NCBI RefSeq assembly: GCF_020982545.1
Contig: NZ_JAJKLK010000019.1
Span: 930,001-994,000 of the forward strand
Source: Streptomyces sp. MNU76
GTDB taxonomy: Bacteria > Actinomycetota > Actinomycetes > Streptomycetales > Streptomycetaceae
Direction: 5' to 3'
DNA length: 64,000 nucleotides
Part shown: positions 1 to 64,000 of the stretch, one piece after another
Layout of the letters: each line of letters begins with the position of its first letter
Numbering within the stretch: the first letter of the stretch is position 1
The notes under the pieces: model-generated
Seen by the model: the letters and a program-made list of their open reading frames with translations, nothing else
Told to the model about the DNA's origin: nothing
Database searches by the model: none
Made by a program: the position numbers and the translations under genes

Positions 1-1
1 G

Positions 2-721
2 AACTGCCTCACCGGCTTCGGCGAGGCCTCCCGCATGACCCAGTTCAAGGACAAGTCCGCCAAGCAGGGCGCCGACCGCGCGAGCGTCGGCCTCTTCACG
101 TACCCGATCCTCCAGGTCGCGGACATCCTGCTCTACCAGGCGAACGAGGTGCCGGTCGGCGAGGACCAGCGCCAGCACATCGAGCTCACCCGGGACCTCG
201 CCGAGCGCTTCAACGGCCGTTTCGGCGAGACCTTCACGATCCCGAAGCCGTACATCCTGAAGGAGACGGCGAAGATCTACGACCTCCAGGACCCCGCGAT
301 CAAGATGAGCAAGTCGGCGTCGACCCCGAAGGGGTTGATCAACCTGCTCGACGATCCGAAGGTCACCGCGAAGAAGGTCAGGAGCGCCGTCACCGACACC
401 GACACGGTGATCCGCTTCGACACCGCGGAGAAGCCGGGCGTCAGCAACCTGCTGAGCATCTACTCGACCCTGACGGGGGCGGGTATCGCGGAACTGGAGC
501 AGAAGTACGTCGGCAAGGGCTACGGTGCGCTCAAGACGGACCTCGCCGAGGTCATGGTCGAGTTCGTGACGCTGTTCCGGGAGCGTACCCAGCAGTATCT
601 GGACGACCCGGAGACGCTCGACTCGATCCTGGCCAAGGGGGCCGAGAAGGCGCGCGCCGTCGCGGCGGAGACGCTCGCCCAGGCGTACGACGCGGTGGGC
701 TTCCTGCCCGCCAAGCACTGA
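2..721 (+). CDS. trpS: Tryptophan--tRNA ligase, C-terminal part
   Basis: Class I aminoacyl-tRNA synthetase that charges tRNA-Trp in the cytoplasm. The window opens inside the gene: the frame is open from base 2 and reads [12 protein letters not shown] before the first internal Met, so 239 codons of the C-terminal part are present. The class I signature loop is visible as IKMSKS near nt 298-318, and the [13 protein letters not shown] stretch is typical of the Trp/Tyr enzymes. The C-terminal anticodon-binding helices end in FLPAKH and a TGA stop. The ATP-binding HIGH motif lies upstream of the window. Identity is secure; the true start cannot be seen. Confidence 0.97.
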
Positions 722-827
722 GCCGCACCACCTCTGCCCCCGCGCGCCTGCCGCACCACCGACAGCGCCGCACATCACTCCCGCTGCGCCTGCCCGGAGG
801 ACCGTCGTGGCCGTACAGTCGATAGCC

Positions 828-913
828 GGTACGACCGACAGCGGTACGACGGGCGGTGGTACGACCGGCAGTCGGTACGACCGGTGGTCGGTTCGACGGA
901 CCGCCGGTACGAC
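828..913. repeat. Phased GGTACGAC repeats
   Basis: GGTACGAC occurs at 828, 843, 858, 874 and 906, with a one-mismatch copy (GGTTCGAC) at 890. The start-to-start spacing is 15, 15, 16, 16 and 16 bp. The array lies between trpS and the 2H phosphoesterase gene, about 60 bp before the GTG start. It may be slippage-derived or a multi-site protein-binding region; no function can be read from the sequence. Confidence 0.7.
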
Positions 914-969
914 GGACCGCGGCTGACAAGGACTACGACAACTCGTATGACACGACGACAGGAGACGAC

Positions 970-1551
970 GTGGGGACCGTAACGATCGGTGTGTCGATCG
1001 CGGTCCCGGAGCCCCACGGCAGCCAGCTCCAGGAGCGGCGCACGGGCTTCGGCGACGCCGCGGCTCACGGCATCCCCACGCACGTCACGCTGCTGCCGCC
1101 GACCGAGGTCGAGGCCACCGACCTCCCGGCGATCGAGGCGCACCTCCGCGAGGTAGCGGCGGCCGGACGGCCCTTCCCGATGCGGCTGTCCGGCACGGGC
1201 ACCTTCCGCCCGCTCTCGCCCGTCGTGTACGTGCGGGTCGTCGAGGGGGGCGAGGCCTGCACCTGGTTGCAGAAGCAGGTCCGGGACGCGTCGGGACCCG
1301 TGGCACGCGAGTTGAACTTCCCGTACCACCCGCACGTCACCGTGGCGCACGGCATCGCCGAGGAGGCGATGGACCGGGCGTTCGAGGAGCTCGCCGGGTA
1401 CGAGGCGCAGTGGCCCTGCACCGGGTTCGCGCTCTACGAGCAGGGTTCCGACGGGGTCTGGCGCAAGCTGCGGGAGTTCGCGTTCGGCGGGTCCGTGGTG
1501 CCGCCGCAGGCGGGTGCGCCGGTCGGAGACACGACGCTGCCCGCGCGGTGA
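970..1551 (+). CDS. 2'-5' RNA ligase family protein (2H phosphoesterase)
   Basis: A 193-residue soluble protein of the LigT/2H phosphoesterase fold. It has the two signature His-x-Thr motifs: HVT at about residue 38 and HVT at about residue 122, which form the active site for 2',3'-cyclic phosphate or 2'-5' linkages in RNA. The family's substrates in actinobacteria are unknown. I chose GTG at 970 because AGGAG sits 5 bp upstream and homology begins there (GTVTIGVSIAV). The frame is open further upstream, but that part would translate the repeat array. The gene stands alone between trpS and the leftward reductase gene. Confidence 0.85.
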   Translation: MGTVTIGVSIAVPEPHGSQLQERRTGFGDAAAHGIPTHVTLLPPTEVEATDLPAIEAHLREVAAAGRPFPMRLSGTGTFRPLSPVVYVRVVEGGEACTWLQKQVRDASGPVARELNFPYHPHVTVAHGIAEEAMDRAFEELAGYEAQWPCTGFALYEQGSDGVWRKLREFAFGGSVVPPQAGAPVGDTTLPAR

Positions 1552-1623
1552 CGTCGGGCGCCGGGTGAGTGGGACCGCTCCGGGAGGGGTGGTTCAGCGG
1601 GCTTCGCGCGCGGTAACGGGTTC

Positions 1624-1666
1624 GTGGGGGCTGCTCGCGCAGTTCCCCGCGCCCCCTGAGGGGCGC
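1624..1666. repeat. Dispersed Streptomyces intergenic repeat, copy A
   Basis: Contains the core CGCGCAGTTCCCCGCGCC, followed by CCTGAGGGGCGC, which can pair with the GCGCCCC just before it. It lies between the convergent ends of the 2H phosphoesterase and the reductase gene. Related copies occur near 6874, 33962, 39537/39621 and 63166. A role as a terminator or REP-like element is inferred from position. Confidence 0.7.
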
Positions 1667-2421
1667 TACAGCGGCAGGCGGCGGAAGATCGGCCTCGGCA
1701 GGTGCCTCAGGGCCGTCATCACCAGGCGTAGCGCACCCGGGACCCAGACCGTCTCCGAGCGGCGGCGCAGCCCCAGCTCGATGGCGGTGGCCACCGCTTC
1801 CGGGGTCGTGGCGAAGGGGCTCTCCGGGCGGCCCGCCGTCATGCTCGTGCGGACGAAGCCGGGGCGGACGAGCATGACGTGGGCCCCGGTGCCGTGGAGG
1901 GCGTCGCCCAGGCCCTGGGTGAAGGTGTCGAGGCCGGCCTTGCTGGAGCCGTAGATGAAGTTGGAGCGGCGGGCCCGCTCGGCGGCGACGGAGGACAGGA
2001 CGACCAGGGAGCCGTGGCCCTGCGCCTGGAGGGCCCGCGCGCAGACCAGGGCGGACGAGACGGCGCCGGTGTAGTTGGTCTGCGCGACACGCGCGGCGGA
2101 CACCGGGTCGCGTTCGTCGTTCGCCTGGTCGCCGAGGACACCGAAGGCGAGGAGCACCATGTCGATGTCGCCCTCGGCGAAGACCTTGCCGAGGACCGCC
2201 TCGTGGGAGCCGGGGTCGAGCGCGTCGAAGGTGACCGTGTGGGTCTGCGCGCCGAGGCCGCGCAGATGGACCGCCGCGTTCTCCAGAGCCTGCGACGGGC
2301 GCCCCGCGAGCCACACCGTGCGAGTGCGGCGGGCGATCAGCCGACGGGCCGTGGCGAGCGCGATGTCCGACGTACCGCCGAGGATCAGCAGGGACTGGGG
2401 GGTGCCGAAGGCGTCCTTCAT
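1666..2421 (-). CDS. Decaprenylphospho-keto-pentofuranose reductase-like SDR (DprE2 family)
   Basis: A 251-residue short-chain dehydrogenase. The NAD(P)-binding loop is visible near the N-terminus (LILGGTSDIALATA) and the catalytic Tyr-x3-Lys as YGSSK. In mycobacteria DprE2 reduces the 2-keto intermediate made by DprE1, giving decaprenyl-phospho-arabinose. The neighbour upstream in the same direction is the FAD enzyme DprE1, 85 bp away, so the two very likely form an operon. I chose ATG at 2421 because AGGAG lies 6 bp upstream; a longer open frame to 2496 has a Pro/His-rich start without homology. Assignment to DprE2 rests mainly on the neighbours. Confidence 0.85.
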   Translation of the reverse strand: MKDAFGTPQSLLILGGTSDIALATARRLIARRTRTVWLAGRPSQALENAAVHLRGLGAQTHTVTFDALDPGSHEAVLGKVFAEGDIDMVLLAFGVLGDQANDERDPVSAARVAQTNYTGAVSSALVCARALQAQGHGSLVVLSSVAAERARRSNFIYGSSKAGLDTFTQGLGDALHGTGAHVMLVRPGFVRTSMTAGRPESPFATTPEAVATAIELGLRRRSETVWVPGALRLVMTALRHLPRPIFRRLPL

Positions 2422-2506
2422 GACAGCTCCTGGGTGTGGGGGACGGTGGGGGCAGTGAGGGAGGACAGCGGGGGCAGGGGTGGGCACCACGCTCACGGCA
2501 CGGCGT

Positions 2507-4164
2507 TCACAGGTCGAGGCGGCGGGCCAGGTCCGAGACGAAGACCCCGCGCGGGTCCAACTCCTCGCGCAGTGCGCGGAATTCGGGGAGCCTCGGATAC
2601 ATCGCGGCCAGCAGTTCGGGCCGTAGCCGGGCGTCCTTCGCCAGGTAGACGCGGCCGGCGGCGGCCGCGACCTCCTCGTCGAGCGAGTCCAGGAAGGCGC
2701 CGAGACCGGGCAGGCTCGCCGGGATGTCCAGGGCGAGGGTCCAGCCGGGCATCGGGAAGGACAGCCAGCCGGGGTCGCCCTCGCCGAACCGCTTCAGCAC
2801 GGCGAGGAAGGAGGGGCAGCGGCGCGCCGAGATCCGGTGGACGATCCGGCGCAGGGTCTCCTCCCGGCCGTGTCCGACGACGAACTGGTACTGCACGAAG
2901 CCGGACCGGCCGTAGATCCGGTTCCAGTGCGGGACGCCGTCGAGGGGGTGGAAGAAGGTGGGGATGCGCTGGAGTTCGTCGGTGCGGGACCGGGGCGCCC
3001 GGCGGTACCAGAGCTCGTTGAAGAGCCCCACGGCGGTACGGCCGAGAAGACCGTCGGGGACGAAGGAGGGGCGGCGGGGAGGCGGGGGTGCGGAACTCCA
3101 GCGGGCCGACGGGCGCGCCCTGCGGAACCGCAACACGTCACCGAGCGCAAGGCGACCCGCACGCGCACGCGTGGACGAGACCCGGGACACGCCCGACGGC
3201 GGCGTCCACGGCGCTCCCGACGGCGGTGCCCACGGTGATCCCGAGGCCGGTGTCCACGGCGTTCCGGACGGCTGTGTCCACGCCGACCCTTGCCCCGCGT
3301 TCCCCCGCCACCGCGTCTCCAGGGCCTCCAGGGGCGCGTGGTCGCCGCGGGTGAGCACCGCCCGGCCCGTCGCGGAGCCCTTGGCGAGCAGATCGATCCA
3401 GGCGACCGAGTAACGGTAGTAGCGGTCCGTGGCCGTGAGGCGGGCGAGGAGGTCGTCGAGGTCGCGCGCGCGTTCGGTGTCGACGCACATCCAGGACGTC
3501 CCGACGGGCAGGAGGCGGACGGTCGCGGTGAGGATGACGCCGGTGAGGCCCATGCCGCCGGCCGTGGCGTCGAAGAGCGGGGTGCCGGGGACGACCGTGC
3601 GGATCTCGCCGTCGGCCGTGAGCAGGTCCAGGGAGAGCACATGGCGGGCGAAGGCCCCGGAGACATGGTGGTTCTTGCCGTGGATGTCGGCCGCGATGGC
3701 GCCGCCGACGGTCACCTGACGGGTCCCCGGGGTCACCGGCACGAACCAGCCCAGGGGGAGCAGGACCTCCATCAGCCGGTGCAGCGAGACGCCCGCGTCG
3801 CACAGCACGGTGCCGCCGTCCGCGTCGATGGCGTGGACCCGGTCGAGGCCGGTCATGTCGAGGACGGCGCCGCCCGCGTTCTGCGCCGCGTCGCCGTACG
3901 CCCGCCCGAGCCCCGGGCGATCCCGCCCCGCGCCCCCTGCGCCCCGCACGCCCGTACGGCGGCCGCGGCCTCGTCGTAGGTCCGTGGACGGACCAGCCGC
4001 GCGGCGCTCGGCGCGGTGCGGCCCCAGCCGGTCACCGTGACGGGAGCGGGAGCGGGGCGGGGGCGGGGCGGCGTCGGAGGTCGAGGCGGAGCCGGGGGCG
4101 GGTGTGGCACGGCGTGGGCCGGCGGGCGGGGAGCCGGGGAGGTCGGGGCGGCGTCGGCTGGCAT
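2507..4164 (-). pseudogene. DprE1-like FAD-binding oxidoreductase (frameshifted)
   Basis: FAD-dependent oxidase of the DprE1 family, which oxidises decaprenylphospho-ribose in the ribose-to-arabinose epimerisation. The FAD-binding region is split between two frames. The start (VTVTGWGRTAPSAARLVRPR ... GGIARG) runs in the frame opening at 4164. The rest (LGRAYGDAAQNAGG, then GTRQVTVGGAIAADIHGKN) is in the next frame. Adding one G to the run at 3911-3914 joins them into the conserved IARGLGRAYGD, giving about 552 residues. The N-terminus carries a Pro/Arg-rich stretch of about 40 residues. An unusual PSG-PW repeat segment sits mid-protein (nt 3189-3284). A sequencing error is more likely than real loss, because the rest is well kept. 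The start at 4164 is uncertain; no clear ribosome site is seen. Confidence 0.85.
3189..3284. repeat. Four in-frame 24-bp repeats inside the DprE1-like gene
   Basis: Four adjacent 24-bp units (3189-3212, 3213-3236, 3237-3260, 3261-3284) with a shared core like CCGACGGCGGTGTCCACGG. They encode an 8-residue repeat of the form PSGxPWTP on the minus strand, between the FAD-binding and substrate-binding halves. Being a multiple of 3, copy number can change without breaking the frame. Confidence 0.8.
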
Positions 4165-4307
4165 GCTCGCGACCGTATCGTCGCGTATGCGGAGGAGTCG
4201 GGCACGTCGGCGCGGCCGCTCGGTCGCCTCACCGAAATGGGTGATTAGTGGGATGTCGTTCAAGATTGCCGTAGCTCCGGCCCGGTCGCCCGCGAGAGTG
4301 GCGTCGC

Positions 4308-4853
4308 ATGGATGAAGTTGACGTCGTCGAGGGCGTGCGGGGACTGGACCGGCGGCTCCTCTCCGCGCTGCACGCCCGTGGTGCCGACCCGCGTGTCGCG
4401 AGCGCCGCGCGGGGGCTGTCCCGGGTCGGGGAGCACGGCCTGCTGTGGCTCGCGGCCGGGCTGGCGGGGGCCGCCGTCGACCGGGAGCGGCGTCGTGTGT
4501 GGCTGCGCGGCACGGCGCTGACCGCCGGGGCGCATCTGGCCAGCATGGGCGTCAAACGCGTCGTACGGCGACCGCGCCCCGCACACGTCGAGCCGCTGGT
4601 CGGCACGGTCGGACGGCACTCCTTCCCCAGCTCGCACGCGAGTTCGGCGGCCGCGGCGGTCGCCGTCGTGGCCCACGGAGCACTGGGCGGCGCCCCGCTG
4701 CTGCTGTCCGCCGCCGCGCCGCTCGCCGCGGCGATGTGCGTCTCCCGGCTCGTCGTCGGCGTGCACTATCCGTCGGACGTGGCGGCGGGCGTGGCGCTCG
4801 GGGCGCTCACGGTGCGGTTGGGTGCGCGCTGGGTGGTGAGCGGTGATGGCTGA
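4308..4853 (+). CDS. PAP2-family phosphatase, probable decaprenylphosphoryl-phosphoribose phosphatase
   Basis: A 181-residue membrane phosphatase with all three PAP2 motifs: KRVVRRPRP (motif 1), PSSHASS (motif 2) and SRLVVGVHYPSD (motif 3, with the catalytic His). In mycobacteria the homologous step removes the 5-phosphate from decaprenylphosphoryl-phosphoribose. Membrane segments lie around residues 40-70 and 105-170. The gene overlaps the UbiA-type gene that follows by a few bases, so translation is probably coupled. It is divergent from the dprE1-like gene across about 140 bp. The pathway role is inferred from the neighbours; the enzyme class is secure. Confidence 0.9.
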   Translation: MDEVDVVEGVRGLDRRLLSALHARGADPRVASAARGLSRVGEHGLLWLAAGLAGAAVDRERRRVWLRGTALTAGAHLASMGVKRVVRRPRPAHVEPLVGTVGRHSFPSSHASSAAAAVAVVAHGALGGAPLLLSAAAPLAAAMCVSRLVVGVHYPSDVAAGVALGALTVRLGARWVVSGDG

Positions 4854-5817
4854 GCGCACGGTGGCAGGGCGCACGCCGGGGAGCGCCGTGGTCCTGGAGC
4901 GCCGAACGCCTTCCGGACAGGCGCCGCCCCCGAAGGCCGGCCTCGTCCGCGGGCTCCTCCGGACGACCCGGCCCCGGCAATGGATCAAGAACACCCTGGT
5001 CGTCGCCGCGCCCGCGGCCGCCGGGGAGCTCTTCACTCCTCGCGCGCTCGTCCAACTCCCGCTCGTCTTCGTCCTCTTCACGGCCTGTGCCGCCGCCGTG
5101 TACCTCGTCAACGACGCCCGGGACGCCGACGCGGACCGTGCGCACCCCGTCAAGCGCCACCGGCCGGTCGCCGCCGGGCAGGTGCCCGTCCCCGTCGCGT
5201 ACGGAGTCGGGGGCGCCCTCGCCGTGCTCGCGCCCCTGGGCGCCGCCTGGCTCTGCTCGCCGTACACCGCAGCGCTGCTGACGGCGTACCTCGGACTCCA
5301 ACTCGCCTACTGCGTCAGCCTCAAGCACGTCCTGGTCGTCGATCTGGCGGTCGTCACCACCGGTTTCCTGATGCGGGCGATGATCGGCGGACTCGCGCTG
5401 GGCATCCCGCTCTCCCGCTGGTTCCTGATCACCACCGGGTTCGGCGCGCTGTTCATGGTCGCCGCCAAGCGGTACTCGGAGGCCGTGCAGCTGGCCGACC
5501 GGGCCGGCGCGACCCGGGCCCTGCTCACCGAGTACACCGCCGGATACCTCCGGTTCGTCTGGCAGTTGGCAGCGGGGGTCGCCGTGCTCGGCTACTGCCT
5601 CTGGGCCCTGGAGGAAGGCGGCGTACCCACCGCCGGCGTGCTGCCCTGGCGGCAGCTCTCCATGATCGCTTTCGTCCTCGCCGTCCTCCGCTACGCCGTC
5701 TTCGCCGACCGGGGCACCGCCGGTGAACCCGAGGACGTCATCCTGCGCGACCGTGCCCTCACCCTCATCGGCGCCGTGTGGCTGACGATGTACGGGCTGG
5801 CGGTCGCGGACTGGTGA
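4846..5817 (+). CDS. Decaprenyl-phosphate phosphoribosyltransferase (UbiA family)
   Basis: Integral membrane prenyl-lipid transferase of 323 residues. The Asp-rich UbiA motif is present as NDARDADADRAHP, and RPRQWIKN near residue 45 is typical of the 5-phospho-ribosyl-1-diphosphate:decaprenyl-phosphate transferase. It would make decaprenylphosphoryl-phosphoribose, the substrate of the neighbouring PAP2 phosphatase, and so feed DprE1/DprE2. About eight or nine hydrophobic segments follow. GTG at 4843 and ATG at 4846 are both possible starts; both overlap the PAP2 stop (4851-4853). Streptomycetes lack arabinogalactan, so the end product here is open. Confidence 0.9.
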   Translation: MAERTVAGRTPGSAVVLERRTPSGQAPPPKAGLVRGLLRTTRPRQWIKNTLVVAAPAAAGELFTPRALVQLPLVFVLFTACAAAVYLVNDARDADADRAHPVKRHRPVAAGQVPVPVAYGVGGALAVLAPLGAAWLCSPYTAALLTAYLGLQLAYCVSLKHVLVVDLAVVTTGFLMRAMIGGLALGIPLSRWFLITTGFGALFMVAAKRYSEAVQLADRAGATRALLTEYTAGYLRFVWQLAAGVAVLGYCLWALEEGGVPTAGVLPWRQLSMIAFVLAVLRYAVFADRGTAGEPEDVILRDRALTLIGAVWLTMYGLAVADW

Positions 5818-5921
5818 GCCGGCCGCCACGGCGCCGCGGACAGTGACGTCGGGAGGGGATCCGCGAACTGTTCCGGGGGTACCCGGTATCGGGTGTCGAC
5901 GACTGGGGCAGAGTTCGGATC

Positions 5922-6875
5922 ATGGACTGGCTGAAAAAGCTTCCCGGGGTGGGTCCTTGGGTGGAACGTCTGATGACCACGCACGCGTGGCGCTCGTACG
6001 AGCGGCTGGAGCGGGTGAGGTGGACCCGGCTGGCCGCGGCGATGACGTTCATCAGCTTCCTGGCGCTGTTCCCGCTGGTGACCCTGGCGGCGGCCATCGT
6101 CGCGGCGACCCTCGGCAAGGACCAGCAGCAGGAGCTGGAGGACCGGCTCAGTGAGCAGGTGCCCGGCATCTCCGACCAGCTCGACGTCGCGGGCCTCGTC
6201 GACAACGCCGGCACGGTCGGGATCATCGCCGGCGCGCTGCTGCTGTTCACCGGCATCGGCTGGGTCGGCGAGATGCGCGGGTGCCTGCGCGCGGTGTGGG
6301 AGAAGGAGGACCCCGACGAGAACCCCGTCCTCGCCAAGGGCAAGGACACGGGCCTGCTGGTCGGTCTCGGTGGCGCGGTCCTCGTCTCGCTGGCCGCTTC
6401 CGCCGCCGCCTCCTGGGCTGTGGGCCGGTTCGCCGACCAGCTCGGCATCGACCGCGACGGCTGGGGCGGCATCCTCCTGCGCCTCGCCGCGTTCGCCGTC
6501 GCCGTCCTGGCCGACTTCCTGCTCCTCCTCTACGTCCTCACCCTGCTCCCGGGCGTCCAGCCGCCCCGTCGCCGCCTCGTGGTGGCCGCCCTCATAGGAG
6601 CCGTGGGCTTCGAACTCCTCAAGCTCCTCCTCAGCGGCTACATCCAGGGCATCGCCTCGAAGAGCATGTACGGCGCCTTCGGCGTCCCCATCGCCCTCCT
6701 CCTCTGGATCAACTTCACCACCAAGCTCCTGCTGTACTGCGCGGCATGGACGGCGGAGGACAGCAAGGAGAGCGGGGAGGCAGGAGACGCGGGGGGCACC
6801 GGAGGCGCGGGGGACACCGGAGGCGCTGGGACCGCAGAAGATCTCATGCCCCCGACCGGCACCACCGCCCCGTAA
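5922..6875 (+). CDS. YihY/BrkB family inner-membrane protein
   Basis: A 317-residue polytopic membrane protein of the YihY/virulence factor BrkB family, whose function is unresolved despite the old RNase BN name. It begins MDWLKKLPGVGPWVERLM and has the family's early segment TRLAAAMTFISFLALFPL, followed by about five more membrane segments and the conserved GVPIALLLWINFTTKLLLYC near the end. The tail is Gly/Ala/Thr-rich. It follows the UbiA gene by 104 bp in the same direction and converges on the carboxypeptidase gene. The start ATG has only a weak ribosome site. Confidence 0.9.
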   Translation: MDWLKKLPGVGPWVERLMTTHAWRSYERLERVRWTRLAAAMTFISFLALFPLVTLAAAIVAATLGKDQQQELEDRLSEQVPGISDQLDVAGLVDNAGTVGIIAGALLLFTGIGWVGEMRGCLRAVWEKEDPDENPVLAKGKDTGLLVGLGGAVLVSLAASAAASWAVGRFADQLGIDRDGWGGILLRLAAFAVAVLADFLLLLYVLTLLPGVQPPRRRLVVAALIGAVGFELLKLLLSGYIQGIASKSMYGAFGVPIALLLWINFTTKLLLYCAAWTAEDSKESGEAGDAGGTGGAGDTGGAGTAEDLMPPTGTTAP

Positions 6876-6908
6876 GGGGCGCGGGGAACGGCGCGAGCAA
6901 CCACGACG
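6874..6908. repeat. Dispersed Streptomyces intergenic repeat, copy B
   Basis: AAGGGGCGCGGGGAACGGCG followed by CGAGCAACCACGAC overlaps the end of the BrkB gene and fills part of the gap before the convergent carboxypeptidase gene. It is the reverse orientation of copy A and nearly matches copy E at 63166. Confidence 0.65.
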
Positions 6909-6969
6909 AGACCCGCACCCCGCATCGGACCGGACCGGACCCCAGCGAGGCAGCCGCTCCCGGACCGCC

Positions 6970-8269
6970 CTACTTGCTGCCCCGCAGAGGCCACTTCCGA
7001 TTCACCAGAAACACCCCACCGGCCACCAACACCAGCACGCCCCCATGATCCCGAGGGCAACCCCGGCCCCGCCGCCCCCACCGGACGCACCCGACGCGAC
7101 CGACTTCCCGCCCGCCCACCGGAGACCGACGCCGACGCGGACGCCGTAGCCCCCGGCTGCGCACTCGGCTCGTCGGCACCCCCACCGGAGGTGTCCGCGC
7201 CCTTGGGCGGCACCAGCTCACCCACCGGCGTCACCTTGCCCGCTGCCTTGAACCCCCAGTCGAGGAGGCTCGCGGTCTCCTTGTAGACCTGGTTGTGCTC
7301 CTCCTTCTCCGGGTGCATGACGGTGACGAGGAGGACCCGGCCGCCGCGCTCGGCGACCCCGGTGAACGTGGCGCCCGCGTTCGTGGTGTTGCCGTTCTTC
7401 ACACCCGCGATGCCCTGGTAGGAGTCGAGGCCGCTGTCCCCGGTGAGCAGCCGGTTGGTGTTCTGGATCTCGAAGGACGAACGGCTCTTCTTGCCGTTCT
7501 TGCCCTTCTTCGTCTCGCCCGGGAACTTCGCCCGCACGGTGGAGCAGTACTCCCGGAAGTCCTTCTTCTGCAGCCCCGACCTGGCGATCAGTGTCAGGTC
7601 GTAGGCGGACGACACCTGCCCCTTCGCGTCGTACCCGTCCGGGCTGACCGCGTGCGTGTCCAGGGCCTGGAGTTCCTCGGCGTGCGCGTTCATGTCCGCG
7701 ACGGTCTGCTTCACACCGCCGTTCATGGCCGACAGGACGTGCACCGCGTCGTTGCCGGAGCGAAGGAAGACACCGAGCCACAGGTCGTGGACGGTGTACG
7801 TCTCGTCCTCCTTTATGCCGACCATGCTGGAGCCCGAGCCGACCCCCGCGAGATCGGCGGGCACGACCTTGTGCTCGTCGTCCTTGTTGAACTTCGGCAG
7901 CAGCGTGTCCGCGAACAGCATCTTCAGCGTGCTCGCGGGGGCCAGCCGCCAGTGCGCGTTGTGCGCGGCCAGCACCTCGCCCGACTCGGCGTCGGCGACG
8001 ATCCAGGAGCGGGCGCTGATGCCCTTGGGCAGCACGGGCGCGTCGCTGCCGAGGCTGGCCTGCGTGCCGGGTCGGCCGAGCGCCTCGCCGCCGACGGTCG
8101 ACATGGTCGCCGGGGGAGTCGCGGACGGCGAGGCGCTCGAACTCGGCGACGGCTTCGCCGCGAAGGCCGGGCCGGCCGTCAACAGCGGCAGTGAGGCCAG
8201 GGAGAAAGACAGCAGGGTGGCTGAGGTGACCGACAGGGGGCGCCTGACGGTCTTCTTGGAGGCGGGCAC
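6970..8269 (-). pseudogene. D-alanyl-D-alanine carboxypeptidase, S11 family (frameshifted near C-terminus)
   Basis: Secreted penicillin-binding protein that trims the terminal D-Ala from peptidoglycan stems. The Ser-type active site is intact: STLK (SxxK), SGND (SxN) and KNG (replacing KTG). An export signal (LLSFSLASLPLLTAGPAFA) precedes a Ser/Pro linker. The C-terminal membrane anchor typical of actinobacterial members (GGVLVLVAGGVFLVNRKWPL) lies in another frame. Adding one base at 7107-7109 and one at 7040-7044, both C runs, restores a single frame of about 433 residues ending at 6970. Without repair the frame runs on to 6638, over the convergent BrkB gene. GTG at 8269 is the only in-frame start close to the signal peptide. 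Confidence 0.85.
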
Positions 8270-8396
8270 GATCGAGAAAGTACATGGCTCCGACCGGTAA
8301 ATCCCACTGGAGCGCCCCGTGGCGCTCCGACTCCTGCTCACGCCCCCGCTCGCACCCCGGCGCGATACCCGGACGCTCGACGGCGATACTGAACGC

Positions 8397-8654
8397 ATGA
8401 AGCTCAGCCGCCCCCTCTCCTGGTTCCTGCTCGCCTTCGGGGTGTGGAGCTGGGTCATCTGGATCACTTTCGTCAAAAACCTCTGGAAGGACGGCAGCGG
8501 GCTCGCGTTCGACGACGCGGGTGATCCGACGGCGTACTTCTGGGTGCATCTGACGCTCGCCGTCGTCTCCTTTGTTCTGGGGACGGTCATCGGGGTCATC
8601 GGGTTGCGAGGAGTGCGCGCCCTTCGCCGAGCCGCGACCGGGAGCGCCTCGTGA
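8397..8654 (+). CDS. SCO4848-type small membrane protein
   Basis: An 85-residue protein with two membrane spans: WFLLAFGVWSWVIWITFV near the start and LTLAVVSFVLGTVIGVIGL near the end, with a short polar loop between. The tail is basic (RGVRALRRAAT). It matches the small membrane protein usually found beside the D-Ala-D-Ala carboxypeptidase in streptomycetes. The function is unknown. It is divergent from the carboxypeptidase across 127 bp, and its stop overlaps the start of the following metallophosphoesterase by one base, so the two are co-transcribed. ATG at 8397 is preferred over upstream in-frame codons that read Pro/Arg-rich. Confidence 0.8.
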   Translation: MKLSRPLSWFLLAFGVWSWVIWITFVKNLWKDGSGLAFDDAGDPTAYFWVHLTLAVVSFVLGTVIGVIGLRGVRALRRAATGSAS

Positions 8655-10011
8655 TGACCGTCGTCTTCGTCCTGGTGCTCCTGCTCGTGCTGGCCCTCTT
8701 CGGCGCGCTGCACTGGTACGCGTGGCGCCGCCTGGTGCGCGACACGACACGCGGGCCGGGCCCGGCCCGACGCGTGGGCACGGCGGTGTTCGTCGCGGGG
8801 CCGGTGCTGATGATCGGCGGCTTCGCGGCCGAGCGCACCGGCGCGCCCTTCTGGCTGCAGCAGACGCTGACCTGGCCGGGCTTCATGTGGCTCGCCCTCG
8901 CGCTGTACCTGCTCCTCGCCCTTCTGGTGGGGGAGCTGCTACGCCCTCTCGTACGCCGTCTGGTGGCGTGGCGCGCCCCCGAGCCCGCGCGGCAGCCGGA
9001 GCCGCGGCCGGAGCCCGCGGTGCGGGAGCCGGAGCCCGTTCCGGCGGGCGCGCAGCCCGCTCAGTCCGCCGAGTCCGCCGAGTCCGCTCAGTCCACCGGG
9101 CCCGCGCAGCCCGCCGACCCCGGACGGTCGGCGGCGCCTCGCGCGCCGGAATCCCCGGACCCGACCGCCCCGCGGCCCCGGCCGACCCTTCCCGCCGTCT
9201 CTTCGTCTCCCGGGTGGTGGGCGGCGCCGTCGCCGCGGCCGCCGTGGGCACGGTCGGCTACGGCACCTACGGCGTCGTACGCGGACCGAAACTCAAACGG
9301 GTCACCGTGCCGCTGGCGAAGCTGCCGCGCGCCGCGCACGGCTTCCGGATCGCGGTGGTCAGCGACATCCACCTCTCGCCGATGCTGGGCCGGGGCTTCG
9401 CGCAGAAGGTCGTCGACACGATCAACTCGACGCAGCCCGACCTGATCGCGGTGGTCGGCGACCTGGTCGACGGCGATGTGGCGGACCTCGGCCCGGCGGC
9501 GGCACCGCTCGCCGGACTGAAGGCACGGCACGGCGGCTACTTCGTCACCGGCAACCACGAGTACATCTCCGGCGCCGAGCAGTGGGTCGACGAGGTGCGG
9601 CGGCTGGGGCTGACGCCGCTGGAGAACGCCCGCCGTGAACTGCCGTACCTCGACCTCGCCGGGGTGAACGACATCGCGGGCGAGGACGAGGGCCAGGGCC
9701 CCGACTTCGCCAAGGCACTCGGCGACCGGGACACCTCGCGGGCCGTGGTGCTCATGGCCCACCAGCCCGTCCAGATCCACGACGCCGTCGACCACGGCGT
9801 CGACCTCCAGCTCTCCGGTCACACCCACGGTGGCCAGATGTGGCCCATGACCTATGTCGCGCAGGCCGCCAATCCGACCCTCGCGGGTCTGGAGCGCTAC
9901 GGCGACACCCAGCTCTACGTGACCCGCGGCGCGGGCGCCTGGGGGCCGCCGGTGCGGGTCGGGGCGCCCTCGGACATCACGGTCGTGGAGCTGGCGTCGA
10001 AGCAGGCGTGA
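8654..10011 (+). pseudogene. Membrane-anchored metallophosphoesterase (frameshifted)
   Basis: Calcineurin-like phosphoesterase with a membrane-anchor N-terminus. The first part has three hydrophobic segments (FVLVLLLVLALFGALHWYAW, then two more) and a long Pro/Glu/Ser linker. The catalytic domain has all metal motifs: VVSDIHLS (DxH), GDLVDGD, GNHEY and GHTHGGQ. The two parts are in different frames. One base added between about 9125 and 9190, most simply in the C run at 9176-9179, joins them into about 452 residues. ATG at 8654 overlaps the previous stop. Members of this group act on nucleotide or lipid phosphates outside the membrane, but the substrate is unknown here. Confidence 0.85.
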
Positions 10012-10214
10012 CGGCTCGTCAGGAAGGCTTCCGGCGCAGGTCTGATGCAGGTACGGAAGCCTTTCGGGCACATATGACGACATGCTTACCGAGTTCTTTC
10101 TCAACTCAACAAAACCTGTCTTCCGTCCACACAGCCGACTGTGGTTAGGTGATCCGCGCCATCGCGGAACCACTGTGCGTAGTGGGCCGGGTGGGGTCCT
10201 TGGAAGGGGCACCG

Positions 10215-11768
10215 ATGCGGTCGGTTCGCATACGGATTCTCGCGTCGCTGCTGGTGGTGGCGATCGCGGCGATCGGTGGCTGGCAGCTGATGCCGGCTCA
10301 GCGGGACGAGAACAGGACGATCGTCGTCGGCACGACCGACAAGGTCACCTCGCTGGACCCGGCCGGAGCCTACGACGCCGGATCCTGGGCCCTGTTCAAC
10401 AACGTGTTCCAGTCGCTGCTGACCTTCGAACCGGGCGGCGCGGCTCCCGTGCCGGACGCCGCCCGCAGCTGTGAGTTCCTCGGCGACGCGCTCACCGTCT
10501 ACCGCTGCGTCCTGCGCCCCGGCCTGACATTCCCCAGCGGACGCGAGGTCACCGGGAAGGACGTCAAGTACTCCTTCGACCGGGTCAAGCGCGTCAACTC
10601 CGACGTCGGACCGGCCGGGTTGCTCGACACCCTGCAGTCGGTCAGCGCGGACGGGCCGACCGTCACCTTCCGTCTGTCCTCGCCGGACGCCACGTTCCCG
10701 TTCAAGTTGGCCACCGGCGCCGGCTCGATCGTCGACCGGACCAGGTACCCCGTCAACCGGCTCCGCACGGACGGCGGCGCCGACGGCACCGGCCCGTACA
10801 CCCTGACGTCGTACGGTGACGGGCAGGCCCGCCTCACCCCCAACGACGGCTACCAGGGCGACGCCCAGGGGGCCCGCAGTCCGGTCCTGATGCGCTACTA
10901 CGAGAACTCGGAGGCGCTGCAGGAGGCGTGGAAGGCGCGCCGGGTGGACGTCGCCACGCGCACGCTGCCGCCCGCGACGCTCGCCGCCGTCTCGCCCAGC
11001 GACCTCGACCAGCGGGTCACCGAGGCCGACAGCACCGAGACCCGCAACGTGGTGCTCAACGTGCGGGTGGGCTCGCCGTTCCAGGACCGCCGGGTGCGGC
11101 AGGCGCTGGCCGCGCTGATCAACCGAGAGAAGCTGGTCGCCGAGGTCTACCAGGGCACCACCGAGCCCCTGTACTCGCTCATCCCGGCCGGACTCACGGG
11201 CCACACGACCTCGTTCTTCGACGGCAACCCCCGGCCCGACCCGCAGCGGGCCCGCAAGCTGCTCGACGAGGCCGGTGTCGGCATGCCGGTCCGCTTCACC
11301 TTCGGCTACGCCGAGGGCAGCGGCTCGGCCGCCGCCGAGGCCGCCGAGCTGAAGCAGCAGCTGGAGGCGAGCGGGCTGTTCTACGTGACCACCAAGGCGT
11401 ACGAGTGGACGGCGTTCCAGAAGCGGTACGCCGAGGGCAAGCTGGACGCGTACGGGGTGGGCTGGGTCGCCGACTACCCCGACCCCGACACCTTCAGCGG
11501 ACCCCTCGTCGGCACCGGCGGCTCCCTGAACAACGGCTACAGCAGTGGGCAGGCCGACCGGCTGATCAAGGACAGCCGGCGGTACGAGGACCGCAGCCGG
11601 GCCGCCGACGACCTCAAGGAGCTCCAGGAGGTCGTGGCCCAGGACGTGCCGATGGTCCCGCTGTGGCAGCGCAAGGAGTACGTGCTCAGCACCGAGGAGG
11701 TCGGCGGGGCGCAGTACCTGTCCGACGACACCGGCGTCTTCCGGCTGTGGCGGCTGGACTGGATATGA
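10215..11768 (+). CDS. ABC transporter substrate-binding protein, family 5
   Basis: A 517-residue solute-binding protein of the peptide/nickel family (SBP_bac_5). It begins with a signal segment (ILASLLVVAIAAIGGWQL) that has no lipobox Cys, so it is either secreted or anchored by this helix. The mature part starts NRTIVVGTTDKVTSLDPAG, a normal opening for this fold, and keeps the YSFDRVKR and ADYPDPDTF signatures. ATG at 10215 has GAAGGGG upstream. No permease or ATPase genes are nearby, so it is an orphan that may serve a distant transporter. The stop codon sits inside a 23-bp tandem duplication. Confidence 0.9.
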   Translation: MRSVRIRILASLLVVAIAAIGGWQLMPAQRDENRTIVVGTTDKVTSLDPAGAYDAGSWALFNNVFQSLLTFEPGGAAPVPDAARSCEFLGDALTVYRCVLRPGLTFPSGREVTGKDVKYSFDRVKRVNSDVGPAGLLDTLQSVSADGPTVTFRLSSPDATFPFKLATGAGSIVDRTRYPVNRLRTDGGADGTGPYTLTSYGDGQARLTPNDGYQGDAQGARSPVLMRYYENSEALQEAWKARRVDVATRTLPPATLAAVSPSDLDQRVTEADSTETRNVVLNVRVGSPFQDRRVRQALAALINREKLVAEVYQGTTEPLYSLIPAGLTGHTTSFFDGNPRPDPQRARKLLDEAGVGMPVRFTFGYAEGSGSAAAEAAELKQQLEASGLFYVTTKAYEWTAFQKRYAEGKLDAYGVGWVADYPDPDTFSGPLVGTGGSLNNGYSSGQADRLIKDSRRYEDRSRAADDLKELQEVVAQDVPMVPLWQRKEYVLSTEEVGGAQYLSDDTGVFRLWRLDWI

Positions 11769-11799
11769 CAGACGCCCTGGACCGGATATGACAGACGCC
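11754..11799. repeat. 23-bp tandem duplication across a stop codon
   Basis: Two adjacent copies of CTGGA(C/T)YGGATATGACAGACGCC, 11754-11776 and 11777-11799, differing by one base. The first copy carries the last codons and stop of the substrate-binding protein gene; the second duplicates them downstream. Confidence 0.85.
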
Positions 11800-11907
11800 G
11801 TGTGACAGCTGACGCGAAGTCGCGGGCCGGACGTTCGCGGGCGTGACACGGCGTGCCCGCCCCACGCATCGTTCTGTGGTGGGGTGTGTCCGGGGTGAGG
11901 AGCGAAC

Positions 11908-12303
11908 GTGCCGAGACGCGACTCCTTCCGGCTGCCCCGGCATCCGGCGTCCGTGGGGCTCGCCCGACGACGCGTACGGGAACATCTGGTGGCCTGGGGG
12001 CACAAGGAGGGCTCCGGGGACCTGGCGGACATCGTCCTCGTCGTCTCCGAACTCGCGACCAACGTCGTACGCCACGGGCCCTTGCTGGAGCGGGAGTTCG
12101 AGGTCGCCGTGACCGCCCTGGCCGACGGGTCCTGCCTGGTCGAGGTGTCCGACGAGGACATGACCGTGCCGCGGATCAGGGACGTGGGGGACCGGGAGGA
12201 GACGGGGCGGGGACTGCGGCTCGTGGAGCACCTCGCCGCGGCCTGGGGGGTGTGGAGCCGAGGTCGACACGGGAAGACCGTGTGGGCCCTGATGGGAGGG
12301 TGA
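11908..12303 (+). CDS. Anti-sigma-factor-type ATP-binding protein (HATPase_c_2)
   Basis: A 131-residue single-domain GHKL ATPase of the RsbW/SpoIIAB-like group that is abundant in streptomycetes. The N box is seen as ELATNVVRHG and the later glycine box as GDREETGRGLRLVEHLA. Such proteins act as serine kinases or anti-sigma factors together with STAS-domain antagonists, none of which is nearby. GTG at 11908 follows GAGGAG at good spacing. It converges on the histidine kinase gene, whose corrected reading frame reaches into its last codons. Confidence 0.85.
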   Translation: MPRRDSFRLPRHPASVGLARRRVREHLVAWGHKEGSGDLADIVLVVSELATNVVRHGPLLEREFEVAVTALADGSCLVEVSDEDMTVPRIRDVGDREETGRGLRLVEHLAAAWGVWSRGRHGKTVWALMGG

Positions 12304-13739
12304 CCGTCACTTTCAGGCCATCACCCGGGGCCGTGCTCACCGCGACCTCACCCTCGTGGGCCTCCACCACCCCCTGCACGATGGCCATGCCCAGCCCGCT
12401 GCCGACCCCTCCCCGCCCGGAAGAAACGGTCGAAGATCCTGGCCGCGTCCTCCTCCGCCAGACCGGGCCCCTCGTCCGCCACGTACAGACGCACGGTCCC
12501 GGCCGAGCGCTCCACCCCGAGCCGCACGGGCACGTCCGCCGGCGTGTGGGTGCGGACGTTGTTCACCAGGTTGCCCAGCAGCTGACGGAGGCGCGACTCG
12601 TCGGCCCGGACGAGGAGGACGCCGTCCGCGCGGACGGTGACCGGGCGGTCGGGCTGCTGGGCGCGGAGATCGGCGGCGGCGTCGCGGACCAGGCGGGTGA
12701 GGTCCACGTTCCTGAGCCGCAGTTCGGGCCGCTGGTCGAGGCGGGCGAGGGTGAGCAACTCGTCGACGAGGCGGCCCATCCGGTCGACCTCGTCGTTCAT
12801 CCGGTCCCAGGCACGCCGACGCTCGCCCGGATCCGTGAGCATGCCCTTGTCGTGGAGCTGGAGGTAGCCGCGGATCGCGGCCAGGGGCGTACGCAGCTCG
12901 TGGGAGGCGTCGCCGACGAAACGGCGCAGCTGAGCTGCGCTGCGTTCCCGGGTGTGGTGGGCCGTCTCGACCTGCTGGAGCATGGCGTTGAGGGCGAGCC
13001 GCAGCTGTTCGACCTCCAGGGTCGTCTCGCTGCTGGAGGGGACACGACGGGTGAGGTCGCCCTCGGCGATCGCGGACGAGGTCTCGACCATGTCCTCCAG
13101 TGGCCGCATCCGGCGGCGCACGCCGAACAGCGTCAGACAGGCGAGCGTGGCGAGGAGCAGACCGCCGACGGCGAAGTCCAGCTTGAGGGTCTTGGCGATG
13201 ACCCCGTGCAGCGAGGCGGTGGAGGCGCCGAGCAGGACGGTCGTGCCGTCGTCCGTCCGGGCCGCCGTGACGCGGTACGGGGCGCCCGCCACGTCGACGT
13301 CGTACGGTTCGTCGTCCGCGACGAGGGCGGCAGGGTCGTCCACCGCGGCGGCGAGGGCGCGCTGCGCCCCGGTGGGCGCGAAGCCGGCGACGGTCAGCGG
13401 CTCGCCCTCGGCGTCCAGCGAGGTGAAGACGGCGCCCTGGACCAGGGAGTCGGCGCCGTCGGCAGGTTCACCGTGAGTCCGGTCGCTGAGGGCGATCAGC
13501 GCGCTGAGCGCGTCGACCTGCTCCATGCTGATCCGGGCGGCGCCGATGGAGTCGCGGGTCGACATCAGCTCCCGGTCGACGCTGTCGAGCAGGTACATCC
13601 ACATGGCTATCGCGCTGACCGCGGTGGCCGTGACGACGCCCACGGCGAGCAGGACGACGTTCGCGAGCGTGAGCTTGGCGCGCAGGGAGTACAGGCCGTG
13701 CCGCCGACACGGCCTGCGCGGCCTTCCGGAACGGATCAC
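12176..13739 (-). pseudogene. Two-component sensor histidine kinase (frameshifted before the last ATP-binding box)
   Basis: Membrane sensor kinase that pairs with the response regulator just upstream. It has a first membrane span (VVLLAVGVVTATAVSAIAM), an extracytoplasmic sensor region of about 120 residues, a second span, a HAMP segment, the phospho-acceptor H box SHELRTPL, the N box NLVNNVRTH, the G1 box DEGPGL and the F box FDRFFRAG. The final glycine box (GSGLGMAIVQGVVEAHEG) is in another frame. Restoring it needs two added bases, or one removed, in the G-rich stretch at 12405-12419. The end at 12176 is the raw stop and overlaps the convergent gene; homology ends near 12290. GTG at 13739 overlaps the regulator stop (GTGA). 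Confidence 0.85.
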
Positions 13740-14494
13740 GCGAGGCCGTATCCGACGCCCCGCCGGGTGGTGATCACCGGTGGGCCGAGCGTGTCCAGCT
13801 TGCGCCGCAGATAGCTGATGTAGGTCTCCACGACGGTCGAGTCGGCCGGCGCGTGCTCGTACTGCCAGACGTGGCGCAGGAGTTGCTCCTTGGGGACGAC
13901 CCGTCCGCCGTTGCGCACCAGGAACCGCAGCAGGGCGTACTCGGTGGGCGTCAGTTCCACCGTGCGGCCCTCCCGGCGCACCGAATACGTCGTCTCGTCC
14001 AGTTCCAGGTCGCCGTAGCGCAGCGGCGGGCGCTGGGGCAGCACGTCGGTGCGCCGGGTACGGCGCAGGACGGCGGTGAGCCGGGCGACGACCACCTCGA
14101 TGTCGAACGGCTTGGTGATGTAGTCGTCGCCGAAGCCGAGGGCGCCCACGATCTCGGCGGGCGCGTCCCGGGCGGTCAGGAAGACGAGCGCCGACTCCGG
14201 CCGCCGGGAGCGCAGTTCGCGGCCCAGGGCGCGCCCGTCGCCGTCCGGGAGCATCACGTCCAGCAGGACCACGTCGGGCCGGGTGCGCTCGGCGAGCGCG
14301 AGCGCCTCGCGGACCGTACCGGCCGTCATCACCTCGAAACGGTGGTAGCGCAGGGCGATGGAGAGGACGTCCGCGATGCTCGGCTGGTCCTCGACGACGA
14401 GCACGGTCGCCCCCTCGTGGCCGGAGGCCGCCGCGTCCTCCTGGCCGCAGGCCGCTCGCTCGTGGCCAGCGTTCGCTCGCTCGGTTCCGGTCAT
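13736..14494 (-). CDS. OmpR/PhoB-family response regulator
   Basis: A 252-residue two-component regulator. The receiver domain starts VLVVEDQPSIADV, has the phosphorylated Asp in LLDVMLPDGDG and the conserved Lys in ITKPFD. The winged-helix output domain ends with TYISYLRRKLDTLGPPVITT and GVGYGLA. The stop overlaps the GTG of the kinase, so they form a coupled pair. I chose ATG at 14494 (MTGTERANAGHE), about 30 residues before the receiver domain. The gene is divergent from the MMPL transporter across 182 bp, which makes that transporter a likely target. Confidence 0.92.
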   Translation of the reverse strand: MTGTERANAGHERAACGQEDAAASGHEGATVLVVEDQPSIADVLSIALRYHRFEVMTAGTVREALALAERTRPDVVLLDVMLPDGDGRALGRELRSRRPESALVFLTARDAPAEIVGALGFGDDYITKPFDIEVVVARLTAVLRRTRRTDVLPQRPPLRYGDLELDETTYSVRREGRTVELTPTEYALLRFLVRNGGRVVPKEQLLRHVWQYEHAPADSTVVETYISYLRRKLDTLGPPVITTRRGVGYGLA

Positions 14495-14620
14495 GTCCTC
14501 AGTATCCGCACCGGAGTTGCCGGATGCAGCCGCTCCGCTTTGGAGTTCCTTGAGAGTTTCGGCCCGGCCATGTCGCCCGGCCCCCGCCGCGGCCGAGGGT
14601 GAGATCAGGACCTGGTGGAC

Positions 14621-14650
14621 CGACCGACGACCAATCGACCGACGACCAAT
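14621..14650. repeat. 15-bp tandem duplication in the divergent promoter region
   Basis: CGACCGACGACCAAT occurs twice back to back, 14621-14635 and 14636-14650, 27 bp before the MMPL start. A tandem pair is a common arrangement for OmpR-type regulator sites, but binding cannot be shown from the sequence. Confidence 0.6.
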
Positions 14651-14676
14651 CGACTGCACGACAAGGAGAGTTCATC

Positions 14677-17124
14677 ATGGCGACCTTGGCACGGTGGTGC
14701 TATCGACACCGGCTGGTGGTCCTGTTGCTGTGGGTGGGAACCGTGTTCGGCGTCGGCTTCGCCGGCACGAGCGCGGGCATGGTCTACACGAACGCCCTCT
14801 CCCTCCCGGACACGGACTCCAAGTACGCGTACGACCTGCTGGACAAGGCCTTTCCCGAGCGCACGGGCGACACCGACACGGTGGTGTGGAAGGTGGACGA
14901 GGGGGCGGTCGACGACGAGGCCGTACGGTCCCGGATCGAGCCCGCGCTCGCGAAGATCGGCCGGATGGCGGGTGTCGGGGACGTCACCAGCCCGTACGAC
15001 GACGGGGACCTGGCAGGCGGCGGTGCGGGCATCAGCCGCGACGGAACCATCGCCTACGCGCAGGTGACCTTCACCGAGCAGGTGGACTCGGTCCCCAAGG
15101 ACCTGGTCGAGAACGTCATCGAGACCGCGCAGGGCGCCGAACAGGCCGGTCTCCAGGTCGAGTTGGGCGGCCAGGCCATCGCGCGCAGCCAGCAGGTCTC
15201 CCAGGGCACGTCCGAGGCGGTCGGCATCCTGGCGGCGGCGGTCGTCCTCTTCCTCGCCTTCGGCTCGCTCTTCGCGATGCTGCTGCCGATCGTCGTCGCC
15301 GTCGCCGGGGTCGGCACCGGACTGATGGCCACGGCCCTGCTCAGCCACACCACGAACATCCCGGACGTGGCCCCGCTGCTCGGCTCGCTCATCGGTCTCG
15401 GCGTCGGCATCGACTACGCCCTGTTCATCGTCACCCGGCACCGGCGCGGCATCCTGCGCGGCATGGAACCGGAGGAGGCCGCGGTCACCGCACTCAACAC
15501 CTCCGGCCGCGCGGTGCTGTTCGCGGGCGGCACCGTCTGCATCGCGCTCGCCGGAATGCTGGTGATGAACCTCCGCTTCCTGGACGGCGTCGTCATCGCG
15601 ACCTCGCTGACGGTGGTCCTGAGCGTGCTGGTGGCCGTCACCCTGCTGCCGGCGCTCCTCGGTGTCCTCGGCCCGCGCGTCCTCAGCCGCCGCGAGCGCC
15701 GGCGCCTCGCCGTCACCGGCCCCGAACCCGAGCTGACGAGCGGCCTCGCGGCCCGCTGGTCGGCGTACGTCGAGCGGCGTCCGCGTTCCACCGCCGTGCT
15801 CGCCCTCGTCGTCATGCTGGTCCTCGCGATTCCCGTCCTGTCGATCCGTCTCGGCACCTCCGACCAGGGCAACCACGGCGACACCACGACGACCCGCCAG
15901 GCCTACGACCTGCTGGCGGAGGGCTTCGGCCCCGGTTTCAACGGCCCCCTCCAGGTCGTCGTGGACGGAACCGACACCGAGGGGCTGCTCGCGCGCATCG
16001 AGTCCATCGAGGGAGTGGCCCAGGCGGCCGCCCTACCGCCCACGAACGGCGTCACGGTGATCCAGGTCGTCCCCACGACCTCACCGCAGGCGGAGGAGAC
16101 GGACCGGCTCATCGACCGGCTGCGCGAGGACGTCATCCCGGCGTCCGGGGCCGAGGCCCATGTGGGTGGGGTGACGGCGGTCTCGAAGGACTTCGCCTCG
16201 GTGACGGGCGACCGCCTCCCCTACTTCATCGCGGCGATCGTCGTGCTGGGCTTCCTGCTGCTGCTGGTCGCCTTCCGCTCCCTGCTGGTGCCCCTGACGG
16301 CCGCGCTGATGAACCTCGTCGCGGCGGCCGCGTCCTTCGGGGTGCTGGTGGCGATCTTCCAGTGGGGCTGGGGAACGGAACTCCTCGGCATCGGCAAGGA
16401 GGGACCGATCGCCGCGTTCCTCCCGGTCATCATGCTCTCGCTCCTGTTCGGCCTCTCCATGGACTACCAGGTCTTCCTGGTCAGCCGGATGCACGAGGAG
16501 TGGGTCCACACCAAGGACAACGCCCGCGCCGTCCGCGTCGGCCTCGCCGAGACCAGCCGGGTCATCAACTGCGCCGCCCTGATCATGATGTGCGTCTTCA
16601 GCGCGTTCGTCCTGAGCGGCGAGTTGGAGGCGGCGATGGCCGGTATCGGCCTGGCCGCCGCCGTCGCCCTGGACGCCTTCGTCCTCCGTACGGCACTGGT
16701 GCCGGCCGCGATGCATCTGCTCGGCAAGGCGAACTGGTGGTTGCCGGCCGGGCTGGAGAGGTGGTTGCCGCACGTGGCGGTGGAGCCGAGGGAGGAAGCG
16801 CCTCCGGCGGTTCAGCCGCCCTCGGTGGACGGCGAAGACCACGCCTCCGCGATCCATGGCTTCGTCCGCACGGCGGAGGGCGAGCCGGTCGAGGGCGCCG
16901 AGGTGATCCTGCTGTCGCGAGGCGGCCGTGAGCTGGACCGGGTGACATCACTGGCGGACGGCTCGTACATCGTGGCCGCCCCCGGCCCGGGCCCCTATCT
17001 GCTGGCGACGCCCTCAGCGACGTCCGCGTCCCGTACGCGTCAGGTGGTCGTGGGCGAAGAGCCTCTGGTGTACGACGTGGAGCTGGCGGGGGCGGCGGAG
17101 GGGGAGGTGGACGCCATCAACTAG
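14677..17124 (+). CDS. MMPL-family RND transporter with C-terminal carboxypeptidase-regulatory-like domain
   Basis: An 815-residue RND exporter of the MMPL type, with two repeats of one membrane span, a large external loop and five spans. The conserved membrane motifs are GLGVGIDYALFIVTRHR in the first half and LLFGLSMDYQVFLVSRMHEE in the second. MMPL proteins move lipids or hydrophobic compounds across the membrane. After the last span (about residue 690) there is an extra Ig-like domain of about 80 residues: HGFVRTAEGEPVEGAEVILL and LADGSYIVAAPGPG are typical of carboxypeptidase-regulatory (CarboxypepD_reg) folds. The start ATG has AAGGAGAG upstream. It is probably regulated by the divergent two-component pair. 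Confidence 0.92.
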   Translation: MATLARWCYRHRLVVLLLWVGTVFGVGFAGTSAGMVYTNALSLPDTDSKYAYDLLDKAFPERTGDTDTVVWKVDEGAVDDEAVRSRIEPALAKIGRMAGVGDVTSPYDDGDLAGGGAGISRDGTIAYAQVTFTEQVDSVPKDLVENVIETAQGAEQAGLQVELGGQAIARSQQVSQGTSEAVGILAAAVVLFLAFGSLFAMLLPIVVAVAGVGTGLMATALLSHTTNIPDVAPLLGSLIGLGVGIDYALFIVTRHRRGILRGMEPEEAAVTALNTSGRAVLFAGGTVCIALAGMLVMNLRFLDGVVIATSLTVVLSVLVAVTLLPALLGVLGPRVLSRRERRRLAVTGPEPELTSGLAARWSAYVERRPRSTAVLALVVMLVLAIPVLSIRLGTSDQGNHGDTTTTRQAYDLLAEGFGPGFNGPLQVVVDGTDTEGLLARIESIEGVAQAAALPPTNGVTVIQVVPTTSPQAEETDRLIDRLREDVIPASGAEAHVGGVTAVSKDFASVTGDRLPYFIAAIVVLGFLLLLVAFRSLLVPLTAALMNLVAAAASFGVLVAIFQWGWGTELLGIGKEGPIAAFLPVIMLSLLFGLSMDYQVFLVSRMHEEWVHTKDNARAVRVGLAETSRVINCAALIMMCVFSAFVLSGELEAAMAGIGLAAAVALDAFVLRTALVPAAMHLLGKANWWLPAGLERWLPHVAVEPREEAPPAVQPPSVDGEDHASAIHGFVRTAEGEPVEGAEVILLSRGGRELDRVTSLADGSYIVAAPGPGPYLLATPSATSASRTRQVVVGEEPLVYDVELAGAAEGEVDAIN

Positions 17125-17125
17125 T

Positions 17126-17713
17126 TCAGGACAGACCGGCTTTGAGGAGACGCTCGACGTCAAGCACGACCTTGCCGCCCACGGACTCGGGGAGCGTGAC
17201 GAGCTCCCCGGGGATGTGGATGCCGTGCTTGGCGTAGCTTCCCCGCGCCGGATCGGTCAGGACGTGGAGGCGCTGGTGCTTGCGGTCGATGATCACGTAG
17301 ACGGGGACGCGGGCCTTGGCGTAGTGGGTGACCTTCGTCTGCAGGTCCGTCTTCCAGTTGTTGGAGGTGACCTCCATGACCAGGCGGAAGCACATCGGGT
17401 CGTAGCAGCTATTCTCCACCAGGTGATCGCGGTAGTCGTCGTCGACGACCGACAGATCGGGGATGGCGTAGTCCTCGGGGCCGCTGGGCAGCCAGAGGCC
17501 GATGCCCGGAAGCGCACGCACCAGGCCCAGCTGCATGAAGGGGGCGGCGAACAGCATCAGCGCCTCGGAGTGAGGGCCGTCCGGTGCGGGGCTCACGAGG
17601 ATCTGGTCTCCGATGATCTCGACGCGGAGGCCCGGAACGCTCTCCATGATGTGGTTCGCTTCGGCGATCAGCGCCCGCTCCTCGTGCGACCGCTCGACAG
17701 CTGCTGCGGACAT
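17126..17713 (-). CDS. Uma2 family endonuclease-fold protein
   Basis: A 195-residue protein of the Uma2/DUF820 family, which has a PD-(D/E)xK nuclease fold and is greatly expanded in actinobacteria and cyanobacteria. The metal-site residues can be placed in IPDLSVVDDDY (Asp) and LVMEVTSNNWKTDLQTKV (Glu and Lys). A biological role has not been settled for the family. ATG at 17713 has GGGAGG 8 bp upstream and is preferred to the longer frame opening at 17749. It ends one base after the MMPL gene stop on the other strand. Confidence 0.85.
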   Translation of the reverse strand: MSAAAVERSHEERALIAEANHIMESVPGLRVEIIGDQILVSPAPDGPHSEALMLFAAPFMQLGLVRALPGIGLWLPSGPEDYAIPDLSVVDDDYRDHLVENSCYDPMCFRLVMEVTSNNWKTDLQTKVTHYAKARVPVYVIIDRKHQRLHVLTDPARGSYAKHGIHIPGELVTLPESVGGKVVLDVERLLKAGLS

Positions 17714-17803
17714 CACGTGCCTCCCATGGGCTGGTGTCGAGACCATCATGGTAAGCAGGCTCGACGAGGGATGTCCCGTTCGATCCCGTTCACCCGAAAG
17801 TGA

Positions 17804-18646
17804 TCACTCCGCCGCCCGCCCCTCGACCCCCGGCTCTGCCTTCGTCATCCCCGGCAGAAAGTCCGTGAACAGCTCGTGCACCTCGCGGACCAGCGGCCGC
17901 AGTGCCCGGAAGCGGGCCAGCGAGACCCCCCGGGTGGTCAGCCGGGCCCCCCGCTCGGCCAGCCGGTAGCTGCGGGCGCGCCCCTCGCTCCGGTCGAAGA
18001 CCCAGTACAGGACGAGCCCCATGAGGGAGAGCCACATCAACTCGGGGAGAATCTCCCGGAGTTCGTCCGGCACCTTGGCCTTGGACCCGGCGAGCACCTC
18101 GCGGTGGATGGCGATGGACTCCTCGCGCGGCCCCTCCGACTCGGGGGAGAAGGGGCTCAGCGGGCTCTGCGGATCGGCCGCGTTCTTGAAGAACTGCGCC
18201 GCGAACTCGTGGTACGGCTCCGCCACGTCCAGCCACGCCTTCAGCACCCCGGCGATCCGCGCCTCCAGATCCTTCTCCCGCTCCAGCACGGGCCGCACCG
18301 CCACCAGGTGCTCCGCGCCGATCCGGTCGTAGAACCCCTGGATCAGATGCTCCTTGCCGGCGAAGTAGTAGTACGCGTTGCCGACGGAGACCCCGGCCTC
18401 CTTCGCGATGGCCCGCATCGTCGTCTTGTCGTACCCGCGCTCCTGGAAGAGCCGCAGCGCGGTCTCCAGGATCAGCGCGCGGGTCTGCTCGGACTTGGCG
18501 GTGCTGCCCCGGGGGCCGGACTGCTCCGTGTCGTCCCCGGGGCCGCCGCCACCGGCCACGGACGCTGCCGACCCGGGGCCGCCGGGCTCCGCGTCGAGCT
18601 GGTCGTCGAAGGGCTCTGGGCTGGGGCTGTCGTTCGCTGCGGGCAC
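17804..18646 (-). CDS. TetR-family transcriptional regulator
   Basis: A 280-residue repressor-type regulator. After a disordered N-terminus of about 45 residues comes the TetR helix-turn-helix: TRALILETALRLFQERGYDK then TTMRAIAKEAGVSVGNAYYY. The ligand domain follows and is typical of the larger TetR proteins. It is the third gene of an operon, 9 bp after the DCC gene. The operon promoter at 19631-19659 carries two matching palindromes (TTGAACNNGTTCAA), so autoregulation is likely. GTG at 18646 is the start. The ligand is unknown. Confidence 0.9.
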   Translation of the reverse strand: MPAANDSPSPEPFDDQLDAEPGGPGSAASVAGGGGPGDDTEQSGPRGSTAKSEQTRALILETALRLFQERGYDKTTMRAIAKEAGVSVGNAYYYFAGKEHLIQGFYDRIGAEHLVAVRPVLEREKDLEARIAGVLKAWLDVAEPYHEFAAQFFKNAADPQSPLSPFSPESEGPREESIAIHREVLAGSKAKVPDELREILPELMWLSLMGLVLYWVFDRSEGRARSYRLAERGARLTTRGVSLARFRALRPLVREVHELFTDFLPGMTKAEPGVEGRAAE

Positions 18647-18655
18647 GGGCAGAGC

Positions 18656-19174
18656 CTAACGAGTCGGGCAGGTACCGGTGTCGCAGTCACCCGGAGGCCG
18701 GTAGACCCACCCGTACCGCCGGTCGTACGCCCACCCGCTCAGCTCGGCCCCGTCGCTCCCACAGCCCGAGCCGGGCTGCCGGTGGGCGCCCCGCCACTTC
18801 GCGGCGGTGAGCACGGCGGTGCGCGCGAGCCGGGCCCCCGCCGGGGTGCTCAGCCGGTGCGCGAGCGGCCGGTGCTCGCGCAACGCCCACAGGCATACGA
18901 TCCAGGCGGCGGACCCCCGGTACACCTGCCCGCCGTCCCCCACGATCGTGATCTCCTCCAGCGTCGCCGAGTGATCGAGTGACGGGAACTGCCGATGTGC
19001 CTCTTCCGAGCCTGCCGCGACGAACGTCAGCGGAACCAACTGCCGCTGCCTGCCCAGCCACTCCCGCAGGAAGGCGCACAGCCCGCACCCGGCGTCGTAG
19101 AGCACGGTGAGCCCGTGGACCGGGACGCGCTCGGCGCCCCGGTCCACGGTGGCCGGCCCGGCCGTGGCGCTCAC
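18656..19174 (-). CDS. DCC-family thiol-disulfide oxidoreductase-like protein
   Basis: A 172-residue protein of the DCC (DUF393) family, named for its Asp-Cys-Cys-like motif near the N-terminus. Here it reads VLYDAGCGLCAFLREWL, giving a C-x2-C pair in the D-x2-C-x2-C arrangement expected of a thioredoxin-like redox site. The C-terminus adds a short Trp/Tyr/Pro-rich segment with further Cys residues (PPGDCDTGTCPTR). The GTG start overlaps the stop of the upstream membrane-protein gene by four bases (GTGA), so translation is coupled. Redox partner and substrate are unknown. Confidence 0.85.
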   Translation of the reverse strand: MSATAGPATVDRGAERVPVHGLTVLYDAGCGLCAFLREWLGRQRQLVPLTFVAAGSEEAHRQFPSLDHSATLEEITIVGDGGQVYRGSAAWIVCLWALREHRPLAHRLSTPAGARLARTAVLTAAKWRGAHRQPGSGCGSDGAELSGWAYDRRYGWVYRPPGDCDTGTCPTR

Positions 19175-19578
19175 ACGCGGCCTGCCGGAGCGACCCAGGC
19201 CTGCGGCGGGACCGGCGGCAGCTGCTCGCGTTCCATGACGCCCCGCCGCCGGAACCTGTTCAACACGAACACATTGCCCAGGTGCAGCGCGCCGAGCACG
19301 AGCAGCACCACGCCGAGCTTCGCCGACACCGCCTCGAAGACCTCGCGGGGGCTGCTGATGGCGCCGTCGGCGTTCAGGTACAGCGCCACGAAGCCCAGGT
19401 TCACGAGGTAGAACCCGACCACCAGGAGATGGTTCACGGCGTCCGCGAGCGTCTCGTTCCCCCGCAGCACGTCCGAGAGGAAGATCCGCCCGTTCCTGCT
19501 GAGCGTCCGCGCCACCCAAACCGTCAGCCCCACGCTGACCAGCGAATAGACGACGTACGCGACGACCGTGAGATCCAT
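19171..19578 (-). CDS. Small four-span membrane protein, first gene of the TetR/DCC operon
   Basis: A 135-residue hydrophobic protein with about three or four membrane spans: LTVVAYVVYSLVSVGLTVWV, LLVVGFYLVNLGFVALYL and LGVVLLVLGALHLGNVFVL. The loop after the first span is basic (ARTLSRNGRIF). It is not a family I can name with confidence; it travels with DCC and TetR genes. ATG at 19578 follows a GAGGGGTGGGG stretch; a second ATG at 19599 is possible. It is the first gene after the operator-controlled promoter. Confidence 0.75.
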   Translation of the reverse strand: MDLTVVAYVVYSLVSVGLTVWVARTLSRNGRIFLSDVLRGNETLADAVNHLLVVGFYLVNLGFVALYLNADGAISSPREVFEAVSAKLGVVLLVLGALHLGNVFVLNRFRRRGVMEREQLPPVPPQAWVAPAGRV

Positions 19579-19601
19579 GTCCCCACCCCTCAGTGGCATT
19601 C

Positions 19602-19615
19602 TTGAACGCGTTCAA
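19602..19615. promoter_or_regulatory. Operator O1, TTGAACGCGTTCAA
   Basis: A perfect 14-bp palindrome just downstream of the predicted transcription start of the membrane-protein/DCC/TetR operon. It shares TTGAAC-NN-GTTCAA with O2, and the centres are 44 bp apart (about four helical turns). It probably binds the TetR protein encoded by the operon. Confidence 0.75.
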
Positions 19616-19630
19616 AGCGCTCTGGGGGCG

Positions 19631-19659
19631 ACTGTATCGCTATTTTTGAACACGTTCAA
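19631..19659 (-). promoter_or_regulatory. Predicted promoter of the TetR/DCC operon
   Basis: On the minus strand, -35 TTGAAC (19659-19654) and -10 TACAGT (19636-19631) are separated by exactly 17 bp. The -35 box is itself half of operator O2, so a bound repressor would block RNA polymerase. Confidence 0.65.
19646..19659. promoter_or_regulatory. Operator O2, TTGAACACGTTCAA
   Basis: A 14-bp site with the same arms as O1 and one variable centre base pair. It overlaps the -35 box of the predicted promoter. The pair O1/O2 brackets the promoter, a layout typical of tight TetR autorepression. Confidence 0.75.
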
Positions 19660-19695
19660 CCGGTCGGTGGGGTGAACGGGTGGACGGCCGATCGG

Positions 19696-20106
19696 TCATC
19701 CGGTGCGGGCGAGCTCCGGCCGCTTGCTGTAGTCCGTGAGGCCGATGACGTTCCCCCAGGGATCCGCGAACTCGACGGTCCATCCGGTGGCGACGGAGAA
19801 GGGGGCGTCGAGCGGCGGCACACCGGCCGCCGCGAGGGCCCGCGCGGCGGCCCGCGCGTCGGGCACCTCCAGCCACACCCGCGCGGACGCCCACACGGGC
19901 GGCCGCTGCCGCAACTCCTCCTCCGCCCGCAGCAGCAGTCCGGGCGTCTCCTTGCCGACCTTCAGCCCCGCGATCCCGGCCTCGTCCAGCCGGAACGCCA
20001 CCTCGAACCCGGCCCGCTCGTAGAAGGAGACGGCTTCGCCGAGGTCGCCGACGGGGAGGAGGACGTTGTCGAAACCGAGCAGGTCGTACGACTCGTTGTC
20101 TGACAT
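19696..20106 (-). CDS. VOC (glyoxalase/bleomycin-resistance fold) protein
   Basis: A 136-residue protein with two beta-alpha-beta-beta-beta halves. It opens LLGFDNVLLPVGDLGEAVSF and ends with the usual WTVEFADPWGNVIGLTDYSK, where the Glu would be a metal ligand. VOC proteins range from lyases and dioxygenases to drug-binding proteins; nothing here narrows the role. It is a single gene facing away from the TetR operon, with its ATG at 20106. Confidence 0.85.
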   Translation of the reverse strand: MSDNESYDLLGFDNVLLPVGDLGEAVSFYERAGFEVAFRLDEAGIAGLKVGKETPGLLLRAEEELRQRPPVWASARVWLEVPDARAAARALAAAGVPPLDAPFSVATGWTVEFADPWGNVIGLTDYSKRPELARTG

Positions 20107-20191
20107 GTCGTCAGATTAGATCGCCGGGGTCTGTATCGGTGGGAGCGACAGCACTCGTGCCGTGGGACCGGCGGTGCCCTGACGTCGCGAG

Positions 20192-20222
20192 GGGCTCGGC
20201 AGGGTCGCCCCCTGCCGAGCCC
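20192..20222. terminator. Hairpin terminator
   Basis: A 13-bp perfect stem, GGGCTCGGCAGGG (20192-20204) and CCCTGCCGAGCCC (20210-20222), with a 5-nt loop. It lies just past the stop of the leftward FG-GAP fragment. No U-tract is evident, as is common in streptomycetes. Confidence 0.75.
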
Positions 20223-20239
20223 TTCACCCGGTGACGCGG

Positions 20240-20812
20240 TCAGCCGATGGCGATCCGGGTCTTCCAGTGGCTCGCGGGAGCCACGATCTCCGTACCCGAG
20301 CCCGCCAGGACGGCCTTGCCGCCGGCGTAGAAGCGGACCGAACCGTCCGAACGCACCGTCCAGACGTCGGGAATGGCGTCCCTGTTCGCGTCCGGGGTCC
20401 CGATCAGCAGCGGGATGTTGGCGCTGGACCAGCCGGCGGACCCGTACTCGAGGTCGGTGCCGCCGGAGGAGTCGGCGCCGGAGGACAGGGAGTCCAGGTC
20501 GGTGCCGCCGCCGCTCGCGGCCTTGCCCTTGCGGAGCATGAGCTGGGCGTGCTTGTCCGTGCGGTACACCATGTCCGTCACGCCGTCGCCGGTGATGTCC
20601 AGGACGGTGACGATGTCGCGCTCGGTCCAGGTGGACGCCGCCAGGCGGGTGGCCTGGTCGATGGTGGCGCCGTGGTAGCCGGTGAGGGCCCAGAGTTCGT
20701 CGCCCGCGGTGGCGAAGAAGTCGGTACGGCCGTCGCCGGTGGCGTCACCCGTGGACACGATCTGCGTCAGCGAGGCGGGGCTCGGGGCCCCCTCGGGCAG
20801 CAGGATCTCCAC
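20240..20812 (-). pseudogene. C-terminal fragment of a secreted FG-GAP/VCBS repeat protein
   Basis: About 190 codons encoding FG-GAP-type repeats, with calcium-loop-like motifs (DATGDGRTDFF, DITGDGVTDMVY, DANRDAIPDVWTV). Homology continues a few codons upstream (VNIDKRVEILLP) and then meets an in-frame stop at about 20837, with no signal peptide or start region. It is therefore the tail of a longer secreted protein, cut off by a recombination event next to a toxin fragment. The GTG at 20812 might allow a short product, but a cytoplasmic stub is unlikely to work. Confidence 0.7.
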
Positions 20813-20835
20813 GCGCTTGTCGATGTTGACGGCGC

Positions 20836-20988
20836 CTTAGCCGTCGCCGGGGTACACCCTGCGGCGACGGAGTCCGGATGATATGGATCACCCTTGAGCG
20901 CAGGGGAAGAGGTGTATCCCTCAGGAAGATCACAGTTGCTGTTGTGAACGAGTACCGGCGTGGTCCCCGCCAGCACATAGTACGTGTG
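20836..20988 (-). pseudogene. Remnant of a polymorphic toxin (end of HINT/pretoxin domain)
   Basis: The minus strand reads HTYYVLAGTTPVLVHN then SNCDLPEGYTSSPALKG. The segment AGTTPVLVHN is the hallmark end of the HINT-type autoprocessing domain that precedes the toxin tip in bacterial polymorphic toxins. An in-frame stop (20989-20991) comes directly before it, and about 40 codons later the sequence runs into the FG-GAP fragment in another frame. Only this short scar remains, so it is non-functional. It marks the locus as a former contact-dependent toxin site. Confidence 0.6.
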
Positions 20989-21355
20989 CTAAGCGCCCCC
21001 TCCCCACCTGCGTTTTCGCAGGTCAAGTGATATTCGCTGGTCCGCTGACGTCCGGGTTCGGCCAGGGTTGTTCGTGGTTGTTGCCGTCACTACTGCCGTC
21101 AAGGGTCTTGACCAATCAGGCAGGGCTGGGTCCACGCGGCGGCCCGGCGGTGGGCTTCCGCAGCCCTCGGTCTGCGTGCGGCAAGGTTCGTGCGTCCGCC
21201 AGTCAGGCAGTGCGGGGGCGGGGCGAGACGGGTTCGCCGCTCGCAGGGGGCCAGCTTCGCTCTCTGTCGGAGGCGACGCGCCGACAGCCCGTTTCTGGTC
21301 GGCCTGGTCACGGGCCGCTGCCTCGTCCGGGAGCCCGGTCCGGCTGCGCCGGCGG
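20989..21355. other. Gene-free stretch between toxin remnant and VapC
   Basis: No supported coding region. It contains GTCCGCTGACGT (21040-21051) and TTGCCGTCACTACTGCCGTC with a following A (21081-21101), both repeated just after the integrase gene. These could be element ends or integrase arm sites. Several open frames cross it, but they lack homology or ribosome sites. Confidence 0.5.
21081..21101. repeat. Direct repeat flanking the integrase module, left copy
   Basis: TTGCCGTCA-CTACTGCCGTCA here matches 23848-23869 except for one extra A there. A second 12-bp repeat, GTCCGCTGACGT, lies nearby on both sides (21040-21051 and 23837-23848). Together they bracket a 2.8-kb VapBC-Xis-Int segment. 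Confidence 0.5.
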
Positions 21356-21760
21356 CTACTCCGTACCGAGGGTGCGCAGACCGTGGTGGGCTTGGAAGTC
21401 CTCGTAGTCCTTGAGGTTGAGCGTGGCCAGCGGCAGGTCGTAGGTGAGGGCACAGGCCGCGATCCACATGTCGTTGATCGGGCGTGGTCGTCCGCGCTGG
21501 ATGCCCGCGGCTGACAGACGGCCCCAGGTTGCGGCGACGGCTTCGTCGCCGGGCAGGATCGGGACGCCGGAGAGCCAGTCGGCGAGTTCCTGGCGGCTGC
21601 GGGGGCCCCAGTGGCGGATCTCGGTCCACTTGGTCAGTTCGCCGAAGGTCACGAAGGTGATCAGCGGCTTGCGGCCGATGAGCCTGGTGGCGAGCGGGCC
21701 GGTGAGCTTGCGCTTGTGGGACAGCGAGGCGACGTCGGTGTCGAGGATGACGGGTTGCAC
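21356..21760 (-). CDS. VapC-type PIN-domain toxin
   Basis: A 134-residue PIN-domain ribonuclease. The acidic metal site can be traced: Asp in VILDTDVASL near the start, Glu in TFGELTKW, and Asp in PINDMWIAACAL. VapC toxins cut tRNA or rRNA when their antitoxin is lost. The gene lies 9 bp downstream of a 65-residue protein that is the likely antitoxin, in the usual antitoxin-toxin order. The GTG start is at 21760. It sits inside the putative integrated segment, where it may stabilise the element. Confidence 0.85.
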   Translation of the reverse strand: MQPVILDTDVASLSHKRKLTGPLATRLIGRKPLITFVTFGELTKWTEIRHWGPRSRQELADWLSGVPILPGDEAVAATWGRLSAAGIQRGRPRPINDMWIAACALTYDLPLATLNLKDYEDFQAHHGLRTLGTE

Positions 21761-21769
21761 GGCGGCGGC

Positions 21770-21967
21770 TCAGGCGACGTCGCGGTGGCGCTCGGCGTAT
21801 GTGAAGGCTAGGAACTCCTCCAGTTCCTCGTCTGACTCGAAGGTGTCGGCGGCGAGGTCGTCCAGGGACCGGATCGGCTGGGTGTTCTTCGCGGCCAGCA
21901 GCTCCTCGACCGAAACGCGGGGCCGAAGCGGTGGGTAGCCGAAGTACTCCGCGTCGGGTGTGCTCAT
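21770..21967 (-). CDS. Putative antitoxin of the VapC pair
   Basis: A 65-residue acidic protein (MSTPDAEYFGYPPLRPRVSV then EELLAAKN). It has no recognisable ribbon-helix-helix or AbrB motif by eye; the C-terminus is Glu/Asp-rich (ESDEELEEFLAFTYAERHRD), fitting a region that wraps a basic toxin. ATG at 21967 follows GGAGG at good spacing. Its place directly upstream of VapC, with a 9-bp gap, is the main evidence for its role. Confidence 0.75.
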   Translation of the reverse strand: MSTPDAEYFGYPPLRPRVSVEELLAAKNTQPIRSLDDLAADTFESDEELEEFLAFTYAERHRDVA

Positions 21968-22346
21968 CGGGACCTCCACCAGGGACGGGATGTGACTACC
22001 GAGGCCAGCATACGGGGACCGACCTGTGCTGGCACCGGGCTTCACCCCACGGAGCCGATCTCCGAACGCGCGTGCGCCGATCCTCGCAGGCATTGTCGGG
22101 TCTTGGGCCGGTGGCCTGCCCCGGGGGGCGGGTACGCGCAGGAAGCCGTACGCCAGCCCGGCGAACGGCCGAGTGCATGTTCCGAAGGCAAGGCGGAGAG
22201 GGACCGGACGATGGTGGGGCGCTGGGAGCTTCGCTCCCCGCTGGAGGCAACGTCGGCCACCGCCCTCGGTGAGCCCGGTGACGGATATGAAGGGTCGGCC
22301 ACGCCACTCATCGGCTGACCAGCACTGTCCGGACGGGGGCCCTCGC
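21968..22346. other. Gene-free stretch upstream of the excisionase
   Basis: This 379-bp stretch holds the divergent control region of the toxin-antitoxin pair and the Xis-Int genes. A frame is open through it into the excisionase, but the extension is Arg/Pro-rich and lacks homology. GGGAGCTTCGCTCCCC near 22228 can form a small hairpin. Nothing else recognisable. Confidence 0.4.
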
Positions 22347-22538
22347 GTGACCGCCGGCACCGAACTCCTCACCGTCCCCCAGGTCATGGAACGCCTCCAA
22401 CTCGGCCGCACCGCCGTCTACGACCTCATCCGCACCCGGCAACTCCCCTCCATCACCCTCGGCCGCGCCCGCCGCATCCCCGCCCCCGCGCTCGACTCCC
22501 TCATCACCACCCGACTCGAACAGGAAGCCGCCGCCTGA
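22347..22538 (+). CDS. Excisionase-like helix-turn-helix protein
   Basis: A 63-residue MerR-like/excisionase DNA-binding protein. The core LTVPQVMERLQLGRTAVYDL then IRTRQLPSITLGRARRIP is the usual winged-helix of Xis/AlpA-type proteins. It would direct the integrase towards excision. The GTG start at 22347 is chosen at the beginning of homology. The stop overlaps the ATG of the integrase (TGATG), showing coupled translation. Confidence 0.85.
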   Translation: MTAGTELLTVPQVMERLQLGRTAVYDLIRTRQLPSITLGRARRIPAPALDSLITTRLEQEAAA

Positions 22539-23845
22539 TGACCACGCCCCGTGACACCCCCGCCTCCCGCCGCGTGCGCGCGAACGGCGACGGCACTGTC
22601 TACCAACGCAAGGACGGCCGCTGGGAAGCCGCCGGATACGTCCTCGCCCCCGGGAACACCCGCAAGCGGGTCCGCGTCTACGGCACCACCCGCAAGGACG
22701 CTCTGGCCATGCTCACCGAGAAGATCGCCGCCAGCAACCGCGGCCTCCCCGTCCCTTCCGCCCAGGGCAGCGTGGCCGCGTATCTGACGTACTGGCTGGA
22801 GAACGTCGCCGTACATCAACTCCGCGAGAACACCCACACGCGATACGCCGCCTGCGTCGACCGGTACCTGTTCCCCGGCCTGGGCAAGAAGAAGCTCACC
22901 AAGATCACCGCCAAGGACGTCCGCACCTGGCTCAACCAGCTCCGCACCATCTGCCAGTGCTGCGCACGCGGCATCGACGCCGACCGCGATCAGCCCCGCT
23001 GCTGCGCCGCCGGAGCATGCTGCTCCAAGCGGCTCTCCCCACTGACGCTCACGTACATCCACTCCGTACTCAAGTCCGCCCTGGAGCACGCCGTCCGCGA
23101 GGAAGAGATCCCGCGCAACGTCGCCCGCAACGTCCGCACCGGCACGCCCCGACCCCGCCGCTTCGAACCCCTCACCGCCGACGAAGCCCGCCAGTTCCTC
23201 ACGGCCACGCGCGGACACCGGTTGCACGCGCTGTTCGAACTCGCCCTCCACACCGGACTCCGCAAGGGCGAACTCCTCGGCCTGCACTGGGAAGACCTCG
23301 ACCTCGGCTCGGGCACCGCCGCCATCCGCCGCACTCTCCAGCGCACCAGCGCAGGCGGCCTCACCACGCTGCCCACCAAGACCCGCGCCTCCGAGCGCCG
23401 AATCGCCCTCCCCGCCCGCTGCATCCAGTCGCTGAAGCACCACCACGAACAGCAGCAGCGCGAGCGCGAGGCAGCAGGCACCACGTGGCAGCACAACGGG
23501 CACGTCTTCACCACTCCCCAGGGCAGGCCGATCGACCCGACCAACCTCACCCGCACCTTCACCACGCTCCTCGGCAAGGCCGGCCTCCGCCGCATCCGCT
23601 TCCACGACCTCCGCCACTCGACCGCCACCCTGCTCCTGGAACAGGGCGTCGAACTCGTCGTCATCAAGGAACTACTCGGCCACGCCCACATCGGCGTCAC
23701 CGCCACCGTCTACGCCCACGTCCGAATCCGCCTCCAGCGAGACGCCATCGATCTACTCGACCACGCCCTCCGAGCTTCCGCCGATACTGGCAACCAGCCC
23801 GACGGCGGTGACGAACCGCCGTTCTGCGTAGCCTCCGTCCGCTGA
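22538..23845 (+). CDS. Tyrosine site-specific integrase
   Basis: A 435-residue tyrosine recombinase. The N-terminal arm-binding region starts GTVYQRKDGRWEAAGYV; a SAM-like core-binding domain follows; the catalytic domain has Arg in TGLRKGELLGLHW, the HDLRH box, and the nucleophile Tyr in TATVYAHV. Between the core-binding helices there is a Cys-rich insert (CQCCARGIDADRDQPRCC then AAGACC), which looks like a zinc knuckle. It is of the type carried by actinobacterial integrative elements. No replication or transfer genes are nearby, so the element is small or reduced. No tRNA attachment site is visible. Confidence 0.93.
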   Translation: MTTPRDTPASRRVRANGDGTVYQRKDGRWEAAGYVLAPGNTRKRVRVYGTTRKDALAMLTEKIAASNRGLPVPSAQGSVAAYLTYWLENVAVHQLRENTHTRYAACVDRYLFPGLGKKKLTKITAKDVRTWLNQLRTICQCCARGIDADRDQPRCCAAGACCSKRLSPLTLTYIHSVLKSALEHAVREEEIPRNVARNVRTGTPRPRRFEPLTADEARQFLTATRGHRLHALFELALHTGLRKGELLGLHWEDLDLGSGTAAIRRTLQRTSAGGLTTLPTKTRASERRIALPARCIQSLKHHHEQQQREREAAGTTWQHNGHVFTTPQGRPIDPTNLTRTFTTLLGKAGLRRIRFHDLRHSTATLLLEQGVELVVIKELLGHAHIGVTATVYAHVRIRLQRDAIDLLDHALRASADTGNQPDGGDEPPFCVASVR

Positions 23846-23847
23846 CG

Positions 23848-23869
23848 TTGCCGTCAACTACTGCCGTCA
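23848..23869. repeat. Direct repeat flanking the integrase module, right copy
   Basis: TTGCCGTCAACTACTGCCGT followed by CA, starting just after the integrase stop. It matches 21081-21101 apart from one base, and is preceded by the same GTCCGCTGACGT seen on the left side. Confidence 0.5.
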
Positions 23870-23878
23870 CACCACGTT

Positions 23879-23911
23879 GAAGCCCCGCCAGGCACGGCCT
23901 GACGGGGCTTC
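23879..23911. terminator. Strong hairpin terminator after the integrase gene
   Basis: A 15-bp stem with one mismatch, GAAGCCCCGCCAGGC (23879-23893) and GCCTGACGGGGCTTC (23897-23911), with a 3-nt loop, followed by AAATTT. It can serve the integrase and the leftward gene. Confidence 0.8.
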
Positions 23912-23932
23912 AAATTTGCGCGTGCACGTGGG

Positions 23933-24352
23933 CTACTGTCCCCCGATGGACTCGCGGAACCGCCGCACCTGAGAGATGTTCGTCGTCCACTCAGAAATTT
24001 GGTTTCCGTCCTCATCGACCAAACTTCGCGCCTCCACATATCGCCAAGGCTCTTGCGGATCGAAGTGCTCTTCGGGGTCATCCAGGAAGATGATCGGGTT
24101 TTGCACGTAGACATCTTCCCCTTCCCGGTAAATAGGCCAACAGAAAATGAAGTTGGCGGTCTCCGGGTCCGTGATCGAAGAGATGAGACACGAGGTTGAG
24201 TTCTCGCTCGCCTCAAGCTCCCTCAGGGGGCGGCTGCGGTTGAGCGTGTGGGACAGCAGCCCGTGTCTGCCGCGCCAGACGCCAAGGCCGGGGCTCGACA
24301 CCGAGAGCGGGGGCTGTGGCTGTCGAGGGCGTGCGCCGATGAATGGGGGCAT
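23933..24352 (-). CDS. Unrecognised protein, possible immunity-type protein
   Basis: An open frame of 139 codons. Only the last 85 or so look like a real protein: NFIFCWPIYREGEDVYVQNP then EEHFDPQEPWRYVEARSLVD and SEWTTNISQVRRFRES. This part has lower G+C than the surroundings and a normal amino-acid mix, whereas the first 50 codons are Pro/Arg-rich and may not be translated. The acidic, Trp-rich build recalls immunity proteins of polymorphic toxins, and toxin remnants lie 3 kb away, but I cannot name a family. The start is uncertain. Confidence 0.45.
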   Translation of the reverse strand: MPPFIGARPRQPQPPLSVSSPGLGVWRGRHGLLSHTLNRSRPLRELEASENSTSCLISSITDPETANFIFCWPIYREGEDVYVQNPIIFLDDPEEHFDPQEPWRYVEARSLVDEDGNQISEWTTNISQVRRFRESIGGQ

Positions 24353-24517
24353 TACCTCGTCGTCAACGGGCGCCGTGGCGGCGGTGGCAAGGAGGTGTGG
24401 GCGGAGTGGCGTCTCCCGGGCGTATAGGCGAGAGGGCCACCCGTTCGCAGAGAACGAGTGGCCCCTCGGGAGCCTTGGCTTCGAGAACAGCAGAAGCGTG
24501 GTGTGCGGCCCCCTTGG

Positions 24518-25319
24518 TCAGTCCGCGCAGCCGCCCACCCGTCGTGTGCTCACCGCGATGTCGTCCATCCTCATTTCGAACGTCGCCGGGGTCGGGTTCG
24601 CCTGATACAGCTGCCAGCCCAGCTTCAGTTTGTCGAAGGTGGGGAAGGTGAAGTCGTCCGGCGTGCCGCCGTGGTTCTTAGTGGAGACGGTCAGGTCGGG
24701 CTGGGGCACACCGTTCAAGTAGACCGTGACGCGGTTGTCGGTGGCGTCCAGGTGGAACTCCGCGCACTGCCACTTCCCCGCTACGGCCGGCGAGGTGGTC
24801 TTCCAGGCCGTCCAGTCGCCCGTCGGGCCCAGGTCCGAGCCGACGCCCCAGAAGTTGCCCTTGTCGGTGGGGGCGTACTGGCCGCCGAGGGGGCGGACCA
24901 GGGTGGGGGAGTCGTGGCCGGAGGCCTCCGCGAGGGTCCAGTGGGCCCAGTCCGGAGCGATCGGGAACTCGGTCACGCGCAGTCGCACACGGGCCCAGAA
25001 GCTGTTGCCGCGCGGGGCGAGGTCGGACAGGACCATGAAGGCGCGGCCGTTGCCCTCGGTGTGGACGCGGAGTTCACGGCCGTGGCCGGTGGAGCTGGGG
25101 GCGACGGTCAGGGTGCCGTCGGAGGTGTCGGTGGTCCAGCCTCGGCCCCGTGTCACCGGGCCGAGAGGGAGGCGGTCGAAGTTCTCCCGGACGAGCGTGC
25201 CGCCGTACGTGTGGCTGGAGGGGCGTGCGGGGCGGGCGTTGCCGAGGCCGTGGGGGTGTCGCGATCAGGATCGCGGCCGCGGCCGACAGTGCGGCCGCGG
25301 CTTTCCTCAGGTTGGTCAT
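24518..25319 (-). pseudogene. Secreted lectin/Cip1-like protein (frameshifted twice)
   Basis: An extracellular beta-sandwich protein of about 267 residues, probably carbohydrate-binding. The signal peptide (MTNLRKAAAALSAAAAILIA), a short Ala/Pro linker and the mature domain (TLVRENFDRLPLGPVTRGRG onward) are in three successive frames. One added base in the run at 25252-25256 and another at 25215-25223 join them. The mature part (WQCAEFHLDATDNRVTVYLN, MRMDDIAVSTRRVGGCAD) resembles concanavalin-type or Cip1-like domains, but I am not certain of the family. Both shifts are missing bases in C/G runs, which suggests sequence error. It is followed upstream by another secreted FG-GAP gene. Confidence 0.65.
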
Positions 25320-25414
25320 GGAGGCAGTGTGTGATCAACCGCCCCATCCGTCACGGGAGTTGGACGCAATCCAGCCAAGCGGCAACGCCCCACGCGCGCG
25401 CCGGACCAGTAGTC

Positions 25415-26791
25415 CTACTGTGGGAAGGTCGGGGTCAGGCTCAGCTCCGTCACGATGTCGCTCGTGATCCCGGACGCGCCCGCTCGGAAATGCAGGCTCG
25501 TCGCGCGGTTCACGCTGCCGGCCAGGAGGTCCTTGTCGCCATCGCCGTCGAGATCGCGCAGGCGGATGGCGGAGCCGAACATCCCGTACTCCTCGGGGTT
25601 GCCCGGCACTCCCGCCGTCGTCCGGCTGAACCACTGGGAGCCGGTGCCGGACAAGCCCTTCCTGCCGCCGCGCAGGATGTGAAAGCCGCCCGCGTCCTTT
25701 GCCGAGCCGATCTTCTCCCCGGGAACGCCCACCGCGAGGTCCGCGTAGCCGTCGCGGTTCGTGTCGCCGGCGGAGAGCTCGTACCCGAAGCCGTCGCTCT
25801 TCGTCGCGGCCGTGGCGACGCCGGAAGTGGCCTGGGTGAGGCGGTACTTGGTGGTTGGGTCGCTCTTCCCGCCGCGCACGACGACCACCGAGCCGGCGCC
25901 CTTGTTGTACGACGTGTCGCCGACCGCCAGGTCGCCGTAGCCGTCCTTGTCGAAGTCCGCGATGACGCCGGTCGGGTCGTAGTCCGGCTCCGTGTTGTTG
26001 ATCGCGACCAGCTTGTCGCTCCACCTGACCGTCTTGCCGCCGCGCAGCAACCAGGCGTCCTGGGTCATCTTGTTCTTGCGGTAGCCCTGGCCGAGGACGT
26101 ACAGGTCGGTGGCCTTGTCCCTGGTGACCTTCCCGGCGACGAGCCCCGTGGGTTCCAGGGTGCGGGCGTGGTTCGAGCGGGTGTGCCGGGTGACCTTTCC
26201 CGTCTTGCCGGTCTTGGTGAAACCACCCCGGTAGATGTGGACCGTGTCGATGCCGTCGGCGACCGCCAGGTCCGCCTTGCCGTCGCCGTCGAAGTCGCCG
26301 GTCTCGAGCTCATTGCCGAAACTGAGGTGGGACTTGGCCTTGAGGGGGAGCCTGGTCGCCTTGGTCCCGAGACCGGACTTGGCGCCCCACATGATGGTGA
26401 CCGCGCCCGCGCTGACCTTCCCGCTCACCTTCTCGCTGCGGTCGGCGACCGCCAGATCGGCGTAGCCGTCACGGTTGAGGTCGGCGGCGGCGAGGTCCTC
26501 ACCGAATCCGTCGCCGTAGCCGCCCGCGTCGCCGGACTTCCCCGGCACACCCGCGCTGTTCTGCGTGAACGTCTTGGCCTTGGTGCCGGGGCCGGTCGCC
26601 GTCCCGTACGTCACCGTGAACGACCCCCAGTCGGTGGTCGCGTAGTCCCGGTACCCGTCGCCGTTGAAATCGTCGGCGTACTTCGCGGGGGCGGCGCTCG
26701 CGGTGTCGGTCGAGAGGCCGAGCAGTCCGCCGGTCAGCGACACGGCCGCGGCCGTCGCGAGAACCAGGCGGGTGTTCCTGCGCGTGAACAT
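25415..26791 (-). CDS. Secreted FG-GAP/VCBS repeat protein
   Basis: An intact 458-residue exported protein. The signal peptide (RLVLATAAAVSLTGGLLGLS) ends near SASA-AP. At least six FG-GAP repeats follow, each with a calcium loop: DFNGDGYRDYA, DLNRDGYADLAVA, DFDGDGKADLAVA, DFDKDGYGDLAVG, DTNRDGYADLAVG and DLDGDGDKDLLAG. These form a beta-propeller like integrin alpha chains; bacterial members are thought to bind ligands or surfaces, but substrates are unknown. ATG at 26791 has AGGAG upstream. It is one of three FG-GAP genes in this window. Confidence 0.9.
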   Translation of the reverse strand: MFTRRNTRLVLATAAAVSLTGGLLGLSTDTASAAPAKYADDFNGDGYRDYATTDWGSFTVTYGTATGPGTKAKTFTQNSAGVPGKSGDAGGYGDGFGEDLAAADLNRDGYADLAVADRSEKVSGKVSAGAVTIMWGAKSGLGTKATRLPLKAKSHLSFGNELETGDFDGDGKADLAVADGIDTVHIYRGGFTKTGKTGKVTRHTRSNHARTLEPTGLVAGKVTRDKATDLYVLGQGYRKNKMTQDAWLLRGGKTVRWSDKLVAINNTEPDYDPTGVIADFDKDGYGDLAVGDTSYNKGAGSVVVVRGGKSDPTTKYRLTQATSGVATAATKSDGFGYELSAGDTNRDGYADLAVGVPGEKIGSAKDAGGFHILRGGRKGLSGTGSQWFSRTTAGVPGNPEEYGMFGSAIRLRDLDGDGDKDLLAGSVNRATSLHFRAGASGITSDIVTELSLTPTFPQ

Positions 26792-27135
26792 GCGTCTCCT
26801 GCGGTGGGCGCGGGGCCCGCTGGGGCCCCGTGCTGGTAGGGGTGCCCTGCCCGGATATCCGCATATTTGTGCACGCGGCCGCGCTGCGATCGCGAGGCGA
26901 ACGGACTTTCGCTGACGTGCCGAACAGGCTCAAGGTAAGACTTGTTGAGATCGCGAGGGTTGTACGGGACGGGAGAGGTCTTCTTCCGAGTGCCGGGGCA
27001 ACGCCGGACGTCGTACAGTACGCGGACATGTCAGGCCCGTGGGTGTTCCGGGCGAGGACGACGGGTGCTGAGGGAGGAGAGCCGCGCAGGCTGTGATCCG
27101 GCCCGTCGGCGAGTGGGGGAGGGGCGTTCTCGACG
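26792..27135. other. Divergent intergenic region
   Basis: This 344-bp gap separates the leftward FG-GAP gene and the rightward thioredoxin-fold lipoprotein gene. It contains an A/T-richer spot, CCGGATATCCGCATATTTGT near 26850, which could hold a promoter. No gene or clear operator was found. Confidence 0.4.
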
Positions 27136-27891
27136 GTGGGTGCGCGGAGAAGAGGGGTGACGGCCGTGGTGGTCGTGGCGCTGGGGCTGCTGCTCGGTGG
27201 ATGCGGTGAGCGTGCCACCTCGGTGGAGCGGAAGCCGGCGTACGAAAGCCTGGGGGAGCTGCCCGAGGAGCTGGACGCCGACGGTACGACGATCCGTGTC
27301 GGGGATCCGCACGCGCCGGTCACCCTCCGTCTCTACGAGGACCCGCGCTGCCCCTACTGCGAGGAGTACGAGCAGACCGGCGGAGGTCCGGCCGCGCGTG
27401 ACCGGACGCTGCGGCGCACGGTGGTGACCGAGTACACCCTCGCCTCCTTCCTGGACGACAGAGTGGGGGGCAGCGGCTCGAAGAAGGCCGTCAACGCCCT
27501 GCGCGCCGCGCTGGAGGAGGGCAAGTTCGCCGAGTACCACGCCGTGCTCTACGAGAACCAGCCGGAGGAGATCGTCGACGGCTTCACCGATGCGTATCTG
27601 CTCGAACTCGCCTCCGAGGTGGAGGGGTTGCGTGTTCCGGCGTTCGACTCCGCCGTCAAGACCATGAAGTACCGCGACTTCGTGACCAGGTCCGAGAAGG
27701 CCTACGAGCAGGCGGGCTCCGACCCGCGCGGACCCGGCACACCCACCGCCGTGATCAACGGGAACCGGGTCAGCGAGGAGTACTCCGGGATCCTCTACGA
27801 CGAGGTCGCGTTCGACCGGCTGCTCGGCGCCGTGGAGAAGGACCCGGAGGCGTGGGAGGAGTACGAGCCCATGTCGGAGGACATGGACTGA
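27136..27891 (+). CDS. DsbA-like thioredoxin-fold lipoprotein
   Basis: A 251-residue exported oxidoreductase. The N-terminus has a lipoprotein signal with lipobox LLGGC, so it is anchored to the outer face of the membrane. The thioredoxin fold follows: VTLRLYEDPRCPYCEEYEQT holds the CPYC active site, and GTPTAVINGNRVSEEYSG is the typical cis-Pro region. Members catalyse disulfide exchange in secreted proteins. The GTG at 27136 is the first in-frame start, with a GGGGAGGGG stretch upstream. It is a single gene; the tail is acidic (EEYEPMSEDMD). Confidence 0.9.
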   Translation: MGARRRGVTAVVVVALGLLLGGCGERATSVERKPAYESLGELPEELDADGTTIRVGDPHAPVTLRLYEDPRCPYCEEYEQTGGGPAARDRTLRRTVVTEYTLASFLDDRVGGSGSKKAVNALRAALEEGKFAEYHAVLYENQPEEIVDGFTDAYLLELASEVEGLRVPAFDSAVKTMKYRDFVTRSEKAYEQAGSDPRGPGTPTAVINGNRVSEEYSGILYDEVAFDRLLGAVEKDPEAWEEYEPMSEDMD

Positions 27892-27929
27892 GTGTCGGTC
27901 CTGTCAGTGCGGCCCCCTGCTGTCCTGCC

Positions 27930-28452
27930 ATGGCAACGGTGACGTTCGTCGAAGAGACGGCGAGTGGGGTGCGGGGCGACGGCCGGGCGGTCGAACTCGC
28001 CGAGGAGCGGATGGCGGTGCGGGAGCTGATCCGGCGGCGGGTCGTCGTCCTCCTGGCATCGGCCGAGCGTTCGGACCAGCGTCCGGGCCAGCCTTCGGGC
28101 CAACGTTGCCGAGACCCGTCGGGTGCTGCTGGAGCGGCTCGTCCCCCGGCTCGCGATCGCCGACCGGTGCACGTTCGACGGGCGGTTCCTCCAGGTCGAG
28201 GGCAAGCTGTACACGTACCGGATCCATCTCGGCTCCGGGAGCATCCGGATGCCCCCGAACGACCGCTATCCGTGCATCGTCCCCAAGTCGGCCGTCACCG
28301 GCGGGAACGGAAGCAGCGGTAGGAACGGAACCCCGCAGACCGGCTGTCTCCCCTTCGAGGGCGACCGTATGCTCGCAGTCATCCTCAGCAAGGCGATGCT
28401 GCTCGCCAAGGACACGGAGATCACGGACCCGACGATCCTCAGCCAACTGTGA
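27930..28452 (+). pseudogene. Remnant of a DUF4132-family protein (C-terminal DUF7737-like domain)
   Basis: The last 110 codons (from about 28123) read LLERLVPRLAIADRCTFDGR, YRIHLGSGSIRMPPNDRYPC and FEGDRMLAVILSKAMLLAKD with TEITDPTILSQL. This is the conserved C-terminal end of the large DUF4132 proteins, which are over 800 residues long. Upstream coding sequence (VTFVEETASGVRGDGRAVEL) is in another frame and soon loses similarity. So only the tail is left, out of frame and without a proper start. The rest of the gene has been deleted. Confidence 0.6.
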
Positions 28453-28601
28453 TCAGGGGCTGTGACTCCGCCCACATGCGGGAGTCGGGGCGGGACCGGT
28501 CGAAGTAACAACTTCTCTCCGGGCCCTTGCCTCCTGCAATATGACGGACAGCCCATAGAGTTTTCAGCCGCTCAAGCAAACAACACGCAGGAGTCAGTAC
28601 C

Positions 28602-29099
28602 GTGACCGAGCAGCCTCAGCAGCCCGCTCAGCCCCCGCAGCCGCCGCAGCCCGGATACGGGTACCCGAACGCCGCCCCCGGCCAGCCGGGCGCCGGCCCG
28701 TACGGGGCTCCGCAGGGCGGCTACCAGCAGCCGGGCGCGGGCCAGCCCGGCTACGGCTACCCCGCGCAGGGCGGCTACCCGCAGCAGGGCGGTTACCCCC
28801 AGGGCGGCTACCAGGTGCCCCCGACGCCGGGCGGCGCGTACACGGGCGACCCCAACGCCCCGTACGGGTACGACCCGTACGGCCGCCCGTACTCCGACAA
28901 GTCGAAGATCGTCGCGGGCGTCCTCTCGCTGTTCCTGGGCTCCTTCGGCGTCGGCCGCTTCTACATCGGTCACGTCGGTCTCGGCGTCGCACAGCTCCTC
29001 ACCTGCGGCGGCCTCGGCATCTGGGCGCTGGTCGACGGCATCATCCTGCTCACCAGCAGCAACACCACGGACTCCAACGGACGTGTCCTGCGTGGCTGA
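28602..29099 (+). CDS. TM2-domain membrane protein with Pro/Gln/Gly/Tyr-rich N-terminus
   Basis: A 165-residue protein. The first 95 residues are low-complexity repeats such as [18 protein letters not shown], predicted to be disordered and cytoplasmic. The C-terminal TM2 domain has two spans: [20 protein letters not shown] and [20 protein letters not shown], joined by a short turn. TM2 proteins are widespread and of unknown function. The GTG start at 28602 has CAGGAG upstream. Its TM2 domain is close to that of the gene at 29838, so the two are paralogues flanking a DUF2752 gene. Confidence 0.9.
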
Positions 29100-29490
29100 G
29101 CGCGGTCTCAGCACCCTCCGGCATCCGGCGGCGGCCCCCCTCGCGGTGGCCGCCGCCGGGCTGGCGGGCGCCGCGTACCTGTACGGCACCAACCCGCACG
29201 AGCCCGGCCATCTGCTGCCCCAGTGCCCGTTCCGCTATGTCACCGGGCTGCTCTGCCCCGCCTGCGGCGGCACCCGCATGGTGTACGACCTGATGCACGG
29301 CCAGTTCACCGCGGCCTGGCACGACAACCGGATGCTGCTGCTCGCCGCGCCCTTCGCGCTCGCCCTGCTCGGCCGTTGGGCCTTCGAGGGGCTGCGCGGC
29401 CGCCGTTGGCGCCCCGGGCTCAAGCCCCGCACCCAGGCGCTGATCCTGGGCGTGGCCGTGACGTGGACGATCGTCCGCAATCTGCACTGA
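29083..29490 (+). CDS. DUF2752 membrane protein
   Basis: A 135-residue membrane protein of the DUF2752 family. The family motif is clear: [20 protein letters not shown], with the Cys pair and GGTR. Hydrophobic spans are [34 protein letters not shown] and [12 protein letters not shown]. The function is unknown; DUF2752 genes often sit beside TM2 genes, as here. Possible starts are GTG at 29083 and GTG at 29092; both overlap the end of the TM2 gene, so translation is coupled. Confidence 0.88.
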
Positions 29491-29837
29491 GCCGGCCCGC
29501 ACGCAGCCCGCACGCAGCCTGCACCGAGCATGCACCGAGCCCGCGCGGCCCCCGTAAATCCCTTACGCCCGCTTTATGTTGCTCAGTTGTCGCAAGTTGG
29601 CTGGAATCGGATCACGGAATCGGAACGATCGCCCGGATCCACTCCCATCCGCCCCTCACGTCTCATTACGCTGCAACGGCTACAGGGGGGATGACGGGGG
29701 ATTACGTCGTGCTCGATCGTCGGCCGGTGTTTGCCGTGCCCGATCGCCGCAGGTTCTTTGCCGCGCCTTCTCTCCTGTGATCGCTCCCGGAGCAATCCGC
29801 TTCGGTATTTCAGTCAGTACATCCAGGAGTTACTTCC
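29491..29837. other. Intergenic region before the second TM2 gene
   Basis: A 347-bp stretch without a supported gene. Its left part has short imperfect tandem units, CCCGCACGCAG repeated and GCACCGAGCAT repeated (29500-29545). The middle is less G/C-rich and may hold the promoter of the TM2 gene at 29838. Nothing else was recognised. Confidence 0.4.
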
Positions 29838-30101
29838 ATGACCGTCCCCACCCCTGACGCTCCCTTCGGCCACGACCCGCAGGGTCGCCCGTACTCCGAC
29901 AAGTCGAAGATCGTCGCCGGCATTCTGCAGCTCTTCCTCGGCACGCTCGGCATCGGTCGGTTCTACGTCGGTTCGGTCGGCGTGGGCGTCGCCCAGCTCC
30001 TCACCTGCGGTGGTCTGGGCTTCTGGTCCCTGATCGACGGCATCCTGTTCCTCACGAGCAACGACCGCACCGACTCGCAGGGTCGTGTCCTGCGCGGCTG
30101 A
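29838..30101 (+). CDS. TM2-domain membrane protein, short form
   Basis: An 87-residue protein that is almost only a TM2 domain: SKIVAGILQLFLGTLGIGRF and [20 protein letters not shown] form the two spans. The leader [16 protein letters not shown] and the tail DSQGRVLRG match the paralogue ending at 29099, so one arose from the other by duplication; this one lacks the Pro/Gly-rich extension. ATG at 29838 is preceded by CCAGGAG. The gene is followed by a strong terminator shared with sdhB. Confidence 0.9.
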   Translation: MTVPTPDAPFGHDPQGRPYSDKSKIVAGILQLFLGTLGIGRFYVGSVGVGVAQLLTCGGLGFWSLIDGILFLTSNDRTDSQGRVLRG

Positions 30102-30235
30102 GTGCGGAGGATCGCCGTTCAGGTGATCGACCGAAGGGCCTCGTCCACCCCGGAGCTTCCCCCAAGGCTCCGCGCGGGGACGGGGCCCTCGTGCGTGGGC
30201 ACGCCCGGGTCGCACGCCCGCCGCGCACGCCCCGA

Positions 30236-30279
30236 GCATGAGGAAGGCCCGCAGGTGATCCTGCGGGCCTTCCTCATGC
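30236..30279. terminator. Bidirectional terminator between TM2 and sdhB
   Basis: A 19-bp perfect stem: GCATGAGGAAGGCCCGCAG (30236-30254) and its complement (30261-30279), with a 6-nt loop GTGATC. It lies between convergent genes and can stop transcription from both sides. Confidence 0.85.
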
Positions 30280-30307
30280 GTTGCCGCGGCCGTTGCCGCG
30301 ACGGGGA

Positions 30308-31087
30308 TCAGAAGCGGCGCGTGATGAGCGCTCGCTTCACCTCCTGGATCGCCTTGGTGACCTCGATACCGCGCGGGCAGGCGTCCGTGCAGTTGAACGT
30401 CGTACGGCAACGCCACACGCCGTCACGGTCGTTGAGGATCTCCAGCCGCTGCTCGCCGGCCTCGTCGCGCGAGTCGAAGATGAAGCGGTGGGCGTTGACG
30501 ATCGCGGCCGGACCGAAGTACTGGCCGTCGTTCCAGAACACCGGGCACGAGGACGTGCACGCGGCGCAGAGGATGCACTTCGTGGTGTCGTCGAAGCGCT
30601 CACGGTCCTCGGCGGTCTGGAACCGCTCACGCGTCGGCTCGTTGGTGTCCTTCGTGATCAGGAAGGGCATCACGTCCCGGTACGCCTGGAAGAACGGCTC
30701 CATGTCCACGACCAGGTCCTTGAGGACCGTGAGGCCCTTGATGGGCTCGATCGTGATCGGCTTCTCGGGGTTGATGTCCTTGATCAGCGTCTTGCAGGCC
30801 AGACGGTTCTTGCCGTTGATCCGCATGGCGTCCGACCCGCAGATGCCGTGGGCGCAGGAACGGCGGAACGTCAGCGTGCCGTCCACGTCCCACTTGATCT
30901 TGTGCAGACCGTCGAGGACGCGCTCCTTGGGGTCGATCTCCAGCTGGAAGTCTTCCCAGACCGCCTCGGCCGCGACCTCGGGGTTGAAGCGGCGCACGCG
31001 GAACGTGACCGTGATGTACGGGGAGTTGGCGAAGCCGGGCTCGGGGCTGCCTGCCGCGTCCGCCTTGTCCAGAGTCGGAGTTGCCAT
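30308..31087 (-). CDS. sdhB: Succinate dehydrogenase iron-sulfur subunit
   Basis: A 259-residue subunit that passes electrons from the flavin of SdhA to the membrane anchor. It carries the [2Fe-2S] ligands in RRSCAHGICGSDAMRING plus the following Cys, the [4Fe-4S] ligands in CILCAACTSSCPV, and the [3Fe-4S] ligands in CRTTFNCTDACPRGI. Length is normal for the family. It is the last gene of the sdhCDAB operon; its ATG overlaps the SdhA stop by one base (TGATG-type junction). A bidirectional terminator follows. Confidence 0.97.
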   Translation of the reverse strand: MATPTLDKADAAGSPEPGFANSPYITVTFRVRRFNPEVAAEAVWEDFQLEIDPKERVLDGLHKIKWDVDGTLTFRRSCAHGICGSDAMRINGKNRLACKTLIKDINPEKPITIEPIKGLTVLKDLVVDMEPFFQAYRDVMPFLITKDTNEPTRERFQTAEDRERFDDTTKCILCAACTSSCPVFWNDGQYFGPAAIVNAHRFIFDSRDEAGEQRLEILNDRDGVWRCRTTFNCTDACPRGIEVTKAIQEVKRALITRRF

Positions 31088-32841
31088 CAGTACTTACGCT
31101 CCATCGGCTGGTAGCGGGTCTGGACGACCGGCTTGTAGTCGAGGCGGACGGTCTCGGAGCCGTCGTCGCCGACCTCGCGGTACGCCATGGTGTGACGCAT
31201 GAAGTTGACGTCGTCGCGGTTGGGGTAGTCCTCGCGGTAGTGACCACCGCGGGACTCCTTGCGGGCCAGCGCGGAGACGGCCATGACCTCGGCCAGGTCG
31301 AGCAGGTTGCCCAGCTCGACGGCCTCCAGCAGGTCGGTGTTGAACCGGCGGCCCTTGTCCTGGATCGCCACGTTCCTGTAGCGCGCGCGCAGCTCGGCGA
31401 TCTTCTCGACGGCCGTCTTGATCGTCTGCTCGGTGCGGAACACCATGACGTTGGCGTCCATGGTCTCCTGCAGCTCGCGCCGCAGCTCCGCCACGCGCTC
31501 GTTGCCCGTGGAGGAGCGCAGCCGCTCGATCTGCTCGACGACCAGGGACTCCGGGTTCTCCGGCAGCTCGACGAAATCCGCCTTCTGGGCGTACTCGGCG
31601 GCCGCGATGCCCGCCCGGCGCCCGAACACGTTGATGTCGAGCAGCGAGTTGGTGCCGAGACGGTTGGCGCCGTGCACGGAGACACAGGCGACCTCACCGG
31701 CGGCGTACAGACCGGGGACGACGGTGGTGTTGTCGCTGAGGACCTCACCCTCGACGTTCGTCGGGATGCCGCCCATGGCGTAGTGCGCGGTCGGCTGGAT
31801 CGGGATCGGGTCCGTGTAGGGCTCGATACCGAGGTAGGTGCGCGCGAACTCGGTGATGTCCGGGAGCTTGGCGTCCAGCTGCTCCGGCGGGAGGTGCGTG
31901 AGGTCGAGGTAGACGTGGTCGCCCTCGGGACCGCAGCCGCGGCCCTCACGGATCTCCGTGTAGATGGAGCGGGACACGACGTCACGGGACGCGAGGTCCT
32001 TCATGACCGGCGCGTACTTCTCCATGAAGCGCTCGCCGTCCTTGTTGCGGAGGATGCCGCCCTCACCGCGGGCGCCCTCCGTCAGCAGGATGCCCATGCG
32101 CCAGATGCCGGTCGGGTGGAACTGGAAGAACTCCATGTCCTCCAGCGGCAGCCCGCGACGGTAGACGGCGGCCTGGCCGTCACCGGTCAGGGTGTGCGCG
32201 TTGGACGTCACCTTGAAGAACTTGCCGCAGCCGCCGGACGCGTAGATCACGGCCTTCGCCTGGAAGATGTGGATCTCGCCGGTCGCCAGCTCGTACGCCA
32301 CGACACCGGCCGACTTCTTGACGCCGTCGACCTCGGTGATCAGCTGGTCCAGGACGTAGAACTCGTTGAAGAACTCCACGCCGTGCTTGACGCAGTTCTG
32401 GTAGAGCGTCTGGAGGATCATGTGGCCGGTGCGGTCGGCCGCGTAGCAGGACCGGCGGACCGGCGCCTCGCCGTGGTTGCGGCTGTGACCGCCGAAGCGG
32501 CGCTGGTCGATCGTGCCGTTCGGGGTCCGGTTGAACGGCAGGCCCATCTTCTCCAGGTCGAGGACGGAGTCGATGGCCTCCTTCGCCAGGATCTCGGCGG
32601 CGTCCTGGTCGACCAGGTAGTCACCGCCCTTGACCGTGTCGAAGGTGTGCCACTCCCAGTTGTCCTCCTCCACGTTGGCGAGCGCGGCGGCCATGCCGCC
32701 CTGCGCGGCGCCCGTGTGGGAGCGGGTGGGGTACAGCTTGGTCAGCACGGCGGTGCGGCTGCGCTGCGTGGACTCGATGGCCGCGCGCATACCGGCGCCG
32801 CCGGCGCCGACGATGACGGTGTCGTACTTGTGGATCTTCAT
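31087..32841 (-). CDS. sdhA: Succinate dehydrogenase flavoprotein subunit
   Basis: A 584-residue catalytic subunit that oxidises succinate to fumarate. The dinucleotide-binding loop [16 protein letters not shown] is at the N-terminus, and [14 protein letters not shown] holds the His that binds FAD covalently. [19 protein letters not shown] and the later [20 protein letters not shown] are standard family signatures. ATG at 32841 is used; the frame is open further upstream, but that part is antisense to sdhD. It is 23 bp downstream of sdhD and overlaps sdhB by one base. Confidence 0.97.
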
Positions 32842-32864
32842 GATCGGTTGCCTCAGCCCCGTGC

Positions 32865-33356
32865 CTAGCGGATGTTCGGGTCGAAGGTGAAGATCACCAG
32901 CGTGCCCAGCAGGATGGTGAACACCGTGGCGGTGTAGAGCAGGCCCTTGAGCCACAGCCGGGTGTTCGGGCGCTCCGCGTAGTCGTTGATGACGGTACGC
33001 AGGCCGTTCGCGCCGTGCAGCATCGCGAGCCACAGCATCAGCAGGTCCCAGGTCTGCCAGAACGGCGAGGCCCAGCGGCCCGCGACGAACGCGAAGCCGA
33101 TCTTGGAGACGCCGCCGTCGAGGACGAGCTGGATCAGCAGGTGGCCGACGACCAGGACGACCAGGACGATGCCGGACAGACGCATGAAGAGCCACGCGAC
33201 CATCTCGAAGTTGCCGCGGGTCGACCGGGGGGTCTTCTTGGTGCGCTTGCGGGGCGGCTCGATGACGGGGGCCGGGTTGTCGGGGCTGTAGCCCGACAGT
33301 TCACCGGCGCCCTCGACGGGGCCGATGCCGGAGGCGGTGGTTTCAGTGGCGGACAT
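32865..33356 (-). CDS. sdhD: Succinate dehydrogenase hydrophobic membrane anchor subunit
   Basis: A 163-residue membrane anchor. A polar N-terminus of about 55 residues precedes three spans: [40 protein letters not shown] and [20 protein letters not shown]. The His in [12 protein letters not shown] and [14 protein letters not shown] fit heme and quinone ligation in actinobacterial SdhD. It is placed second in sdhCDAB, 5 bp after sdhC. Together with SdhC it binds heme b and reduces menaquinone. Confidence 0.93.
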
Positions 33357-33361
33357 CTGCC

Positions 33362-33742
33362 TCAGCTCCCGAAGACTTCACGGACGGCGTGACCGAGGAC
33401 GGGGTACAGGGCCCCGATCATCAGCACGAGCCAGACGCCGACGACGGACCACAGCATCGTCTTCTGGTGACGGGGGCCGTTGGACCAGAAGTCGACGGCG
33501 ATGACCCGAAGACCGTTGAGCGCGTGGAAGAGGACGGCGGCGACGAGGCCGTACTCCAGCAGCGCGACGATCGGCGTCTTGTACGTGGCCACGACCTTGT
33601 CGTAGGCGTCGGGGGAGACACGGACGAGAGCGGTGTCCAGCACGTGTACGAACAGGAAGAAGAAGATGAGGACGCCGGTGACTCGATGAGCCACCCAGGA
33701 CCACATTCCTTCCCGGCCGCGGTACAGCGTTCCAGCCGGCAC
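33362..33742 (-). CDS. sdhC: Succinate dehydrogenase cytochrome b556 subunit
   Basis: A 126-residue heme-bearing anchor subunit. It begins VPAGTLYRGREGMWSWVAHR, the usual opening of actinobacterial SdhC, and has three spans: VTGVLIFFFLFVHVLDTAL, LLEYGLVAAVLFHALNGLRV and LWSVVGVWLVLMIGALYPVL. The His in AHRVTG and FHALNG are probable heme ligands. GTG at 33742 has GGAGGG at good spacing; a longer frame up to 33817 is charged and lacks homology. It is the first gene of the operon. Confidence 0.93.
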   Translation of the reverse strand: MPAGTLYRGREGMWSWVAHRVTGVLIFFFLFVHVLDTALVRVSPDAYDKVVATYKTPIVALLEYGLVAAVLFHALNGLRVIAVDFWSNGPRHQKTMLWSVVGVWLVLMIGALYPVLGHAVREVFGS

Positions 33743-33852
33743 GGAAGAACCCTCCGGGAGCGGGGATTGGGGCCGGCCGGCTTGCTTGTCGGTCTGACCC
33801 GGCCGGGTACGGTCCACCGGCCCCGGCCATGGTAGCGACGTCGTTGCACTTG

Positions 33853-33881
33853 GCTTAAGCCGGGAGGGTTGGTGTGATCAA
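33853..33881 (-). promoter_or_regulatory. Possible sdhCDAB promoter
   Basis: On the minus strand TTGATC (33881-33876) and TTAAGC (33858-33853) are 17 bp apart, about 110 bp before the sdhC start. The -10 match is poor, so this is only a candidate. Confidence 0.25.
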
Positions 33882-33961
33882 ACTGGCATACAAAGGCGCA
33901 CGTAAGGGTGAGTACCGGGCGGGGCGGGGCGGGGTGCGGGTTGGATTCCGGGTGCGGGTGG

Positions 33962-33995
33962 GTGGGGGTTGTTCGCGCGGTTCCCCGCGCCCCTA
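33962..33995. repeat. Dispersed Streptomyces intergenic repeat, copy C
   Basis: GTTCGCGCGGTTCCCCGCGC followed by CCCT matches the core of copies A and D. It lies in the gap between sdhC (reading left) and the OHCU decarboxylase (also reading left, ending at 34041), just beyond the latter's stop. Confidence 0.65.
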
Positions 33996-34040
33996 CAAGC
34001 GCAGCTCCCCGCGCTCCCGAAAACACGCGGTTCCCGCGGT

Positions 34041-34667
34041 CTACGGCACCGGGCAGGTGTTCGTGGGGCTGATGCGGGTGGTCAGGCGGGTTCTTGCCAG
34101 GCGGCGTAGTTCCTCGGCCACCACCACGCGCTCCTCCTCCGGGTCGTTCGAGAGGCGGGAGCGGATGCCCTCCAGGGTGCGGTCGAGGAGTTCGTCCGGG
34201 CGGGTGGTGTCCAGGGCGATGACGAAGACATGGCCGAAGCGGGCCTCGTACGCGGCGTGCGCGGCGTTGAGCGCGGTGTGGGCGACCCCGTAGGTGTCGT
34301 CGGGCAGGGCGGGCAGGGTCTCGCCCGCCAGGGCCTCCGCCAGGTCCGCCGGTGTGAGGTCGTACGCGGCCTCGTCGGACGCGGCGAGCAGGGCGCCCAG
34401 GTCCGGGTAGGGCCGGTGGTCGGTGAGGCGGTGCGCCCAGCGCAGGCTGCGCAGGCAGGCGAGCAGGGCCTGCCGGGCGGTCTCGGCGGGGGCGTGGTTG
34501 AACCGCTCCAGGGCCGAGGGGCCGGGAGTGTGGGCCTGCTCCGGGACGGCGACCTGGCCGGGGAGGCGTGGAAGACGGTGCGGAGGCAGCGTGGGTCCTC
34601 GGCGATGCGTAGGGGCCGGCTGGGCAGGCTGTGCGAAAGGTGCCACCACGATATCGAGGCGGTTCAT
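34041..34667 (-). CDS. OHCU decarboxylase (uric acid degradation)
   Basis: 2-oxo-4-hydroxy-4-carboxy-5-ureidoimidazoline decarboxylase, the last step from urate to S-allantoin. The 208-residue protein has a Pro-rich leader of about 45 residues and then the family core: LERFNHAPAETARQALLACL, RWAHRLTDHRPYPDLGALLA, FGHVFVIALDTTRPDELLDR and GIRSRLSNDPEEERVVVAEE. ATG at 34667 is the best in-frame start. The gene is alone; no hydroxyisourate hydrolase or urate oxidase genes are close. It is divergent from the GH20 gene. Confidence 0.87.
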   Translation of the reverse strand: MNRLDIVVAPFAQPAQPAPTHRRGPTLPPHRLPRLPGQVAVPEQAHTPGPSALERFNHAPAETARQALLACLRSLRWAHRLTDHRPYPDLGALLAASDEAAYDLTPADLAEALAGETLPALPDDTYGVAHTALNAAHAAYEARFGHVFVIALDTTRPDELLDRTLEGIRSRLSNDPEEERVVVAEELRRLARTRLTTRISPTNTCPVP

Positions 34668-34829
34668 GGGCTGTCCGTTCGATGCCCGAAATTCACCCGG
34701 ACGGGAGAGTTTCGGAACCAGTGGTGGACGGTTCGGGCGGTGAGACGTCGTAGGTTCGAGAAGGGGGCTCGGCGGAGAGTCGGGAGTGAGGCCGGGGGAA
34801 AGCGCGTGGCGAGAGGTGTGTGAGATGTC

Positions 34830-36530
34830 GTGGACGGCGAGCGGGACGAGGACGGGCACGGAGACCGGGGGCCTGTCGTGAACCGAGGCCGGCGCAGGGC
34901 ACCCCGCGGGAAGACGGCGATCACGTCGAAAGGGTTGCTCCTGGGCACGGGAGTGGTGCTGGCGGGCGGCGCGGTCGCCGTGGCCGTGACCGTGTGGCCG
35001 GGCGGCGGGACGGGCGCGCCCAGCGGCTCGGGGCCGTCGCCGCAGGGGTCGTCCGTGAGCGCCGCCGGGACCACGCCCTCCGCGTCCCCCTCGCCGTCGC
35101 GCACCTACCCCTTGTCGACGAAGCCGCGGACCATCCCCGCCGTACGGCAGCACGAGCCCGCCCGCGGCCCCGGCTGGAAGCCCGCCGACGGGGGCCGCGT
35201 CGTCGTACGGAACGCCGCGCTGGCCGACGAGGGGCGGCTGACCGCCGGGGAGCTGGGGCTGGCGTACGGCGGAGAGGCCCGGCCCCGGGCCGGGGACGTG
35301 GAACTGGCGCTCACCGAGACCGACGCGCCGAGGTCGGAGGCGTACACCCTCACCGTGAAGGACGGACGCGTGCGGATCGCCGCGCCCGCCGAGGCGGGGG
35401 TCTTCTACGGCACGCGCACCCTGAAGCAGGAGGTGCGCGGCGGCGGTACGGCGCCGGAGGGCGTCGTCCGGGACGAGCCGGCCAAACCGCAGCGCGGGTT
35501 CATGCTCGACATCGCGCGCAAGCACTTCACGGCGGGCTGGATCGAGGACCGCATCCGTGAGCTGGGCGACCTGAAGTACAACCAGCTCGGCCTGCACCTC
35601 TCCGACGACCAGGGGTTCCGGATCGAGTCCACGAGCCACCCCGAGGTGGTGTCGGAGCAGCACCTCACCAAGGCCCAGGTGCGGAAGATCCTGGACCTCG
35701 CGGAGAGCCGGCACATCACGGTCGTACCGGAGATCGACTCACCCGGACATCTGGGTGCCGTGATCGCGGGCAATCCGGGGCTCCAGCTGAAGAACGCGCA
35801 GGGCGTCGCCGCGAGCGGTGCCGTCGACATCTCCAATCCCCGGTCCGCCGAGGTCGTGGACGAACTGCTCGACGAGTACGCCGACCTGTTCGACGGCGCG
35901 TACTGGCATCTGGGCGCCGACGAGTACCGGGCGCTGATGGCCTCCGACCCCGAGGCCTCGTACCCGCAGCTGGCCGCCGCCGCGCGGCAGAAGTACGGCG
36001 CCGGTGCGACCGTCGCGGACCTCGCCACCGGCTGGCTGAACGACCGCGCCAAGGTGATGCGCGGACACGACCGGACCGTCCGGGCCTGGAACGACGGGTT
36101 CTTCCGGGGCGGCTCGGTCCAGGCGGACAAGGCCATCCAGGTCGCGTACTGGACGGGCAAGGAGATCGGGGCCCGGCCGCCGATCGAATACCTGAGCGCC
36201 GGGCGACAGGTGATCAACTACAACGACGAGTACCTGTACTACGTCCTCGGCGAGCCCAACCAGTTCGTCTACCCGACCGGGCAGCGCATCTACGAGTCCT
36301 GGACCCCCCGGGTGCTGCGCGGCACCACCGCCGTGCCCGCCCAGTACGACGACCAGATTCTCGGCGGCTCCTTCGCCGTCTGGTGCGACCTCGCGAACCG
36401 GCAGACCGAGGCGCAGGTCGCGGCGGGCGTCCGGATGCCGCTGCGGGCGCTCTCGCAGAAGCTGTGGGACCCGGGGAAACCGGGCCTGACCTGGGCGCAG
36501 TTCCGGGAGCTGGCGGGACGGGTGAGCTGA
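34830..36530 (+). CDS. Beta-N-acetylhexosaminidase, GH20, membrane-anchored or secreted
   Basis: A 566-residue glycosidase that removes terminal GlcNAc/GalNAc from chitin, peptidoglycan or glycan fragments. After a basic tail and one hydrophobic segment (GLLLGTGVVLAGGAVAVAVT) comes a Ser/Pro linker, a GH20b-like domain (about 115-215), and the catalytic barrel. The barrel opens with QRGFMLDIARKHFTAGWI, has HLSDDQGFRIES, and carries the catalytic Asp-Glu pair in WHLGADEYR. Near the end, SWTPRVLRGTTAVPAQYDDQ and GGSFAVWCDLAN are typical. GTG 34830 or GTG 34878 may be the start. Confidence 0.92.
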   Translation: MDGERDEDGHGDRGPVVNRGRRRAPRGKTAITSKGLLLGTGVVLAGGAVAVAVTVWPGGGTGAPSGSGPSPQGSSVSAAGTTPSASPSPSRTYPLSTKPRTIPAVRQHEPARGPGWKPADGGRVVVRNAALADEGRLTAGELGLAYGGEARPRAGDVELALTETDAPRSEAYTLTVKDGRVRIAAPAEAGVFYGTRTLKQEVRGGGTAPEGVVRDEPAKPQRGFMLDIARKHFTAGWIEDRIRELGDLKYNQLGLHLSDDQGFRIESTSHPEVVSEQHLTKAQVRKILDLAESRHITVVPEIDSPGHLGAVIAGNPGLQLKNAQGVAASGAVDISNPRSAEVVDELLDEYADLFDGAYWHLGADEYRALMASDPEASYPQLAAAARQKYGAGATVADLATGWLNDRAKVMRGHDRTVRAWNDGFFRGGSVQADKAIQVAYWTGKEIGARPPIEYLSAGRQVINYNDEYLYYVLGEPNQFVYPTGQRIYESWTPRVLRGTTAVPAQYDDQILGGSFAVWCDLANRQTEAQVAAGVRMPLRALSQKLWDPGKPGLTWAQFRELAGRVS

Positions 36531-36774
36531 GTCCCGGGGCGCGGGCCCGCGTGCCGCCCGGCACCGGCCCGCGCGACGATCGGCGTCATGGAAGGGGAAA
36601 CAGGTGGACGGGCAGCGCGGGTGAACCGTATGTTCCGCCTGTTCGATTGCCGAGCGTGAGGGTCTGGGGAGGACCGCCGTTCGGTCTGTTCCGATCATCC
36701 GATCTCGATCCCCGATCACCATCACCGGTCATGGGCGTCCGAGCGCGGGCGACCGATCACACGGGGGCTCCACG

Positions 36775-37620
36775 ATGAACTGTGCGCGCTGCGCGACCTA
36801 TGCGGCGGCACCCGGCGGTGAGCTGTGCCGGCAGTGCGAGGCGGCGGATCTGCACCCCGCGCCGGCGCCCACGCCCGCGCACGCCGCCGTTCCGCATCCG
36901 GCGGCGCCGGGGCTCCCCGTCCACACGGCCCTGCCGATCCAGTCCCCGCACGGGCCCGCGTGGCTGCGGTCGCCGGTGGGGCGTGCGGTGGCGATCCTGC
37001 TCGGAGTGGTCGCCGTGACCGACCTGGTCGCGGTGTGGGCGGATCTCGTGATGCTCGACGTGCTGGGAAGGATGACGGACGGAGAGTACGGGTTCGGTGT
37101 CGATGCGGACGCGGACCGGGCCGACCGGCTCACCGGTCTGACCGGAAGCGCGCAGATCCTCGCCTATCTCGTCACCGTCGTCGTCTTCCTGATCTGGTTC
37201 CACCGGGTGCGGGTCAACGCGGAGGTGTTCGAGCCTTTCGGGCACCAGAAGAAGCGGGGCTGGGCCATAGCGGGCTGGATCGTGCCGATCGTGAACCTCT
37301 GGTACCCACGCCGGATCGCCCTGGACAGCTGGGACGCCGGCAGCCCGTCCACGAAGCCGCGGTCGCACGCCCTCGTCAACGCCTGGTGGACGATGTGGAT
37401 CATCAGCGGTGTGGCGAACCAGGTGAGTGGCCTGGCCCTGCGCCGGGCGGAGACGGCGGAGGAACTGCGGACGGCCACCGAACGTGTGCTGTTCGCGGAC
37501 GCTTTCGAGATCCCCACCGCCGTGTTCGCCATCTTCTTCGTCCTCGCCCTCACCCGTATGCAGGACGACAAGGCGCGGACCGGGCCGCGTGCCGAGCCCG
37601 AGCCCGTGGCCGCCCTCTGA
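36775..37620 (+). CDS. DUF4328 membrane protein with N-terminal zinc ribbon
   Basis: A 281-residue protein. The N-terminus looks like a small zinc ribbon, with CARC and CRQC pairs 14 residues apart, followed by a Pro/Ala-rich spacer. The DUF4328 region has about five spans: AVAILLGVVAVTDLVAVWAD, ILAYLVTVVVFLIWFHRVRV, GWAIAGWIVPIVNLWYPRRI, WWTMWIISGVANQVSGL and PTAVFAIFFVLALTRMQ. RGWAIAGWIVPIVNLWYP is the family signature. Function is unknown. ATG at 36775 directly begins the ribbon. Confidence 0.88.
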   Translation: MNCARCATYAAAPGGELCRQCEAADLHPAPAPTPAHAAVPHPAAPGLPVHTALPIQSPHGPAWLRSPVGRAVAILLGVVAVTDLVAVWADLVMLDVLGRMTDGEYGFGVDADADRADRLTGLTGSAQILAYLVTVVVFLIWFHRVRVNAEVFEPFGHQKKRGWAIAGWIVPIVNLWYPRRIALDSWDAGSPSTKPRSHALVNAWWTMWIISGVANQVSGLALRRAETAEELRTATERVLFADAFEIPTAVFAIFFVLALTRMQDDKARTGPRAEPEPVAAL

Positions 37621-37726
37621 ACCTGTCCTCCGTGAACCTGTCCTCCTTCGCGGCCGTCCAGGGGGACCCGGGCGGATTGCCCGATTCCGGGGGCGAACCG
37701 CCCTACGGGTGTGGTCTATTCCCGGT

Positions 37727-38272
37727 ATGGGGTACTGGGGGTACTACGTCGTGGGCAGAAGCGAGCGGCCGCTCGCGGAGCTGGACGCGCTGGCCGAGGC
37801 CGAGGCCTTGACGCTGTGCGTGACGGCGGACGACGGCTGGCAGATCTGGGCGTACCCGACGGGCGCGCCGGGTGTCGAGGCTGCCGGGGGTTCCGGGAGT
37901 ACCGGCGATGTCGGCAACATGAACACGCTCGCCCGGGAGACGGGCGCGCCCGCGCTGTTCGGCTATGTCATGGACAGCGACTGCGTGGTCGTCGAGGCGG
38001 CGGCACCGGAGAGCGGGGCGTGGACGACGTGTCTCGCGCGGCGGGCCATGGCCGCCTATCTGGGGGACGTCCAGGGGCTCACGGTCGAGGACTACTTCCT
38101 CGAACCGCGCGACGCCGCCGAACGCGCCGTCGCCTGGGCCGCGGAGGCGGGACGGGTCGTCGTCGAGCGTTCCCTGGTCGAGGTGTTGGCCTCGGAGCCT
38201 GGACCGGCGGACCCCTTGGCTGAAAACATTCTCTTCCGGTTGCTCGACCGGCTCGGGGTCGTCCCTCTGTGA
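37727..38272 (+). CDS. Unrecognised soluble protein
   Basis: A 181-residue protein starting MGYWGYYVVGRSERPLAELD. It is acidic, with no membrane span or signal peptide. The order of segments (GWQIWAYPTG, FGYVMDSDCVVVEAAAPE, YLGDVQGLTVEDYFLEPRDA) suggests an alpha/beta fold, and similar proteins seem confined to actinobacteria, but I cannot name a family. ATG at 37727 lies 106 bp after the DUF4328 gene. The next two genes in the same direction are also unrecognised and may form a unit with it. Confidence 0.75.
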   Translation: MGYWGYYVVGRSERPLAELDALAEAEALTLCVTADDGWQIWAYPTGAPGVEAAGGSGSTGDVGNMNTLARETGAPALFGYVMDSDCVVVEAAAPESGAWTTCLARRAMAAYLGDVQGLTVEDYFLEPRDAAERAVAWAAEAGRVVVERSLVEVLASEPGPADPLAENILFRLLDRLGVVPL

Positions 38273-38357
38273 CACTCCCGGGTCGTCGCACGCAGTAAGG
38301 GGAAGTGCGGGCTCCGTATTTCCGGGGCACGGTCGAGCGGGATCTAGGGGAGGCGCG

Positions 38358-38963
38358 ATGAGCCTGGTGGAGCTGTTGGCCCAGGCCGACGAACGTGGTC
38401 TGGCGGCCGGCGGGTTGGCTTGTTTGGACCGTTGCGTACCGCTTCTCGGGGGCGACGACGAGGTCCTGCGTCCGCTGTGGGCGGGCCTGGTGGACGAGGG
38501 GGAGGAGTGGGGAGAGCGAGTCGCGAAGATACGCGGCGAACTGGCGCCACCGGGCCCCTCCGACCCCGGCTCCGACGCGGGCGGTGAAGGTGACGGCAGT
38601 GGTGACGGGGGCGAGGAAGTCGTCCTGCTCGCCCGCCGGATGCTCGACGCGGTTCCCGGGGAGCGGTCCGGTGACGGGCTGCGGGAGTGGGCGGAGATGT
38701 GCTCCGTCTCCGCGCTGCGGATCCATCAGCTGCTCGACCCGCTGGACGCCGGGGGCGCCGACTCCGTGGCGGCGTGCCGGGAGGGCCGTACCGAGGGCGC
38801 GTCCCATCTCGTCGCCGCCGAACTGCGTCGTCAGATCGCGGTGTTGGAACTGCTCGCCCAGCACGGCGCGGCGGGGCTGCGGCAGGCGCTCGGTGTCGCC
38901 ACGGAGGGGCGGCGGGTGCTGCGGGCGGTCGTGTCACGGCGCGCGCGAGGGGCGCGGCGGTAA
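38358..38963 (+). CDS. Unrecognised soluble protein, Leu/Glu-rich
   Basis: A 201-residue protein beginning MSLVELLAQADERGLAAGGL. It is mostly helical by composition, with an acidic Gly/Asp/Ser linker in the middle (SDPGSDAGGEGDGSGDGGEE). The C-terminal half (LRRQIAVLELLAQHGAAGLR) could form a helical bundle. There is no signal peptide or span. ATG at 38358 is preceded by GGGGAGG. It lies 85 bp after the previous unknown gene; no family assignment is possible from the sequence alone. Confidence 0.75.
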   Translation: MSLVELLAQADERGLAAGGLACLDRCVPLLGGDDEVLRPLWAGLVDEGEEWGERVAKIRGELAPPGPSDPGSDAGGEGDGSGDGGEEVVLLARRMLDAVPGERSGDGLREWAEMCSVSALRIHQLLDPLDAGGADSVAACREGRTEGASHLVAAELRRQIAVLELLAQHGAAGLRQALGVATEGRRVLRAVVSRRARGARR

Positions 38964-39082
38964 ACCTCGTTTCCTGGCGGGTCCTGTGGGTGTCCTGGGG
39001 TCGCGTGTGGCGGTCCTGCACCGGTGTCGGGGACAGGCCGAAATCGCGAAACGTCTCGTGCCAGGCGGGCGCTTTCCCGAGT

Positions 39083-39511
39083 GTGAGCGCACAGCAGACA
39101 TTCAGTTCGGTCGGTCCCTCCGGCGCACCGGGGAGCCGCGGGAACCGGCCCGGCAGCGCGGCGAAGCCCCTTCGGTGGGCCGCCGACGCGGTGGCGATGA
39201 TGCGGGAAGGGGCGCGGGTGCGCCTCGACTACTCGACGCAGAGCCTGTGGCGGGTGGACCGGATGATCGAGGAGATCCGCCGGGAGGGAGCGCCGTACGC
39301 CGCCGTGGAGGGGGCGTTGCGGGGTTTCGGGGCGTACGGCGGTGAGGTCGTCGTGCGGTGGGCCGGCGGCGAGTGGGTCGAGTCGGACGGCGGCTACTGG
39401 GTCCGCACCTGGGACGGCCGCTTCTGGGACCCCTTCGACGAGGCCCGCCGGTGCTACACGGGGGGCGGGTCGCTGCGGCTGCTGTGCCACGATGCGATGC
39501 CCTCCGGGTGA
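39083..39511 (+). CDS. Unrecognised small protein, Trp/Gly-rich C-terminus
   Basis: Read from GTG at 39083 this gives 142 residues. The N-terminal 35 residues are Ser/Pro/Gly-rich and may not be real; the convincing part starts near MMREGARVRLDYSTQSLWRV (ATG 39197). The C-terminal half has a striking aromatic run, WVESDGGYWVRTWDGRFWDP, which looks like a small beta-rich domain. No signal or span is seen. I do not recognise the family. It is third in the row of unknown genes, before a long inverted repeat. Confidence 0.6.
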   Translation: MSAQQTFSSVGPSGAPGSRGNRPGSAAKPLRWAADAVAMMREGARVRLDYSTQSLWRVDRMIEEIRREGAPYAAVEGALRGFGAYGGEVVVRWAGGEWVESDGGYWVRTWDGRFWDPFDEARRCYTGGGSLRLLCHDAMPSG

Positions 39512-39536
39512 GGGCGGGTTTTCGGCTGCGGGTGCG

Positions 39537-39654
39537 TGGGGCTTCTCGCGCAGTTCCCCGCGCCCCCTGAAAAGCAGGGGCTGCGCCCCGTGCTTTTCGC
39601 CCCTGAGTGGCCGTAGGCCCTCAAGGGGCGCGGGGAACTGCGCGAGAAGCCCCC
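39537..39654. repeat. Long inverted repeat made of two dispersed-repeat copies (copy D)
   Basis: The left arm (39537-39570, containing CTTCTCGCGCAGTTCCCCGC) and right arm (39621-39654) are near-perfect reverse complements of about 33 bp around a 50-bp centre. The centre carries its own smaller hairpin, AAAAGCAGGGGC and GCCCCGTGCTTTT. It lies between convergent genes, so a strong bidirectional terminator is likely. Confidence 0.8.
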
Positions 39655-39735
39655 ACCGGACCCGCGGATGGGGGACGAAGGGGCGCAGCCCCTGGGAGGG
39701 ACGGGTAGGGGCGGCGGGGGCGAGGAAAAGCCGGG

Positions 39736-41836
39736 CTACGGCGTCAGGAGCTGCCCCAGACGCGCGCCCCCCGACGCACCCAGCTGCGTGACGCCGTAGT
39801 ACACGGACCGGGAAGCCACCGGCACGCCGTCCACCGACGGCATGAACAGCACCGTGCCGTTTCCTGCGTCCTCCCCCTCGACCCCGACCAGCACATCGCC
39901 GTACCCGTCCCCGGTGACATCCGCCCCCGACACCGCGGACCCGAACTTGTCCTCGGCCTCGGTCGAGCCCGGCACATCCGGCGCGTCCTGCGAGAACGCC
40001 ACGGACCCCGCACCACTCACCCCGGCGGCGGCTCCCTTCAACAGCCACACCGACCCCGCGTTCGGCCGGTTCTTACCGGCCCGGGTGATGTCCTCGTTCG
40101 GCGCCCCGGTCAGCACGTCGGCGTACCCGTCGGCGTCGACATCGCCGACGGCGACCGAGGAGCCGAAGCCGTCCGAGGTCTCGGAGGCGCCCGCCACCCC
40201 CGCCGTGGCCTGGTGGACCGTCCGCGTCCCCGTCGAGCCCAGCCCGGTGGACGTGCCGGGGACCACGGTCACCTGGCCGCCCGCGTTGCCGCCGGACTCG
40301 GAGGCGTAGGGCTGTCCGACGGCGAGGTCGTCGTAGCCGTCCCCGTCGATGTCGCCCGCCGCGACGGCGCGGCCGCCCTTCACGGTCAGGGTCGCCGCCT
40401 TCGTCAGCCCCAGCGACCGGGAGCCCTTGAACCAGGCGATCCGGCCGATGCCGGACGCGTCACGGTAGTTGAGGGCCACGTCGGCGTAGCCGTCCCGGTT
40501 GAAGTCGCCGGTCGCGGCGTCCGCGTAGGCGAGGGAACCGGTCGCCGTGGTGAGGTCCCCGGCGACCTCGTGGCCGTCGCCGAAGCGGGCCGCCCAGTTG
40601 CCGCCCGTCCCGGTGGCGGCGGTGAACACGTCCGCCCTGCCGTCCGCGTTGAAGTCCCCGGTCGCCACGGTCGCGCCGAACCGCGCGCCGGCCGGCTCGT
40701 GGTCGTCGCCGAGGGCCATGGTGTCGGCGCCGTCGGTGAAGGACGGCCCGTAGAGGATCGTCACCGCGCCCCGGTCCGCGTGCCCGGTGGTGTCGTCCTC
40801 GCCGGGCGCGCCGACCACGAGATCCGCGTACCCGTCGCCGTCGACATCGCCCCACGCGGTCGCCGCGCCCCACTGGTCGCCCGACTCGGCGACGCCCGGC
40901 ACGCCCGCGCTCGCCTGGTTCAGGCGGAGTCTGGCGGTCGGGACGGGCCTGCTCGCACCACCCGGCACCAGGGTGACCCAGCCGCTGCCGGTTCGGGGGG
41001 TCGGCACCACCAGGTCGATCACGCCGTCGCCCGTGTAGTCGGCGGTCGGGATCGCGGATGCGCGGGCCGGGGAGGCGGCGTAGCGGCGTATCTCGGGGAG
41101 CTCGGCGTAGAGACCGGCTCCGGGGGAGGTGAGGGACGCCGCGTCGCTGCCGCCGGATACGACGTCCAACTCCGCCGACTCGCCGCCCGTGTACACCCCG
41201 GTGTCCTCGGACGCCGTCAGCGTCACCCTGCCCGTGGGGTCGCCCGCGTACTGGCCCAGCTTCCACGCCGCCAGCCGTGCCACGGACTCCACGGCCGCCC
41301 GGCTCGGCGCGCCGCCGTCGAAGTCGCCGAGGACCGCGACGCCCGTGGACTCCCCGTCGAAGCCGGGGGTGTGCGCGCCGCGCACCGACAGGTCCGCGCC
41401 GCCCGCCCGGCCCTCGTAGATACGGCCGCACTTGTCGACGACGAAGTTGTAGCCGAGGTCGCCCCGGCCCGCCGCCTGGACGTCGTCGGCCATGAGCGCG
41501 CGGATCAGGGCGGGCGACTCGGCGCAGCTGTAGGCGTTGGTGCCGCCCGTGTCGTGGACGAACACCGCGCTGATCCGGTCGTTGTACTCGGGCGTTCCCG
41601 TCACGGCCGCCTCGTCCGCGCCCCACGCGGCCCTGCTGACGATCGGGGGCGGGTGACGGTCGAGGGCGGGCGGTGGGTACGTCGTCGGCGGCGGCCGTGC
41701 CGACGCCCGGACCGACCACGGCGTACGACACGAGGCCCGCGCCACCGGCCACGACGGCCCCCAACGTCAGCCAGCCCCTCCGCCTCGGCCCCAGCGGCTC
41801 CGACGCATGGCTCCTACGGTGACTCAAATGCCCCAC
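39736..41836 (-). pseudogene. Secreted PGRP-type amidase with FG-GAP repeats (frameshifted near N-terminus)
   Basis: An exported protein of about 700 residues joining an N-acetylmuramoyl-L-alanine amidase (type 2/PGRP) domain to an FG-GAP beta-propeller. The TAT-like signal (GPRRRGWLTLGAVVAGGAGL) is in one frame. The amidase domain begins in another: IVSRAAWGADEAAV, AVFVHDTGG with a zinc His, YNFVVDKCGRIYEGRAGG, and VRGAHTPGFDG with the second His. Two added bases, in the G runs at 41645-41649 and 41664-41666, join them. Seven or so repeats follow, for example DVDGDGYADLVVGAPGED and DFNRDGYADVALNY. It would cut the peptide off peptidoglycan. The start (GTG 41836 or TTG 41827) is uncertain. 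Confidence 0.82.
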
Positions 41837-42168
41837 CCCTGGATGAACGGTACGAAGGCGCCACCCCGGCGCAGGGGTGGCCCCTCTATTCAGCGCACAG
41901 GGCTTCACGGAGATCGGCACCGGGGGTGTGGGTGTGGCCTATGTCACGCGGGGGGCGGTCTTCCCGCTTCGGGACGATGTGCGGCCAATGCCCGGAAGGC
42001 GGAGGGGTGATGGGAAGGGGTGTACCGGCCGCTGTGACACTTCCGTGAGGCGTGACGCAGATCAGCGTGGGGGCTGGGCGTTGGCCGGGACGGCCCTCGG
42101 AAGGCGATCCCGGCACTGACTTGGCACTGTCCCGGACAGTTCGGGGCCAGGGAGGGGAACCGCGGCGC
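41837..42168. other. Divergent region before the first ECF sigma gene
   Basis: A 332-bp region without a supported gene. It contains the inverted GCGGGGGGCGGTCTTCCCGC near 41950 and a likely ribosome site (GGAGGGG near 42151) for the sigma factor. Open frames here, on both strands, are continuations of genes or shadows. Confidence 0.4.
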
Positions 42169-42759
42169 GTGCAGGCCTACGACGGGGAGCTGGGCGCGGC
42201 CGTCGCGCGGGCCCAGGCCGGGGACGAGGCCGCGTTCGCGGTGGCGTACCGGCTCGTGCAGCCGGGGCTGCTGGGGTATCTCCGCGGCATCGTCGGGGAC
42301 GACGCGGAGGACGTCGCCTCGGACGCCTGGCTGGAGATCGCGCGGGACCTCGGACGGTTCAAGGGCGACGGCGCGGGCTTCCGCGGCTGGAGCGCGACCA
42401 TCGCGCGGCACCGGGCCCTGGACCATCTGCGGCGCCAGCGGGTCAGACCCCGGGCGACCGCGCTGGAGAACGACCTGCTGGAACTGCCCGGCACGCACAG
42501 CACCCCGGACCAGGCGCTGGAGAGCCTCTCCACCGAACAGGCCCTCGCGCTGGTCGCCCGGCTGCCGCGTGACCAGGCCGAGGCCGTGCTGCTGCGCGTG
42601 GTCGTCGGCCTCGACGGCCCCGCCGCCGCCCGTGTCCTCGGCAAGCGCCCCGGCGCGGTCCGTACCGCCACCCACCGGGGCCTGAAGCGTCTCGCCCAGC
42701 TCCTGCGGAGCGAGGGTGTGACGGATGACGGCCCCCGGACGCTGGGGGAGTCGAGATGA
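42169..42759 (+). CDS. ECF RNA polymerase sigma factor, first of two paralogues
   Basis: A 196-residue sigma-70 family factor with only regions 2 and 4. Region 2 shows AYRLVQPGLLGYLRGIVGDD and AEDVASDAWLEIARDLGRFK, with GFRGWSATIARHRALDHLRR as region 2.3-2.4. Region 4 has LPRDQAEAVLLRVVVGLDGP and the helix-turn-helix RPGAVRTATHRGLKRLAQ. GTG at 42169 is chosen where homology starts. Its stop overlaps the ATG of a membrane protein (ATGA), which fits a sigma/anti-sigma pair. The paralogue at 44126 has the same layout. Confidence 0.9.
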   Translation: MQAYDGELGAAVARAQAGDEAAFAVAYRLVQPGLLGYLRGIVGDDAEDVASDAWLEIARDLGRFKGDGAGFRGWSATIARHRALDHLRRQRVRPRATALENDLLELPGTHSTPDQALESLSTEQALALVARLPRDQAEAVLLRVVVGLDGPAAARVLGKRPGAVRTATHRGLKRLAQLLRSEGVTDDGPRTLGESR

Positions 42760-43741
42760 CCGACAGCGACGCCGGGACGCACGGCGAGAGGGAAGGGCGC
42801 GAGATGCCGTCGGGCAGGACGGAGCCGGACATGAGCGACCGGCCTGACAACGGAGAGCGGGACGACACCTCCGCTGCCTCCGACCCACCGTCCCCGAGTT
42901 CCGGGACGCCCCGCCTCCCGCCTACCCGGACACCTCGCCTGCCGCCGTGCGGGACCCCCCCTCCGTCGATTCGCTTCTCGCCGCCGCCGTGCGCGCCGAC
43001 GCGCCGGCCGACAGCGCGGGGGAGGCGCGAGCCGTGGCCGCCTTCCGGGCCGCGCGGGAGAGCGGGGGCCGCACCGCACGCACCCGGCGGCGCGACGACT
43101 GGCGGCCCAACGCACGGCGCCGCGTCCAGCTCTCCGTCCGCACCACCCTGGCCGTCCTGCTGGCCGGCCTCACCCTCGGCGGGGTCGCCTTCGCGGCGAT
43201 CGGCTCGGCCGCGCGCGGCGACAAGGAAGCCGACCGGGAGCACGGCAGCTACGGGAACCGCGAACGGCACGACCGCACCACCGACGGCGCCCCGACCTGG
43301 CCCGGCCCCGCGGACGTTCCGCGTACGGCTCCTCCGGCACCGGACCCCGCCGGCACGCCCGACCAGGACGGCGCGTCCCGGAACCCGGACGGGTCCGACC
43401 GGCGGGCCGACCGACAGAAGGACCGACAGAACGACCGCAAGGGCACGCGGGAGACGTCTTCGGGCGGCACGCGCACAGGCGACGGCACGGGCACCGGCAA
43501 CGGCGACGGCATCGGCAATGGGTCCGGCAATGGGTCCGGCAACGGCAGCGGAGATGTCGGCGCCGACAGCCGGCCGGAGTCCCCCCGGCCCGGAGAGACG
43601 AACGGGCCGACCGGACCGAAGGCGCAGGCCGCGCCGGAGTCGCGTGAGGGAACCGCATCGGAGTCGCGTGAGGAGACCGCGCCGGAGTCGCGGCAGGAGG
43701 CCGCCCCGGAAACGCCTCAGGAGGCGCGGAGAACGAAGTGA
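42756..43741 (+). pseudogene. Putative membrane anti-sigma partner 1 (frameshifted)
   Basis: Translation-coupled to the first ECF sigma gene. The N-terminal part (MTDSDAGTHGEREGREMPSG) and the rest (FRDAPPPAYPDTSPAAVRDP then SVDSLLAAAVRADAPADSAG) are in different frames; one base added at 42892-42896 (giving SPEFRDAP) joins them to about 328 residues. One membrane span (LAVLLAGLTLGGVAFAAIGS) divides a cytoplasmic side of about 140 residues from a low-complexity outer tail with GNGSGNGSGNGSG and repeated ESRE units. No zinc-binding His/Cys anti-sigma motif is present, so the role is inferred from gene order and topology. Confidence 0.65.
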
Positions 43742-44125
43742 GGCCGGCGTGCTCGCAAGACCCCCGTACTCGCAAGACACCCGGCCACTCCGCCGATGGC
43801 AACGGTCGGGGCCGCCACCCCCCACAGGAGAGGCCCCGACCGTCGCGCGGCACGGGCCGCGCGGCGACCCGTACTACCTACAGCGCCGCGTCCACGTTTT
43901 CTGTCACACCTCACCGCATCACGAGTTAGTTGCATGTTCTACGGACATGGACGCCCAGCGGTTTCAGGCCGTAACGTGCCATTCGCGCCGGATCGTGGAT
44001 GGCGGAAGACCACCACAACCATCGACGGCCCGGCACCGCACGATTCATTGAGGACCACGACCACGACAGCGAGGACCCGGTCCGCGAGAGCGGCCCGGTC
44101 GAAGCGCAAAGAGGGGCGCGCGCGG
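43742..44125. other. Region between the first anti-sigma gene and the second sigma gene
   Basis: A 384-bp stretch that holds a terminator hairpin (43802-43843) and the control region of the second sigma gene. The sigma frame is open well upstream of the chosen GTG (for example GTG near 43976 and TTG near 44047), so part of this stretch may be coding. Confidence 0.45.
43802..43843. terminator. Hairpin terminator
   Basis: A 12-bp perfect stem, ACGGTCGGGGCC (43802-43813) and GGCCCCGACCGT (43832-43843), with an 18-nt loop, 60 bp after the first anti-sigma gene. Confidence 0.7.
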
Positions 44126-44812
44126 GTGCTGGGGGACGACGCGGAGCTGACCGCCGCGGTGCTTGCGGCACAGGACGGGGACGAGACCGCGTTCCGGACT
44201 GTGTACCGCTCGGTGCACCCACGGCTGCTCGGGTACGTGCGCACGCTGGTCGGCGATCCGGACGCGGAGGACGTCACCTCCGAGTCCTGGCTCCAGATAG
44301 CCCGTGACCTGGAGCGGTTCAGCGGTGACGCCGACCGGTTCCGCGGCTGGGCCGCGCGGATCGCCCGCAACCGGGCCCTCGACCACATACGCATGCGGGG
44401 GCGCAGGCCCGCGATAGGCGGCGACGAGGCCGAGCTGACCGGCAGGGCCGCCGAGTCCGACACGGCCGGCGAGGCGATGGAGGCCCTGGCCACCGGCCGC
44501 ACGCTCTCCCTCATCGCCCAGCTGCCGCAGGACCAGGCGGAGGCGGTGGTCCTGCGGGTCGTCGTCGGACTCGACGCGAAGACCGCGGCCGCGACCCTGG
44601 GCAAGCGCGCGGGAGCCGTACGGACGGCCGCGCACCGGGGTCTGAAACGGCTCGCCGAACTGATCGGGGAGAATCCGGAGACGGCCGGTGATGCCGACCC
44701 GGAGTCCGGAGATCCGCTGGACGCCGTACCCCCACCGAGAGGGCCGCGCGCACGCGCGGCTTCGTCCGCCGGTGTGACGCATACGCGTTGGCGGACGCAG
44801 AAGGATGTGTGA
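44126..44812 (+). CDS. ECF RNA polymerase sigma factor, second paralogue
   Basis: A 228-residue ECF factor close to the one at 42169. Region 2: VYRSVHPRLLGYVRTLVGDP, AEDVTSESWLQIARDLERFS and FRGWAARIARNRALDHIRMR. Region 4: LPQDQAEAVVLRVVVGLDAK and RAGAVRTAAHRGLKRLAELI. The C-terminus adds about 40 residues rich in Pro and Asp. GTG at 44126 has GAGGGG 9 bp upstream; longer starts rich in Thr/Arg are possible. The stop overlaps the ATG of the next gene (TGATG). The pair with the first sigma factor suggests a tandem duplication of a two-gene module. Confidence 0.9.
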   Translation: MLGDDAELTAAVLAAQDGDETAFRTVYRSVHPRLLGYVRTLVGDPDAEDVTSESWLQIARDLERFSGDADRFRGWAARIARNRALDHIRMRGRRPAIGGDEAELTGRAAESDTAGEAMEALATGRTLSLIAQLPQDQAEAVVLRVVVGLDAKTAAATLGKRAGAVRTAAHRGLKRLAELIGENPETAGDADPESGDPLDAVPPPRGPRARAASSAGVTHTRWRTQKDV

Positions 44813-46139
44813 TGGCCGACGAGCAGTACAGGTGGCTCAACCGCGACGCCGCGGAGCGGCTGCTGCGTGGGGAGCCCCTCGAAGCCGTCGACGCCGACAC
44901 CCGTGACCGTGCCGCCCGGCTCGCCGAGGCGCTCGGCGCGCTGACCGCCGATGTCGCCCCGGTGTCCTCGCGGAGCCCCGAACTCCCCGGTGAGGAAGCG
45001 GCGTTGGCCGCCTTCCGCAGCGCGCGAACAGCGCGCGCGTCCGACGCGACCACGTCCGCCACCTCTGCCACCTCTGTCTCCTCCACCTCCGCCCGTTCCG
45101 CCCTCTCGTCCGACGGCGGGCGGGCCGTGGAGCCCGGCCGTGGCAGTGGCAGCCGTAAGCGCACCGCCGACGCGCCCGCCGCCGACGCGGGGCTCGTCCG
45201 CCTGGGACGTCCCGGGCGCCCGGCAGGGGTCGACGGACACCGGGCCCGTTGGGGCCGGCCGGTACGGTTCGGGCTGGTCGCGGCCGTGGCCGCCGGGATG
45301 CTCGGCGGCGTCGCGGTCGCGGTCGGCGGCGGTGCGCTGACCGCGTTCCGCGACGGCGAACCGGAACCCTCCGCCACCGTCTCCGCCGGCCAGTCGCCGG
45401 ACCGGCCGCTGCTGTCGCCGTCACCGAAAGCGCAGGACGGCGACGGCCGACGGGGGGCGTGGGGCGACACGAAACCCGAGATGACCCCGGACGGCTCCGC
45501 GCAGGGCGACGGCCCCTCCGGTGACGGCTCCGACGGCACCGACGAGGACGGGCGGACCGGGGACTCCGGGAAGAACGGCACCCCCGGTCAGGAGTGGTGG
45601 AACAAGGTCCTCTCCGCCTGCCGTGACGTCCGCGACGGCAAGGGCCTGGGGGCCGACCGTCGGCGCAGCCTCGAGGACGCGGCGGGCGGCAACGGCAAGG
45701 GGCAGCTGAAGCGGTACTGCGAGGGCGTCCTGGCCGGGGGCTCCGACTACCCCGGCACGAAGAAGCGGCCGGGCGGGGCACCGGGACGGGCCGGGGCACG
45801 GGGAGCGGGTCCGGTACGGCGGACTCAGGTGACTCGGCCGGCCGGTCCGGTGGCGGTGACGGCAGCCCGCGGTCCGGCGGCGACTCCGACGAGGACGACG
45901 ACTCCCACCGCGGCGGGCACGGCGACGGCAAGGGCAAGAACCGCCCCGGGCACGGCAAGGGCCACGGCGACGGCGGCAAGGGCCAGGGCAGTGGTCATGG
46001 CAAGGGCCACGGCCACGGCAAGGGCGGCCAGGGGAACAAGGGCGGCAAGGGCGGCAAGGGTAACGGGGGCAACGGCCACCGGAGTCAGCTCGCCTCAGCG
46101 GCGCGGACCGAAGTGGCCGTCCGCATCACCCCCTCCTGA
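44812..46139 (+). pseudogene. Putative membrane anti-sigma partner 2 with Gly/Lys/His-rich tail (frameshifted)
   Basis: Coupled to the second sigma gene. Cytoplasmic N-terminus (MADEQYRWLNRDAAERLLRG), Ser/Thr-rich linker, one span (FGLVAAVAAGMLGGVAVAVG), an acidic outer linker, then a compact segment with two Cys, WWNKVLSACRDVRDGKGLGA and KRYCEGVL. After that the frame breaks: one base added to the run 45775-45778 restores a tail of about 120 residues such as GKGKNRPGHGKGHGDGGKGQ ending in RTEVAVRITPS at 46139. The tail is strongly basic and outside the membrane, so contact with anionic wall polymers or metal is possible. Role inferred from gene order. Confidence 0.65.
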
Positions 46140-46465
46140 CCCCTCCCGACCTGTGCTTTCGCACCCGTCACGAATTCTTTCGCGGAACGGGTAACACTTT
46201 TGGCGGCCCCGGCGCAGTAATGAGTGAGCCGACTGGTCATCGGCCGTCGCACTGAGCCGGGGTTCCCCCCGTACCTACGGCTCGTGCACCTCGGCGCGGG
46301 CGGGACACGTTCCCCCGGTCCCGCCCGCGCCTCATAACCCCCGTATTTCCCCGTGGTCCCCGTGACCCCGTACTCCCCCTGACGCGCCAGGCGCCCTCCG
46401 GCTATGCGTCATGTGACGCACGTCACGAATTCTTCCGTCACCGGACTTCTGTCACCGGGCATCCA
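46140..46465. other. Convergent intergenic region
   Basis: A 326-bp gap between the anti-sigma partner 2 gene and the leftward L,D-transpeptidase gene. It holds one strong hairpin (46293-46331) and otherwise no gene. Confidence 0.5.
46293..46331. terminator. Bidirectional hairpin terminator
   Basis: A 14-bp perfect stem, GGCGCGGGCGGGAC (46293-46306) and GTCCCGCCCGCGCC (46318-46331), with an 11-nt loop, between two convergent genes. Confidence 0.8.
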
Positions 46466-47400
46466 TCACCAGTACACGACGACCTTGTCGCCGCTCCTGA
46501 CCTGGTCGAACAGCCGCGCGATCGCCGCCTTGTCCCGGACGTTGACACAGCCGTGCGAGGCGCCGTAGTACCCACGGGCCGCGAAGTCGGAGGAGTAGTG
46601 GACGGCCTGGCCGCCGCTGAAGAACATCGCGTACGGCATCGGGGTGTCGTACAGGGTCGACCAGTGGTCGCGGGACTTGAAGTAGACGCTGAAGAGGCCC
46701 TCCCGGGTCGGGGTGTACTCCGAGCCGAACCGCACCTCGACCGTCGTCAGCGTCCTGCCGTCCACCATCCAGCGCAGCGTGCGGCTCGTCTTGCTGATGC
46801 ACAGCACCCGGCCCGTCATGCAGCGCGGATCGGGTGACGCGGCCGGCTGCCCGCCGTAGGCGTACAGCTCCCACTTGCCGGGCTCCCGCGTCATGTTCAG
46901 CAGCCGCGCCCACGTCACGCTGTCCGTCTTCCCGGTCCGCGGCAGCCCCCGCTTGCCCTGGAAGCCCTTGACCGCCTGGACCGTCAGGTCGTCGTACGTC
47001 CCCGTGGGCCCCGCGAAGAGCCAGGCGACCTGCCGCAGCCGGGCCTGCAACTCGCGTACGTCGAGGCCCTCGTCGCCCTGGGACCAGAGGACCGGGGCGG
47101 GGGTGCGGGGTGGGGTGGATGTGGGGAGGGAGGCGCGGTCGTCGGGGCCTCCTCGGGCGCCCCTTTGTCGTCGTTCCCGCTTCCTCCGTTTCCGCTTCCT
47201 CGGCTCCCGCCCGCGACCTGGTCCTCGCCGCCGCCGTCGCCCTCGCCCTGCTTCGGAGCGCCGTTCGGCGTGGCGCTCCCGTCGACGCGCACGGGCTGGC
47301 GCTGGCCGCCGTGCACCTCGATCCCCTGGGCCGTGCAGGCGCCGGTCATGGCGAGTGCCGCGATCGCGGCCACCGATCTCCGCATGTCCTTGGTACGCAT
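46466..47400 (-). pseudogene. L,D-transpeptidase (YkuD) with peptidoglycan-binding domain, exported (frameshifted)
   Basis: A wall cross-linking enzyme that makes 3-3 bonds in peptidoglycan. The N-terminus (MRTKDMRRSVAAIAALAMTG then AC) is a lipoprotein-like signal, followed by a Gly/Pro-rich linker. The peptidoglycan-binding domain (ELQARLRQVAWLFAGPTGTY, VKGFQGKRGLPRTGKTDSVT) and the YkuD domain are in the next frame. The catalytic motif is HYSSDFAARGYYGASHGCVN with the nucleophile Cys. Adding one base at 47094-47097 gives PPPVLWSQGDEGLDVRELQA and a protein of about 311 residues. ATG 47400 or 47385 may be the start. It is divergent from the acyl-CoA mutase gene. Confidence 0.85.
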
Positions 47401-47623
47401 CGGGGTCCCCGTCGTCTCATGATCGGCCGCGTCCGGTCGTTCTTCCCGGACAGGTTGCCCGGACGTGAGCCGTCGCGAACAAACGGGCATGGTTGTGAGC
47501 AAGGTCCCAGCCAGGGGCACTCCACCGGACCAACGGTCGCCGCTACAGTCCGACGCCAAGGCCGTTGTACTGACGAGTAACAAGCGAGCATCCGAAGCGA
47601 CGAGCAAGACGGAGGCACACATC

Positions 47624-49204
<1,581 letters not shown>

Positions 49205-49214
49205 CCGCTCGTGC

Positions 49215-49275
49215 GTGAGCCGCGGCCGATCGCGATCGACCGCGGCTCACCGCGGCCGATCGCGATCGACCGCGG
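49215..49275. repeat. Tandem palindromes with CGATCGCGATCG core
   Basis: The unit CCGCGGCCGATCGCGATCGA followed by CCGCGG occurs twice, 49220-49245 and 49250-49275. Each unit is a near-perfect palindrome, and 49215-49250 forms a longer one (GTGAGCCGCGG to CCGCGGCTCAC). It lies just after the mutase stop, so it may act as terminator, or as a recognition site. Confidence 0.75.
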
Positions 49276-49374
49276 CCGCCTTCCGGCCGCCCTTTTGTCT
49301 GGCTCTCGTCTGGTATTCGTCTGGCTTCGGACGGGCATATCGGGATGTCGGACCCCCGTGCGACACTCCTTCTC

Positions 49375-50028
49375 ATGTTCGGTGTCATCGACCTCCCCAC
49401 CTATCTGGCGGGCCTCGTCCTGATCGTGCTGCTGCCCGGCCCCAACTCCCTCTACGTGCTGTCCGTGGCCGCCCGGCGCGGGATACGGACCGGGTATCGG
49501 GCCGCCGCCGGCGTATGGGTCGGCGACACCGTGCTGATGACCTTGTCGGCGGCGGGAGTGGCCTCGCTGCTGCAGGCCAACGCCGTGCTGTTCGGGATCG
49601 TGAAGTACGCGGGCGCCGGCTATCTGTCGTGGCTGGCGATCGGGATGCTGCGGGCCGCGTGGGCGATGTGGCGCAGCCGCCGCGAGCGGGTCGTGCAGGG
49701 GCCGGGCGAGGAGGTCGCGGAGGGCGAGCGGCCGTTCCGGCGGGCCCTGGTGATCAGTCTGCTGAACCCGAAGGCGATCCTCTTCTTCGTCGCCTTCTTC
49801 GTGCAGTTCGTGGACCCGGGCTATGCCTACCCGGCCCTCTCCTTCGTGGTCCTCGGCGCCTTCGCCCAGCTCGCCAGCTTCCTCTACTTGAGCGCGCTGA
49901 TATTCAGCGGCACCAGGCTGGCCGCCACGTTCCGCCGCCGGAAGCGACTGTCGGCGGGGGCGACCTCGGCGGCGGGTGCCCTGTTCCTGGGATTCGCGGT
50001 CAAGCTGTCGCTCGCGAGCAGCGCCTAG
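49375..50028 (+). CDS. LysE/LeuE-family amino-acid exporter
   Basis: A 217-residue membrane exporter with about six spans. It begins MFGVIDLPTYLAGLVLIVLL and has the family motif LPGPNSLYVLSVAARRGIRT, closest to the LeuE leucine exporters. Further signatures are AAGVWVGDTVLMTLSAAGVA, YAGAGYLSWLAIGMLRAAW and SLLNPKAILFFVAFFVQFVD. ATG at 49375 is preferred; an in-frame ATG at 49345 is possible. It converges on the methyltransferase gene, which ends just beyond it. Confidence 0.9.
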   Translation: MFGVIDLPTYLAGLVLIVLLPGPNSLYVLSVAARRGIRTGYRAAAGVWVGDTVLMTLSAAGVASLLQANAVLFGIVKYAGAGYLSWLAIGMLRAAWAMWRSRRERVVQGPGEEVAEGERPFRRALVISLLNPKAILFFVAFFVQFVDPGYAYPALSFVVLGAFAQLASFLYLSALIFSGTRLAATFRRRKRLSAGATSAAGALFLGFAVKLSLASSA

Positions 50029-51014
50029 CCTCTCCGCGCCCCCGGCCCGCCCCGGCTCACCTCACCGCCCCGGCTCACCTCACCGGCCGGTTCGCCGCGC
50101 GCGCCTTCCTGATCGCCCTCGTCACCACCGGAGGCAGCAGGTCCGCGGCCAGCTTCCGGGCGGGGCTCCGGGCGGGCGGGGCGGGCCGAGGGCTGGGGTG
50201 CGGGCGCGGCCGGGGCGGGTGCCGGCGGCGCGGGCTCGGTCCAGTGGCGGGACTTCGGGAAGGCCGGGGCCTTCATGCCCTTGGACTTCAGGCGCAGGAT
50301 GCGGTGACCGGCGGCTTGCTGGTTGCTGAGGTGGCAGTCGTCCCGGTCCGCGACCATGGCGAGCAGCGCCTCCTGGAGGGGTTCGGGGTCGTCCCAGGTG
50401 CCGTACAGCTTCTGCGTGCTGAGGCAGACGGGGTTGAGGCCCCGGTTGAGGACGGCCTCCCATGCGGCGATGGAGACGCCCGGTGTGTGCTCCGAGCGGA
50501 AGTCGTCGAGGACGACGAGGCCGCCGGGCAGGAGGATGTCCCGGGCGGCGGTGATGTCGGCCTCGACGTGCTCGTACAGGTGCGAGGCGTCGATGTGCAC
50601 GAAACGGCAGGAGCGCGGCTTGACCTCGCCGGGGACGACCGAGCTGGGACCCTGCAGCACCCGCGGCAGCTCGTCGTGGAAGGAGAGGTAGTTCGCCTCG
50701 AAGGCCCGGCGGGTGAGCGTGCTGCGGTACGACTTGGTGGCCTCCGCCGCGTTGGCGTCGTCCGGTGCGTCGCTCTCGAAGAGGTCGCAGACCGTGTAGG
50801 CCTCGCCCTCCTGGAGATGGTGGCCGAGGAAGATGGCGCTCTTGCCCATGTAGACGCCGACCTCCAGGAGGTCGCCCCTCTCGCCCGCTGCCTCCTGCCG
50901 GTTCAGGAACCAGTCGAAGAGCAGCTGGTCGAGCACCGGGAACCAGCCGGGGACGTCGTCGAGCTCACGGGGAAGTCGGATCGTGCCGTGTTCAGAGGTC
51001 ATTTCATAGGTCAT
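50025..51014 (-). CDS. Class I SAM-dependent methyltransferase (frame breaks in the tail)
   Basis: A TylF/macrocin-O-methyltransferase-like or Methyltransf_24-type enzyme. The SAM loop is LLEVGVYMGKSAIFLGHHL, with later motifs FVHIDASHLYEHVEADITAA and LLPGGLVVLDDFRSEHTPG. The catalytic domain, about 250 residues, is intact. The raw tail is Pro/Ala/Gly-rich and runs to 50025, meeting the convergent exporter gene. Adding two bases near 50155-50190 gives a better tail, RKLAADLLPPVVTRAIRKAR then AANRPVR, ending at 50075. As it lies with surface-polymer genes, it may methylate a sugar or lipid-linked glycan. The start (51014 or 51002) is uncertain. Confidence 0.8.
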   Translation of the reverse strand: MTYEMTSEHGTIRLPRELDDVPGWFPVLDQLLFDWFLNRQEAAGERGDLLEVGVYMGKSAIFLGHHLQEGEAYTVCDLFESDAPDDANAAEATKSYRSTLTRRAFEANYLSFHDELPRVLQGPSSVVPGEVKPRSCRFVHIDASHLYEHVEADITAARDILLPGGLVVLDDFRSEHTPGVSIAAWEAVLNRGLNPVCLSTQKLYGTWDDPEPLQEALLAMVADRDDCHLSNQQAAGHRILRLKSKGMKAPAFPKSRHWTEPAPPAPAPAAPAPQPSARPARPEPRPEAGRGPAASGGDEGDQEGARGEPAGEVSRGGEVSRGGPGARRG

Positions 51015-51179
51015 GAGGACGGAAGACCTTCTTGCGTCGACGAGGCGAACCGGCGAACGGGCCAGGAACCTATGAGATGCCTATGGCCCGGTCAAGGATG
51101 CTGCGGAGCCTCTCCGCGGAAGCGTTTTCGAATCCTCGCGTCGCATGAACAGTGGGCCAATTCCAGGTTCCGGGACCCT

Positions 51180-52364
51180 TCAGCGGCGGCGTCCACCGAG
51201 CGACGTCCGCAGCAGCGGCTGCAACGGACGTTCGACCCACCGGTGCAGCAGCCAGGCGAGCGTCAGCATCAGCGCCACGGTGAGCGCGACGGTCAGGGCC
51301 GACGGAACGCCCAGTCCCTGGTGCAGTGCCCGCACCACCGGCCAGCCCAGGTGCTCGTGCACCAGGTAGAAGGGGTACGTCAGGGCCCCCGCGGTGGTCA
51401 GCCAGGGCCAGTCGACGCGGTTCAGCAGGCCCAGCGCCACGGCACCCACGGCCACGAAGCCGACGGTGACGGCGACGATGATGCCGAGCTGGGAGCGGTA
51501 GGAGAAGTAGTCCGCGTTCGGGGCGTGCCACATCGCCTCGACCGTCTGGTACTGGCTCAGCAGCAGACTGAAGACCACGATCAGCCAGGCCGCGGTGTCC
51601 CGGCGGTCGCGGTGCACCAGATAGAGGCCCATGCCCCCGATGAACAGGGACGCGTACTCCGGCATCAGGACCATGTCCAACAGCGGCTCCTTCGCCCCGT
51701 GCGCGAGCACCGAGGCCAGGGTCCAGCCTCCGCAGAACCAGATCACCCGTCTGCGGGTCACCCCGGGCAGCACCACGCACAGCGCGAACAGGACGTAGAA
51801 GCGGACCTCCGCCCACAACGTCCAGCACACGCCGAGGACGCGGTCCGCGCCGAGTGGCATCTGCAGCATCGTGAGGTTCACCAGGAACTCGCTGACCGAC
51901 ACCCGTGCGAAGGCGAAGCCCGGCAGCGCGAACACCGCCGCCACCAGGATCACCGCCGCCCAGTACGCCGGCAGCAGCCGGGCCGCCCGGGAGGCGAGGA
52001 ACGCCTGCACCGAACGGCCCCAGCCGCTGGCGCAGATCACGAACCCGCTGATCACGAAGAAGGCCTGCACCCCGGCCCAGCCATAGGCGAGCCAGCTGTG
52101 GGCGGTGGGGAACTGCAGGGCGGGCGAGGCCCCCCAGGCCTTCGCGATCTCACCGTCACGCCCACCGTAGTGATAAGCGGCGACGGCGAGAGCGGCGACC
52201 AGCCGCAAGCCGTCGAGCGCATAGAGCCGGGGTCGAGGGTTGGCCGCGCCCCTGTCGGGGCGCGGGGCTGCGTCGATCTGCGGTTCCGCCGCGGGGCGCG
52301 ACGAGCCCCCACTCACCCGCACCCGCGACTCGACCCGGTCATCAACCTTGGTCGAAGAAGTCAC
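51180..52364 (-). CDS. Acyltransferase family 3 membrane protein (OafA-like)
   Basis: A 394-residue integral membrane O-acyltransferase. It begins with a charged N-terminus, then the family opening YALDGLRLVAALAVAAYHYG, in which His is the likely catalytic residue. About ten spans follow, including FVISGFVICASGWGRSVQAF with the R-x10-H-like loop SRAARLLPAYW, and LTYPFYLVHEHLGWP near the end. Such enzymes acetylate surface sugars. GTG at 52364 (VTSSTKVDDRVES) is chosen. It lies 7 bp after the polysialyltransferase-like gene, so they are co-transcribed. Confidence 0.88.
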   Translation of the reverse strand: MTSSTKVDDRVESRVRVSGGSSRPAAEPQIDAAPRPDRGAANPRPRLYALDGLRLVAALAVAAYHYGGRDGEIAKAWGASPALQFPTAHSWLAYGWAGVQAFFVISGFVICASGWGRSVQAFLASRAARLLPAYWAAVILVAAVFALPGFAFARVSVSEFLVNLTMLQMPLGADRVLGVCWTLWAEVRFYVLFALCVVLPGVTRRRVIWFCGGWTLASVLAHGAKEPLLDMVLMPEYASLFIGGMGLYLVHRDRRDTAAWLIVVFSLLLSQYQTVEAMWHAPNADYFSYRSQLGIIVAVTVGFVAVGAVALGLLNRVDWPWLTTAGALTYPFYLVHEHLGWPVVRALHQGLGVPSALTVALTVALMLTLAWLLHRWVERPLQPLLRTSLGGRRR

Positions 52365-52371
52365 CGAGGGC

Positions 52372-53706
52372 TCACCCCAGAGTCGCCCGCTTGAGCGACC
52401 GAGCCCGCCGGGCGACTCTCCGCACCGTCGCGTTACGCGGAATGAACGCGAGCTGCACCGGAATCCCACCGGGCAGCCCCAGCGAGGTCAAACGCCGCCG
52501 CTTGAAGTACCGCAGCGTGTGCGTGCTCAGATGCCGCGTCAGATACGCCTCGGTCTCCGCCCGCAGCGACGGGTAGATCTTCGACTGCATCGCGAACCCC
52601 ACCGCCCGGACCAGACTGTTGAGGTCGGACACCGCCGTGCCCGGCCGCTGCGAGGCGACGGCCGCCGCGTCCCCCAGCTCCGGCAGCAGCGCGTCCACGA
52701 TCGTGACGGGCACCCGGTTGCTGTTCTCGTACGGGGCGAGCCGGTCCAGCAGCGCGCCCGTGCCGACGCGTGCCACCGGCAGCCCGTACAGCGCGGAGGC
52801 CGTCAGCAGGGCCGTCGAGAAGCAGCCGACGACCAGGGCCGGACGCATCCGCTGGTAGAGCACCTCGGCGAGGACCGGCGTGTCCAGCACGGTCAGGTCG
52901 GCGCCGAGCCGCTCCGCCTCCTTCTCCAGACCGCGCGACCAGCGGGCCGGGGCACTGGGGTGCGGCTTGAACACGACCTTGGAGTGCCCGAGCGCGACGG
53001 CACCCTTCAGCATCCGTACGTGGAGGTCCTCCTCCTCCTCGGCGGTCAGGATGCCGAGCGCGGAGAGGTACTGGCCGAGCAGCAGCGCCGGCTCCTCGAT
53101 CGCGGGCAACTCGTCACCCGTGTCCACGAGTTCGGCCAGCACCTTCACGAAGGCGTCCGTCGGCACGATCTCCGCCCCGACCCCGAACTCGGTGAGCAGC
53201 AGGGGTTCGAGACCCGGTACGAGGTCCAGGTGGAGCAGCCGGTCGATACGGGTGCCGACCAGCGGGTCGATCTTGTTCCGGGTGGGGCCGTAGCTCATCA
53301 GACCGTCGGCGTACACGGTCACCGGCGCGCCGGTGAAGATCTGCGTGAAACCGAGCGCGGGGTGGACCTGGATGGACTCCACGGCCAGTTCGACGTCGTC
53401 GTCCCCCAGGTTCCACAGCAGCCGCAGATGCCGCTCCCACAGCGGTACGTCGTCCATGCGCGGGGACCAGCCGCCGGGGTGGAAGGGGGAGATGGTCTCG
53501 TTCCACGAGATCACCTCGTCGAAGCGGGACCGCAGCCGCTCGAAGCCGGGCATCTCGTCCGGGCCGGGGGCCGTCTCCGGGGTCGCCGCGTTGTTGGAGA
53601 CCAGCAGGATGCGCCGGGAGGCGGGGCGGAAGCACTCGGTGTCCAGGGCGGCGGCCAGCGTGGCCACGCCGTACAGGGTGGACGCCATGAAGATCTGCGT
53701 GGTCAT
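52372..53706 (-). CDS. Polysialyltransferase-like glycosyltransferase
   Basis: A 444-residue cytoplasmic glycosyltransferase of the bacterial alpha-2,8-polysialyltransferase type. It starts MTTQIFMASTLYGVATLAAA. The HP motif is seen as VVFKPHPSAP and the Ser/Thr motif as GCFSTALLTASALYG, the two signatures of CMP-nonulosonate polymerising enzymes. The substrate should be the CMP-sugar made by NeuB and NeuA-HAD encoded at 56291-58708. The ATG at 53706 overlaps the stop of the GT2 gene by four bases. It may build a polymer of Kdn or another nonulosonic acid on the cell wall. Confidence 0.85.
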   Translation of the reverse strand: MTTQIFMASTLYGVATLAAALDTECFRPASRRILLVSNNAATPETAPGPDEMPGFERLRSRFDEVISWNETISPFHPGGWSPRMDDVPLWERHLRLLWNLGDDDVELAVESIQVHPALGFTQIFTGAPVTVYADGLMSYGPTRNKIDPLVGTRIDRLLHLDLVPGLEPLLLTEFGVGAEIVPTDAFVKVLAELVDTGDELPAIEEPALLLGQYLSALGILTAEEEEDLHVRMLKGAVALGHSKVVFKPHPSAPARWSRGLEKEAERLGADLTVLDTPVLAEVLYQRMRPALVVGCFSTALLTASALYGLPVARVGTGALLDRLAPYENSNRVPVTIVDALLPELGDAAAVASQRPGTAVSDLNSLVRAVGFAMQSKIYPSLRAETEAYLTRHLSTHTLRYFKRRRLTSLGLPGGIPVQLAFIPRNATVRRVARRARSLKRATLG

Positions 53707-54680
53707 GCGGCGACCCCCGTGGCGGCGGGACGGCGGCGCAGCCGGCGCAGCCGGGTGGCGCGCTGGACGTCCATGGAGTCGAGGGCCTCGTCGAGCACGT
53801 CCTGCGGCATTCCGCGCAGCGCGACCGCGCTCATCGACTTCAGTTTCCGTGCCACCGCCGGCTCGAACCTTTCGATGGAACCCAAATGGTGGGAGATGAT
53901 CGCGCAATAGGTGCGCACGGCCTTGGGGAGGAGTTTGTCCGCGTCCCGGTCCTTCGCGGTTTCCGCGACGACCTGGTCGAATGCGCGAATGAAATCGAGC
54001 TGTCGTACGTCGCCGATCTGGGTCAGCGAGGAAGCCACACCGCGCCGGTAGAAGACGCCCAGCAGCCCCACCGTGGCGAACGAATCGGCCTCCCGGTGCA
54101 GCTTCCAGATCCACGGCCGGTCCTCGGCCGTGCGCAGCCCGTGGGTGAAGTGCAGCACGCCCTTGTCGACCAGCCGGCGGTGGTAGATGCCCGCCCAGGC
54201 GTACGCGTAGTCCACGGAGGTGGACCGGTCGGCGGGCAGGATCGCGTCGCGCGGGTTCATCACCACGCCCCGCCGCCCGTTGGGCACCCGGTGGACCGAG
54301 CGGGCCCGCGCGGTGCACTGGACATGATCCGTGCGCACGAAGTCGCAGCCCAAGTCCTCGATGGCGCCGAGCAGTTGGGGATAGTAGCCGGGGGCGAGCC
54401 AGTCGTCCCCGTCGAGGAACGTCAGGTACTCGCCGCGGGCCTTGTCGATGCCCGTGTTGCGCGCGGTCGCCAGTCCTCCGTTCTGCTCGTGTCTGACGTA
54501 CACCGCCCCCGGCAGCTCGCGCTCCGCGCGCGCGAGGATGTCCGGTGTCTCGTCGCGGGAGCAGTCGTCGACGAGAATGAATTCGAAGTCCTCACGAGCG
54601 TTGGCTCCGAGGCTCTTCAGGGTGTCGGGCGCGTATTGCTGCACGTTGTAGAACGGCACGATGACGGAGAGCTTGACCAC
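53703..54680 (-). CDS. Glycosyltransferase family 2
   Basis: A 325-residue GT-A fold transferase. It opens VVKLSVIVPFYNVQQYAPDT, has the nucleotide loop VDDCSRDETPDILAR, GGLATARNTGIDKARGEYLT and the DxD motif in FLDGDDWLAPGYYPQLLGA. GT2 enzymes add hexoses or hexosamines to growing glycans. I take GTG at 54680 (or 54677) as start, where homology begins, rather than GTG 54722. It forms a leftward operon with the polysialyltransferase-like gene and the acyltransferase, and is divergent from the DUF6716-like gene. Confidence 0.88.
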   Translation of the reverse strand: MVKLSVIVPFYNVQQYAPDTLKSLGANAREDFEFILVDDCSRDETPDILARAERELPGAVYVRHEQNGGLATARNTGIDKARGEYLTFLDGDDWLAPGYYPQLLGAIEDLGCDFVRTDHVQCTARARSVHRVPNGRRGVVMNPRDAILPADRSTSVDYAYAWAGIYHRRLVDKGVLHFTHGLRTAEDRPWIWKLHREADSFATVGLLGVFYRRGVASSLTQIGDVRQLDFIRAFDQVVAETAKDRDADKLLPKAVRTYCAIISHHLGSIERFEPAVARKLKSMSAVALRGMPQDVLDEALDSMDVQRATRLRRLRRRPAATGVAA

Positions 54681-54878
54681 CCCCGTGACGTTAGGCGGCG
54701 CTCCGGCATTCGTCTTGACCACCTGCTTGATGTCAGGTGAACGACGCGTGGCGGAACCGTGAACCAGATACTTTCCGGTGCCATTCGCGCCCCGATTCGC
54801 CGTTCGGCGATGTGCTGTTAACCCTTTGTTGCATTCGGGTTGGGCCGATCAACGGAATCGCTTCCTAGCGTCTTCGAT

Positions 54879-56246
54879 GTGCCAGCAAGTGCTACGAACA
54901 GCCTGCGAGTCGCCGTACTCGCGGATTCCGACACCCGGTGGAAATGGGGCGCGCTCACCGCGCACCGTCTCGCTCCGAAGGACGCGGACATCCGCCTGGA
55001 CGGCTTCCTCCTGCGCGGCCGGGCCACCCCCACCGCCCGCCAGCTCCAGGAGGTCGGGGTCCGCCCCGACTCCCTGCGCGAGGTGACCGGCCTCGAATTC
55101 CTGCGCGCCATGAAGGAGGACACGAGCAAGGAGACGAGGGAGAACGCGTACGACGTCATCGTGCTCTCCCTCGTCGGCGGAGGCGTCCAGGCGATACTGC
55201 ACGGCCTGCGCCGGGCATGGGACGGCCGGACGAAGCGGCCCGTGGTCGTGACCGGCTACGTCGGTGTCGTCTACGAGAAGCTCGCCGACGGTCTGCTGCT
55301 GCGGCACGGCGCGGACCTCGTCCTCGCCAACTCCCGTCAGGACGCGGACCGTTTCCGGGCCGTCTACGAGGGCGTGGGCGCCGACGCCTCCTCGGTCACC
55401 GAGGTCGCGCTGCCCTTCCTGGGCGGCAAGGCGTACGCCGGCCCCGACGGCCCCTACACGGTCGTCTTCGCCGTACAGCCGTCCGTCCCGGACAACCGCC
55501 GGGACCGTATGTACCTGCTGAACCGTCTCGTCCAGCACGCGAGGCTGCACCCGGACCGCCAGGTGCTGCTGAAGCTGCGCTCCAAGCCGGGCGAGCACAC
55601 CACGCACATCGAGGAACTGCCCTACCAGAAGCTGACGGAGAAGCTTCCCGGCGGTCTGCCGGCCAACTTCCGTCTCGCGTACGGGAACATGGGCGAGGTC
55701 CTCGACACCACCGACCTGCTGGTCACCGTCAGCTCCACGGCGGCCCTGGAGTCGCTGCACCGCCGGATCCCCACCGTCGTCCTCACCGACCTCGGGATCC
55801 GCGAGACCCTCGGCAACCACCACTTCGTGGGCTCCGGCTGCCTCGCCTCCTGGGACCAGCTGGACGCCGGGTACGAGCCGACGCCGGACCCCGAGTGGGT
55901 GGCCCGGCAAGGGGTCATGGCTGGGGGGACCTCTCGGACGGAGTCCGGGGGAGGCTCGTACGCCACTGCCTTCGACACGGCCCGCACCCGTATCGCGAAG
56001 CTGGTCACGGCGCCCGAACTGCCGCCCCTCGCGCCGTACTACACGCCCGTCACCGCGCCCGGCTACCTCCCCGGCATCCTCGCCCGCCACCACCTCGGCC
56101 CCGACGGCGCACCGCTGCCCGGGGCGCCCGCCGAGGACCGGCAGGCCGGGCCCGTACGCCAGATCGTGCGCCGGGCGGCGCGCGGCGCCTACCGCCACGG
56201 AGTGCAGCGCGTGGCGCCCGTCATCCGCCGGATGGGGGAGCTGTGA
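54879..56246 (+). CDS. Putative glycosyltransferase (DUF6716-like)
   Basis: A 455-residue soluble protein first in the rightward polymer operon. It opens SLRVAVLADSDTRWKWGALT. The C-terminal half has a pattern like CDP-glycerol/GT-B enzymes: LLKLRSKPGEHTTHIEELPY and LLVTVSSTAALESLHRRIPT. I think it matches the family named DUF6716 putative glycosyltransferase. GTG at 54879 follows TAGCGT at 54866-54871 by only 7 nt, so the mRNA may be leaderless; there is no good ribosome site. The start of homology agrees with this GTG. The donor sugar is unknown. Confidence 0.75.
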   Translation: MPASATNSLRVAVLADSDTRWKWGALTAHRLAPKDADIRLDGFLLRGRATPTARQLQEVGVRPDSLREVTGLEFLRAMKEDTSKETRENAYDVIVLSLVGGGVQAILHGLRRAWDGRTKRPVVVTGYVGVVYEKLADGLLLRHGADLVLANSRQDADRFRAVYEGVGADASSVTEVALPFLGGKAYAGPDGPYTVVFAVQPSVPDNRRDRMYLLNRLVQHARLHPDRQVLLKLRSKPGEHTTHIEELPYQKLTEKLPGGLPANFRLAYGNMGEVLDTTDLLVTVSSTAALESLHRRIPTVVLTDLGIRETLGNHHFVGSGCLASWDQLDAGYEPTPDPEWVARQGVMAGGTSRTESGGGSYATAFDTARTRIAKLVTAPELPPLAPYYTPVTAPGYLPGILARHHLGPDGAPLPGAPAEDRQAGPVRQIVRRAARGAYRHGVQRVAPVIRRMGEL

Positions 56247-56290
56247 GCCGCCGCCCCACCGCCTCGCAAGAGCCGCTAGGAGTTCCCGAC

Positions 56291-57754
56291 ATGTCCAACC
56301 CGGAAGCGGGCCAGACGCCTTCCGCCCGCCGCGTCCTCGCCGTGATCCCCGCGCGGGGCGGCTCCAAGGGCGTCCCCGCGAAGAACCTCGCCCCCGTCGG
56401 CGGCGTTCCGCTGGTGGCCCGCGCGGTCCGCGAGTGCCTCGCCGCCCAGCTGGTGACGGACGTCGTCGTCTCCACCGACGACCACGCCATCGCCGCCGCC
56501 GCCCGTGAGTCCGGCGCCGAGGTCGTCCTGCGCCCCGCCGCGATCGCCGGTGACACCGCCACCTCCGAGGCCGCCGTCCTGCACGCCCTGGACGCCCACG
56601 AGTCCCGCCACGGCGCCCCGGTCGACGTCGTCCTCCTCGTGCAGTGCACCAGCCCGTTCATCCTCCGCGAGGACATCGACGGCGTCGCCCGCGCCGTCGT
56701 CGAGCACGGCGCCGACACCGCCCTCACCGTCGCCCCGTTCCACGGCTTCATCTGGCGCGACACGGCGGACGAGTTCACCGGCGGCGATGTGAACGCCGAG
56801 AGCCACGACATGAACGGGGAGCCGTACGGCGTCCCCGGGACGACACCGCTCGGTACGGCGTCGCCCGCGTCGGCGAGCGCACACGGCGAACCCGCCGGGG
56901 CCGACGGGCCCGCCGGACCCGAGGCCCCGCGCCCGGCGACCGGGCTCACCGGGGCCCCGGGTGCCCTGCCCGGCGACGTCCGCACCACCCCCGGCTTCAC
57001 CGCCGGCGGCTACGGCGTCAACCACGACAAGTCCTTCCGTCCCCGCCGCCAGGACCGCCCCCAGGACCTGCTGGAGACCGGCGCCGCCTACGCCATGGAC
57101 GCGGCCGGACTGCGCAAGCACCAGCACCGCTTCTTCGGCCGTACGGAACCCGTCCGCACCGACCCCGCCCGGGTCCTGGAGATCGACGACCCGCACGACC
57201 TCGCCCGCGCCCAGGCCCTCGCGCCGCTCTTCGACGCGAACCGGCCCGGCGCCCTCCCCGTCTACGACGACATCGACGCCGTAGTCCTCGACTTCGACGG
57301 CACCCAGACCGACGACCGGGTGCTGATCGACTCCGACGGACGGGAGTTCGTCTCCGTGCACCGCGGCGACGGACTCGGCATCGCGGCCCTCCGCAGGAGC
57401 GGCCTGAAGATGCTCATCCTGTCCACGGAACAGAACCCGGTCGTCGCCGCACGGGCCCGGAAGCTCAAGATCCCGGTCCTGCACGGCATCGACCGCAAAG
57501 ACCTCGCACTGAAGCAGTGGTGCGAGGAGCAGGGCATCGCGCCGGAGCGCGTGCTCTACGTCGGCAACGACGTCAACGACCTCCCGTGCTTCGCCCTCGT
57601 GGGCTGGCCCGTGGCGGTCGGCAGCGCCCACGACGTCGTACGCGGCGCCGCACGCGCGGTCACCACCGTCCCCGGCGGTGAAGGCGCGATCCGGGAGATC
57701 GCCGGCTGGATCCTCGGTCCCTCTCTCGACTCTCTCGACCCCCTCGACAAGTAA
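56291..57754 (+). CDS. CMP-nonulosonate synthetase (NeuA) fused to a KdsC-like HAD phosphatase
   Basis: A 487-residue two-domain enzyme. Residues 1-310 are an acylneuraminate cytidylyltransferase: VLAVIPARGGSKGVPAKNLA, TDVVVSTDDHAIAAAA and VVLLVQCTSPFILREDIDG. An insert of about 75 low-complexity residues (from GGDVNAES to TTPGFTAGG) interrupts it. Residues 330-487 are a HAD phosphatase: VVLDFDGTQTDDRVLIDSDG with the two Asp, ILSTEQNPVVAARARKL, and YVGNDVNDLPCFALVGWPVA. Together with NeuB it could make a nonulosonic acid phosphate, remove the 9-phosphate and activate it with CTP. ATG at 56291 has AGGAG upstream. It lies 44 bp after the DUF6716-like gene. Confidence 0.92.
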   Translation: MSNPEAGQTPSARRVLAVIPARGGSKGVPAKNLAPVGGVPLVARAVRECLAAQLVTDVVVSTDDHAIAAAARESGAEVVLRPAAIAGDTATSEAAVLHALDAHESRHGAPVDVVLLVQCTSPFILREDIDGVARAVVEHGADTALTVAPFHGFIWRDTADEFTGGDVNAESHDMNGEPYGVPGTTPLGTASPASASAHGEPAGADGPAGPEAPRPATGLTGAPGALPGDVRTTPGFTAGGYGVNHDKSFRPRRQDRPQDLLETGAAYAMDAAGLRKHQHRFFGRTEPVRTDPARVLEIDDPHDLARAQALAPLFDANRPGALPVYDDIDAVVLDFDGTQTDDRVLIDSDGREFVSVHRGDGLGIAALRRSGLKMLILSTEQNPVVAARARKLKIPVLHGIDRKDLALKQWCEEQGIAPERVLYVGNDVNDLPCFALVGWPVAVGSAHDVVRGAARAVTTVPGGEGAIREIAGWILGPSLDSLDPLDK

Positions 57755-57769
57755 GGAACTGGTCCCACC

Positions 57770-58708
57770 ATGAGCACCAACTCCCGTCTGCGCACGTTCG
57801 GTTCGAAGACCGCCGGCCCGGGTCACCCTGTCTACGTCGTCGGCGAGATCGGCATCAACCACAACGGTGAGCTGGAGAACGCCTTCAAGCTGATCGACGC
57901 CGCCGCCGAGGCCGGCTGCGACGCCGTCAAGTTCCAGAAGCGCACCCCCGAGATCTGCACCCCCCGTGACCAGTGGGACATCGAGCGCGACACCCCCTGG
58001 GGCCGCATGACCTACATCGACTACCGCCACCGCGTGGAGTTCGGTGAGGACGAGTACCGCCAGATCGACGAGTACTCCAAGGAGAAGGGCATCGACTGGT
58101 TCGCCTCCCCGTGGGACACCGAGGCCGTCGCCTTCCTGGAGAAGTTCGACGTCCCCGCCCACAAGGTGGCCTCCGCCTCCCTGACCGACGACGAGCTGCT
58201 GCGCGCCCTGCGCGCCACCGGCCGCACGGTCATCCTCTCCACCGGCATGTCGACCCCCAAGCAGATCCGTCACGCGGTCGAGGTCCTCGGCTCCGACAAC
58301 ATCCTGCTCTGCCACGCCACCTCGACGTACCCGGCCAAGGCCGAGGAGCTCAACCTCCGCGTCATCAACACCCTCCAGGCCGAGTACCCGAACGTCCCGA
58401 TCGGCTACTCCGGCCACGAGACGGGCCTGCAGACCACGCTCGCCGCCGTCGCCCTCGGCGCCACCTTCGTCGAGCGCCACATCACCCTCGACCGCGCCAT
58501 GTGGGGCTCCGACCAGGCCGCCTCCGTCGAGCCGCAGGGCCTGACCCGCCTGGTCCGCGACATCCGCACCATCGAGGCCTCCCTCGGCGACGGCGTCAAG
58601 AAGGTCTACGACTCCGAGCTCGGCCCCATGAAGAAGCTGCGCCGTGTCACCGGCGTCGTCGCCGAGGCGGAGATCGCGGTGGCGGCGGGCGAGCCGGTCG
58701 GCGTCTGA
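57770..58708 (+). CDS. neuB: N-acetylneuraminate/Kdn synthase family protein
   Basis: A 312-residue aldolase-type synthase that joins phosphoenolpyruvate to a C6 sugar. It begins VYVVGEIGINHNGELENAFK, then has CDAVKFQKRTPEICTPRDQW, IDWFASPWDTEAVAFLEKFD, VILSTGMSTPKQIRHAVEVL and PIGYSGHETGLQTTLAAVAL with GATFVERHITLDR. The C-terminal antifreeze-like (SAF) domain of classical NeuB is missing; the protein ends after the barrel. No NeuC epimerase gene is near, so the acceptor may be mannose-6-phosphate (giving Kdn) rather than ManNAc. ATG 57770 is 16 bp after the NeuA stop. Confidence 0.92.
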   Translation: MSTNSRLRTFGSKTAGPGHPVYVVGEIGINHNGELENAFKLIDAAAEAGCDAVKFQKRTPEICTPRDQWDIERDTPWGRMTYIDYRHRVEFGEDEYRQIDEYSKEKGIDWFASPWDTEAVAFLEKFDVPAHKVASASLTDDELLRALRATGRTVILSTGMSTPKQIRHAVEVLGSDNILLCHATSTYPAKAEELNLRVINTLQAEYPNVPIGYSGHETGLQTTLAAVALGATFVERHITLDRAMWGSDQAASVEPQGLTRLVRDIRTIEASLGDGVKKVYDSELGPMKKLRRVTGVVAEAEIAVAAGEPVGV

Positions 58709-58851
58709 CCGACCGCAGGTGGCCGCGGGCCGTCGTGCCGCCGGGGCGGCACGGGTGGCCCGCGGCCCACGGCGGCACCCGCCACCGTCGGCGAGCGATC
58801 CCCAGCCCCGCCCCCACCATCCGTACTCCCGGAAGCGACGGACATACGTCG

Positions 58852-59958
58852 ATGAGCCCCCGCACCGGAACCGCCGGCCCCCGCACTCTCGCCTTCGTCG
58901 AGAGCCCGGTACAGCTCCTGAACGTGCTGGAGTGGGCGCACACCCACGCCCTCGGCACCCCCGAGGACCCCGCTGCGGGGCCCTTCCGTTCCGGTGGCGC
59001 GGGGCTCACCCTGGTGGTCCTGTCGCCCAACGACCCCATGACCCGGGGCCAGCTGCGCCGGATGGCGGAGCTGGCCCGGGACGAGGGCCACGAGGTGCGC
59101 TGGGAGGAGGCGCGCGGCGGCACCGCCGCCCCCTTCCGCACCGTCGGCGGCCTCGCCCCGCTGCTGCGCGCCGCGCGCCGCATCGTCCTGGGCGACCCCT
59201 TCTCCCGCTACGTCCAGCTCCTGCTGACCATCACCCGGGCCCCGGACGTGGTCGTCGTCGACGACGGCACCGCGACCATGGAGTTCGTCTCCCAGCTGGC
59301 CCGCGGCGAACGCCTCGTGCGCTGGCACCGCAAGGGCGGCCGCCCCGGCCCCCGCGACCTGATCTTCGCCCCGGTCTCCGCCAAGGCCCGCAAGCGCCTC
59401 ACCCCGGCCGACGGCCGACGGGTCGAGGTCTTCTCCTCCATGCCGATCGACGAGACCCCCGAGGGTGTCTTCGTCACGGCCAATGACTTCGCCTGGACCC
59501 GCTCCCGCTTCGGCCCGCCCCGCATCACCAAGGGCGCCGACCTCGTGGGCACCTCCCTCGTGGAGACCGGAGTGGTGGACGGCGACCGCTACCGCGAAGC
59601 CGTGCGCTCCCTCGCGAAGGCCCACGGCGCCACGCGCTACTTCGCGCACCGCCGCGAGAGCGCCGAGAAACTCCACACCCTCGGCGCGGAGACCGGCCTG
59701 GAGATCGTCCGCCCCGACCTCCCTCTGGAGCTCATCGCCCGCCGCGGCCCCATCGGCCGGACGATCCTGAGCTTCCCGTCGACGGTCGTCCACACCCTGC
59801 CCCTGGCCCTGGCCGGGACGGACGTGCGCGTCGCCGTCTGCGACATCGACCCGGCGTGGCTCACCGAGAACGCCTCACCCCGCGCCCAGGGCTTCCTGTC
59901 CGGCGTCACGGGCACGGCCCGCGACGTCCACCGGCTGTCGTCGGTGGCGTCGGCCTGA
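58852..59958 (+). CDS. Putative glycosyltransferase of the nonulosonate locus
   Basis: A 368-residue soluble protein, last of the rightward polymer genes, 143 bp after neuB. It begins TLAFVESPVQLLNVLEWAHT, like the ESPLQL opening of bacterial sialyltransferase-type (GT52-like) or polysialyltransferase proteins. VVVVDDGTATMEFVSQLARG and HRRESAEKLHTLGAETGLEI are the other notable segments, and SFPSTVVHTLPLALAGTDV could be the Ser/Thr site for the CMP sugar. Family membership is not certain. ATG at 58852 is the only convincing start. It may start or extend the polymer. Confidence 0.7.
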   Translation: MSPRTGTAGPRTLAFVESPVQLLNVLEWAHTHALGTPEDPAAGPFRSGGAGLTLVVLSPNDPMTRGQLRRMAELARDEGHEVRWEEARGGTAAPFRTVGGLAPLLRAARRIVLGDPFSRYVQLLLTITRAPDVVVVDDGTATMEFVSQLARGERLVRWHRKGGRPGPRDLIFAPVSAKARKRLTPADGRRVEVFSSMPIDETPEGVFVTANDFAWTRSRFGPPRITKGADLVGTSLVETGVVDGDRYREAVRSLAKAHGATRYFAHRRESAEKLHTLGAETGLEIVRPDLPLELIARRGPIGRTILSFPSTVVHTLPLALAGTDVRVAVCDIDPAWLTENASPRAQGFLSGVTGTARDVHRLSSVASA

Positions 59959-60438
59959 GGGCCGGCGGGACCACCGGTCCCTGTGTCCCGGGTCATGCGC
60001 CGACCGTGATCCCCGTCACCCCGGGCATGCGTACATAGCCCGGTCGGTCAACCGGTCGCCGACGCCCCGCCCGCCCGGACAACCGCAGGCCACCGCCCCC
60101 GTCCCGCCTGGGCGCGACGGCGGTCCGGCCGCACGGCCGAACACACCACGTAGCCGAACGGTCGCGCGCTGGTGACGCTTCCGGCACCGTGGGACGACGC
60201 GGACGTGGTAAGGGTGGAGTGTGGGAATCGTTCGGGCACCCCCGGACGTTTAGTCGATGGGATTCGCGGGCAAACCCGGCGCTCCCGTCTCCGACGGGCC
60301 ACCCGCACCGCAAGACGGACGGGTATACCCATCCCTGCCAATACGTATGCGTTGTGCGGCCGGAAAACTTCCCCTTACAGGCTGATTTTTTGTTGATCGA
60401 GGGTGAGAAGGTCGCCCGATCGCCCTACCCTTCAGAGG
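59959..60438. other. Long intergenic region
   Basis: A 480-bp region with no supported gene. The last 100 bp are richer in A/T (AACTTCCCCTTACAGGCTGA then TTTTTTGTTGATCG near 60370-60400) and probably hold the promoter of the M20 gene. TACCCT at 60426-60431 lies 7 nt before the GTG at 60439 and could be the -10 of a leaderless transcript. Confidence 0.4.
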
Positions 60439-61704
60439 GTGAACCAACTGATGTCCCGAGAGTCCGAGGCCGATCTGCCAGGGGAAGCCGAAACGTCGCT
60501 CCCCGGCACCTTGCCGGAAGCCCTGCGTGCCGAACTCGTCGCGTTCCGCCGCGACTTGCACATGCACCCGGAGCTCGGCAACCAGGAGTTCCGTACGACC
60601 GCCGCGATCAAGGCCCGCCTGGAGAAGGCAGGGCTCAGGCCGCGCGTGCTCGAGACCGGGACCGGACTCATCTGTGACATCGGCGACTGGAGCGGCGCCG
60701 ACCACTCCGCGCTCGCCCTGCGCGCCGACATCGACGCCCTCCCGATCCCGGACACCAAGGTGGACTGCGACTACCGCTCCACCGTCCCGGACCGCGCCCA
60801 CGCCTGCGGCCACGACGTGCACACCACCGTCGTCCTCGGCGCCGGCCTCGTCCTCGCCGACCTGCACCGCAGGGGCGAGCTGCCCCGCCCCGTCCGGCTG
60901 ATCTTCCAGCCCGCCGAGGAGGTGCTGCCCGGCGGCGCCGCGGACGTCATCAGGACCGGCTCGCTCGAAGGCGTCGGCCGGATCATCGCCGTCCACTGCG
61001 ACCCCCGCGTCGACGCGGGCCGCATCGGACTGCGCCACGGCCCCATCACCTCGGCCTGCGACCGGCTGGAGCTCTCCCTGGACGGCCCGGGCGGCCACAC
61101 CGCGCGCCCGCACCTCACCACCGACCTCGTCACCGCCGCCGCCCGGGTCGTCACCGACGTGCCCGCGCTGGTCGCCCGCCGCTTCGACGCCCGCGCCGGG
61201 CTCGTCGTGACCTGGGGCCGCATCGAGTCGGGCCACGCGCCGAACGTCATCCCGCAGCACGCCGAGCTCTCCGGTACCGTCCGCTGCCTGGACATCAACG
61301 CCTGGCGGCAGGCCCCCGACCTGATCCACGAGGCGGTCCAGGAGGTCGCGGTCATGCACCGTGCCAAGCCCGAGATCAACTACATCCGGGGCGTCCCGCC
61401 GGTCGTCAACGACCCCGTCGTCACCGAGCTGCTGCACGACTCGATGGTGGCCCGCCGCGGCGTGAAGTCCGTCGAGGACACCGAGCAGAGCCTCGGCGGC
61501 GAGGACTTCTCCTGGTACCTGGAGCACGTCCCCGGCGCCATGGCCCGCCTGGGCGTCCGCCGCCCGGGCGACCTCACCGTCCGCGACCTCCACCAGGGCG
61601 ACTTCGACGCCGACGAACACGCCATCACCGTGGGCGTCGAGCTCTTCACCGCTGCCGCCCTCCTCGACGCCCGCATGCGGGTCCTCGACGCGGCCGGCCG
61701 GTAA
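60439..61704 (+). CDS. M20 family metallo-amidohydrolase
   Basis: A 421-residue zinc hydrolase of the M20D group, which cleaves N-acyl or amide bonds of amino acids and related compounds. It shows FRRDLHMHPELGNQEFRTTA, ALRADIDALPIPDTKVD, the metal site HACGHDVHTTVVLGAG, FQPAEEVLPGGAADV and the final GGEDFSWYLEHVPGAM. The lid domain carries the usual SLDGPGGHTARPHLTTDLV. I choose GTG at 60439; GTG 60403 and ATG 60451 are alternatives. It is a single gene before the BMP lipoproteins. The substrate cannot be told from the sequence. Confidence 0.88.
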   Translation: MNQLMSRESEADLPGEAETSLPGTLPEALRAELVAFRRDLHMHPELGNQEFRTTAAIKARLEKAGLRPRVLETGTGLICDIGDWSGADHSALALRADIDALPIPDTKVDCDYRSTVPDRAHACGHDVHTTVVLGAGLVLADLHRRGELPRPVRLIFQPAEEVLPGGAADVIRTGSLEGVGRIIAVHCDPRVDAGRIGLRHGPITSACDRLELSLDGPGGHTARPHLTTDLVTAAARVVTDVPALVARRFDARAGLVVTWGRIESGHAPNVIPQHAELSGTVRCLDINAWRQAPDLIHEAVQEVAVMHRAKPEINYIRGVPPVVNDPVVTELLHDSMVARRGVKSVEDTEQSLGGEDFSWYLEHVPGAMARLGVRRPGDLTVRDLHQGDFDADEHAITVGVELFTAAALLDARMRVLDAAGR

Positions 61705-61937
61705 TCCCTCCCGAGCCGTCGGCTTGCGCCCCGCCCACCCTCGCGGCAGCCTGGTGCGCGTGTCCGTACGAGCCCCGTACGGACCGCGCACGCTCACGCT
61801 GAAGTCGCCCCCTGTACACGGACCGTCAGGGACGCGAAAGGCCCCGTGCCCGAGACGTCCCTTTCGATCCCCTGGTTCACGAGGGCGTAACGGCCACCGG
61901 CACGAATGGATAACGGCCAGTCGAAACCCCGTTCCCA

Positions 61938-61956
61938 GGAGGGTCTACGCGCGTTA
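61938..61956 (+). promoter_or_regulatory. Conserved element upstream of BMP lipoprotein 1
   Basis: GGAGGGTCTACGCGCGTTA is identical to 63309-63327 upstream of the second BMP gene, and the next bases remain similar (ATGTGCGCCGAA here, CTCTGCGACGAA there). It lies 44 bp before the start at 62000. It may be a promoter core or activator site. Confidence 0.6.
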
Positions 61957-61999
61957 ATGTGCGCCGAACTGAGCACCCGGTCGCGGGGCTTTGGAGAAG

Positions 62000-63073
62000 A
62001 TGGGGAACTTCAAGATGCGTCGGATTTCCAAACTGACCCGCGTCGCGGTGGGGGTCGCGTCGCTGGCGCTCGCCGCCACGGCCTGTGGTGGCACCAGCAG
62101 CGAGAGCAGCAGCAACGGCGGCGAGACCAGCAAGGGCGAAAAGGGCCTCGCGATCGCGTACGACATCGGCGGCAAGGGCGACCAGTCCTTCAACGACGCC
62201 GCGTACGCGGGCCTGGAGAAGGCTCAGAAGGAGTTCGGTTACCAGACCGAGGACATCGAGCCCACCGAGGGCGAGACGGACGCCGACAAGCAGCAGCGTC
62301 TGGAGTCCCTGGCCAAGCAGGGCTACAACCCGGTCATCGGTGTCGGCTTCGCCTACGGCCCGGCCATGGAGGCCGCCGCCAAGCAGTACCCGGACACCAC
62401 CTTCGGCATCGTCGACTCGGTCGTCGAGGGCGACAACGTCGCGTCCCTCGTCTTCGCCGAGCAGGAGGCCTCGTACCTCGCCGGTGTCGCGGCCGCCAAG
62501 GCCACCAAGACGAACACCGTGGGCTTCATCGGCGGTGTGGACATCCCGCTGATCCACAAGTTCGAGGCCGGCTACAAGCAGGGCGTCGAGGACACCAGCG
62601 GCGGCAAGGTCAAGGTCGTCTCGCAGTACCTGACCCAGACGGCCGAGGAGGGCGGCTTCTCCAGCCCCGACAAGGGCAAGGCCGCCGCCGAGGGCCAGAT
62701 CGAGAAGGACGCGGACGTCCTCTACCAGGCCGCCGGCCTCTCCGGCCAGGGTGTCATCGAGGCCGCCGCCAAGGCCAAGGTCTGGGCGATCGGCGTCGAC
62801 TCCGACCAGTACAACCAGGAGGCCCTGGCCCCCTACAAGGAGTACATCCTCACCTCCGCCCTCAAGGACGTCGGCGGCGCGGTCTACGCCCTCGCCAAGT
62901 CCGTCGAGGACGGCAAGCCGCTCGACGGTGTCCAGACCTTCGACCTGAAGGTCGACGGCGTGGGCCTCGCCGACTCCAACCCGAAGATGGCCGAGATCGC
63001 CGGCCTCTCGGACGCGGTCGCCAAGGCCAAGGAGGAAATCATCGACGGCACGATCAAGGTGAAGACCGAGTAA
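62000..63073 (+). CDS. BMP-family (PnrA-like) nucleoside-binding lipoprotein 1
   Basis: A 357-residue ABC-transporter binding protein of the basic membrane protein family, which usually binds purine nucleosides. The lipobox is LAATAC at the end of the signal (RVAVGVASLALAATAC), followed by a Ser/Gly linker. The core starts LAIAYDIGGKGDQSFNDAAY and has GYNPVIGVGFAYGPAMEAAA, TVGFIGGVDIPLIHKFEAGY and VWAIGVDSDQYNQEALAPYK. ATG at 62000 has GGAG close upstream; ATG 62015 is also possible. The next gene is a close paralogue, and no permease is seen in the window. Confidence 0.92.
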   Translation: MGNFKMRRISKLTRVAVGVASLALAATACGGTSSESSSNGGETSKGEKGLAIAYDIGGKGDQSFNDAAYAGLEKAQKEFGYQTEDIEPTEGETDADKQQRLESLAKQGYNPVIGVGFAYGPAMEAAAKQYPDTTFGIVDSVVEGDNVASLVFAEQEASYLAGVAAAKATKTNTVGFIGGVDIPLIHKFEAGYKQGVEDTSGGKVKVVSQYLTQTAEEGGFSSPDKGKAAAEGQIEKDADVLYQAAGLSGQGVIEAAAKAKVWAIGVDSDQYNQEALAPYKEYILTSALKDVGGAVYALAKSVEDGKPLDGVQTFDLKVDGVGLADSNPKMAEIAGLSDAVAKAKEEIIDGTIKVKTE

Positions 63074-63100
63074 CGGTCACGCCTCCGAGAGCGTCCTGAC

Positions 63101-63132
63101 AGCGGGCGGGTGTACATGTACACCCGCCCGCT
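63101..63132. terminator. 32-bp perfect palindrome, probable terminator
   Basis: AGCGGGCGGGTGTACA (63101-63116) is followed at once by its reverse complement (63117-63132), 28 bp after the stop of the first BMP gene. As RNA it would fold into a stem with a small loop at CATG. Confidence 0.8.
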
Positions 63133-63165
63133 TCACGTTCCAGCGCCGGACGAGCCCCACGCCGC

Positions 63166-63200
63166 CAAGGGGCGCGGGGAACGGCGCGACCAGCCACGAC
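63166..63200. repeat. Dispersed Streptomyces intergenic repeat, copy E
   Basis: AAGGGGCGCGGGGAACGGCG then CGACCAGCCACGAC, nearly identical to copy B at 6874. It lies in the gap between the two BMP genes. Confidence 0.65.
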
Positions 63201-63308
63201 GCACGGACGATCGCGACCCGACCGAACCACCCCCCACCTGGCGCCCCCAACCGCCGGACGACCCTTGCAACACGGCCCCATAACAACGTGGTCCACCAGG
63301 CTTCACCC

Positions 63309-63327
63309 GGAGGGTCTACGCGCGTTA
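63309..63327 (+). promoter_or_regulatory. Conserved element upstream of BMP lipoprotein 2
   Basis: An exact 19-bp match to 61938-61956, 88 bp before the second BMP start. Keeping this block while the surrounding sequence has diverged suggests a shared control site. Confidence 0.6.
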
Positions 63328-63414
63328 CTCTGCGACGAAAGCCATACCAGGCGCCGATGCCGGGCAGCACTACTGTCCAGTACCCTCCGGCGCTGTACGA
63401 CAGGAGCACCACAA

Positions 63415-64000
63415 ATGCGCCGGGTTTCCCGCCTCGCGGTCGCAGGCGCAGCGACCGCCTCCCTCACCCTCGCCCTCTCCGCCTGCGGCGGTACGTCGAC
63501 GGACGCCTCGTCCTCGGCCGACTCCAAGGGCGACAAGGGCCTCGCCATCGCGTACGACGTCGGCGGCAAGGGCGACCAGTCCTTCAACGACGCCGCGTAC
63601 GCGGGCCTGGAGAAGGCGAAGAAGGAGTTCGGGTACCAGACGCAGGACATCGAGCCCACCGAGGGCGAGACGGACGCCGACAAGGAGCAGCGCCTGGTCT
63701 CCCTGGCGAAGCAGGGCTACAACCCGGTCGTCGGTGTCGGCTACGCCTACGCGACGGCCGTGAAGGCCGCCGCCGAGCAGTACCCGGACACCACCTTCGG
63801 CATCGTGGACGACTCCACGGTGCAGCTGGACAACGTCGCGGACCTGGTCTTCTCCGAGGAGCAGGCCTCGTACCTCGCAGGCGTCGCGGCGGCGAAGGCC
63901 ACCAGGACCAACACGGTCGGCTTCGTCGGCGGCGTGGACATCCCGCTGATCCACAAGTTCCAGGCGGGCTTCGCGCAGGGCGTCAAGGACACCAACCCCA
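63415..64000 (+). CDS. BMP-family (PnrA-like) nucleoside-binding lipoprotein 2, N-terminal part
   Basis: Paralogue of the gene at 62000, cut by the window end after 195 codons. The signal ends with lipobox LALSAC. The core is almost the same: LAIAYDVGGKGDQSFNDAAY, FGYQTQDIEPTEGETDADKE, GYNPVVGVGYAYATAVKAAA and TVGFVGGVDIPLIHKFQAGF. Differences cluster in the linker and around VDDSTVQLDNVADLVFSEEQ, which could tune ligand choice. ATG at 63415 follows CAGGAG. The two genes are a tandem duplication with separate promoters. Confidence 0.93.
   Translation, partial: MRRVSRLAVAGAATASLTLALSACGGTSTDASSSADSKGDKGLAIAYDVGGKGDQSFNDAAYAGLEKAKKEFGYQTQDIEPTEGETDADKEQRLVSLAKQGYNPVVGVGYAYATAVKAAAEQYPDTTFGIVDDSTVQLDNVADLVFSEEQASYLAGVAAAKATRTNTVGFVGGVDIPLIHKFQAGFAQGVKDTNP

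Follow-up and report, generated by a model that had tools for sequence, protein, structure and literature searches.

Tandem ECF sigma factor and membrane-partner modules in Streptomyces: a putative SigD–RsdA-like system with conserved candidate promoter elements and a candidate small RNA

Two adjacent modules, each made of an ECF sigma factor gene followed by a gene for a membrane partner, lie in a 64,000-nucleotide stretch of the Streptomyces sp. MNU76 genome, referred to here as the window. We propose that the partners are membrane-bound, non-zinc anti-sigma factors working in a SigD–RsdA-like manner, and that the sigma transcribes sigma 1, the inhibitor genes, and a small RNA; taken as a whole, this model appears probable to us. 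It draws directly on the linkage of sigma and partner across families, on promoter-like elements conserved in sequence and spacing, on an outer module of the partners, and on a folded RNA-like sequence.

Two duplicated sigma/partner modules

The coding features of the two modules are:

42169–42759, + strand: ECF sigma factor 1 (Pfam Sigma70_r2 3.8e-13, Sigma70_r4_2 2.8e-11; start uncertain)
42831–43741, + strand: partner 1 (conserved start, core, and one hydrophobic span; frame break near 42.89 kb; no cysteine module)
44126–44812, + strand: ECF sigma factor 2 (Pfam Sigma70_r2 2e-16, Sigma70_r4_2 1.3e-10; inferred start)
44812–46139, + strand: partner 2 (TGATG overlap with sigma 2 in 79/80 loci; structure model; frame break near 45.77 kb)
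45589–45747, + strand: extracytoplasmic two-cysteine helical module of partner 2 (from alignment and regular expression)

The tandem pairs described in the original prediction are real: Sigma70_r2 and Sigma70_r4_2 both exceed their Pfam cut-offs in sigma 1 and in sigma 2, which gives both ECF membership, and each sigma gene is followed by a partner gene whose product has a single hydrophobic span and an extended C-terminal region of low complexity. That the modules are duplicates also holds: with sigma 2 as query, the genome yields sigma 2 itself at 419 bits, sigma 1 as its nearest relative at 196 bits, and the third of 26 matches at 71 bits. Of the 80 named Streptomyces loci, 63 have a second sigma (>150 bits) upstream of sigma 2; among the other 17, four begin too close to a contig edge, and from 13 the second sigma is missing. 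The mean distance of sigma 2 across the Streptomyces loci compared is 5.5%. We take SCO4864 and SCO4866 to be the S. coelicolor orthologues; the article main texts searched yielded no mention of scr4864–scr4868 or SCO4868. Position 46139, earlier given as the end of the region, is the end of the second frame of partner 2.

For sigma 1, a start at the 42169 GTG agrees better with the candidate promoter than does the longer ORF beginning at 42052, and a start codon is not present at that position in all relatives. Each sigma gene had also been said to overlap its partner gene, which is borne out for pair 2 by the TGATG junction but not clearly for pair 1, where partner 1 most likely starts at a conserved ATG with a ribosome-binding-site-like stretch (42831, 72 nt past the sigma 1 stop). 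The ATGA at the sigma 1/partner 1 junction is in frame with the partner 1 core in only 15/57 loci, and the partner 1 frame is open back to the sigma 1 stop, and in its frame, in 16/57. Programmed frameshifting and stop read-through were dropped as explanations for partner 1 because of this conserved downstream start.

Membrane partners and the two-cysteine module

Partner 1 is a membrane protein whose putative anti-sigma region is of the non-zinc type; the core (LEALLAAALR..EAExRAVAAFRAAR..TRRRDDWRP) precedes a single hydrophobic span. Partner 2 consists of an N-terminal helical region (residues ~1–90), a hydrophobic span (~152–178), the cysteine module (258–312), and a low-complexity end; its model places helices within residues 258–312, with a ten-residue mean pLDDT of 91–96 over 261–310. 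The long disordered tails first described are present as a low-complexity part, but they are not disorder alone, since a confidently modeled three-helix segment sits inside the partner 2 tail and this two-cysteine module recurs in most Streptomyces relatives. In an alignment of 38 rows (A3), C11, G17, L28, A32, G33, G34, Y43, and C44 are invariant. Among homologues with a recognizable start, uncut by contig ends and, for partner 2, at least 251 aa long, a looser regular expression finds the module in 60/73 partner 2 and 44/53 partner 1 sequences and in 0/2520 shuffles, and a stricter one finds it in 39/73 and 43/53, respectively. The outer parts do differ in this strain, as had been proposed, with partner 2 keeping the module and partner 1 lacking it; most Streptomyces examined carry the same module type on both partners. 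It is possible that the two sigma/partner pairs sense different signals.

The HxxxCxxC motif, reported as missing, is indeed absent from the window partners, from 53/53 partner 1 and 73/73 partner 2 homologues in Streptomyces, and from 13/13 non-Streptomyces partner homologues checked, so that the cytoplasmic domains fall outside the zinc (ZAS) class I anti-sigma factors. The further step, from the missing motif to a different way of holding the sigma factor, is unsupported: a published study (PMC7406223) gives ~44% of class I anti-sigma domains as lacking the zinc motif, states that RskA and RseA do not depend on it, and describes zinc and non-zinc groups as intermingled across the tree. On these figures, we rejected the absence of zinc ligands as a sign of novelty.

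The partners likely act as anti-sigma factors. Helices are predicted in both, with no confident match to a class I, II, or III anti-sigma fold, and neither partner matches a solved anti-sigma factor by sequence or fold or a Pfam or NCBIfam family above its cut-off. Membership in the RsdA family was rejected, as PF16751 has no hit at E<=1 in the partner pieces of the window and nothing above cut-off in the six genomes searched. A sequence search of the partner profiles against solved structures returned chance matches only, and the fold search with the partner 2 model returned no Z>=5 among 30 chains aligned; the class I fold is not among the matches listed, an absence from the list that excludes nothing. 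A fused sigma 1–partner 1 model was built from 13 of the 16 loci with a continuous frame (gap <300 nt, three longer-gap loci excluded, TGA read as W), using 13 paired, 18 sigma-only, and 22 partner-only alignment rows. For its first row, the relative L040, it shows two partner helices (pLDDT ~80) and no interface at a pTM of 0.50, and is therefore not counted as evidence of binding. Distance correlations, computed over the 49, 45, and 66 loci holding all proteins compared, give weak backing to the sigma 1/partner 1 pair only (partial r 0.37 vs 0.12–0.25 for other protein pairs, 49 loci); the values for sigma 2/partner 2 (0.22–0.35) are about the same as those for sigma 2 and an unrelated neighbor (0.23–0.26).

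A conserved candidate promoter element and a candidate small RNA

The candidate regulatory features are:

42034–42061, + strand: candidate promoter of sigma 1, GTGAC-N17-CGCAGA (62/62 loci)
42718–42745, + strand: candidate promoter of partner 1, GTGAC-N17-CGCTGG, inside the sigma 1 3' end (51/63 loci)
43971–43999, + strand: candidate promoter of sigma 2, GTAACGTGCC[A/T]TTCGCG box (conserved box)
44774–44801, + strand: candidate promoter of partner 2, GTGAC-N17-CGCAGA, inside the sigma 2 3' end (79/79 loci)
46191–46218, + strand: candidate promoter of the small RNA, GTAAC-N17-CGCAGT (70/73 loci)
46221–46336, + strand: candidate small RNA (inferred ends; three hairpins, of which the last resembles a terminator)

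The GTRAC-N17-CG element is conserved as DNA, since some copies lie within sigma coding sequence, some span the sigma stop, and others are non-coding. Upstream of sigma 1, where the count covers loci with enough upstream sequence and chance would give 0.2 matches per 300 nt, the consensus is TGTGACAcTTC...CGCtGaTg. At the end of sigma 1, the element is absent in 12/63 loci, and before partner 2, GTRACG stands at a constant 38 nt from the ATG in 79/79. The box upstream of sigma 2, GTAACNNGCCNTT, occurs in 75/80 loci, with a variable spacing to CG (18 in the window). Genome-wide, the pattern has 31 matches in one genome (G000) vs 10 with a reversed control; eight genomes of the same order in which partner 2 was not detected show a similar excess, and the genome-wide pattern therefore defines no regulon. 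A 21-genome scan with a degenerate pattern was set aside as too unspecific. The junction of sigma 2 and partner 2 contains a stem-loop with two-sided change in 4/25 pairs, which was given no weight because code and promoter overlap it.

Downstream of module 2 lies an RNA-like sequence of ~115 nt that is nearly invariant in the Streptomyces examined (mean column identity 89% in an alignment of 40) and has a folding z of -4.47. The stricter form of the element precedes it in 70/73 loci, and this form has 130 matches on the + strand vs nine on the - strand in the 930,516 bases of the loci. A model of the RNA (R1) matches 9/9 further Streptomyces loci and 0/9 other regions. Loops and stems of the RNA are equally invariant, and only 1/33 pairs is changed on both sides, covariation being almost nil because the sequence hardly varies. 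Rfam returned no match at E<=1 over 41900–47500 and, at E<=10 over 46180–46360, 11 matches, all far below gathering scores and none of them 6C; four core strings of the RNA were not found in the article main texts searched.

Occurrence outside Streptomyces

Using a profile of the partner cytoplasmic region only, without sigma sequence, we searched 98 genomes of the class and obtained matches in 20, six of them Streptomyces. Outside Streptomyces, 17 places match, and 14 of them, in nine other families, have a related sigma (119–196 bits) beside them, compared with a sigma match in 2/17 control loci (49–57 bits); because L179 and L187 have one sigma gene in common, the 14 places amount to 13 different sigma genes. 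A further non-Streptomyces match, in G065 (E 6e-4), was taken as chance, as it lies inside another kind of gene. The element stands at 9/14 of these sigma/partner junctions, where twelve other spacings give 0–5/14 (P 1.8e-7 at the background rate, uncorrected, for an element first spotted by eye in the same sequences). The automatic test found no element at the other five: L173 and L178 show none; in L183, it is seen by eye outside the interval tested; L181 is a divergent pair in which, by eye, the element points toward the partner, with its end 10 nt ahead of the partner ATG; and in L179, the partner comes first and the sigma follows at the end of the locus.

Discussion

In the mechanism we propose, the partner helices ahead of the membrane span would bind the sigma and tether it to the membrane. 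In response to an envelope signal, which the two-cysteine outer module may receive, the partner would be destroyed by proteolysis and the sigma freed; the sigma would then initiate at GTRAC-N17-CG before sigma 1, before the partner genes, and before the candidate RNA downstream of module 2. As the freed sigma would transcribe the partner genes, the inhibitor would be remade and the response shut off.

The closest known parallel is SigD–RsdA of Corynebacterium and Mycobacterium, in which an ECF sigma is likewise followed by a membrane anti-sigma factor (putative here). Region 4 of sigma 1 from L040 resembles the solved region 4 of M. tuberculosis SigD (42–43% identity, rmsd 1.2–1.5 for the two best chains). 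PMC6338062 reports a sigma-D-dependent rsdA promoter, GTAAC-15 nt-CTCGAT, in 37/38 Corynebacterium species; the identical spacing (GTAAC-15-NNCG in that notation) is kept by the GTRAC-N17-CG element before the putative anti-sigma gene at 79/79 partner 2 loci and 9/14 places outside Streptomyces. In Rhodococcus, Nocardia, and Mycobacterium, by contrast, the same source places the putative sigma-D promoter before sigD and not before rsdA. The system described here also differs from SigD–RsdA in that its partners lack a PF16751 match and in having a tandem duplicate, a cysteine module, and a candidate downstream RNA. BldN–RsbN (class III) offers another Streptomyces ECF sigma with an anti-sigma factor of a class other than the zinc type; BldN is among the sigma fold matches (6dxo_A, Z 10.5, rmsd 14.0 over 134), and the partners have no sequence match to RsbN in the PDB search. 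In E. coli, the envelope-stress sigma factor sigma E makes the small RNAs MicA and RybB, and here too an envelope-stress sigma would make a small RNA. The candidate shares hairpins with C-rich loops with the 6C RNA of actinobacteria, as described in PMC8388888, but has no Rfam 6C match at E<=10.

The conserved sequence downstream of module 2 might instead be merely the 3' untranslated end of partner 2 with its terminator. It does lie directly 3' of partner 2, it ends in a strong hairpin, and the small RNA is as yet a candidate; we nevertheless consider this unlikely, given a promoter-like element of its own in 70/73 loci and loops as invariant as the stems, beyond what a terminator needs. Distinctly unlikely, in our estimate, is that the partners are broken in this strain and that one or both sigmas run free. 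By third-position GC, the frame changes near 42.89 kb in partner 1 and near 45.77 kb in partner 2, and both partners read as uninterrupted open frames in S. caniscabiei (L032). However, third-position GC remains high on either side of each break, and the adjoining L,D-transpeptidase gene of the window has a third break, its pieces lying in one frame in 36 of the 37 relatives where both were found; for this reason, the breaks are likely assembly indels.

The elements could also be real and yet serve a different sigma of this class, with ShbA as the foremost candidate, in which case the loop would not be autoregulatory. ShbA (NF007230) is the best NCBIfam model for both sigmas, and the genome's own ShbA (265.7 bits) is encoded ~138 kb away on the same contig. 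Sigma 1 and sigma 2, at 90.6 and 88.0 bits, fall well below the curated cut-off of 209, and unlike their genes, the ShbA gene leads on to guaB without an intervening partner gene. We regard the use of these elements by ShbA or another such sigma as very unlikely, as the element accompanies the sigma/partner pair outside Streptomyces (9/14), and hrdB and shbA are given as the sole ShbA targets in vitro on S. coelicolor genomic DNA in PMC9205884. Marginally less probable again is that the partners are sigma-dependent envelope proteins or sigma helpers. A large share of each lies after the membrane span and no anti-sigma fold is recognizable, but their genes are tightly linked to or overlap the sigma genes, the helices before the span are conserved, and gene order and promoter geometry match Corynebacterium sigD–rsdA (PMC6338062). 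Membrane-bound inhibition of the sigmas, with the sigma acting on its own loop, remains our preferred reading.

A broader reading, which we hold tentatively and at somewhat less than even confidence, is that these pairs represent an actinomycete-wide, undescribed class of ECF sigma and non-zinc anti-sigma factors with a repeatable two-cysteine outer module, and that in Streptomyces a tandem duplicate has been wired to a near-invariant small RNA through the sigma's own promoter type, as an independently evolved counterpart of the small RNA arm of enterobacterial sigma E. The lack of a zinc motif alone is no sign of a new mechanism, and this may serve as a warning for similar cases. To our knowledge, the signal and the targets of many Streptomyces ECF sigma factors are not known. 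The conserved elements provide direct, testable candidate targets for two of them, the partner profile gives a handle on likely inhibitors that match no Pfam or NCBIfam family above its cut-off, and the outer module is a conserved sensor candidate. The candidate RNA is so strongly conserved that loss of its function should show.

Locus layout and the two sigma factors

The layout of this locus, in which two ECF sigma genes are each followed by the gene of a membrane partner, is most likely that of a sigma/anti-sigma switch, by analogy with the SigD/RsdA pair of Corynebacterium and Mycobacterium. The features concerned are as follows.

42.0-46.4 kb, + strand: sigma 1, partner 1, sigma 2, partner 2 and a conserved RNA-like sequence, in this order
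46466-47385, - strand: L,D-transpeptidase-like lipoprotein gene, convergent with partner 2, in two frames in this assembly

The window (G000 contig 19, 930001-994000) belongs to a Streptomyces genome, its genus judged from named relatives. The RNA-like sequence after partner 2 is a new observation at this locus. In both sigmas, Pfam recognizes Sigma70 regions 2 and 4 above cut-off. The NCBIfam model nearest to both is ShbA; their scores with it, 88-91 bits, are below its cut-off of 209, which the ShbA of this genome passes with 266 bits. The ShbA gene (locus L156, G000:C19:834500-839500) lies directly 5' of guaB, and the two are not separated by an anti-sigma gene. In a whole-genome search with sigma 2, which gave 26 matches, sigma 1 scored 196 bits and the match ranked after it 71, so the original prediction that the two modules are duplicates stands. 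No sigma 1 (>150 bits) was found in the 5-6 kb upstream of module 2 in 13 of the 80 named Streptomyces loci (L058, L059, L067, L068, L070, L073, L076, L087, L089, L090, L091, L098 and L106), for which loss, insertion or rearrangement may be the cause.

The overlap of sigma and partner genes claimed for both modules holds for module 2, where in 79 of 80 loci partner 2 starts within the stop codon of sigma 2 (TGATG), but not for module 1, where just 15 of 57 loci have the partner 1 core in frame with the ATGA at the sigma 1 stop and the conserved start is a downstream ATG after a ribosome-binding-site-like stretch (position 42831 in the window). Partner 1 is open in the sigma 1 frame, with the sigma stop between, in 16 of 57 loci (L040, L041, L049 and 13 others), among which spacer length varies widely. 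Each partner contains one frame change in this assembly and is a single frame in S. caniscabiei (L032), and the neighboring L,D-transpeptidase gene, present in 74 of 80 loci, is split as well and runs in a single frame in 36 of 37 relatives; these three frame breaks within about 4 kb suggest an assembly error.

Partner proteins and the wider family

Consensus sequences built from 73 partner 2 and 53 partner 1 homologues show a cytoplasmic helical part (AERLLRGEPLEAVD...ERLA..LGAL...ELPGEAAALAAFRKAR in partner 2; LEALLAAALR...EAE.RAVAAFRAAR...TRRRDDWRP in partner 1), followed by a single hydrophobic span (GGVA.AA). A linker joins this span to a two-cysteine module (C...AAGG..V..YC), after which the sequence ends in a low-complexity region. 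A looser regular expression finds the two-cysteine module in 60 of 73 partner 2 and 44 of 53 partner 1 sequences and in 0 of 2,520 shuffled sequences, and a stricter one in 39 and 43, respectively; the window strain's own partner 1 is without it. In the AlphaFold2 model of partner 2, the module forms three helices (mean pLDDT over ten-residue stretches 91-96). The partners match no Pfam family above cut-off, and sequence and fold searches gave no confident match to a solved structure.

As predicted, HxxxCxxC, the usual zinc motif of anti-sigma factors, was absent from all partners examined, both Streptomyces homologues and distant ones. The argument drawn from this, that the sigma must be held in a different way, fails: the absence is ordinary, since the motif is missing from about 44% of the class I anti-sigma domains counted in PMC7406223.

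A profile of the partner N-terminal part alone has matches in 20 of 98 genomes across the class, six of them Streptomyces, and this sigma adjoins 21 of the 25 matching places listed. Outside Streptomyces, it stands beside 14 of 17 matches, in nine families and 13 genomes, two of the 14 places (L179 and L187) sharing one sigma gene; at control loci, which had been retrieved for other purposes, a sigma is nearby in 2 of 17, with weak scores. L179 and L187 belong to one genome, where the single sigma gene is flanked on both sides by partner genes. Among the 13 distant partners checked, the GE...A[AV]F motif is kept in 10, a stretch of mean hydropathy of at least 1.66 is found in 12, and the two-cysteine module in six; the L179 partner has three such modules in tandem. 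The earliest hint of this wider family was genome G076, in which sigma and partner are adjacent in identical layout.

Promoter-like element and RNA-like sequence

The sigma/partner junction carries a conserved DNA element, GTRAC-N17-CG. Among Streptomyces loci, it precedes partner 2 in 79 of 79, at a single fixed distance, and sigma 1 in 62 of 62; 51 of 63 have it where sigma 1 ends and 12 do not. Because it occurs in differing reading-frame contexts, it is conserved as DNA. A related box lies upstream of sigma 2 in 75 of 80 loci, its spacing not fixed. At junctions outside Streptomyces, the N17 spacing is found in 9 of 14 and the twelve other spacings tried in 0-5; at background rate this gives P = 1.8e-7, an uncorrected value, as the element was first spotted by eye in these very sequences. 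None was seen at the L173 and L178 junctions. Noticed later were the element at the L183 junction and that of a divergent sigma/partner pair, where it is oriented toward the partner and stops 10 nt upstream of the partner ATG. The sigma 2/partner 2 junction (44750-44830) also holds a conserved stem-loop, CGTCCGC...GCGGACG, with a weaker inner stem, which in relatives encloses the promoter-like element just 5' of the partner start.

The sigma-D-dependent rsdA promoter of Corynebacterium, GTAAC-15 nt-CTCGAT, conserved in 37 of 38 species, has the same spacing as GTRAC-N17-CG, and in Rhodococcus, Nocardia and Mycobacterium, a putative promoter precedes sigD, not rsdA (PMC6338062). The L,D-transpeptidase gene lppS of C. 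glutamicum is likewise sigma-D-dependent (PMC6338062); no GTRAC-N17-CG was seen before the window's L,D-transpeptidase gene on its own strand. A pattern scan across 21 genomes gave no clean regulon among the matches listed.

Of 73 loci, 70 carry the element in a stricter form after partner 2, directly 5' of a near-invariant stretch of about 115 nt (mean column identity 89% in an alignment of the window with 39 of these loci). This RNA-like sequence contains single-base indels that would disrupt a reading frame. Its predicted fold has three hairpins (z -4.47 relative to shuffled sequences), the last terminator-like, with C-rich sequence in two loops. No Rfam family matched it at an E-value of 1 or below. 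A model of the 40 aligned rows recovered the sequence in all 9 further Streptomyces loci given to it, some of which may belong to species already in the named set, and in none of 9 regions of other families. These features make a small RNA under sigma control a possible candidate here.

Proposed mechanism

In such a switch, the membrane partner would hold the sigma until an envelope signal releases it, and the free sigma would then drive transcription of its own gene, the inhibitor gene and the candidate small RNA. A fused sigma-partner model produced no interface, and distance correlation gave weak support for the first pair only (sigma 1/partner 1). We take SCO4864 and SCO4866 to be the S. 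coelicolor orthologues of sigma 1 and sigma 2, respectively. Acid shock is reported to raise SCO4866 and to lower SCO4864, and SCO4866 is also reported to be up in germination (PMC4367926, PMC2631018). Corynebacterial RsdA is cleaved successively by MarP and then Rip1 (PMC11175481), by analogy with which a similar cascade may act on the partners. ShbA, rather than these sigmas, could in principle use the elements; however, hrdB and shbA are the only targets reported for ShbA in vitro (PMC9205884).

The original prediction was thus partly right, and the locus is of more interest than first claimed: the family is wider, the promoter candidates are strong, and a small RNA may be under sigma control.
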